A stretch of DNA of 33,739 bases from Candidatus Curtissbacteria bacterium RIFCSPLOWO2_02_FULL_40_11 (GTDB lineage Bacteria; Patescibacteriota; Microgenomatia; Curtissbacterales; GWA2-41-24): assembly GCA_001776505.1 (NCBI GenBank), contig MFBV01000014.1:1-33739 (forward strand), written 5' to 3'. The notes under the pieces are model-generated. The model made no database searches. It saw only the letters and a program-made list of their open reading frames with translations, and had not been told where the DNA came from. A program made the translations under genes and the position numbers. Positions 1 to 33,739 of the stretch are shown one piece after another. Position 1 is the first letter of the stretch, and each line of letters begins with the position of its first letter.

Positions 1-729
1 TTAAGAATATTTAATAATAAAGATAAATTTTGGGCGGATTGCGATACTTATAAAGACATAAAATTTGCCGAGAAGAAGCTTTTGGCAAGTTTAACAAAGA
101 GTGCTGATGGAAGCATTTCAAAATTATTTAACAGAAAAATCTCAACTTTTATGACGAAATTTCTTATACATACTCCGCTTACTCCTAATATAATTTCATT
201 TATAATTCCTTTTTTGGCAATATTTACATTTTTCATTTTAGCTATAGGCAGTTATCCGTGGCTTTTAATTGGCGCCTTGATGATCCAATTTTTGTCAATA
301 GTTGATGGAATTGACGGAGAAATGTCCAGGCTTAAATTTATGGGTACTAAATGGGGAAAATGGATTGATCCGATTTTGGATAGGTATGTTGATGCAATAA
401 TAATTGCGGGTATGGCATATGGATATTGGAATATTACCGGTAATAATTTTATCTTACCAATCGCAATTTTTGTAATACTTGCTGATATTCTTCAAGATTA
501 TATGTCTAGTAAATTTGTCGCAATCACTGGAGTAAAATTAATAACAAGTGATATTCCTTTTAAAAGAGATACTCGGCTTTTACTACTTGCGCTTGGAACG
601 ATTACAAATCAAATACTAATTGCATTCATTGTTTTTATTTTGATATCTCAGTATAAGGTAGTAAATCGCTTTATTGCAGCAAAACTGATTACTGAAAAGC
701 AAGTTTCTTCAAGAATTCAACAAGTATAA
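1..729 (+). CDS. CDP-alcohol phosphatidyltransferase domain protein, 5'-truncated by window edge; probably C-terminal half of a nucleotidyltransferase/CDP-alcohol phosphotransferase fusion
   Basis: Frame 1 is open from base 1 (LRIFNNKDKFWADCDTYKDIKFAEKKLLASLTKSADGSISKLFNRKIS...). CDP-OH-P motif DGIDGEMSRLKFMGTKWGKWIDPILDRYVD. The upstream 'W.D.DTYKD.K.AEK.L' linker resembles MobA-like/IPCT-DIPPS fusions. Confidence 0.8.
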   Translation, partial: LRIFNNKDKFWADCDTYKDIKFAEKKLLASLTKSADGSISKLFNRKISTFMTKFLIHTPLTPNIISFIIPFLAIFTFFILAIGSYPWLLIGALMIQFLSIVDGIDGEMSRLKFMGTKWGKWIDPILDRYVDAIIIAGMAYGYWNITGNNFILPIAIFVILADILQDYMSSKFVAITGVKLITSDIPFKRDTRLLLLALGTITNQILIAFIVFILISQYKVVNRFIAAKLITEKQVSSRIQQV

Positions 730-806
730 ATATTCCCAACACCTTTAAAATTGCAGTAAAACAAATCCAATCCGACCAAGAACTGACAATACATTAAACC
801 CCATAG

Positions 807-835
807 TTGACTTATCTAATTGTAAATGCTATATT
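807..835 (+). promoter_or_regulatory. sigma70-type promoter of the RRM gene
   Basis: TTGACT (807-812), 17-bp spacer, extended TGC-TATATT (830-835). Predicted TSS ~842 gives a ~109-nt leader. Confidence 0.6.
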
Positions 836-950
836 TTGGAAACTTAATTTGAGCGAGTTAAAAACTCTTTGATACTCGAACAAGAGAAATCTTCGTATCG
901 TAAGACTATCAATATATTCTCATTTAGGTTTTTAAAAGAAAGGAGGAAAA

Positions 951-1256
951 ATGACAAAAAGATTATTTGTTGGAAGTCTTTCGTATACAACGACTGCGCA
1001 ACAACTGGAAGATCTATTCTCACAAGTTGGCAAGGTATCTAGCGTTAATTTGATTACAGATAAATTTTCCGGTCAAAGCAAAGGTTTTGCATTTGTTGAG
1101 ATGACAAATGACAAAGAAACAGAAGATGCTATTAAGAAATTTAATGACTTTGAACTTGATGGAAGAAAATTGGTAGTAAATGTGGCAAGACCAAAAGAAG
1201 ACCGTTCAGACCATCAGAGTAGAGGCAACTTTACAAGATCCGGAAAAAACTGGTAA
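951..1256 (+). CDS. RNA-binding protein with a single RRM domain
   Basis: RNP2 LFVGSL and RNP1 KGFAFVEM; strong SD (AAAGGAGG) before the ATG. Confidence 0.93.
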   Translation: MTKRLFVGSLSYTTTAQQLEDLFSQVGKVSSVNLITDKFSGQSKGFAFVEMTNDKETEDAIKKFNDFELDGRKLVVNVARPKEDRSDHQSRGNFTRSGKNW

Positions 1257-1348
1257 TCCTGGAAGGCTATATTTTTTAATAAAATAGGCTCTTAACTTCG
1301 ACTCAAGAAACGCCGATTAATTGTAATTGTAAACCGCTAAAATGATTG

Positions 1349-1532
1349 TTAAGAACTGCCAGCAGAAATGCTAGCAATTTAGCTCTTCTTAAGTTCATCG
1401 AATCTGAGATTTTCTGAATCGAATGATCTGAGACTCTTCAGAGTCGATGGCTTCATCGCTGTTATCATTTGAGCAAGCGGGCGAGCCCAACCAGCTCTTG
1501 TTCTCTGTCCATTTTTTGCAGTGCAGAAAAAA
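1349..1532 (+). ncRNA. candidate structured RNA / multi-hairpin intergenic region (speculative)
   Basis: Consecutive inverted repeats: TTAAGAA[TGCCAGCA-GAAA-TGCTAGCA]..TTCTTAA, GACTC-TTCA-GAGTC, CGATG-GCTT-CATCG, GAGCAAG..CTTGTTC enclosing GGG-CGAG-CCC, TTTTTT..AAAAAA. Confidence 0.3.
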
Positions 1533-1602
1533 TTTAGAGCTTTTGCATAAAAAATGTTTGACACCTGCCCAGCTAAATGTAATAGTAAAAATATACCGCT
1601 TT

Positions 1603-2172
1603 ATGGCTAAAAACTTAGTCTCTTTATTATTGTGGTTTATTTTTACACCTATCTTACTCATTTCGGCGATTTTCATTACCGCTAAACAGAACGCCAACCA
1701 AAGTTCGCTCGAGAATTACGCATCTGTTGCCTCAAACGAATTCGAAATAAACAACAATATCGAGGGCCAAGTCTTAAACGCGGAAATAAGTGATCTAAGA
1801 CCATATACTCTATCTAAGTTCTTAGATAAAACACCTCTGGCCCCTTACTCGGAATACATTGTTGAAGTTTCAGATAAATACGGAATTGATTATCGCTTAA
1901 TACCTGCAATAGCAATGAAAGAATCCGGTGGAGGAGTCACAATTGACCAATCGACCCATAATGCCTGGGGTTGGGAAAACGGTATAACAAACTTTTCTTC
2001 CTGGGAATCGGCAATTGAAACTGTAGGGAAAACTCTGAAAAAAAATTATATAGCAAAAGGTCTTGTAACGCCTGAGCAAATCATGGTTGTTTACGCACCT
2101 CCACAAGTAGAAACGGGCGGCAAGTGGGCACAAGACATTAACCTCTTCTTCTCGCAAATGGAATCACTCTAA
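1603..2172 (+). CDS. membrane-anchored glucosaminidase/lysozyme-like peptidoglycan hydrolase
   Basis: N-terminal TM (MAKNLVSLLLWFIFTPILLISAIF), then YGIDYRLIPAIAMKESGGG...NAWGWENGITNFSSWESAIE. The ORF opens at 1447 but the first part lies over structured intergenic DNA, so ATG 1603 is preferred. Confidence 0.7.
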   Translation: MAKNLVSLLLWFIFTPILLISAIFITAKQNANQSSLENYASVASNEFEINNNIEGQVLNAEISDLRPYTLSKFLDKTPLAPYSEYIVEVSDKYGIDYRLIPAIAMKESGGGVTIDQSTHNAWGWENGITNFSSWESAIETVGKTLKKNYIAKGLVTPEQIMVVYAPPQVETGGKWAQDINLFFSQMESL

Positions 2173-2215
2173 TAACCATTAGACTGATAACTTTTTAAGA
2201 GTTAAAATCACACAG

Positions 2216-3595
2216 ATGGATTTAAGATTCACCATAGCTTTAATAGTCGGTAAATTAACGGCATTCTTACTTATATTAAAAGGGTCCGGCGCAACGGCTG
2301 CACCCGGACTATATGCACTTAATATTGACCCGGACTTTGTAAAAAAATTCTCGCAAAGAGTACACTTCGGCTCAATCATTGTTTCGGGTACAAATGGAAA
2401 AACCACAACATCTCGGCTTATTTACAATTTACTGTCAGAAAAGTATAAGATTATTCACAATAGGCAAGGATCAAATTTACTTCGTGGTCTCGCTTCTACA
2501 TTCATAAATAATTCATCTATTTTGGGTAAATTAGATGCTAACATCGCTCTCTGGGAAGTAGATGAAGCCGTTCTTCCGGAAATTGTTACCAGCACTAACC
2601 CTAAAACTGTCGTACTTTTAAACTTATTCAGGGATCAACTCGATAGATATGGCGAGGTTGATTCTATTCGAAAATCTTGGCAAAAATGGCTCATTAAGAT
2701 TCCGCGATCTACAAATATCATCCTCAATGAGGATGATCCGGGTATAAAATCATTAGAAAAATATGCAAAGGGAAAATCAATTACTTTTGGAATTCAGGAT
2801 AAAGAAATAAAATTGCCAAAGACGATAAACGTTTCAGATATCAAACGTTGCCCAAATTGTGGTTCAAATTTAGAATTTTCTGCGGTTTTCTCCGCCCATA
2901 TTGGGCACTACTATTGCAACTACTGTTCTTTTAGAAGAAAAATCCCGAACGTATCGGCATCAGGCCTAGTTTTTAAAAGGGGATTTAAAACATCTTTGAC
3001 TATAAACATTAATAAGAAAAAATCGAAGCTAAATCTAAATTTACCCGGTCTTTATAATGTTTATAACTTATTGGCAGCAAGCACAGTTTTCCTAACCGAG
3101 AAAATTGACAGCAGTAAACTAATAAGATCACTTCAAAAGTTCTCATCCGCCTTCGGGAGGTATCAAAGTTTTGAGATAAATGGGAAAAAAATAATTATCT
3201 TTCTTATCAAAAACCCTGCAGGTGCGAACGAAGTGTTAAGAACCATATCGCTTGAAGATAATCTGAACATTCTTGCTATTCTCAACGATAAAATTGCAGA
3301 CGGCACGGACGTATCTTGGATTTGGGATACTAATTGGGAAATTATAGCAAGCAAAATTAAAAGTGTTTCAGTCTCGGGTACTCGATCATGGGATCTGGCA
3401 AACAGGCTGAAATATGCAGGGGTTAATTTGAGTAATAAAAATGTTTATAAACAAAATAATTACCCAATTGGGCATATAATTAAAAATATGGGGACTAAAG
3501 ATACTCTATTAATACTACCAACATACACCGCCCTTTTAGAAACTCAAAAAAACCTTAGTAAATTATCTTCACAAGAAAAATGGCACAAAAACTAA
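2216..3595 (+). CDS. murT: lipid II isoglutaminyl synthase (glutamine-hydrolyzing) subunit MurT
   Basis: Mur-ligase P-loop SGTNGKTTTSR, NLFRDQLDRYGEVDSI, CPNCG/CNYCSF zinc motif, MurT C-terminal domain; followed by gatD. Confidence 0.93.
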   Translation: MDLRFTIALIVGKLTAFLLILKGSGATAAPGLYALNIDPDFVKKFSQRVHFGSIIVSGTNGKTTTSRLIYNLLSEKYKIIHNRQGSNLLRGLASTFINNSSILGKLDANIALWEVDEAVLPEIVTSTNPKTVVLLNLFRDQLDRYGEVDSIRKSWQKWLIKIPRSTNIILNEDDPGIKSLEKYAKGKSITFGIQDKEIKLPKTINVSDIKRCPNCGSNLEFSAVFSAHIGHYYCNYCSFRRKIPNVSASGLVFKRGFKTSLTININKKKSKLNLNLPGLYNVYNLLAASTVFLTEKIDSSKLIRSLQKFSSAFGRYQSFEINGKKIIIFLIKNPAGANEVLRTISLEDNLNILAILNDKIADGTDVSWIWDTNWEIIASKIKSVSVSGTRSWDLANRLKYAGVNLSNKNVYKQNNYPIGHIIKNMGTKDTLLILPTYTALLETQKNLSKLSSQEKWHKN

Positions 3596-4359
3596 TATTA
3601 AGAATTTGTTATCTATATCCAGATTTAATGGACACTTACGGCGATATCGGAAACATAATTGCCCTAAAAAAACGCTGCGCCACCAGAAATATAAAAGTTG
3701 AGATAGTTAATAAATCGTTAAACGATAAAATTGAAAAAGATAAGTTCGATTTATTCTTTTTCGGAGGCGGTCAAGATAAAATACAAATTCTTGTTGGAAA
3801 AGACCTACAAAAAAAACGGGAAAATCTTATTAATTCTATAGAAAAGGGCGCCGTTTTATTATCCATATGTGGCGGTTACCAATTACTCCAAAAATACTTT
3901 AGAACAGTTTCCGGAGAAACAATAAAGGGGATCGGCTTGTTCGATGCACACACTGAAGGCTCAGATGAACGCATGATCCAAAACCTATGGATAGATTTAT
4001 CAAAAAATATTAAAGATGAGATCAAGGAAATCTATCCAACAGTTGACAAAAAACAACTAACAACTGACTTAATTGGTTTTGAAAATCATTCCGGCAAAAC
4101 TTATTTAGGCAAAAATCTTAAACCACTAGGAACTGTGATCAAAGGTGCAGGCAACAATGGGGAAGACAAAACAGAAGGTATAAGGTACAAAAACGCTTTT
4201 GGTTGCTATTTGCATGGAGCACTCCTGCCTAAAAACCCTCACTTTGCAGACTATTTAATAGCAAAAGCACTTGAACGACGGTATGGACAAATTAAACTCG
4301 AACCACTTGACGACTCCATCGAATGGCAAGCCCACAAAGCAGCCATCAAACGAACCTAA
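3580..4359 (+). CDS. gatD: lipid II isoglutaminyl synthase glutamine amidotransferase subunit GatD
   Basis: YLYPDLMDTYGDIGNI, FFGGGQDK, SICGGYQLL nucleophile Cys, GCYLHGALLPKNP His; overlaps murT by 16 nt. Confidence 0.93.
   Translation: MAQKLILRICYLYPDLMDTYGDIGNIIALKKRCATRNIKVEIVNKSLNDKIEKDKFDLFFFGGGQDKIQILVGKDLQKKRENLINSIEKGAVLLSICGGYQLLQKYFRTVSGETIKGIGLFDAHTEGSDERMIQNLWIDLSKNIKDEIKEIYPTVDKKQLTTDLIGFENHSGKTYLGKNLKPLGTVIKGAGNNGEDKTEGIRYKNAFGCYLHGALLPKNPHFADYLIAKALERRYGQIKLEPLDDSIEWQAHKAAIKRT
4038..4073 (+). repeat. 7-bp-period repeat array inside gatD
   Basis: acagttg|acaaaaa|acaacta|acaactg|acttaat (4039-4073), encoding PTVDKKQLTTD. Confidence 0.5.
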
Positions 4360-4379
4360 ACCTTAACAAACTACCTCAT

Positions 4380-4435
4380 GTGTCTACCTGCCACACACCG
4401 GGGGTGGTTTAACCGGGGGTGGTTTAAATAGACAC
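4380..4435. repeat. tandem 15-bp repeat bounded by an inverted repeat
   Basis: GTGTCTA (4380-4386)...two exact copies CCGGGGGTGGTTTAA (4398-4412, 4413-4427)...TAGACAC (4429-4435). Confidence 0.8.
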
Positions 4436-4579
4436 CTAAGCACTAACAAAAGTATCGGTTTAATAATTTAAATCATCAAACTATCAGCACAAGTTAAAAT
4501 TTGGTAAAATTCATTCAAAAACCAAGGTGGCGAAAGAACATCCCTATAAAATAGGGAGTGACAAACACGGAAAAAACAA

Positions 4580-4664
4580 ACCCGGGTGGTGAAATTGGCA
4601 GACACGCTGGTTTTAGGAACCAGTGCTCCAAAAGAGCTTGGGAGTTCGAATCTCCCCCCGGGTA
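4580..4664 (+). tRNA. tRNA-Leu(UAG)
   Basis: Acceptor ACCCGGG/CCCGGGT; anticodon arm CTGGT-TTTAGGA-ACCAG (anticodon TAG); long variable arm; T arm GGGAG-TTCGAAT-CTCCC; CCA not encoded (ACAG follows). Confidence 0.95.
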
Positions 4665-4768
4665 CAGAGGTGAGTTTATCCTGATTCAATCGAGGAATCC
4701 ACTTGTCGGCACTTGCTTATTACTGCTTGAGCTAGAGATAAACTTCTGTTTGATTTAAAATCAAAGTA

Positions 4769-5602
4769 ATGCATAGTATTTACGCTAAAAGCTTAAAGCC
4801 TAAAGCCAAACGCTTGGTATATTTCTCTATATTCATAATCATGCTTTTAGCCTTCAGCATTAAGCATTCAGCCAACACCTACGGCCAAACTCCTTTTGAA
4901 AAGACTAAAGAGGAATACTCAATCCAGCTAAAAAAATATAATCTTGCAAGAAATAATTATTTAACGAAAAAAGCAAACTATGAAGCATTTAAAACGGCTA
5001 CGGCAAAAAAAGAAACATTTGAAAGTACCAAAAGTTACCTTATTGAGATTAATTTTCTATTAGCAGATAAGCTGCGACTAGTAAAAGAATACGGAAATTC
5101 TATTGATTGGGAAAATTCAAATTACAACAAGAATGAATTATTGACACTTTTAGATGAAGAACTAAGCTATCTTCAAAACCATTGGGCTGATGTAGATAAA
5201 ACTACTGCCCTTGAACAACTTCCGCCCTTAGCTCAAGAATTAAAAGACAGACTCAATACAACAATAGTTGCTAAAACGGACAAAAATATAGGCGCCTATG
5301 AACTTGTCAGCACGGAACGAGCGCACGCAAATTCTAATAGCCTAACGCAACAAATTAAAAATTATATTAATCCGCTATCAAACGATAACAATAGGGCAAT
5401 AATTAATAATTGGGATTCGGAAATTGACTCTGTTAATCAAAATATACAGCTAGATATCGATAAAGCAAAATTAGAATTCGAAAAAATTTCAATTGAAAGA
5501 AAATCATCAAGAGTTAACAACGTTATCGAAGCTACTAAAGGAGCCAGAGCAGAATTGGAAAAATCTTTAGATCTATATAGAGAAATTTTACGAATAATAT
5601 GA
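4769..5602 (+). CDS. hypothetical exported/membrane-anchored coiled-coil protein
   Basis: ORF with N-terminal hydrophobic segment (LVYFSIFIIMLLAFSI) and charged helical remainder. Confidence 0.6.
   Translation: MHSIYAKSLKPKAKRLVYFSIFIIMLLAFSIKHSANTYGQTPFEKTKEEYSIQLKKYNLARNNYLTKKANYEAFKTATAKKETFESTKSYLIEINFLLADKLRLVKEYGNSIDWENSNYNKNELLTLLDEELSYLQNHWADVDKTTALEQLPPLAQELKDRLNTTIVAKTDKNIGAYELVSTERAHANSNSLTQQIKNYINPLSNDNNRAIINNWDSEIDSVNQNIQLDIDKAKLEFEKISIERKSSRVNNVIEATKGARAELEKSLDLYREILRII
4784..4878 (+). repeat. two 7-bp-period repeat arrays in opposite orientation over a signal/TM-coding region
   Basis: gctaaaa|gcttaaa|gcctaaa|gccaaac|gcttggt (4784-4818) and cttttag|ccttcag|cattaag|cattcag|ccaacac (4844-4878). 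Confidence 0.6.
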
Positions 5603-6036
5603 AGAGTCAAGAAATAAATACGATGGAAGGTGAAATTCTGACAGAAGAAAACCTCCCTGAAGATGAAAAACCCAAAGTTAAAAACCCAAAGTTAAAAACC
5701 CAAAGGAAATTTTCGCTTCCAAGCTTCAATAGCTTATTAATAAAAATAGAAAATCTACCAAACATATTAAAAAACCCGAGATTTATTATAATTTTCAGCC
5801 TTATTCTTATCATCCCATTTATTTATATTGCTTTCACATTACTAGGCTCTAAACCAACTTCCCAAACACCGGCTGAAAATCCGGCGCCCGAAATATTGAA
5901 CCCAAGCCCACCTATAGATAAGAAACTCCAAGATATCGAAAACAAAATAAAATCACTTCAAACAGAGGTTGATCTTCTGGATGCAAATTTAGTTGAGTTA
6001 GCCTTACCCGAAGTTGATCTGAATATCAAGTTCTAG
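5599..6036 (+). CDS. hypothetical single-TM protein
   Basis: ORF overlapping the previous stop (ATGA); TM FIIIFSLILIIPFIYIAFTLL; C-terminal coiled coil. Confidence 0.6.
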   Translation: MKSQEINTMEGEILTEENLPEDEKPKVKNPKLKTQRKFSLPSFNSLLIKIENLPNILKNPRFIIIFSLILIIPFIYIAFTLLGSKPTSQTPAENPAPEILNPSPPIDKKLQDIENKIKSLQTEVDLLDANLVELALPEVDLNIKF

Positions 6037-6047
6037 GCTCACTTTTT

Positions 6048-6076
6048 TTGACTTTAGGCACGAATTAATGTAAAAT
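6048..6076 (+). promoter_or_regulatory. sigma70-type promoter, predicted leaderless
   Basis: TTGACT (6048-6053), 17-bp spacer, TAAAAT (6071-6076); ATG at 6086. Confidence 0.6.
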
Positions 6077-6085
6077 GTTACCTAA

Positions 6086-6709
6086 ATGAATAATCCAAAA
6101 ATAGCACAGCAGGCTGCGATAAACGCGGTTAAAATAGCCAGAGAACCTCTAGAAATTCTAAGATCTCAAGTAGCAAAACCTCTTGTTGAAGAATTTGGCA
6201 ATGAACTGGAATCTTTTTTTGGAGCACCAAGGGGAATACGCAGTCGAGATCAAGCCTTAGCTCAAGAAGAATTAAATAGAGCTCGGCAAAAACAAGAACT
6301 GGAAAAATCAGAGGTTAGTGATAATAATCAATCCGAACAGCAGGCAAGAGAACTAGCATTCGCAATGAAGCAGGAATATGCAAAATACGAATCAAAAACT
6401 GATAGGCATCAAACTCAACTCAGGCAAGAAATGGTTGAACTTCAAGAAGAAATTGCTAAGCTTGCAAAAACAACGGGAGTTGACACTAAAGTCCATATGC
6501 AAAACCCAACTAAAAAGATCGGAATTATCGATATCAAATTCTTAACTAAAATTATTACTTTTTTGAGATTAAAAGCAGAAGAATCTAAAAGCGCAAAAGA
6601 CCTGCAAGCACAAAGACAAAATTCAAAAAGGGCAACAGGCATGCTCGCTTGGGTTTCCGGAAAACAAATGAAGGTTCACGAACAAGGAACCTTACATCTT
6701 CAAGGATAA
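6086..6709 (+). CDS. hypothetical coiled-coil protein
   Basis: ORF with promoter directly upstream; Glu/Gln/Lys-rich helical sequence; no family assigned with confidence. Confidence 0.6.
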   Translation: MNNPKIAQQAAINAVKIAREPLEILRSQVAKPLVEEFGNELESFFGAPRGIRSRDQALAQEELNRARQKQELEKSEVSDNNQSEQQARELAFAMKQEYAKYESKTDRHQTQLRQEMVELQEEIAKLAKTTGVDTKVHMQNPTKKIGIIDIKFLTKIITFLRLKAEESKSAKDLQAQRQNSKRATGMLAWVSGKQMKVHEQGTLHLQG

Positions 6710-6712
6710 AAA

Positions 6713-6747
6713 TAGTTGATTGTTTCAAGTTTATTGTTTATAGTTCA
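6713..6747 (+). repeat. 7-bp-period repeat upstream of tRNA-Val
   Basis: tagttga|ttgtttc|aagttta|ttgttta|tagttca (NNGTTNN in register five times). Confidence 0.45.
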
Positions 6748-6754
6748 CAATTAA

Positions 6755-6831
6755 GGGTTCGTAGCTCAGTTGGTTAGAGCACTGCATTGACATTGTAGAG
6801 GCCACAGGTTCGAGTCCTGTCGAACCCACCA
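6755..6831 (+). tRNA. tRNA-Val(GAC)
   Basis: GGGTTCG...CGAACCC acceptor; anticodon arm CTGCA-TTGACAT-TGTAG (GAC); T arm ACAGG-TTCGAGT-CCTGT; CCA encoded. Confidence 0.95.
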
Positions 6832-6862
6832 GAATTGATTAATCTTAAACTTATATATTAAT

Positions 6863-7231
6863 ATGATATCAGTGGAATCAAAAATCGGATTAGAAATACC
6901 TGATTCTGGAGACACTCAATCAGCACCAGATCAAAGAAAACTCAAAAGACGACAGCCAATAATAGTCGACGGAAATCGAATTACAACTACTGTACCTGGA
7001 CATCCTGATGATAACTTTGGGGCAGTTAACACATCAACAGGGCAAAAAACTACTCTAAGCTCTCATCAAAGAGAAGCAGTTTATGGGCTACAAAATCGCA
7101 AACATGTCCCGCCTGAGTTAGCAGAAGGTTTAAGGGTTTATCGACGTATTAAAAAAAGAAAGCAACAAGAAAAAACAAAACGTAAACCGCCTATTTATGC
7201 TCCTTTCGAAGATCCACCTGAAATCGAATGA
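6863..7231 (+). CDS. hypothetical protein
   Basis: 122-aa ORF, basic and low complexity toward the C terminus. Confidence 0.45.
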   Translation: MISVESKIGLEIPDSGDTQSAPDQRKLKRRQPIIVDGNRITTTVPGHPDDNFGAVNTSTGQKTTLSSHQREAVYGLQNRKHVPPELAEGLRVYRRIKKRKQQEKTKRKPPIYAPFEDPPEIE

Positions 7232-7234
7232 TGC

Positions 7235-7263
7235 TTGAAGCTCTTAACTTCATAACATACAAT
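7235..7263 (+). promoter_or_regulatory. sigma70-type promoter, predicted leaderless
   Basis: TTGAAG (7235-7240), 17-bp spacer, TACAAT (7258-7263); ATG at 7270 coincides with the predicted TSS. Confidence 0.55.
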
Positions 7264-7269
7264 TAATTC

Positions 7270-7509
7270 ATGACCGACGCTAAACAGAAAATTGTAGAAA
7301 AATACTACATCGAAATTACGCCAAGCTGGAAAAAAAGATTTTTAATTTCTTTCGCAGGTGGCATAGGATGGGGACTGGGCGTACTCGTTAGTTCAACCAT
7401 AATAATTGCGATAATTACTTACTTTATTTCAAAAATAGATTTTATTCCTATTTTAGGCCAGTTTCTTAACGACATTACCACTTCTTCTACATCCACACCC
7501 TCCAATTAA
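7270..7509 (+). CDS. small membrane protein, DUF5665-like
   Basis: SFAGGIGWGLGVLVSSTIIIAIITYFISKIDFIPILGQFLNDI. Confidence 0.65.
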   Translation: MTDAKQKIVEKYYIEITPSWKKRFLISFAGGIGWGLGVLVSSTIIIAIITYFISKIDFIPILGQFLNDITTSSTSTPSN

Positions 7510-8711
7510 TGTTAAAAAATAAATTAAAAGATCATAGGGAAATCGCTCGCGAGATGGATCTTTTTTCATTCCATGAATATGCCCCGGGTGCGATTTTTTG
7601 GCATCCCAAAGGTTTAAAAATTTATCATATTTTAGAAGATTTTATCCGCAAAAAAACTGAAAACGAAGGATACCGGGAAATCTCCACACCGGTTATTGTC
7701 AAAAGCGAACTTTTTAAAAAATCAGGCCACTGGCAACATTTTGGAGAAAATATTTTTAGCCTAAAAGTTGATGACGAAGTGTATGCCCTAAAACCCATGA
7801 ATTGCCCTGAATCTACATTAGTATTTTCTGCACACACACGTAGCTATCAAGACTTACCCCTGAGGCTTAGTGAATTTGGTATTCTACACAGAAACGAGCT
7901 ATCAGGCGTTTTAGGCGGTGCGCTGAGAGTTCGCCAGTTTACCATCGATGATGCTCATATTTATGTTACTCCTGAGCAAATTCATGACGAAATTATAAAG
8001 TTAATTTTAATGACGATTGATGTTTACAAAACTCTGGACTATAAACCCCGCTTCTATTTAGCAACACGCCCAGAAAAGGCTATGGGAAACACGAAAAGCT
8101 GGCAGCAAGCCGAAAAATCACTCGAAAAGGCCCTAAAAAGTACAGGAGTCGATTTTTCTATAAAACCTAAAGAAGGTGCCTTCTATGGACCAAAAATCGA
8201 CATCCATATACTTGATTCACAAAAAAGGGATTGGCAAATGGCAACAATACAACTGGATTTTCAAATTCCGGAAAGTATGCAACTTAGCTACGTTGATAAA
8301 GACGGCGCAAAAAAGCGACCCGTTATGATCCATAGAGGTATTTTTGGCTCTCTCGAAAGATTTATTGGCATACTTATAGAACACACGCAGGGCAAACTTC
8401 CACTATGGCTAACACCCACTCAAACAATTATAATGCCCATTACTAATAAGCAAAACGCCTATGCAAAGAAGGTTGTAACTTCCCTAATAAAAGCGTCGAT
8501 TCGCTCTCAACTTGACGAAAGAAACGAAACTCTCCAGGCAAAAATCCGAGATGCTATCTTGCAAAAAATACCCTACCTAGTTATCGTAGGAGAAAAAGAA
8601 GAAAAGGCTAATTTAATCACAGTCCGAACCAGAGAAGGTAAAAATTTAGAAAAGCAGAAAGTTTCGAGTTTTATTAATAGACTAGTAAAAAAGATTGAAA
8701 ACAAAAGTTAG
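7509..8711 (+). CDS. thrS: threonyl-tRNA synthetase, catalytic plus anticodon-binding domains only
   Basis: DLFSFHEYAPGAIFWHPKG, KPMNCPES, VRQFTIDDAHIY, MIHRGIFGSLERFIGIL; Zn ligands Cys/His/His present; begins where the catalytic core normally starts. Confidence 0.93.
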   Translation: MLKNKLKDHREIAREMDLFSFHEYAPGAIFWHPKGLKIYHILEDFIRKKTENEGYREISTPVIVKSELFKKSGHWQHFGENIFSLKVDDEVYALKPMNCPESTLVFSAHTRSYQDLPLRLSEFGILHRNELSGVLGGALRVRQFTIDDAHIYVTPEQIHDEIIKLILMTIDVYKTLDYKPRFYLATRPEKAMGNTKSWQQAEKSLEKALKSTGVDFSIKPKEGAFYGPKIDIHILDSQKRDWQMATIQLDFQIPESMQLSYVDKDGAKKRPVMIHRGIFGSLERFIGILIEHTQGKLPLWLTPTQTIIMPITNKQNAYAKKVVTSLIKASIRSQLDERNETLQAKIRDAILQKIPYLVIVGEKEEKANLITVRTREGKNLEKQKVSSFINRLVKKIENKS

Positions 8712-8760
8712 TTCATGTTAACATCTTCAAACTTAAATTATTCTTTCAAGGAGGTAGAAG

Positions 8761-9408
8761 GTAGCTAAGCAGTATAGATTAAATCAACAGATAAGAGCAT
8801 CTGAGATTCGCCTAATTGATGATAAAGGCAAACAACTGGGAATAATTCCGCTAACGGAAGCATTTAAAAAAGCCCAAGAAAGTGAACAGGATCTAGTTGA
8901 AATCGCGCCTGATGCCAAACCTCCAGTAGTAAAAATAATCGATTTTAAAAAATTCAAGTATTTAGAAGAAAGGAAAAAGAAAGAAGCCAGAAAAAAAACT
9001 AAAGAAATCGAGCTGAAAGAGATCCGCTTTTCTCCGTTTATTGGGAAGCATGATTTGGAAACAGGATTGAAAAAAGTAAAAAAGTTTCTTTCCGAGGGAG
9101 ATCTTGTTAAAATAAGCATCGTCTTCAAAGGCAGACAAATGGCCCACACTGAGTTTGGGCCTAAACTTTTAGAAAAAATACTATCTGAGTTGGGTGAAAA
9201 CGTTCAAAAGGAAAGAGATTCAAAGTTTCATGGTAGACGCTATGTAACAATAATAAAACCCGTAAAAACCAGCCAAAATAAAAGGGAAACAACAAAAGAT
9301 GAAACTAAAAACAAAAAAGGCAGCAGCGAAAAGGTTCAAAATAACTCCAAAAGGGAAAATCCTCAGGGGTCGCCAGATGAGCTCACACCTAAAAGCAGCA
9401 AAAAGTAA
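8761..9408 (+). CDS. infC: translation initiation factor IF-3 with non-canonical start codon (GTA 8761 proposed)
   Basis: In-frame VAKQYRLNQQIRASEIRLIDDKGKQLGIIPLTEAFKKAQ...VKISIVFKGRQMAHTEFG...YVTIIKP. In-frame TAG at 8755-8757; no ATG/GTG/TTG until TTG 9055; SD AAGGAGG at ~8748-8754. Confidence 0.88.
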   Translation, partial: VAKQYRLNQQIRASEIRLIDDKGKQLGIIPLTEAFKKAQESEQDLVEIAPDAKPPVVKIIDFKKFKYLEERKKKEARKKTKEIELKEIRFSPFIGKHDLETGLKKVKKFLSEGDLVKISIVFKGRQMAHTEFGPKLLEKILSELGENVQKERDSKFHGRRYVTIIKPVKTSQNKRETTKDETKNKKGSSEKVQNNSKRENPQGSPDELTPKSSKK

Positions 9409-9490
9409 AAGCGCAAGAGGGAGATATAAGAGAACAGCGCTAGTTTCACCTTCCCAGAAAAAAAATATAGCCAGGTTATTAGCAAGCTAA
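9299..9490 (+). CDS. rpmI: 50S ribosomal protein bL35
   Basis: MKLKTKKAAAKRFKITPKGKILRG...KSKSARGRYKRTALVS. Confidence 0.93.
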   Translation: MKLKTKKAAAKRFKITPKGKILRGRQMSSHLKAAKSKSARGRYKRTALVSPSQKKNIARLLAS

Positions 9491-9491
9491 C

Positions 9492-9833
9492 ATGAGAATA
9501 AAAAGAGGTGTTACAACCAGTAAAAGACACAAAAAAATACTTAAAGCCGCAAAGGGGTTCCGCGGAGGCCGCTCCAAGCTTTACAAACAAGCTCGTGAGG
9601 CAACTATCCATGCTGGCGCGGATGCCTACCGCGGTAGAAAAGAAAAAAAAAGACAAATGCGCTCTCTTTGGATCACTAGAATTAATGCAGCTTTAAAAGA
9701 GCACAACATTTCTTATAATCAATTTATAGCCAAACTCAAAAAGAAAAACATTGAACTTGATCGGAAAATTCTCTCACAAATCGCACTCGAAAACCCGGAT
9801 ACCTTCGAGAAGATTGTCAAGAAAGTCATTTAA
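9492..9833 (+). CDS. rplT: 50S ribosomal protein bL20
   Basis: MRIKRGVTTSKRHKKILKAAKGFRGGRSKLYKQAREA...RRKEKKRQMRSLWITRINAA-like. Confidence 0.96.
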   Translation: MRIKRGVTTSKRHKKILKAAKGFRGGRSKLYKQAREATIHAGADAYRGRKEKKRQMRSLWITRINAALKEHNISYNQFIAKLKKKNIELDRKILSQIALENPDTFEKIVKKVI

Positions 9834-9863
9834 ATACTTGTCGTAAGTTGCTAAACTAAACTA

Positions 9864-10076
9864 ATGAAGCCTAATGGTTTTATAAGTTTTATAATTATCT
9901 TAATAGCAATAGCCATCCTTGCTCTCCTTTATGTTTTAACAAACAAAATAGCCACAAAAAGTACCCCTGACGAAATTCGAACAATCACAACCCCACAGAG
10001 AATTGAAGAAACTCAAGATGTAGTTAATGAGCTCCAGCAGAAATCAATCGAAAGACAAACAATTGAGATTAAGTAG
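9864..10076 (+). CDS. hypothetical small single-TM protein
   Basis: 70-aa ORF with TM FIIILIAIAILALLYVL between rplT and pheS. Confidence 0.5.
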   Translation: MKPNGFISFIIILIAIAILALLYVLTNKIATKSTPDEIRTITTPQRIEETQDVVNELQQKSIERQTIEIK

Positions 10077-10113
10077 CCTCACAGTCACTCCTTTTGTATA
10101 ATTGACCCAAATC

Positions 10114-11145
10114 ATGGAAAAACGAATCCGAAAAATTCTCAATGAAGCTGCGAAAGAATTTGAATCGGCGGGCGATGAAAGTGAAATCGATCAGCTTTAC
10201 GTAAAATATTTTGGCAAAAAATCACCTCTTAACAAACTAACTAAGAAAATATCGACTCTCGATCCTGCTTTAAAACCCAAAGCAGGGCAAAATATAAATA
10301 AGGCAAAAAGCACGCTTGAGAAGTTATTTGATAGAGCTAAAAGAAATGTAAAAACTAAAAAAGCTTCAGCAACAAAATATATAGATGTTACAGCTCCGGG
10401 TAAAAAAATAACCATAGGCCATCTGCACTTAGTTTCTCAAGCTATAGAAGAAATAGTCACAATATTTTCAAAGCTTGGTTACAGCTTACAAAGCTATCCT
10501 GAAATAGATTGGGATTGGTATGCATTCGAATCTCTGAATATGCCTAAAGACCATCCCGCCAGAGATGACTGGGAAACATTTTTTGTTAAAGCCCCACCTA
10601 ATCCTAAACTAGGCAACCAAGTTCTGACTCCCCATACATCCAATGGCCAAGTCCGGGAAATGGAAAACGTTAAAAAACCACCTATTAGGATGATAAACAT
10701 TGCCAGGTGCTATCGAAGACAAATTGATATTTCACACACACCTATGTTTCATCAATTTGAAGGCCTACTTATAGATAAAAACATTTCTATACCTAACCTT
10801 AAAGGTACGTTTGATTACTTCACAACTAATTTTTTTGGCAAAAATAGAGTAACGCGTCTTCGCCCCCACCATTTCCGATTCACCGAACCATCTTTTGAAG
10901 TAGACGTGACTTGTGATGTTTGCGGTGGAAAAAGTTGCAGAATCTGCAAAAGTGGATGGCTAGAACTCGGCGGAGCAGGTATGGTTCATCCAAAAGTACT
11001 CGAAGCCGGGAAAATAGATCCCAAAAAATACTCGGGTTTTGCTTTCGGATGGGGAATCGAAAGAACCATCTCTATGAAAACTAAAATTCCAGATATCAGA
11101 CTTCTTTACCAAAACGACATCAGGTTTTTGGAGCAATTCTCATGA
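10114..11145 (+). CDS. pheS: phenylalanyl-tRNA synthetase alpha subunit
   Basis: GHLHLVSQAIEEI, FEGLLIDKNISIPNLKG, GGAGMVHPKVLEA, FAFGWGIERTISMK; ATG 10114 preferred over TTG 10102 because TATAAT occupies 10097-10102. Confidence 0.93.
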   Translation: MEKRIRKILNEAAKEFESAGDESEIDQLYVKYFGKKSPLNKLTKKISTLDPALKPKAGQNINKAKSTLEKLFDRAKRNVKTKKASATKYIDVTAPGKKITIGHLHLVSQAIEEIVTIFSKLGYSLQSYPEIDWDWYAFESLNMPKDHPARDDWETFFVKAPPNPKLGNQVLTPHTSNGQVREMENVKKPPIRMINIARCYRRQIDISHTPMFHQFEGLLIDKNISIPNLKGTFDYFTTNFFGKNRVTRLRPHHFRFTEPSFEVDVTCDVCGGKSCRICKSGWLELGGAGMVHPKVLEAGKIDPKKYSGFAFGWGIERTISMKTKIPDIRLLYQNDIRFLEQFS

Positions 11146-13229
11146 ACATTAGCGTCCCAGTATCTTGGCTGAGAGAATATGTAAAAACAGACATTACAGC
11201 TAAAACTTTAGCAAATGCACTTTCACTTTCTGGTCCTTCGGTAGAAAAAATTGAAAAAAGGGGTAACGAGTTAATTTTTGAACTTGAAGTAACCACCAAT
11301 AGAACTGATGCTTATTCTATTTTCGGAATTGCTCGAGAATCAAATGCGATCCTTAATGCTCAAAGCTTAAAGTCATCACTAGTAAAACCCGGAGGGTTAA
11401 ATCTTAACCTTGATCCTGACAAATCTAAACCGTTATTACTCGATATTGTTATTAAAGACAAAAATCTTTGCCCGCGGTTTACCGCAATAATTGTCGACAA
11501 TATAAAAATCCAGCCGTCACCTGCATATATTCGCAATCGTCTATCAGCATCAGGAATAAGAGCTATTAACAACATTGTAGATATTTCTAACTATATTATG
11601 CTTGAGCTAGGCCAACCTATGCATACATTTGATTTCGACAAAATAAAAGGCGCAAAAATGACCCTTCGCAAATCCCAAAAAGGTGAATCTATAAAAACCT
11701 TAGACGGTAACATCCATAAACTGCCGGAAGGGTCGATTGTTATTGAAGATTCAGAAAGACTAATAGATCTTTGCGGTATCATGGGTGGATTAAATTCCAC
11801 TGTTTCAAGAAGAACTAAAAGAGTTCTTCTGTTCACTCAAGCTTATAATGCTCAAGCTATCAGAAAAACAACACAAGCCCTGGCTTTTAGAACTGAGGCT
11901 GCATCCCGATTTGAAAAAGGCATAGACCTTGAAGGCGTACTTCCCGCCTTATCTAGAGCGGTCTATTTAGCTAAACAAACAGCGGGAGCGCAAATAGCCT
12001 CAGAGCTAATTGATATATATCCCGATAAACAAAAAAGTAAAACATTCAGGCTCAATTTTAATAAACTCAATAACTATTTAGGTATAAATTTAGAACAGTC
12101 AAAATCTGTCCAAATCCTCAAATCTTTAGGTTTCCAGACAAAACAGAATCCAAATCAAATAGTAGTAACCGTTCCATCATGGCGAACCCAAGATATAGAA
12201 AGCGATGTGGATCTAATTGAAGAAATCGCCAGAATCTACGGTTATCACAAATTACCTTCCAAGCTGCCAACTGGTGAAACACCCCAAACAAAAGAAAGTG
12301 ATTTAAAAGAAGTTATCAGTCTTAAAAACGCTCTGAAATATTTAGGGCTAACTGAAGTCATCACCTATTCAATAATTTCCAAAAATCTTCTCAAGGTTTC
12401 AAAAAGAAGTGAAAAAAACAGCGTTGAACTTACTAATCCCCTAACGGAGGAGTGGCAATTCATGCGGCCGACTATTATTCCCTCACTACTCAAAGTAATA
12501 TCCGAAAACCGACACCTGTCGCCTTCAGCGAACCTCGCTCGCCTCGCTGCGGAGCGGGCCCCTGGCGGGACATCTGACATCCGGCTGTTTGAGGTTGCCA
12601 AAACTTATTTGCCCCAAAAAAATAATTTACCTAAGCAAGATCTGATGCTTGCCATCTGTTTAGCAGATGCCAATTTCTATCAAGCCAAGGGCGTTGTTGA
12701 AAATATTTGCAACTATCTGCAAAGAAAAATGACATTCGCCAAACTTTCTAAAAATCATCCTCTTTTGGGACAAAACCAATCAGCAGAAATCAAATCAACT
12801 GACGAAATTATTGGCACTATTGGCGCCGTCAAGGAAGAGATTTTAAACCAATTTGAAATCAGCACAAAAACTTACGCGATAGAAATCAATCTCACAAAAA
12901 TCTATCAGTTACCCTCGTCTCTCCCTCAATATCATCCAATACCTAAATACCCGCCGGTAATTGAAGACATTTCAGCAGTTGTTGCGACAGTTTTACCGCT
13001 TGAAGAAATTATTGACGAAGTTAAAAAATCCGGCACGCCGCTCATCAACAAAGTAGATGTTGTCGATATTTTCGAAAACGAAAAGCTGGGGGAAAACAAA
13101 AAGTCTGTCACTCTTCGCCTGACCTTTCAAAAAACTTCCGGCACGCCAACTTTGGATGAAGCAAATCAAGTTAAAGAAAAAATAATTTCACACCTTGAAA
13201 AAACTTTCAGAGCCAAAGTACGCAAATAG
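11142..13229 (+). CDS. pheT: phenylalanyl-tRNA synthetase beta subunit lacking the EMAP-like tRNA-binding domain
   Basis: MNISVPVSWLREYVKTDITAKTLANALSLSGPSVEKIEK runs straight into FELEVTTNRTDAYSIFGIARE; B3/4, B5 and C-terminal FDX-ACB regions present; overlaps pheS by 4 nt. Confidence 0.93.
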   Translation: MNISVPVSWLREYVKTDITAKTLANALSLSGPSVEKIEKRGNELIFELEVTTNRTDAYSIFGIARESNAILNAQSLKSSLVKPGGLNLNLDPDKSKPLLLDIVIKDKNLCPRFTAIIVDNIKIQPSPAYIRNRLSASGIRAINNIVDISNYIMLELGQPMHTFDFDKIKGAKMTLRKSQKGESIKTLDGNIHKLPEGSIVIEDSERLIDLCGIMGGLNSTVSRRTKRVLLFTQAYNAQAIRKTTQALAFRTEAASRFEKGIDLEGVLPALSRAVYLAKQTAGAQIASELIDIYPDKQKSKTFRLNFNKLNNYLGINLEQSKSVQILKSLGFQTKQNPNQIVVTVPSWRTQDIESDVDLIEEIARIYGYHKLPSKLPTGETPQTKESDLKEVISLKNALKYLGLTEVITYSIISKNLLKVSKRSEKNSVELTNPLTEEWQFMRPTIIPSLLKVISENRHLSPSANLARLAAERAPGGTSDIRLFEVAKTYLPQKNNLPKQDLMLAICLADANFYQAKGVVENICNYLQRKMTFAKLSKNHPLLGQNQSAEIKSTDEIIGTIGAVKEEILNQFEISTKTYAIEINLTKIYQLPSSLPQYHPIPKYPPVIEDISAVVATVLPLEEIIDEVKKSGTPLINKVDVVDIFENEKLGENKKSVTLRLTFQKTSGTPTLDEANQVKEKIISHLEKTFRAKVRK
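12515..12592 (+). repeat. GC-rich palindromic element inserted in frame in pheT
   Basis: cagcgaacctcGCTCGCCTCGCTgcggAGCGGGcccctggcggg, encoding SANLARLAAERAPGG; shares GCTCGCCTCGCT and AGCGGG with the element at 27440-27473 (reverse complement). Confidence 0.5.
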
Positions 13230-13280
13230 TTAACCTATGAGGTTTTAAGCACGCCCCCTTGCGCTGTTACGCGCTTAGAT

Positions 13281-13397
13281 TTACTGTCGATAGAAATCCA
13301 GGAAAACAGTTTTTCCTTCGCGAATTGCTTTGTCAAAATCCGTTTTTTCAAAAGCTAAATAAGGCGAGGTATTCCCTGCAATTAATGTCCCCAACGA
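13281..13397 (-). pseudogene. remnant of a thioredoxin-like gene truncated before the CxxC motif
   Basis: Minus-frame SLGTLIAGNTSPYLAFEKTDFDKAIREGKTVFLDFYRQ*, resembling the 'DF.KA..EGK.VFLDFYA.WC..C' start of Trx-like proteins. Confidence 0.5.
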
Positions 13398-13425
13398 TTA
13401 TCCTCATTGCTAATCAATACTCTGA

Positions 13426-15990
13426 TCAGTTCCAAGGCTCACCAACAGAAATTTCTATCTCACTTTCAGAATCTCTACCAGCCTCATTGTAGGCTTTTGC
13501 CTTTATTTTATGCTTGCCTTTGTTTGCCTCAGCAAACGTGAAGTTAAATTTGACATTAGAATTATTGCCGCTTTTTGTGTTTTTAATAGCTCCGTCTACA
13601 TAAAATTCAACCTTGGTTATGTCCCGTCCGGATTTAATATCAGCCTCGGTTTCAAAACTGAAGTCTACCTGGCTATTGCCGCTTGGCTTTTTAATATTAA
13701 TTTTTATTTCGTCAGGATCCTGAGTCGGTTCAGTTTTTAATTCACCGGGTGGCCTGAACTTGGAGTCAGGATGACTGGCAGCCCAAGCATCGATTCCTTC
13801 TTGCCAACGATTTCTCCCGTCAGTTGAAACAGGATCAAACTCCAAAAATACATAATATTCTTGCCCATCGAGTGTCTTCTGAACTAAGCAGTCTTGTGTA
13901 GGTTCTGTCCCTTTAATAAAGAACTCGCTTCTTTTAGGAAAATCGCGACACGGAAGCCCTCCACTAAAAGAATCAATTTCGAGGGCAATTACGTTGTCAG
14001 GTTTATTGAATTCCTCACTCTCTTTTTTGCTTAGCACAAAACTCATAATTCTATTCCAAATTGGAGTAGCTCCGGTTACCCCAGATGCAATCTGAGGATT
14101 CATTGGAGAATTATCATTATTACCTACCCAAGTTCCAACAACTATCGAAGGCGTATAACCAACAGCCCAATTGTCGCGCTTATCATCTGTAGTTCCAGTC
14201 TTAACCGCAACTGTTTTCCCGGGAATTCTTAAGAGCGAATTAGCGCCGAAAACTTGTGTTCTGGCAACATTATCAGAAAGGATATGTGAAATTAAATATA
14301 CGATATCTCCACCGAGAACCCGCTTTTCCTTAACATCCTTCTTTTCCTCCAAGACTTTCCCGCTCCTGTCTTCAATTTTCAGAATAGGTGCGGGCTCTAC
14401 ATAGTTACCCTCATTAGCTAAAGTCGCATAACCCGTAGCAAGCTCAAGCAGTCTTACCTCTCCGCCTCCAAGAGTCACTGCTAAGCCGAGTCTCGATAAG
14501 TTTTCATCAGTTGGCTCAAGAGATTTAATTCCAGAATCAAACGCTGTCCTAAGCATATTCTTTACACCAACCAAAGCGGTCATTTTTACAGCCGCGATAT
14601 TAATCGAATTCCCCAATGCAAACCGAACTTGAACCGGCCCCTTAAATGTACCGTCGTAATTTACGGGCTTATAAGGAGGTTGCCCGGCCCCTCCAGGGAA
14701 TTCCGTAGGCACATCCATAATTACTGTTGCAGGCGTGTAGCCAGCCTTAAACCCTGTCGCATAGGTAAAAGGTTTTAGGGCTGAACCTGGCTGTCTTAAG
14801 GATAGAGCAACATTAACCTGTCCATCATATTGCTTCGCGAAGAAGTCTTTTGAGCCCACCATCGCGAGTATCTCGCCTTTTTTGGAATCGAGTACTACTG
14901 CTGCCCCATTGCCTACATTTAGATCAACCAGTTTTGCTATTTCTTCGGCTACAATTTTCTGAGCCTCCTTCTGCAATTCAAAATCAAGCGATGTCGTTAC
15001 TTTAAGGCCGCCTTGTTCAACAAATTTCTCGCCGTATTTTTCAACTAAAATATCCCGTATGTAAAACACAAAATGAGGCGCTCTTATACCTTGATCATCA
15101 GGACTAAATTCTACATTTGGCAATTCCTTTTTTATCTGTTCCTCCTGTTCACGCGTTATATGATCGTCTTCACGCATTCTACGAACCACAGCCTCCGCTC
15201 TTTCAATGTATGCGTCAGGATTTGTGCCGTAAGGTGAATAAAAAGTAGGTCTTTGCGGTAATCCGGCTAAAATGACTGCTTCAGTCAGAGTCAAGTCCTT
15301 TGCATCTTTTCTAAAATATGTTTGAGAAGCAGCTTCAATACCCCAAGCAGTTCCTCCATAAGGAACCTCATTAAAGTAAATCTGTAAGATTTCGTCTTTG
15401 GTATATTTTCGCTCTACCTGAACTGTTAAAATTGATTCTTTTATTTTTCGAGCAATTGTTCTTTCGGGAGAAAGTAGAGTATTCTTCACAACCTGTTGAG
15501 TTATTGTCGATCCACCCTGCAAGTTTCGCAGAAATACAATGTTGAGTGCCGCTCTCACTATTCCAAACGGCGAAAATCCTTGATGCTTATAAAAATTCTT
15601 ATCCTCAATTGAAATCGTCGCTTGCTTTACATAATCCGGCAGTTCCCCCCAGTTAACAAGAGCTCTGTTTTTATCACCAAAAATATCGTACAGAAGCTCT
15701 CCTTCTCTGTCGTATATTTTCGTGGAAAGGGAAGCATCACGTTCTGTTAGCTTGTATGGTGAAGGTAAATCCTTAGCAAAAATTACAAATGAAAAAATCG
15801 TAAAAATAATTAATAATATTAACGAGAAAAAAATTAAAGTTGAAGCAACACCAAAAAAGCGTATCCAAAAGCGCCTACGGTTGAAATTTGATTGCTGCAG
15901 GAATGGATGATTTTGGCGATGATAGCGAGAAATTTTTGAAACCCTGGAAGAAAATTTTCTGGCACCAGGTCTATTTAGCCTAAATTTCAT
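13426..15990 (-). CDS. penicillin-binding protein 1A (transglycosylase/transpeptidase) with C-terminal Ig-like domain
   Basis: SIEDKNFYKHQGFSPFGIVRAA, GGSTITQQVVKN, RQPGSALKPFTYATG, VAVKTGTTDDKRDNWAVGY. Confidence 0.95.
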   Translation of the reverse strand: MKFRLNRPGARKFSSRVSKISRYHRQNHPFLQQSNFNRRRFWIRFFGVASTLIFFSLILLIIFTIFSFVIFAKDLPSPYKLTERDASLSTKIYDREGELLYDIFGDKNRALVNWGELPDYVKQATISIEDKNFYKHQGFSPFGIVRAALNIVFLRNLQGGSTITQQVVKNTLLSPERTIARKIKESILTVQVERKYTKDEILQIYFNEVPYGGTAWGIEAASQTYFRKDAKDLTLTEAVILAGLPQRPTFYSPYGTNPDAYIERAEAVVRRMREDDHITREQEEQIKKELPNVEFSPDDQGIRAPHFVFYIRDILVEKYGEKFVEQGGLKVTTSLDFELQKEAQKIVAEEIAKLVDLNVGNGAAVVLDSKKGEILAMVGSKDFFAKQYDGQVNVALSLRQPGSALKPFTYATGFKAGYTPATVIMDVPTEFPGGAGQPPYKPVNYDGTFKGPVQVRFALGNSINIAAVKMTALVGVKNMLRTAFDSGIKSLEPTDENLSRLGLAVTLGGGEVRLLELATGYATLANEGNYVEPAPILKIEDRSGKVLEEKKDVKEKRVLGGDIVYLISHILSDNVARTQVFGANSLLRIPGKTVAVKTGTTDDKRDNWAVGYTPSIVVGTWVGNNDNSPMNPQIASGVTGATPIWNRIMSFVLSKKESEEFNKPDNVIALEIDSFSGGLPCRDFPKRSEFFIKGTEPTQDCLVQKTLDGQEYYVFLEFDPVSTDGRNRWQEGIDAWAASHPDSKFRPPGELKTEPTQDPDEIKINIKKPSGNSQVDFSFETEADIKSGRDITKVEFYVDGAIKNTKSGNNSNVKFNFTFAEANKGKHKIKAKAYNEAGRDSESEIEISVGEPWN

Positions 15991-16090
15991 AAGATAACAA
16001 CCCAGGATTCGTCAGTGAATTTCTACCCCGCAAACACACTAGGCCGATATCGCTAATTATATATGGAAAATCTAGCTAATTAAAGACTGT

Positions 16091-16096
16091 TATAAT
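16091..16096 (+). promoter_or_regulatory. -10 box of tyrS (predicted leaderless; weak -35)
   Basis: TATAAT 16091-16096; ATG at 16108. Confidence 0.45.
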
Positions 16097-16107
16097 GAAT
16101 CCTAAAT

Positions 16108-17244
16108 ATGAACAAGATTGATCAAATCTTAAATCGCAGCGTTAAACAAATCCTGCCAAATAAAGAAGGCCTTGAAAAGTTGATGGACTCAAAAAAAATC
16201 CGCGTTTATCTTGGAGTGGATCCCACAGGCCCGAAACTCCATTTAGGTCACAGCATCCCTCTTAAAAAACTTCAGGAATTTGCCGACCTCGGACATGAAG
16301 CTATTTTATTATTCGGTACAGGAACCGTTCTGGCCGGCGATCCTTCGCAAAGAAACGAAGCTCGTAAAAAAATCGCCGGCACCGAAATTGACGAAAATAT
16401 CAAAACATGGAAATCTCAAGCAGAAAAAATTATCAATTTCGACAAAGTCAAAATAAAGTATAACGGCGATTGGCTCTTAAAATTAAACTATGCGGACATT
16501 ATTAACATCGCCTCAAACATCTCCTCAACCCAACTCTATAAACGCGAAATGTTCCAAGAAAGAACAAAGCGTGGACAAACAGTTTGGACACATGAGACAC
16601 TTTATCCGCTTTTTCAGGGTTATGATTCAGTCGCTATGGACGTCGATCTGGAAATTGGTGGGACTGATCAAACTTTTAACATGCTTATTGGCCGCGAACT
16701 TCAAAAGAAAATGAACAAGCGCGAAAAATTCGTTTTAATAACACCTCTAATTTCCGGAACAGACGGCAAACCAATGAGCAAATCATCCGGCAACTGCATT
16801 TGGCTTGACGATTCAGCTTCCGAGATGTTCGGCAAAATAATGTCAATGGCAGACATTCAAATCGAAGAATATTGGCAGATGTTAACAGATCTTCCAATCA
16901 GTAAGCTTAAAGGCTTAAAACCACTCGATGCAAAAAAAATGCTCGCTTACGAAATCGTCGAGCTTTACAAAGGAGAAACCTCGGCAAAGAAAACCCAAAA
17001 AGAATTTGAGGCCGTTTACCAAAAAGGCGCTAAGCCAAGAGATATTGACGTAAATGTTCAAGAAAACGTTTCTTTGACGGAAGCAATTTCCGCCTTTATG
17101 CCAAGCAAATCCCAAGCGAAAAGACTCATTGGTCAAGGAGCCGTTGAAATTGACGGGCAAATAGTAAAAGATGGGAGCGTAAAGACTCAAAAAGGTCAGG
17201 TCTTAAAAATCGGCAAAAAAACTTATGCTAAAGTAGGAAAATGA
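16108..17244 (+). CDS. tyrS: tyrosyl-tRNA synthetase
   Basis: VDPTGPKLHLGHS (HIGH), MEVGGTDQ-like DLEIGGTDQTFN, KPMSKSSGN (KMSKS), C-terminal S4 domain. Confidence 0.95.
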   Translation: MNKIDQILNRSVKQILPNKEGLEKLMDSKKIRVYLGVDPTGPKLHLGHSIPLKKLQEFADLGHEAILLFGTGTVLAGDPSQRNEARKKIAGTEIDENIKTWKSQAEKIINFDKVKIKYNGDWLLKLNYADIINIASNISSTQLYKREMFQERTKRGQTVWTHETLYPLFQGYDSVAMDVDLEIGGTDQTFNMLIGRELQKKMNKREKFVLITPLISGTDGKPMSKSSGNCIWLDDSASEMFGKIMSMADIQIEEYWQMLTDLPISKLKGLKPLDAKKMLAYEIVELYKGETSAKKTQKEFEAVYQKGAKPRDIDVNVQENVSLTEAISAFMPSKSQAKRLIGQGAVEIDGQIVKDGSVKTQKGQVLKIGKKTYAKVGK

Positions 17245-17357
17245 AACTCTTTAAAAAATCTTATTTAAAACACGCCTGGAAAATTATCATTCTAATCAGC
17301 GGCCTGATATTCATTATTGGCCAGTTTGCTATTTACCTGATCTACGGACTGCAGTAA
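17241..17357 (+). CDS. short single-TM protein (38 aa)
   Basis: ATGA overlap with the tyrS stop; MKLFKKSYLKHAWKIIILISGLIFIIGQFAIYLIYGLQ*; below the supplied ORF length cutoff. Confidence 0.5.
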   Translation: MKLFKKSYLKHAWKIIILISGLIFIIGQFAIYLIYGLQ

Positions 17358-17417
17358 TTGGTAAATCGTATTTCGCGCTTCGGATTTCTAAATTTGTTAA
17401 AATTTAGCAAATTTAAC

Positions 17418-19466
17418 GTGAACCCCCAAACTCCTATTAATAACCTTCCTGGAATTGGTTCTTATTACGCAAGAAAATTAAAAAAGTTAGAAGTTGAAAC
17501 TGTCGAAGATCTTATTTACCATTTCCCATTTCGCTACGACGACTTTTCCAAAATATTTTCTATTTCCAATGTCAAGCAAGATGAAAAGCTAAGTATTCAA
17601 GGAGTTTTGTGGCAAATAAAAAACTTGAGAACCAAAAAGGGGAAATTTATCACCCTTGCAACTGTTGCTGACCAATCTGGAACAGTTGAAGTCATTTGGT
17701 TCAACCAATCATATCTCACCAAAAATCTAAAACCCGGCATGCAAATTTCGCTCTCGGGCAAAGCTACAATTGAAAGCTCTAAAGTTAAACTAATATCACC
17801 AAGCTACGAAGTTATTCGCACCGGTACTCTCAAAAGAAAAAGCAATAGCGAACACTCGACTCTGCACACCGGACGCCTTGTACCAATTTATCCGGAAACC
17901 GAAGGTTTATCATCCAAATGGCTAAGAAGCAAAATCGCAGTTATCCTGCCTTTGTACGTAAAAACTGTAACAGATTTTCTTCCAGAAAAATTAATCAAGA
18001 AACAACAATTAAAAAGCCTCGACTGGTCTCTTTCTAAAATTCACCTTCCGGAAAATTATCGAGAAGTTGAACTAGCCAGAAAGAGACTGGCATTCGACGA
18101 AATTTTTCTTGTACAGCTAATGTCTATAATCCGTCAAAAAGAGTGGCTAGAAAAAATGTCTGCCCCGAAAATAAAAATAAATAAAAGCAGAATCATCACT
18201 TTCACACAAAACCTGCCGTTTACACTTACAAATGCCCAACAAAGAGCAGTGAGTGAAATAACCTCTGATATGAAAAAAGGTATTCCAACTAATAGATTGT
18301 TGGAAGGGGACGTTGGTTCAGGAAAAACTGTTGTGGCAACCCACGCAGCTTTAATAGCATGCGACAATAATTTTGATACTCTTTTTGCAGCGCCTACAGA
18401 AATTCTAGCTTTTCAACACCAAAAAACACTTGAAACTCTACTCAAACCGCTCAGCGTGAAAGTGGGTATTTGGACAGGCAGCAAGAAACAAAAAGGCGAT
18501 ATTACATGCGGTACACATGCCCTACTCACAACTTTCAAAACAAAAAGGCAGGTAGGGCTGGTGATTGTCGATGAACAACACAGGTTTGGCGTAGCTCAAA
18601 GAGCAAAACTTTTTCTCGACCAGTCATCAAAATTAAAACCCCATCTCCTGACAATGACAGCCACGCCAATTCCAAGAACACTGGCACTAACGCTGTATGG
18701 CGATCTTAATCTTTCGATCCTTGACGAAATGCCAAAAGGTAGGCAAAAAATATCAACCTTTATAGTACCAAACAATAAAAGGCAAGATGCACACATATTT
18801 ATAGAAAAGGAAATAAAGAGGGGCAGACAAGCTTTCATTATTACCCCATTCGTCGAACCCTCCGAATCCATAACTACTGTAAAAGCAGCAACGGAAGAAT
18901 TTGATAAGCTCAAAGAAAAATTTTCAACTCAAATAAAACTAGGGCTACTTCACGGTAAACTTAAAACCAAAGAAAAAGAATCTACTATTAATAAATTCAA
19001 GGCAAATAAGATCAACCTGCTTGTAGCAACCCCTGTTGTCGAAGTGGGCATAGATGTACCTAATGCAACAATTATGCTTATAGAGTCGGCTGACCGTTTT
19101 GGCCTTGCACAACTTCACCAACTAAGGGGTAGAGTAGGTAGGGGCAAGCATAAATCTTATTGCTTCTTGTTTACAGATTCAAAAGCAGAAAGTTCACTAA
19201 AAAGGCTTAAAAGCATGGAAAAAATTCATGTTGGGTTTGAACTTGCCGAGATAGATTTAAAAATGCGAGGCGCAGGAGAAATCTTCGGCCTAAGACAATC
19301 AGGCTTTGAAAACTTTAAAGTCGCAGATTTTTCCGATAGAAAAACCATTTCCGCAGCCCAAATTGAAGCAAAAACACTGATTAATTCTGACCCAAACCTA
19401 AGTAAGCGCCCAGAATTAAAAGAGAGAATTTCAAAACTTCAAGAACAATACTCACAACCAAATTAG
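17418..19466 (+). CDS. recG: ATP-dependent DNA helicase RecG
   Basis: NNLPGIGSYYARKLKKL, LLEGDVGSGKTVVATHAAL, DEQHRFGVAQR, TMTATPIPRTLALTLYGDLNLSILDEMPKGR, QLRGRVGRG. GTG 17418 preferred; extended -10 TGTTAAAAT at 17395-17403 lies inside the longer TTG 17358 ORF. Confidence 0.94.
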   Translation: MNPQTPINNLPGIGSYYARKLKKLEVETVEDLIYHFPFRYDDFSKIFSISNVKQDEKLSIQGVLWQIKNLRTKKGKFITLATVADQSGTVEVIWFNQSYLTKNLKPGMQISLSGKATIESSKVKLISPSYEVIRTGTLKRKSNSEHSTLHTGRLVPIYPETEGLSSKWLRSKIAVILPLYVKTVTDFLPEKLIKKQQLKSLDWSLSKIHLPENYREVELARKRLAFDEIFLVQLMSIIRQKEWLEKMSAPKIKINKSRIITFTQNLPFTLTNAQQRAVSEITSDMKKGIPTNRLLEGDVGSGKTVVATHAALIACDNNFDTLFAAPTEILAFQHQKTLETLLKPLSVKVGIWTGSKKQKGDITCGTHALLTTFKTKRQVGLVIVDEQHRFGVAQRAKLFLDQSSKLKPHLLTMTATPIPRTLALTLYGDLNLSILDEMPKGRQKISTFIVPNNKRQDAHIFIEKEIKRGRQAFIITPFVEPSESITTVKAATEEFDKLKEKFSTQIKLGLLHGKLKTKEKESTINKFKANKINLLVATPVVEVGIDVPNATIMLIESADRFGLAQLHQLRGRVGRGKHKSYCFLFTDSKAESSLKRLKSMEKIHVGFELAEIDLKMRGAGEIFGLRQSGFENFKVADFSDRKTISAAQIEAKTLINSDPNLSKRPELKERISKLQEQYSQPN

Positions 19467-19474
19467 CGGTCGGG

Positions 19475-19504
19475 TTGTGGCTTTTACGCATATTATGCTA
19501 GAAT
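19475..19504 (+). promoter_or_regulatory. extended -10 promoter, predicted leaderless
   Basis: TTGTGG (19475-19480), 18-bp spacer, TGC-TAGAAT (-10 19499-19504); ATG at 19513. Confidence 0.5.
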
Positions 19505-19512
19505 CCGACACT

Positions 19513-19749
19513 ATGACTGAAAGAGATGACAGTAAACGGACTAGAGTTACGGGTATTTACCTAGACAAAGAAATTGATTCACTCGTCAGGGCAGTAGCTG
19601 CAATAAGGGGGGTTTCAAACTCTCAACTTATAAGCGACTCCTTAAAAGAATACTTTACTAAACATCATGAAGAGATACAGTTAGAATTTCAGACGTTTGG
19701 CCTGGCTCTCGATAGCTTCCGACCATCAGAGGATCAAACTACCGCATAG
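19513..19749 (+). CDS. ribbon-helix-helix DNA-binding protein
   Basis: MTERDDSKRTRVTGIYLDKEIDSLVRAVAAIRGVSNSQLISDSLKEYFTKH; start moved from 19477 because the promoter overlaps it. Confidence 0.65.
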   Translation: MTERDDSKRTRVTGIYLDKEIDSLVRAVAAIRGVSNSQLISDSLKEYFTKHHEEIQLEFQTFGLALDSFRPSEDQTTA

Positions 19750-19807
19750 AAAATTCATTGCAAAAAAAGGGTCGGTCGGCCACGACTCCATATATCTTGT
19801 TTAGTAT

Positions 19808-19925
19808 TTGACTCTTGATCCCACATGCTGTTATATAGTTTGATTATCATAAGAGAAAAATTATATCAGCAGATCGCTTTGACACCTTTCAGTAATGTCA
19901 ATGGCGCTCCTCTGATATTTTTAAA
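19808..19925 (+). ncRNA. candidate small RNA or rpmF-operon attenuator with its own promoter
   Basis: TTGACT (19808-19813), 18-bp spacer, TGT-TATATA (19832-19837); hairpin ATATCAG-CGC-TTGACA...TGTCAA-GCG-CTGATAT (19863-19918) followed by TTTTTAAAAAA. Confidence 0.4.
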
Positions 19926-19965
19926 AAATAGCTAATTACATAAAATTTAAAAGAAATTTTTAAAA

Positions 19966-20124
19966 ATGACACCGCTACCTAAGAAAAAACATGCTAAAAG
20001 CCGAACCAGAGTTCGTAAATCAACAAAAAAAATCCGGCTTCCAAAATTAGTGGAGTGTTCAAATTGTAAAGAATTAAAGTTCCCTCATAAAATCTGTCAG
20101 AATTGTAATAAATATAAAGCATGA
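19966..20124 (+). CDS. rpmF: 50S ribosomal protein bL32
   Basis: MTPLPKKKHAKSRTRVRKSTKKIRLPKLVECSNCKELKFPHKICQNCNKYKA*; four Cys zinc site; below the ORF-track length cutoff. Confidence 0.9.
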   Translation: MTPLPKKKHAKSRTRVRKSTKKIRLPKLVECSNCKELKFPHKICQNCNKYKA

Positions 20125-20495
20125 AACGCAAAGCTGATCCCAGACATCAACTTCGAGTAAAAATAATGAAGCAATTATTCGAAAAAAACTTTAGAGAATC
20201 ACTCGAACTTTCTAAACCATCTGACGCTCTCGAAATTTACTCCGATAGAAAAAAAATTGATAAGATAATTACCACTAACGCACCTGCGTGGCCCCTAAAT
20301 CAAATACCTCCTGTGGATCTTGCTACTCTTCGTCTGGCAATATGGGAATTAAAGTTCAAAAGGAAAAAAGAACCATATAAGGTTGTAATCGACGAAGCAG
20401 TAGAGATTGCCAAAGAATTTGGTACTGGAGCATCTCCAAGTTTTATTAACGGGGTACTGGGGTCTGTAGTTAAGAAGGAAATCAAACATGACTGA
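20121..20495 (+). CDS. nusB: transcription antitermination factor NusB
   Basis: MKQLFEKNF, PPVDLATLRLAIWEL, YKVVIDEAVEIAKEFGTGASPSFINGVLGSV. Confidence 0.92.
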   Translation: MKRKADPRHQLRVKIMKQLFEKNFRESLELSKPSDALEIYSDRKKIDKIITTNAPAWPLNQIPPVDLATLRLAIWELKFKRKKEPYKVVIDEAVEIAKEFGTGASPSFINGVLGSVVKKEIKHD

Positions 20496-20739
20496 CACTG
20501 AAATACTCGATGATCTAAAGAAAATCATTCACAAACAATTTGGGATTTCGGAAGAAAAAATAGAAGAAGAGTCTTACTTTGATTCCGACTTAAATATAAC
20601 TGAGCTGGAAATAGAAGATCTAGTTGCAAACATTCAAGAAAAATACAGTATAACTATTCCCGATGAAAAATTACCTTCAATAAAGAAAATTTCAGATTTA
20701 ATCGCCTATATTTACGAAAATGCGGATTCAGCCAACTAA
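20488..20739 (+). CDS. acyl-carrier-protein-like protein lacking the phosphopantetheine Ser
   Basis: ACP-length helical protein ending F.I.IPDE.L..I..ISDLI.YI; the DSL motif region reads DLNITELEIEDLV. Confidence 0.75.
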   Translation: MTDTEILDDLKKIIHKQFGISEEKIEEESYFDSDLNITELEIEDLVANIQEKYSITIPDEKLPSIKKISDLIAYIYENADSAN

Positions 20740-21451
20740 AAAACTACGAAAAACACAAGAAATCAGCACAGGTTTCAATCTATCTAACGTAGAAAAACAA
20801 ATCTCAATAATATTTAATAACAAAAGCCTTCTCGAAAACGCTTTTATCCATAGATCGTATTTGAACGAACACAAAAAATTCAAAGAACTTTCCAATGAAC
20901 GTTTAGAGTTTTTAGGAGACTCGGTTCTTTCTATAGTAGTCTCTTTGTTTTTATACAACAATCTTCCAGATAGCCCCGAAGGTGAACTTACCCAATTGAG
21001 AGCATCACTAGTTCGAACCGAAACGCTTGCAAAAATTGCTCAGCAGCTTTCTCTGGGCAAATACCTACATCTCTCAAAGGGTGAGGAGGATTCCGGCGGT
21101 CGCAGCAACAATTCAACTCTTGCAGACACGTATGAAGCTCTTGTGGGGGCAATATATCTCGACCAGAAATTCGATATTACGGACAAATTTATCGAAACTA
21201 CGATGCTTAAAGACTGGAAAACACTTACTAAATCAGCAGTTTCTGACAATAAATCAAAATTACAAGAAATCATGCAAAAAAAACATAAAGTTTCGCCAAC
21301 TTATAAACTCATTAAAAGCTGGGGACCAGACCATGCCAGACAATTCCAGATTGGAGTTTATATGGCTGAAAAGTTACTCGGTACAGGAACAGGCAAGAAC
21401 AAACAACAAGCTGCTCAAAACGCCGCTCAAAATGCCCTAAGCAATATCTGA
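20720..21451 (+). CDS. rnc: ribonuclease III
   Basis: NERLEFLGDSVLSIVVS, DTYEALVGAIYLDQ, C-terminal dsRBD (KSKLQEIMQKKHKVSPTYKLI...GTGKNKQQAAQNAAQNAL). Confidence 0.95.
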   Translation: MRIQPTKKLRKTQEISTGFNLSNVEKQISIIFNNKSLLENAFIHRSYLNEHKKFKELSNERLEFLGDSVLSIVVSLFLYNNLPDSPEGELTQLRASLVRTETLAKIAQQLSLGKYLHLSKGEEDSGGRSNNSTLADTYEALVGAIYLDQKFDITDKFIETTMLKDWKTLTKSAVSDNKSKLQEIMQKKHKVSPTYKLIKSWGPDHARQFQIGVYMAEKLLGTGTGKNKQQAAQNAAQNALSNI

Positions 21452-21453
21452 GC

Positions 21454-21483
21454 TTGAACTCTCCTGCCGTTTTTTGAGATAAT
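21454..21483 (+). promoter_or_regulatory. rpsP promoter with very short predicted 5' UTR
   Basis: TTGAAC (21454-21459), 18-bp spacer, GATAAT (21478-21483); ATG 21501; no SD in between. Confidence 0.45.
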
Positions 21484-21500
21484 CAGTGTCCAATTAAACT

Positions 21501-21767
21501 ATGGCAGTTAAATTAAGACTAGCTAAAACTGGCAAAAAACATAGGTTGTCTTTTCGAGTAGTTGCCCAAGATACCAAAAGCCCAAGAGACAGTAAATTCC
21601 TTGAAATACTAGGATACTATTTGCCGTACGAAACTAAATCTAAAAACCTTACTATAAAAACCGACAGAATTGACTATTGGGTTTCAAAAGGTGCCCAACC
21701 AACAAAAGCAGTTAGTCAGCTTTTAGAAAAAAATAAAAATGCAAGATTTGATAAAAAGTCTTCTTGA
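21501..21767 (+). CDS. rpsP: 30S ribosomal protein bS16
   Basis: MAVKLRLAKTGKKHRLSFRVVAQDTKSPRDSKFLEILGYYLP...IDYWVSKGAQPTKAVSQLL. Confidence 0.94.
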   Translation: MAVKLRLAKTGKKHRLSFRVVAQDTKSPRDSKFLEILGYYLPYETKSKNLTIKTDRIDYWVSKGAQPTKAVSQLLEKNKNARFDKKSS

Positions 21768-21972
21768 GCCGCTTGTAGAAAATATCAAAAAGGTTAAAAT
21801 CGACGAGACTCAGGAAGGTAGTAATATTAAATACACTATTCACATCCCCAAAAAAGACATTGCTAAGGTAATCGGTAAAGAAGGCCGAATGATTAAATCA
21901 ATCAAAAACTTAGTCAAAATAAGAAGTATCAAAGAAGGATCGTTTACTACCATCGAGGTCGAAGAAGCGTGA
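21739..21972 (+). CDS. khpA: KH-domain RNA-binding protein KhpA
   Basis: MQDLIKSLLEPLVENIKKVKID...KKDIAKVIGKEGRMIKSIKNLVKI; 29-nt overlap with rpsP. Confidence 0.88.
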   Translation: MQDLIKSLLEPLVENIKKVKIDETQEGSNIKYTIHIPKKDIAKVIGKEGRMIKSIKNLVKIRSIKEGSFTTIEVEEA

Positions 21973-22625
21973 CTTTCTATATCCTTACACTTTTCCCTCA
22001 AATGTTCTCTTCAGTTTTTTCACAAAGCATAGTAAACAGAGCTCAAAAAAACAGATTGGTCAAAATTAAATTAGTCAATATTCGTGACTTTGCACTCGAT
22101 AAGCACAAAACAGTCGACGATCGCCCATATGGAGGCGGAAGTGGAATGATTATAAAGGTGGATGTCATCGCTAGAGCTCTAGAATCGCTCAAACCTAAAC
22201 CTTTTTCAATTCTTTTAAGTACTGGCGGCAAAAAATATACTCAAAAAAAAGCCGGCAACTATTCCAAGAAAAAAGCCGTCGCAATTATATGTGGCCATTA
22301 TGAGGGTGTAGACTCTCGCGTTGAAAAATTAGTAGATGAAGTAATCTCAATAGGTGACTATATTCTAACAGGAGGAGAAATAGCTTCTATGGTTATTATA
22401 GATTCGGTAACAAGACTCTTGCCTAAAGTAATTAACTTGGACTCCGTCAAATCAGAATCCTTTTCAAAATCACACTTTCTTGAATACCCTCAATACACAC
22501 GACCAGAAAATTTTAGACGTTTAAAGGTACCAAAAGTACTTCTTCGAGGCAATCACCAACAAATCAGTACTTGGAGAAAAAAAGAGGCTCTAAAAAAAAC
22601 CAAAGAGCTCAGACCCGATTTATAA
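21969..22625 (+). CDS. trmD: tRNA (guanine-N1)-methyltransferase
   Basis: GTG start; DDRPYGGGSGMIIK, CGHYEGVDSRVEKLVDEVISIGDYILTGGE, YPQYTRPENF. Confidence 0.95.
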   Translation: MTFYILTLFPQMFSSVFSQSIVNRAQKNRLVKIKLVNIRDFALDKHKTVDDRPYGGGSGMIIKVDVIARALESLKPKPFSILLSTGGKKYTQKKAGNYSKKKAVAIICGHYEGVDSRVEKLVDEVISIGDYILTGGEIASMVIIDSVTRLLPKVINLDSVKSESFSKSHFLEYPQYTRPENFRRLKVPKVLLRGNHQQISTWRKKEALKKTKELRPDL

Positions 22626-22688
22626 TCGCTTTGCAGAAAACCCCGCCAAAAATTGAATATTTGGGCGGGGATGAATGCAAAGCGATTA
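22623..22688 (+). other. long two-part hairpin overlapping the trmD stop codon
   Basis: TAATCGCTTTGCA/TGCAAAGCGATTA perfect 13-bp stem, 5x5 internal loop (gaaaa/atgaa), CCCCGCC/GGCGGGG inner stem; no U-tract after it on +. Confidence 0.7.
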
Positions 22689-22750
22689 CATACTTTCGAG
22701 GAAGTAATCTTTCGCAAGTTATGAGGATTTTCTGCGCTCTTGTAAACTTG

Positions 22751-22780
22751 AAGACAAAACCGAGGACTCTTAGTCCTCGG
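22751..22780 (-). terminator. Rho-independent terminator of the minus-strand pilus cluster
   Basis: CCGAGGACT-CTT-AGTCCTCGG (22760-22780); on the minus strand followed by TTTTGTCTT. Confidence 0.8.
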
Positions 22781-22798
22781 AAGTTTATTAAAAATAAT

Positions 22799-23566
22799 TT
22801 AATAAGGGTCGAAAGGATTACCGCGACCTGTTGGTACAGACGGTACAGTTGGAGCCACAAAAGTCTCAGGAGATTGTACATTTCGAAGAAGTTCCTCTTC
22901 TTTAGACGTCAATTCTTCGACAGGCGCCTCAATTGAACCCAAACTTTGCGGTAATTCTCTCCAATGGGCATTAACTGAAAATGATGTAGATAGTTGGGTT
23001 GATTCCCCTCTACCCGCTGTAATTCCGATACTATCAATAGATACTACTCGGGAAAAAGAATATAACCGGGCTAAAAACTCAAGCAATGATTGGTACTCAC
23101 TAGTTAAAGAAAGTCTTACTTCTACTCGTGGACTGTCACCACCTCCTGTACTTTTAGCCGAAACTGGTGCTCTTATTGTTTTTGCACTACCAAATGTCCC
23201 TGTAACAGCTTCAATTTTAGTCAGCAATACTCCAGTAGCACTTGCTGAATCTTCAATTTGCCGCAGCAAGCCAAATACGTTATTATCCGAAGGTAACAAC
23301 AGCTCAGCTGCTGCCAGTTGATCTTCAAGCTCGGATTGGTTTAAATTAGCTAAAATTTCTGCCTTCTGTTCTAAAATCGTGGCTCTACCTGCAAGCTGCT
23401 CGTTATCAGCTTTTAACTCTAAAATCTCATTGATTTTCGGCCATATTATTAACACTGCTATTAAAATTGAAATAATTATCCCACCAATCGGTATACCAAT
23501 CTCTAAGATTTTAGCAACATCTTGTCCTTCACTAACTTTAGAAAATTTTACTTTAGATAAATCCAT
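22799..23566 (-). CDS. PilO-like type IV pilus assembly protein
   Basis: N-terminal TM then coiled coil; position directly after pilN; C-terminal proline-rich GNPFDPY. Confidence 0.7.
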   Translation of the reverse strand: MDLSKVKFSKVSEGQDVAKILEIGIPIGGIIISILIAVLIIWPKINEILELKADNEQLAGRATILEQKAEILANLNQSELEDQLAAAELLLPSDNNVFGLLRQIEDSASATGVLLTKIEAVTGTFGSAKTIRAPVSAKSTGGGDSPRVEVRLSLTSEYQSLLEFLARLYSFSRVVSIDSIGITAGRGESTQLSTSFSVNAHWRELPQSLGSIEAPVEELTSKEEELLRNVQSPETFVAPTVPSVPTGRGNPFDPY

Positions 23567-24103
23567 TTAATTATTGAGTTCTGCCGATATATCAAAAGTA
23601 TATTCGCGGGTTTGATCCGCTACGAGCGAATTTACTAAAACATTACTAACTATTGCTGAACCTTTCTCGGAAAGAAGCGCAGATACTAACCCGGCAACCT
23701 CAGCGCTCGAAGCAGCTTTACCCTTAAAAGTAACGACATCTAAACCCACACTAATATTGTTAAAAGAAACTCTTTGCGGAATAATTTCAACCAAAGTCCC
23801 GTAAAAATTTAAAAAGTCTACTCTAGAATTTATTAAATCATTAGCTCTTGCAGCCTTATCCTTAGTAACCACAAGCAATTCTTCCGTTGATTTGTATTTA
23901 TTAACTGTTGCTGAAGCCTCCTCGACTCTGCTTATTAAATCTTTTCTGATGGAAACAAAATATCCAAAAAAAGCAAGTGTCACTATAGCTACAATTGCTG
24001 TCAAAGCAAGTAGCGCTACGGAAGCAATTACTATTTTACTTCTTACTTTGTCAAAATCCTCGGTTTTTTTTGCTTCCTCGGGTACAAGATTTATTTCCGA
24101 CAT
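23567..24103 (-). CDS. PilN-like type IV pilus assembly protein
   Basis: MSEINLVPEEAKK start, single TM, PQRVSFNNISV; between pilM and pilO. Confidence 0.75.
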   Translation of the reverse strand: MSEINLVPEEAKKTEDFDKVRSKIVIASVALLALTAIVAIVTLAFFGYFVSIRKDLISRVEEASATVNKYKSTEELLVVTKDKAARANDLINSRVDFLNFYGTLVEIIPQRVSFNNISVGLDVVTFKGKAASSAEVAGLVSALLSEKGSAIVSNVLVNSLVADQTREYTFDISAELNN

Positions 24104-24180
24104 TTTTAAAATTTATTTTTTATTACTAATTTTAAGCGTATCAAAATTACAGACTTTTTGCACAAACTTAATTTATAGTT

Positions 24181-25200
24181 TCAAGTTCTTAAAGCAAGCC
24201 CGGTCGCAATACTATAAAAACTCCCTTGACCCGGCATCTTTAAAATTAACCCTTCCTTAGCAAAATTGGCCCAGGGATCTCCTAGAGAAACTTCCACACT
24301 CGTTTTTTCAGTTACAAACTCTGCAAGTCCGGGCAAGTAGGCACTCCCTCCACAAATTACTACTCCCGATAACCGCTGATCTCCCATGTGTGATCTGGCA
24401 TAATCAATTGCTTTCAAAATTTCAGTGGTTACTACTTCCAAAACCGGCCTTAGAATCCTTGATATCTTTCCAGAAAGTTTGTCTTCCAAAATCCCATAAG
24501 CCATCTTATACTCTTCTGCCTGCTTCGAAGCTAAGTTAAACTCAGTCATAATCGCTTTAGTTAAGGCTGCTCCACCGGATGCTATTGATCTTGTAAAGAA
24601 TACATTACCCTCCTTAATAAGCACAAGTTCCGTTGAAGAAGCTCCCATAGAAACAATAAGTGAAGGCGGATCATTTTTATTTGATAGAGCCCTTGCAAGT
24701 GAAGAAGACTCAGTTTCTACCGCGGAAAGTGAAAACCCCGACATTTTTACTACCTCTAAATATTTCTCTATCACTCTTTTGGGAGCCGCCACAAGTAAAA
24801 CGGCCATCTTGCCTCCACTTCCAGGTTGTGGACGGGACAATACTTTATACTGTAAATTAACATCCTTTATAGGCAGTGGAATATATTGGTCAGCTTCGAA
24901 ATTTATAGCGGCAGAAAGTTCTTTGTCGGTTAAATTAGGTAACTCAATTAACCTTGTGACAGCTTGTGCTTCCACTATAGATACTGTACATTTATTACTA
25001 TGAATTTTAGAATTTTTAACGAGAGTTTTAATGGTTTCAGCAAGTTGTTTGAGCTCAGGTTTCACTTCGGATCGCAAACCTGCCCCGGGTGTTGCAGCAC
25101 TACCTACTGCAACTAACGATCTGCTACTGCCACTAATTTTTACTTGTACTACTTTTATAAATGATCTACCTATATCTAAACCGAAAATTTGGGCAGCCAT
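24181..25200 (-). CDS. pilM: type IV pilus assembly protein PilM
   Basis: FGLDIGRSFIKVVQ, INFEADQYIPLPI, VSMGASSTELVL, VVICGGSAYLPGLAEF. Confidence 0.92.
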   Translation of the reverse strand: MAAQIFGLDIGRSFIKVVQVKISGSSRSLVAVGSAATPGAGLRSEVKPELKQLAETIKTLVKNSKIHSNKCTVSIVEAQAVTRLIELPNLTDKELSAAINFEADQYIPLPIKDVNLQYKVLSRPQPGSGGKMAVLLVAAPKRVIEKYLEVVKMSGFSLSAVETESSSLARALSNKNDPPSLIVSMGASSTELVLIKEGNVFFTRSIASGGAALTKAIMTEFNLASKQAEEYKMAYGILEDKLSGKISRILRPVLEVVTTEILKAIDYARSHMGDQRLSGVVICGGSAYLPGLAEFVTEKTSVEVSLGDPWANFAKEGLILKMPGQGSFYSIATGLALRT

Positions 25201-25210
25201 CGTAAAAGCG

Positions 25211-25465
25211 TTACTCCGCTGAAGGACTTCCTTCTAAGTCCAACTCAGCTGACACTGTAGCTGGGCTAGGGGAGGGTAAAATGATTGGGTCCGGTGAGGG
25301 TATGTTTCTTACAACATCCTGTACTGTCTGTGGATCTATACTTCTATTTCCAGCAGATATTTGAGGTTGTTCTTGGCTCCTGTTTGCAAAAATAATAAGA
25401 AGTATTACAGGAACTACCAATGCGCCAAGCCCGATTATAGAAAGTGCGATCTTTTTCTGTTCCAT
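25211..25465 (-). CDS. hypothetical single-TM protein in pilus cluster
   Basis: ORF between pilM and a PilX-like gene; TM IGLGALVVPVILLIIF. Confidence 0.55.
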   Translation of the reverse strand: MEQKKIALSIIGLGALVVPVILLIIFANRSQEQPQISAGNRSIDPQTVQDVVRNIPSPDPIILPSPSPATVSAELDLEGSPSAE

Positions 25466-25467
25466 AA

Positions 25468-26304
25468 TTATTTTATTATATCTGTTTCGGAATACAGTGC
25501 GAAGTCAAATACTGCCGGAACCTGTGGCAGAGCCGACCTTGTAACCTGCACTTTTCTGGTGACTCCGATTTCAGTTGTTGCCGTAGATGATACATCATAA
25601 ACCTGCAGCGGTAAATCAGCACCTACACCCGCTACCCGCGGAGTAGTCTTAGTAAAAAACGGCCTAATTCTTAAAACTTCCGGCGAAAGAGACGAAACAT
25701 CTACCTCAACGCAGTGCATAAATCCACTGGGTGAACATGGTGAAGTGCCAGGCGGGTTAGGGCCTAATATTTCGCCTCGCGCCGCACCTGAAATTGTACC
25801 TGGGAAATACCACCTCTCAATATTGTAAGAAGGTGCTGGACCATAAACCAGTGAAATCTCCACCGCCGCCGATCCATTAGCTACGACTTCAATAGGATCG
25901 TTTTCAATTGCCCACTCAACCCTAACGCTATCACCGACAAATCCATCTAAGTCTATCTGCGCCACGTTACCCAATTTAATCGGTGCCGGATAAACGCTGG
26001 AAGATTTAATATTGACTTTTGCACCGGTTCCACCGACAGAAATATCACACTCTGCTGTATCGCTGCCAACCAAACTACATCCGGCTGGTGCATCGCCTTG
26101 AGTAGTAATAGCGGTCCCAATAGCCTCAAGATTCGAAAGTACATCCTCGACACCCCCTTCAGCTGCTGTAAATGCGCGCTGAGATTGTTCTGTTTGGGTC
26201 GAAGTTCTTAAGTTTGTTATATTTCTGGAGGCAACAGAAAGACCAACTGCTAAAATTACCACAACTACCAAAAGAACAAGGATCAAGATTTGACCTTGCT
26301 TCAT
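25468..26304 (-). CDS. PilX/GspK-like minor pilin-type protein
   Basis: MKQGQILILVLLVVVVILAVGLSVASRNITNLRTSTQTEQSQRAFTAAEGGVE. Confidence 0.7.
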   Translation of the reverse strand: MKQGQILILVLLVVVVILAVGLSVASRNITNLRTSTQTEQSQRAFTAAEGGVEDVLSNLEAIGTAITTQGDAPAGCSLVGSDTAECDISVGGTGAKVNIKSSSVYPAPIKLGNVAQIDLDGFVGDSVRVEWAIENDPIEVVANGSAAVEISLVYGPAPSYNIERWYFPGTISGAARGEILGPNPPGTSPCSPSGFMHCVEVDVSSLSPEVLRIRPFFTKTTPRVAGVGADLPLQVYDVSSTATTEIGVTRKVQVTRSALPQVPAVFDFALYSETDIIK

Positions 26305-26358
26305 ATCTTATTCCATTTTCAAATGTACAAGGTTAAATGTCAACTCCTTTCAAAGCAG

Positions 26359-26961
26359 TTAATACTGACGAAGAGATATTGTGGTTCTAAAATCTGCTCT
26401 ACCTGTAAATTCCGCTCTGTCAGAATCTTTTTGTGCTGTAAAGCCGATGGAAACTACTGCAGGTACCGGCAGTCCTGATGTAGATACAGATGCGGAGGCA
26501 ACAAAAATTGCGCATGGGTTTATACTCACCCCATTATCCAAATCGTCATTTGAGATACTGCGCCATTCTGGAGCTGTATCGCTAAATATTGCTCCAGGAT
26601 CAGAATCTTCCGCTACTGCTATTCTGCTTTTATAAGTTGCCGTCGCATCTTGACATTTTATGTGAAGCGGATCACCGAAGGATCTAGTTAGCATAATATA
26701 CTTATCATCCAAAGGATCTTTATCAACAACATCAACCGCGCCTCTTATATGTCTCTCGAGAGAATCTAATATTACCTGCCCATTCTGTTTAACTTCAGCT
26801 GCAGCATTGGCTTTGTTAGTACCCCTGAAAACTGATGTCAGGAACATCGTAAGGGCGCCAACAGTTATAGTCAAAACACCCAACACAACCAATAACTCTA
26901 TTAACGTGTACCCGGTTTTAATCTTATTTAGTTTTAGAGAAAGAAAAAAACTAGACTTCAT
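26359..26961 (-). CDS. type IV pseudopilin (PilW/GspJ-like)
   Basis: Prepilin motif G/YTLIELLVVLGVLTITVGALTMFL. Confidence 0.8.
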   Translation of the reverse strand: MKSSFFLSLKLNKIKTGYTLIELLVVLGVLTITVGALTMFLTSVFRGTNKANAAAEVKQNGQVILDSLERHIRGAVDVVDKDPLDDKYIMLTRSFGDPLHIKCQDATATYKSRIAVAEDSDPGAIFSDTAPEWRSISNDDLDNGVSINPCAIFVASASVSTSGLPVPAVVSIGFTAQKDSDRAEFTGRADFRTTISLRQY

Positions 26962-26974
26962 TTTTTAATTTCTT

Positions 26975-27505
26975 TTAGAAATTTTCCCATTTACTGAAAA
27001 CAGTGTCATGCTTAACTTCTTTTTGTCCACCTGGCTCATCCCAAATTACCCGAACAGTCAAAAGCCTTTTATTAGGATCAGGCGGTACAAGTTCAGAAAT
27101 GCTTAATTCTCTGCGAAAAGTTATAGTACCAATAACCAGATCCACAGGACACACTCCTCCCTGCAAAGTCCATTTATCAGGATCAAGATCTGAAGCATCT
27201 ATCCTACACAGCGGAGGAACTGCTGTTGTCTCTAGTTCATCAAAATCATGCCTGTCTCTAAATACTCTAACCTGTTCAACCCATTCTTGGGCAAGTTTAG
27301 TAGCCTCAGTATTATTTCTGGCAGATTGTGAAGTTCTTTGGGTAATAAGAGTCGTAGAAATTAATGAAATTGCCAAAATCGCAGCCAGGGCAATGCTAAT
27401 TACAACCTCGATTAACGACTGGCCGTTACCAGTTACCAGAAACCCGCTTCGCAAGCGAAGCGAGGCGAGCCAGTTACCGGAAACCAGTTTATAATTTCTT
27501 CTCAT
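26975..27505 (-). CDS. type IV pseudopilin (PilV/GspI-like)
   Basis: Prepilin motif G/QSLIEVVISIALAAILAISLI. Confidence 0.78.
   Translation of the reverse strand: MRRNYKLVSGNWLASLRLRSGFLVTGNGQSLIEVVISIALAAILAISLISTTLITQRTSQSARNNTEATKLAQEWVEQVRVFRDRHDFDELETTAVPPLCRIDASDLDPDKWTLQGGVCPVDLVIGTITFRRELSISELVPPDPNKRLLTVRVIWDEPGGQKEVKHDTVFSKWENF
27425..27493 (-). repeat. 7-bp-period repeats plus GC-rich element in pseudopilin leader
   Basis: gttacca|gttacca|gaaaccc, then gcttcgcaagcgaagcgaggcgagcca, then gttaccg|gaaacca|gtttata. Confidence 0.6.
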
Positions 27506-28190
27506 TTATCTCTCCGCTAGTGAAAATGTTTACCTCATATGTAGTATCAAAACCGTTTAGTGTCAGGCGTACAGACTCTTGACTGCTTACCGGCTCGATC
27601 AAGCCGTTCAAATTTCCGGCTGCATTAATAAACGGAGGAGTGGGGTAAGACGGATCAAAATTATAAACACCTCGATCAATAGGCCTAAATAGTATATTAA
27701 CTCCGCTTAAGGATAAATTAGATTGACCAGCGTATGAAATCTGTGTCAAGCTGACACCCTTTGGCAACCGTACGGTATTTCTAAAAAACTCAGTCTCTGC
27801 CCCAGGCGATGATTGACAAGTACCCACAATTTCGTAGCTACTCCCGGTAGTATCGAGCCTCACAAACCAGCCAACGAGAGTATTTCCATATGCACATTCT
27901 TCACCGGACCCGGGAATTCCTTTATCTCCGGTCAATGCTTTGTTTTGGGCAAATCTTAAATTGCTTTTCAAATCAAGAGCTGCTGTTTTTACCCTTTCTC
28001 TCCGTTCAAATGAAAGATATGCTGCAGAAACCAAGGTAGTTGTTATCCCCAAAAGTGAAATAACGACTAAAAGCTCGATGATAGTGAAGCCACGTCGTCT
28101 TTGACAACAACTGACAACTGACAACTGACAGTCGATCGATTTTTTTAATCTATGAACTATTAACAATGAACTATTAACTAAAGCATCCAT
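27489..28190 (-). CDS. type IV pseudopilin (GspH-like)
   Basis: RRRG/FTIIELLVVISLLGITTTLVSAAYLSFERRERVKTAALDLKSNLRFAQNKAL. Confidence 0.82.
   Translation of the reverse strand: MDALVNSSLLIVHRLKKSIDCQLSVVSCCQRRRGFTIIELLVVISLLGITTTLVSAAYLSFERRERVKTAALDLKSNLRFAQNKALTGDKGIPGSGEECAYGNTLVGWFVRLDTTGSSYEIVGTCQSSPGAETEFFRNTVRLPKGVSLTQISYAGQSNLSLSGVNILFRPIDRGVYNFDPSYPTPPFINAAGNLNGLIEPVSSQESVRLTLNGFDTTYEVNIFTSGEINEKKL
28107..28185 (-). repeat. 7-bp-period repeats in pseudopilin leader
   Basis: acaactg x3 (28107-28127); tatgaac|tattaac|aatgaac|tattaac|taaagca (28151-28185). Confidence 0.65.
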
Positions 28191-28194
28191 GCTT

Positions 28195-28971
28195 TCAATA
28201 TAGCATCGAAAAGTACCAATTGATAATTTGCGTTGACCAAAATAGACTTACTAAAAATCCACCTATTAAAAAGGGTGCAAACGGAACCGTCTGGCCAAAC
28301 TTCTTCCTACGCAGTGCAACCAAAATAATCGACACAATTGCCCCTGTTAAAAATGCCAAGAATATTGCAGCAAACGTTCCTTCAAAACCCAAAACCATAC
28401 CGATCAAAAACGCGAGAACAATATCTCCCTGACCCATACCTTTACCTCGAGTTACAAGTACAATAAGCAAAAACGCCAAACTAATTCCAAAAGCAGCCAT
28501 CACATGCTCAATAAACACCTGAGAATCCAAATTAAAACAATTATAGGCAAGAGCTAGTAGGGAAGCACCATAGACAAATGTCGTTGGTATCAAATAAAAC
28601 TTTAAATCCACAACAGCAACTACTACAGCAACAGAAGCCAAAATGAAGAAATACAGAACTGTGATAAGGCTTAAATTCCCGCTGGAGGATAAATTAAAAA
28701 AAGCTAGAGTAAAAAGAATAGCGGTTACAGCTTCAACTGCAGGATATTGCCAAGATAGTGGCCTTTTACAATATCGGCATTTAGCACCCAAACTGACAAA
28801 ACTTATAATCGGTATTAGGTCTAAAGTCGAAAGCGTAGCACGGCAATGATCGCAATAAGACCGTCCGGCAATTGACTCTCCCCGCGTCGTCCTGTCAATT
28901 ACTACATTTAAAAAACTGCCAACGGCGCTCCCTAAAATAAAAATAATAACGAGCCAAAAAAACATAAACAA
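28195..28971 (-). CDS. prepilin peptidase (A24 family)
   Basis: GSAVGSFLNVVIDR, CDHCRA...CRYCKRPLSWQYPAVE, GKGMGQGDIVLAFLIG. Confidence 0.94.
   Translation of the reverse strand: MFMFFWLVIIFILGSAVGSFLNVVIDRTTRGESIAGRSYCDHCRATLSTLDLIPIISFVSLGAKCRYCKRPLSWQYPAVEAVTAILFTLAFFNLSSSGNLSLITVLYFFILASVAVVVAVVDLKFYLIPTTFVYGASLLALAYNCFNLDSQVFIEHVMAAFGISLAFLLIVLVTRGKGMGQGDIVLAFLIGMVLGFEGTFAAIFLAFLTGAIVSIILVALRRKKFGQTVPFAPFLIGGFLVSLFWSTQIINWYFSMLY
28902..28947. repeat. 46-bp direct repeat, copy 1 (inside the prepilin peptidase 5' end)
   Basis: ctacatttaaaaaactgccaacggcgctccctaaaataaaaataat, identical to 29597-29642. Confidence 0.95.
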
Positions 28972-29034
28972 TGATACTTAATTTAGCATAACCAAATTCA
29001 ATATAATGTTACAACCGGCTTTGATATTAGAAAG

Positions 29035-29070
29035 TTGACAAATATTCTTAAATATTCTTAAATATTAACA
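29035..29070 (+). promoter_or_regulatory. TA promoter with tandem 10-bp operator-like repeats
   Basis: TTGACA (29035-29040); AATATTCTTA AATATTCTTA AATATTAACA (29041-29070); candidate -10 TTAAAT (29058-29063). Confidence 0.6.
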
Positions 29071-29072
29071 CA

Positions 29073-29336
29073 ATGACTACAATTACCATATCTCTGCCAA
29101 AAGCAATAGCAAAAAAAATAGACGAAAAAACCAAAGAGGGCGGCTTTGCAACCCGATCAGAATTTGTTAGAAACCTGATTCGTCAGTATTTATCGAAAGA
29201 AGTAGAACCTCCATACGGGAGTGATGAATGGTGGCAGTTGGCAGAAAAAAAGGCTGATGAAGATATTGCCGCCGGCAGATACACAGTTTACAAGAATGTA
29301 AATGAGGCAATTAAAGATCTTCACAAAGGCAATTAA
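29073..29336 (+). CDS. ribbon-helix-helix (CopG/ParD-type) antitoxin
   Basis: MTTITISLPKAIAKKIDEKTKEGGFATRSEFVRNLIRQYL; followed by overlapping RelE-like gene. Confidence 0.82.
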   Translation: MTTITISLPKAIAKKIDEKTKEGGFATRSEFVRNLIRQYLSKEVEPPYGSDEWWQLAEKKADEDIAAGRYTVYKNVNEAIKDLHKGN

Positions 29337-29593
29337 TGTATATTGCCAAAACTAAGAATTTCACTAAACTTTACCAAAAACTCCCCAAAAATATTCAGAA
29401 AAAGGCAGATAAACAAATAATATTCTTAAGCAAAAACCTCTTTCACCCAAGTTTAAATACAAAGAAAATGAAAGGTATAAACCGCTGGGAAGTAAGAGTT
29501 GATAAAAACTACCGTTTCACCTTTGAAAAAATTAACGAAGTTATAATGCTGAAAACAATCGGCCCCCACGATATCGGCCTTGGCGAAAAATAA
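29336..29593 (+). CDS. RelE/ParE-superfamily toxin
   Basis: FTKLYQKLPKNIQKKADKQIIFLSKN...KMKGINRWEVRVDKNYRFTFEKINEVIMLKTIGPHD; TAATG coupling with antitoxin. Confidence 0.8.
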   Translation: MYIAKTKNFTKLYQKLPKNIQKKADKQIIFLSKNLFHPSLNTKKMKGINRWEVRVDKNYRFTFEKINEVIMLKTIGPHDIGLGEK

Positions 29594-29596
29594 CAT

Positions 29597-29642
29597 CTAC
29601 ATTTAAAAAACTGCCAACGGCGCTCCCTAAAATAAAAATAAT
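29597..29642. repeat. 46-bp direct repeat, copy 2, three bases after the toxin stop codon
   Basis: Identical to 28902-28947; a partly diverged match continues to ~29676. Confidence 0.95.
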
Positions 29643-29688
29643 TACCAACCAAAAGAACATTAATCCAGCATAACTAAAGGCGAAAAAA

Positions 29689-29758
29689 GTTTCCAGTATC
29701 TGGTATCTGGTGTTGAGTATCTGCTATCTTATTTCTTATCACTTCTTGCTTATTTCTT
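29689..29758 (+). repeat. 7-bp-period repeat array ending one base before the ATG of the YfhO-like gene
   Basis: gtttcca|gtatctg|gtatctg|gtgttga|gtatctg|ctatctt|atttctt|atcactt|cttgctt|atttctt. Confidence 0.65.
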
Positions 29759-29759
29759 T

Positions 29760-31919
29760 ATGATCAAAAAAATACTCGAAAAATGGTGGCCTTTAATCGT
29801 TATTACCGGAGTCATTTTCGCCTTTCACATTCGTCTTTTTTTACCAGAGCCATCCATTTATATTACTCCAGATTACGGCCGAAGCGACGCATGGCATCTT
29901 TCAATCGCTAACAAATTCTACTATGCCCAAGAGTTAAAGAAAAACAGAATTCCAATCTGGAACCCGCACATTGGCACCGGTTACCCAACCCTTGCCGAAG
30001 GCCAAACAGCAATTTTCTTCTTACCTAATCTTATATTCTTTAGAACTCTGCCATTCGTCTGGGCATACAATTTGACTCTTGTCCTTAGTTTTCTGATTGC
30101 AGGCTGGGGAATCTATATGTTTTGCCGGTCCCTCGGCCTCTCAAAACTCTCCTCAACTTACGCAGGCACCATATTCCCACTTGGAGGATTTTTTGTATTC
30201 CATGTCCAACATCACAACCTCTTACAGACCGCCACACTTCTGCCCTGGCTTTTTTGGGCAACAAATGAGTTTTTAGAAAAAAGAAAAGTTATATTTTTAC
30301 TAGCGTTAAGCTTTATAATCTCACAGCAAATCTTCGCCGGCTTCCCCCAGCTTACATTTTATAGTCTAGTAGCTCTTGTTGTATTTTTAATTCTAAAAAC
30401 ATTTACCAAAAAAAATTGGCTCATTAAATCACTGACACCAATTCTCATATCAATAATATTTGGCTTCTCAATCGGAGCCGTTCAAGTAATTCCTCAATAT
30501 GAATTTCTTAACGTTTCTGCCAGGCAAATTAGCCCCGAAAATATCCTTACTCGTTTTCCTTATACCTTCAAAAATATTTTACAGTTTTTAAATCCGTTTA
30601 TACTTGGCTCACCGAAAGATGGAACTTTCCCGAGGTGGGTACCAGGTTCTTGGGGAATTTTTTGGGAAAACGTCGCGTATGTAGGAATTTTCCCATTAAT
30701 TTTTGCACTTGTAGCAATAATTCTGACTTTTAGGAAAAAGTTCAATCAAAAAATCGCGGTCATAATTTTTCTATTCTTACTGCTATTGTCTCTTCTTCTT
30801 GCTTTAGGAACGCTCAGCCCTCTGCAAACTGTATTCTCACTACCACCTTTTTCTATATTCAGAGTTCCTTCAAGGTTTTTATTAATCACCCAATTCTCTA
30901 TAGTAGTTTTATCAGCTATCTTCATTCATAAAACAATAAACAAAAGAAGCATATTAATTCCGATTATATTAATATCGCTTTTAAACGTGTTTATCGTTTT
31001 TATAAATTACAACCCTACTGGAAATGCAAAAGAATGGTTCAAAAAACCATCAACTTCAAATTACTTAGAAAATAACGGCGCCGAGAGAATATATTCTATA
31101 GGACAAAGTGAGCAATGGAATCAAGAATTTATATTCAATGGCTGGCAAAATAATACTGACTATTATCACTTTGCGCGCAACAGTCTAGACCAAAACTCTA
31201 ATTTAATTTTCGACATTGATCAATTTGCTTCATACGAAAGTATGACTGCTGAAAGAGCAGAAATTTTTAAACAAATCGTAAATTCTGGCATTAATAAGAC
31301 AGACAATAAAATTGAGGTTTCAGAAAAAAGTGCGCAGCTTCTCGCATCCAGCAATGTAACTCATCTTATATCTCCTTTAGAAATAAATAGCCCTCTTTTG
31401 AAAAAGGTTCAGGAATATAAACAAGATATCAAACAGAAATTTATAGTAAGCGCCCTGAAACTGGCACCTCAGCAATACTTCATGACACAAAACTACAGGG
31501 TAGCTCAAATCAAATCCGACGTGGTTAACAACTTAATGGATCCAGATTTTAATCCCTTAGAAGAAATAGTTTTAGAAAAAGATATCAATCTCTCTGAACC
31601 ACTTGTAAATAAATGGACCATCATAACTAGAAAAGAAATACCAAACGCCATATCTTTTGAAATAAATTCGGATGGAGAAGGACTATTCGTCCTCACTGAA
31701 AGCTATTATCCAGGCTGGAAAGCATTTACAGACGAGATTGAAGTAGAAGTGTTGGCGGCAAATATAAACTCTAAGGCTGTAGTTATTCCTAAGGGCACAC
31801 ATTTACTTGAATTTAAATATGACCCTAAGAGTATAAGACTTGGAACTACTATAACTTCGCTAGGTTTAATAATCTTCATTTTCTTTTTTCTAAAGTTTAG
31901 AAAATTTCAGATTCTCTAA
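29760..31919 (+). CDS. YfhO-family multi-pass membrane protein
   Basis: DAWHLSIANKFYYAQELKKNRIPIWNPHIGTGYPTLAEGQTAIFFLPNLI; many TM segments; C-terminal ESYYPGWKAFTDE. Confidence 0.85.
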   Translation: MIKKILEKWWPLIVITGVIFAFHIRLFLPEPSIYITPDYGRSDAWHLSIANKFYYAQELKKNRIPIWNPHIGTGYPTLAEGQTAIFFLPNLIFFRTLPFVWAYNLTLVLSFLIAGWGIYMFCRSLGLSKLSSTYAGTIFPLGGFFVFHVQHHNLLQTATLLPWLFWATNEFLEKRKVIFLLALSFIISQQIFAGFPQLTFYSLVALVVFLILKTFTKKNWLIKSLTPILISIIFGFSIGAVQVIPQYEFLNVSARQISPENILTRFPYTFKNILQFLNPFILGSPKDGTFPRWVPGSWGIFWENVAYVGIFPLIFALVAIILTFRKKFNQKIAVIIFLFLLLLSLLLALGTLSPLQTVFSLPPFSIFRVPSRFLLITQFSIVVLSAIFIHKTINKRSILIPIILISLLNVFIVFINYNPTGNAKEWFKKPSTSNYLENNGAERIYSIGQSEQWNQEFIFNGWQNNTDYYHFARNSLDQNSNLIFDIDQFASYESMTAERAEIFKQIVNSGINKTDNKIEVSEKSAQLLASSNVTHLISPLEINSPLLKKVQEYKQDIKQKFIVSALKLAPQQYFMTQNYRVAQIKSDVVNNLMDPDFNPLEEIVLEKDINLSEPLVNKWTIITRKEIPNAISFEINSDGEGLFVLTESYYPGWKAFTDEIEVEVLAANINSKAVVIPKGTHLLEFKYDPKSIRLGTTITSLGLIIFIFFFLKFRKFQIL

Positions 31920-33738
31920 AAGAATCATCGAATTTAGAATTTTTTTTCAGCATTTCTGCATACAAATCAGCTTTGTTTGCGTCGTTGAAACAATCTTCAG
32001 AAAGAGTAATTAATCTTTGGTATACAACATTATTGAGTGCTCCTATTTCCAATGCTTTCATATAATGATTTTCCGCTGCGGAACAATTTTTTTTCTCAGC
32101 ATGGATGTCTCCTAGTCCAATTTTTGGACCAGCTAAATTATCACTTGCTTTTACGGCAAGTAAATAATATTTTTCAGATTCCCCATAAAGTTCGCGAGAA
32201 AATAGCGTATCTGCACCACTAGTTAAAGCAGCCGAATACATTTTTCTAAAATCTTCGGGAATAAAATGAGTATACTGATTGTCAATCTCTTCAATATTAT
32301 CTACGAAATTTTTAAAATTCCTCTCATACTTGTCCAGTAACTCATCAGCGCCCGGAATTTTATCCTTCGGATACATCCTGTAGAGTAATCCTTCACGAAT
32401 CCAAACGTAACCTTCTGGTATGGCGTCTGCCTGAACGTTACTATAAACTGCAAATTTATTTTCATTCCTTAATACAATTTCTCGAAACAATACACTCAAA
32501 TCCTTTAACCCTTCTTCAAAAAACTCATCCGGATAATTTACCTCAGGGTGCTCATTAGCAAGAACATATCTATAAGCCGGTCTTTTTAACCTTCCAGTCA
32601 TTACAACTATTGATTCAGGATTAATTTCATCTACATAATAACTATATTGAGTATTAAAAAGGACAGAATCTCCCTGCAAAAATAAAAACCCCGGCGGGCT
32701 GGCACTTGCAAGCAAATCTTCTCCAAAATATTGCCCTAATCTATATTCAGACAAATCAGTTTTCGGAAAATTTATCACCAAAAGACTAATGGGAAACAAA
32801 ATAAAAACAAAAGGGACTACTAAATGCAAAACATACTTTTTCTGAATTTTCTGGTTGAAAAATTTTTTAGAATACTCAACAATTGCCAATATTCCAAATC
32901 CTATAATTATTACTAAGAAAAAATATCCAAAAAGAAAAAACCTCTCAAATATACCCTGAATAAATGTTTCGAAAGGCGAAAACGAGGTGTATAAAATAAA
33001 AAAAGGTCCGGTGAAAAAAAATGCCAGAGTTAAAAACCAAAATAAATCCCTATATTTAGTAAACAAAAAAACTAATCCTGCCAAGACTAAAAACAAGCCA
33101 AAGATTGTAAAATCAGCCTTTAAAACATTAAAGTACCATTGCAGTTGGAAAATTTTTGTAAATGGAGATAAACCAGCTAAATCCTGAAAATCATTAAAGG
33201 AACCATAATCTGCTCTCGATATTAGTCTTAAAAAATTAATGACACTCAAAGATCCAGCCCAATTTATAGGTGTTTTTTGCAATATTGAAAAAGGAATAAA
33301 CAAATAGGGAAGTAGACCCAAAAGAAATAAGACAAATAACTTCGTAACTTTCTTAAAGTCAATCAAAATTTTCTTTTCTGTCTTAAACACAATATAAACA
33401 AACGCAGGAATTACAAGTAAAGCTATAAAATGATGAAAAAAAGCCAAGCCGAAAATAAAAGTTGAAAGATGTAAATATTTATCGCTAATTGCCCTTTTAT
33501 TTTTTTTTAAAAAATTCTCCCGCCATAAAAGCAAAAAATATGAACTTAAACCAATTAGTAAAACAGTCAATTGGAATACCTCAGCGACGTGAGCATACAG
33601 CCAAAAAATAGGAGTAAAAGCTAGAATGAGCGAAGAAACTATAGAAACTATCAAATTCTTCGTTAACAATCTAGTTATTAAAAAGGCAAGCCCAACATTT
33701 AAAGCCTGAAAAAACGCTACCATCAGATTTGCCTTGTA
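31897..33738 (-). CDS. DUF2723/TMEM260-like multi-pass membrane protein with C-terminal TPR-like region, 5'-truncated by window edge
   Basis: HVAEVFQLTVLLIGLSSYFLLLW, AFFHHF; frame stays open to the window end (YKANLMVAFFQALN...); TPR-like ALTSGADTLFSRELYGESEKYYLLAVKASD. Confidence 0.75.
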   Translation of the reverse strand, partial: YKANLMVAFFQALNVGLAFLITRLLTKNLIVSIVSSLILAFTPIFWLYAHVAEVFQLTVLLIGLSSYFLLLWRENFLKKNKRAISDKYLHLSTFIFGLAFFHHFIALLVIPAFVYIVFKTEKKILIDFKKVTKLFVLFLLGLLPYLFIPFSILQKTPINWAGSLSVINFLRLISRADYGSFNDFQDLAGLSPFTKIFQLQWYFNVLKADFTIFGLFLVLAGLVFLFTKYRDLFWFLTLAFFFTGPFFILYTSFSPFETFIQGIFERFFLFGYFFLVIIIGFGILAIVEYSKKFFNQKIQKKYVLHLVVPFVFILFPISLLVINFPKTDLSEYRLGQYFGEDLLASASPPGFLFLQGDSVLFNTQYSYYVDEINPESIVVMTGRLKRPAYRYVLANEHPEVNYPDEFFEEGLKDLSVLFREIVLRNENKFAVYSNVQADAIPEGYVWIREGLLYRMYPKDKIPGADELLDKYERNFKNFVDNIEEIDNQYTHFIPEDFRKMYSAALTSGADTLFSRELYGESEKYYLLAVKASDNLAGPKIGLGDIHAEKKNCSAAENHYMKALEIGALNNVVYQRLITLSEDCFNDANKADLYAEMLKKNSKFDDSFRESEIF

Positions 33739-33739
33739 T

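Follow-up and report, generated by a model that had tools for sequence, protein, structure and literature searches.

The window, by which we mean the whole 33,739-nucleotide stretch analyzed here, comes from a genome of Candidatus Curtissbacteria and carries infC, the gene for translation initiation factor IF-3 (IF3), downstream of thrS and directly upstream of rpmI and rplT, after which comes pheS (Table 1). The identity of the gene is secure: the product matches TIGR00168 with 184.6 bits (cut-off 60) over profile positions 3-169 of 170, and both IF-3 domains are present (PF05198, 101.2 bits; PF00707, 92.6 bits). The source genome (938 kb, 45 contigs, 94.8% complete) contains this single IF3 gene; a second one with a normal start was ruled out, none being found in that genome.

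Table 1. Features of the infC locus in the window
Feature	Position	Strand	Basis or remark
thrS, threonyl-tRNA synthetase (catalytic part), upstream of infC	7509..8711	+	TIGR00418, 510.9 bits, profile positions 168-564 of 565
Putative infC promoter: TTGAAA, 18-nt spacer, extended -10 (TG + TAACAT)	8695..8724	+	Promoter scan
Shine-Dalgarno AAGGAGG	8748..8754	+	Read from sequence; (A)GGAGG in 12/12 relatives
In-frame stop TAG closing the frame two codons ahead of the start	8755..8757	+	Read from sequence
Proposed infC start codon GTA	8761..8763	+	GTA/GTC/ATA at the aligned column in 12/12 relatives
infC, translation initiation factor IF-3, 215 aa	8761..9408	+	TIGR00168, PF05198, PF00707
rpmI (L35)	9299..9490	+	TIGR00001; ATG lies within infC, 110 nt from its end, in a different frame
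rplT (L20)	9492..9833	+	TIGR01032

Two observations on the neighboring genes can be recorded here. The product of thrS has 400 aa and its N-terminal part is missing; in other bacteria this part holds the TGS and editing domains. At the other end, rpmI overlaps infC by 110 nt (9299-9408) in a different frame, and the C-terminal tail of IF3 in the overlap, a low-complexity sequence, is an out-of-frame reading of the beginning of rpmI. An overlap of 17-110 nt is found in seven of 12 family members and the genes lie apart in the other five; translation of rpmI is possibly coupled to that of infC.

It is the start of infC that deserves attention. The region reads ...TTTCAAGGAGG TAG AAG GTA GCT AAG CAG TAT AGA TTA AAT CAA CAG ATA..., with AAG at 8758-8760 between the stop codon and GTA. 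The first in-frame ATG, GTG, or TTG is TTG 9055, the 100th codon of the frame, and a start there would cost the protein its whole N-domain; a longer protein is impossible in the window because of the TAG two codons upstream of GTA. The first-pass annotation of this DNA had claimed just this absence of a canonical start between TAG and TTG 9055, and the coordinates agree exactly. Its second point, a strong Shine-Dalgarno sequence 6 nt ahead of GTA, is borne out too and extends to the relatives.

The putative promoter overlaps the 3' end of thrS (the scan found one such element where 0.5 were expected), and inspection by eye showed extended -10 elements resembling TGnTAnnAT in much the same location ahead of infC in most other family members. 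With transcription expected to begin near 8731, the leader would be about 30 nt long and unstructured; across the infC start, its folding was no better than that of shuffled sequences (z 0.9).

The family sample comprised 15 genomes, which is the whole order as sampled, and infC was found in 12 of them. (The remaining three, G006, G012, and the 96% complete G011, yielded neither an IF3 N-domain nor a C-domain, probably because of assembly gaps.) The codon aligned to GTA 8761 is GTA in eight genes, GTC in three (L003, L010, and L012), and ATA in one (L007). All 12 carry GGAGG or AGGAGG 5-8 nt ahead of this codon, and its distance to the conserved N-domain is constant. The codon before it varies freely (AAG, CAG, AAA, ACC, GAA, GCC, or GCT), and amino acid conservation sets in at the start codon itself. 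A canonical ATG, GTG, or TTG near the N-domain is absent from all 12. If the column held an ordinary valine, finding GTA or GTC at 11 of 11 valine codons would have a p near 0.001, given a genomic usage of GTT 39%, GTA 29%, GTC 23%, and GTG 9%; this is a rough figure, as the species are not independent. Every one of the 12 codons mismatches the anticodon CAU at the third position, and 11 have G at the first. The typical AUU, AUC, or AUA start of infC lies one base from AUG; with G at position 1 as well in 11 of 12, the Curtissbacteria gene is thus a variant and not a typical autoregulated infC.

Relatives had been named as the place where the earlier proposal, that GTA is a different solution for infC, could fail. 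They show neither a canonical start further upstream in another frame nor ATG or ATT at the site, and they support the proposal with GTA or GTC and one ATA instead. Judged by this comparison, the proposed GTA/GTC start is conserved clade-wide and is not a sequencing error. This clade-wide spread, the alternation of GTC with GTA, and a change of IF3 in the same clade (see below) go beyond the first-pass annotation.

The sister families place this change. In the IF3 tree, Curtissbacteria form a single clade (support 100/97) among families f3, f18, f20, and f30, whose 25 infC genes start with ATA (13), ATC (5), ATT (2), CTG (3), or TTG (2), and never with GTA or GTC. Most of the 25 have a clear Shine-Dalgarno sequence and start at essentially the same site (for L250 and L254, the start was taken one codon further on). 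Because these starts coincide, the aligned site marks infC initiation throughout this part of Microgenomatia, and on the aligned sequences G at the first position is a change made in Curtissbacteria. Beyond these four families and Curtissbacteria (f1), infC genes of Microgenomatia have no Shine-Dalgarno sequence. Their nearest in-frame starts, TTG, GTG, or ATG, are probably used and sometimes lie close downstream of a TATAAT-like element. Leaderless or short-leader initiation, with loss of AUU-type control, is possible in these genes.

We also surveyed starts more widely, setting about 194 kb of the source genome against a 640 kb contig from a second Curtissbacteria genome. This gave 116 conserved genes that do not overlap, and of these infC alone had no canonical start in both genomes. 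Two further genes were flagged, which proved truncated or only partly matched; trmD (21896 in the window) was considered as a second case and rejected, as it has a GTG start. A small conserved gene of about 85 aa, on the minus strand of L302 (G000:C13; reverse-complement positions 5059-5317), probably begins with ATA after AGGAGGTGA in the source genome; the relative G010 has ATG there. If its ATA is used, poor starts in the source genome are rare but not unique to infC.

What would have to read such a codon? The 3' end of 16S rRNA, GGATCACCTCCTTT, is intact in the source genome, so that a lost anti-Shine-Dalgarno can be rejected. The initiator tRNA (G000:C9:2863-2933; L197 1989-2060) has C1xU72 and a CTCATAA loop with anticodon CAU, which disposes of an initiator whose anticodon had been altered to match GUA. 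Opposite this anticodon, the first base of GUA can form only a G-U wobble and the second a U-A pair, whereas the third is an A/C mismatch. The anticodon stem is unusual, with A29-U41, G30-C40, and G31-U39 instead of three G-C pairs. Every one of the 12 initiators seen in Curtissbacteria has this stem; so do most other Microgenomatia families examined, and it was found in members of about a dozen of these (survey loci L228-L239 and L308-L337). In the sample of other Patescibacteria, the stem is A-U/G-C/G-C or G-C/G-C/G-C, except for one (G280) with A-U/G-C/G-U. To our knowledge, initiator tRNAs that lack three consecutive G-C pairs are known only from mycoplasmas, where the C-terminal tail of uS9 changes along with the tRNA. 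In Escherichia coli, a changed 30-40 pair lowers discrimination against a non-canonical start (PMC11497404). By analogy, a permissive initiation background in Microgenomatia is plausible. The stem alone does not explain GTA, and we reject it as the specific cause, because families with AUA starts share this nearly class-wide feature.

The source genome also has a tRNA-Ile with anticodon UAU (G000:C18:5992-6064; L200), which would read AUA directly; such a tRNA is unusual in bacteria, most of which rely on a modified CAU.

The factor itself has changed as well. At the position that we take to be Lys110 of E. coli IF3, all 12 Curtissbacteria proteins have G, A, Q, or N. A basic residue stands there in 61/61 IF3 proteins of other phyla, 28/29 of other Patescibacteria, and 76/91 of other Microgenomatia (0/12 in Curtissbacteria). 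Of the other C-domain residues considered for 30S binding, R129 is likewise replaced in 12/12 (by V, I, H, or N), as it often is in the rest of the phylum, and R133 and R168 are retained in 12/12. The K110L form of E. coli IF3 is described as deficient in 30S interaction in PMC12297416, which cites De Bellis 1992 for it. Families f6 and f13 have also lost the basic residue and have no GTA start; their infC genes are without a Shine-Dalgarno sequence, with TTG or ATG as the probable start. Loss of the residue therefore does not force GUA, and the link between position 110 and GUA rests on one evolutionary event.

Our preferred reading, to which we assign a probability of about 0.72, is that infC starts at a weak GTA (GTC or ATA in relatives) under autoregulation by IF3. 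A strong Shine-Dalgarno sequence would position the GTA (GTC in some species and ATA in one), which the ordinary initiator tRNA (CAU) would read as fMet. Plentiful IF3 would destabilize the start on GTA and scarce IF3 would let it through, so that the level of the factor would be kept matched to that of ribosomes, just as with the AUU of E. coli. Both initiation at GTA and its repression by IF3 we infer from sequence. A start at GUA or GUC probably has a lower basal strength than the AUA or AUC of the sister families. The step from AUA leaves in place the mismatch sensed by IF3 at the third position, and adds a wobble pair at position 1. The weaker codon may compensate for an IF3 that has no basic residue at 110 and might bind less well. 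Against this reading stand the very poor performance of GUA as a start in E. coli and the probable AUA start of the L302 gene, by which poor codons would serve initiation outside infC too.

A rival account accepts the GTA/GTC start and dispenses with the feedback, which would be lost or irrelevant, a fixed low level of IF3, set simply by the weak codon, being tolerated in a permissive initiation system. The initiator tRNAs of the class, with their A-U/G-C/G-U stems, would suit it, as would the probable AUA start of the L302 gene, and the change at residue 110 could have weakened IF3 binding. What speaks against it is the persistence of the third-position mismatch in 12/12 genes even as the codon varies, although GTG or ATG is just one change away; moreover, a poorer Shine-Dalgarno sequence would fix a low level equally well, yet this sequence is strong in all 12. 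We consider the account improbable, though not negligible.

Initiation under IF3 control at GTA must also be weighed against a start elsewhere in the frame. The in-frame ATA 8791, which would give a shorter protein, is a near-cognate codon of the type used by other infC genes. The first-pass annotation rightly placed it in frame; a role as start is another matter, for it encodes the invariant isoleucine I11 of the IF3 N-domain, has no Shine-Dalgarno sequence nearby (AAGGAGG is 36 nt away), and would forfeit the conserved N8 and Q10. The codon before GTA fares no better, being unconserved and only 3 nt from the Shine-Dalgarno sequence. Either of these starts seems to us quite unlikely.

Less likely still is entry into infC by +1 frameshifting from an upstream frame (ATG 8715, 17 codons, TAA 8766-8768), an idea suggested by the overlap of a frame having its own ATG with the site in the window. 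That ATG, the only one nearby, overlaps the putative extended -10 element at 8716-8724 and so probably falls outside the transcript, upstream of its expected start; it has no Shine-Dalgarno sequence, and no upstream frame is conserved in relatives. Finally, a sequencing or assembly error, conceivable in a metagenome assembly of 45 contigs, is excluded for practical purposes because 12 genomes from several unrelated metagenome projects agree in this arrangement, and a dead gene copy is scarcely credible for a full-length frame without stops that is the sole IF3 gene of its genome.

How the GTA start under IF3 feedback came about is a separate question, on which we are more tentative. The combination of weaker start codon and changed factor could mean that the former offsets a weaker repressor. 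Going further, a family-wide GUA start may have co-evolved with an IF3 lacking the basic residue, so that the loop was re-tuned on both sides; we think this possible, at somewhat less than even odds. A causal link between codon and residue 110, with its order of events, is our conjecture, and the switch to GTA could be drift between equally weak starts.

There are practical and wider consequences. Since translation table 11 does not list GUA as a start codon, infC of Curtissbacteria genomes is missed or cut short by gene callers. The presence of GUA and GUC in the gene of the very factor that polices start codons indicates how far such a codon can drift with its third-position mismatch kept, and Curtissbacteria infC can be regarded as a natural experiment on the balance between IF3 strength and start-codon strength.

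Mycoplasmas offer one point of comparison. Ayyub and coworkers (2018) reportedly described non-AUG starts in mycoplasmas whose initiator tRNAs are of the A-U/G-C/G-U type. The source genome shares these three anticodon-stem pairs with them; unlike the mycoplasma case, the change is nearly class-wide in Microgenomatia, including families whose infC starts with AUA.

As regards novelty, a paper of 2018 stated that all known natural non-AUG starts lie one base from AUG (PMC6200909). The only functional GUA start demonstrated was a laboratory mutation of E. coli recJ (PMC6200909), which, as that paper relates, was suppressed via mutations of IF3/infC (Haggerty and Lovett 1997). To go by its account and by the title of Haggerty and Lovett, that start is of low efficiency and IF3-sensitive. 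Curtissbacteria infC has the GUA in common with the recJ mutant and differs from it in being natural. In the papers that could be searched (most subscription papers and arXiv lay outside this scope), we found no description of a natural GUA start; an arXiv survey by Gvozdjak and Samanta of genes preferring non-AUG starts is known to us as cited in PMC9845219. A natural GUA start thus appears undescribed. GUC is already natural in Streptomyces sigR, which is repressed by IF3 and was presented by its authors as the first documented GTC start (PMC5472188, 2017). Curtissbacteria infC resembles sigR in having a natural GTC start in some species, the IF3 discrimination having been shown for sigR; it differs in that sigR encodes a sigma factor, and in that here the gene is infC and GTA predominates.

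The closest parallel is infC itself. The E. coli gene starts with AUU and is autoregulated by IF3, Streptomyces infC starts with AUC (PMC5472188), and AUU, AUC, and AUA starts were all seen among Bacillota examples. Like the E. coli gene, Curtissbacteria infC uses no canonical start, has a third-position mismatch, and is preceded by a strong Shine-Dalgarno sequence. Unlike it, the Curtissbacteria codon departs twice from AUG, with G in first place, and serves an IF3 without the basic residue at 110, under a feedback that we infer by likeness to E. coli.
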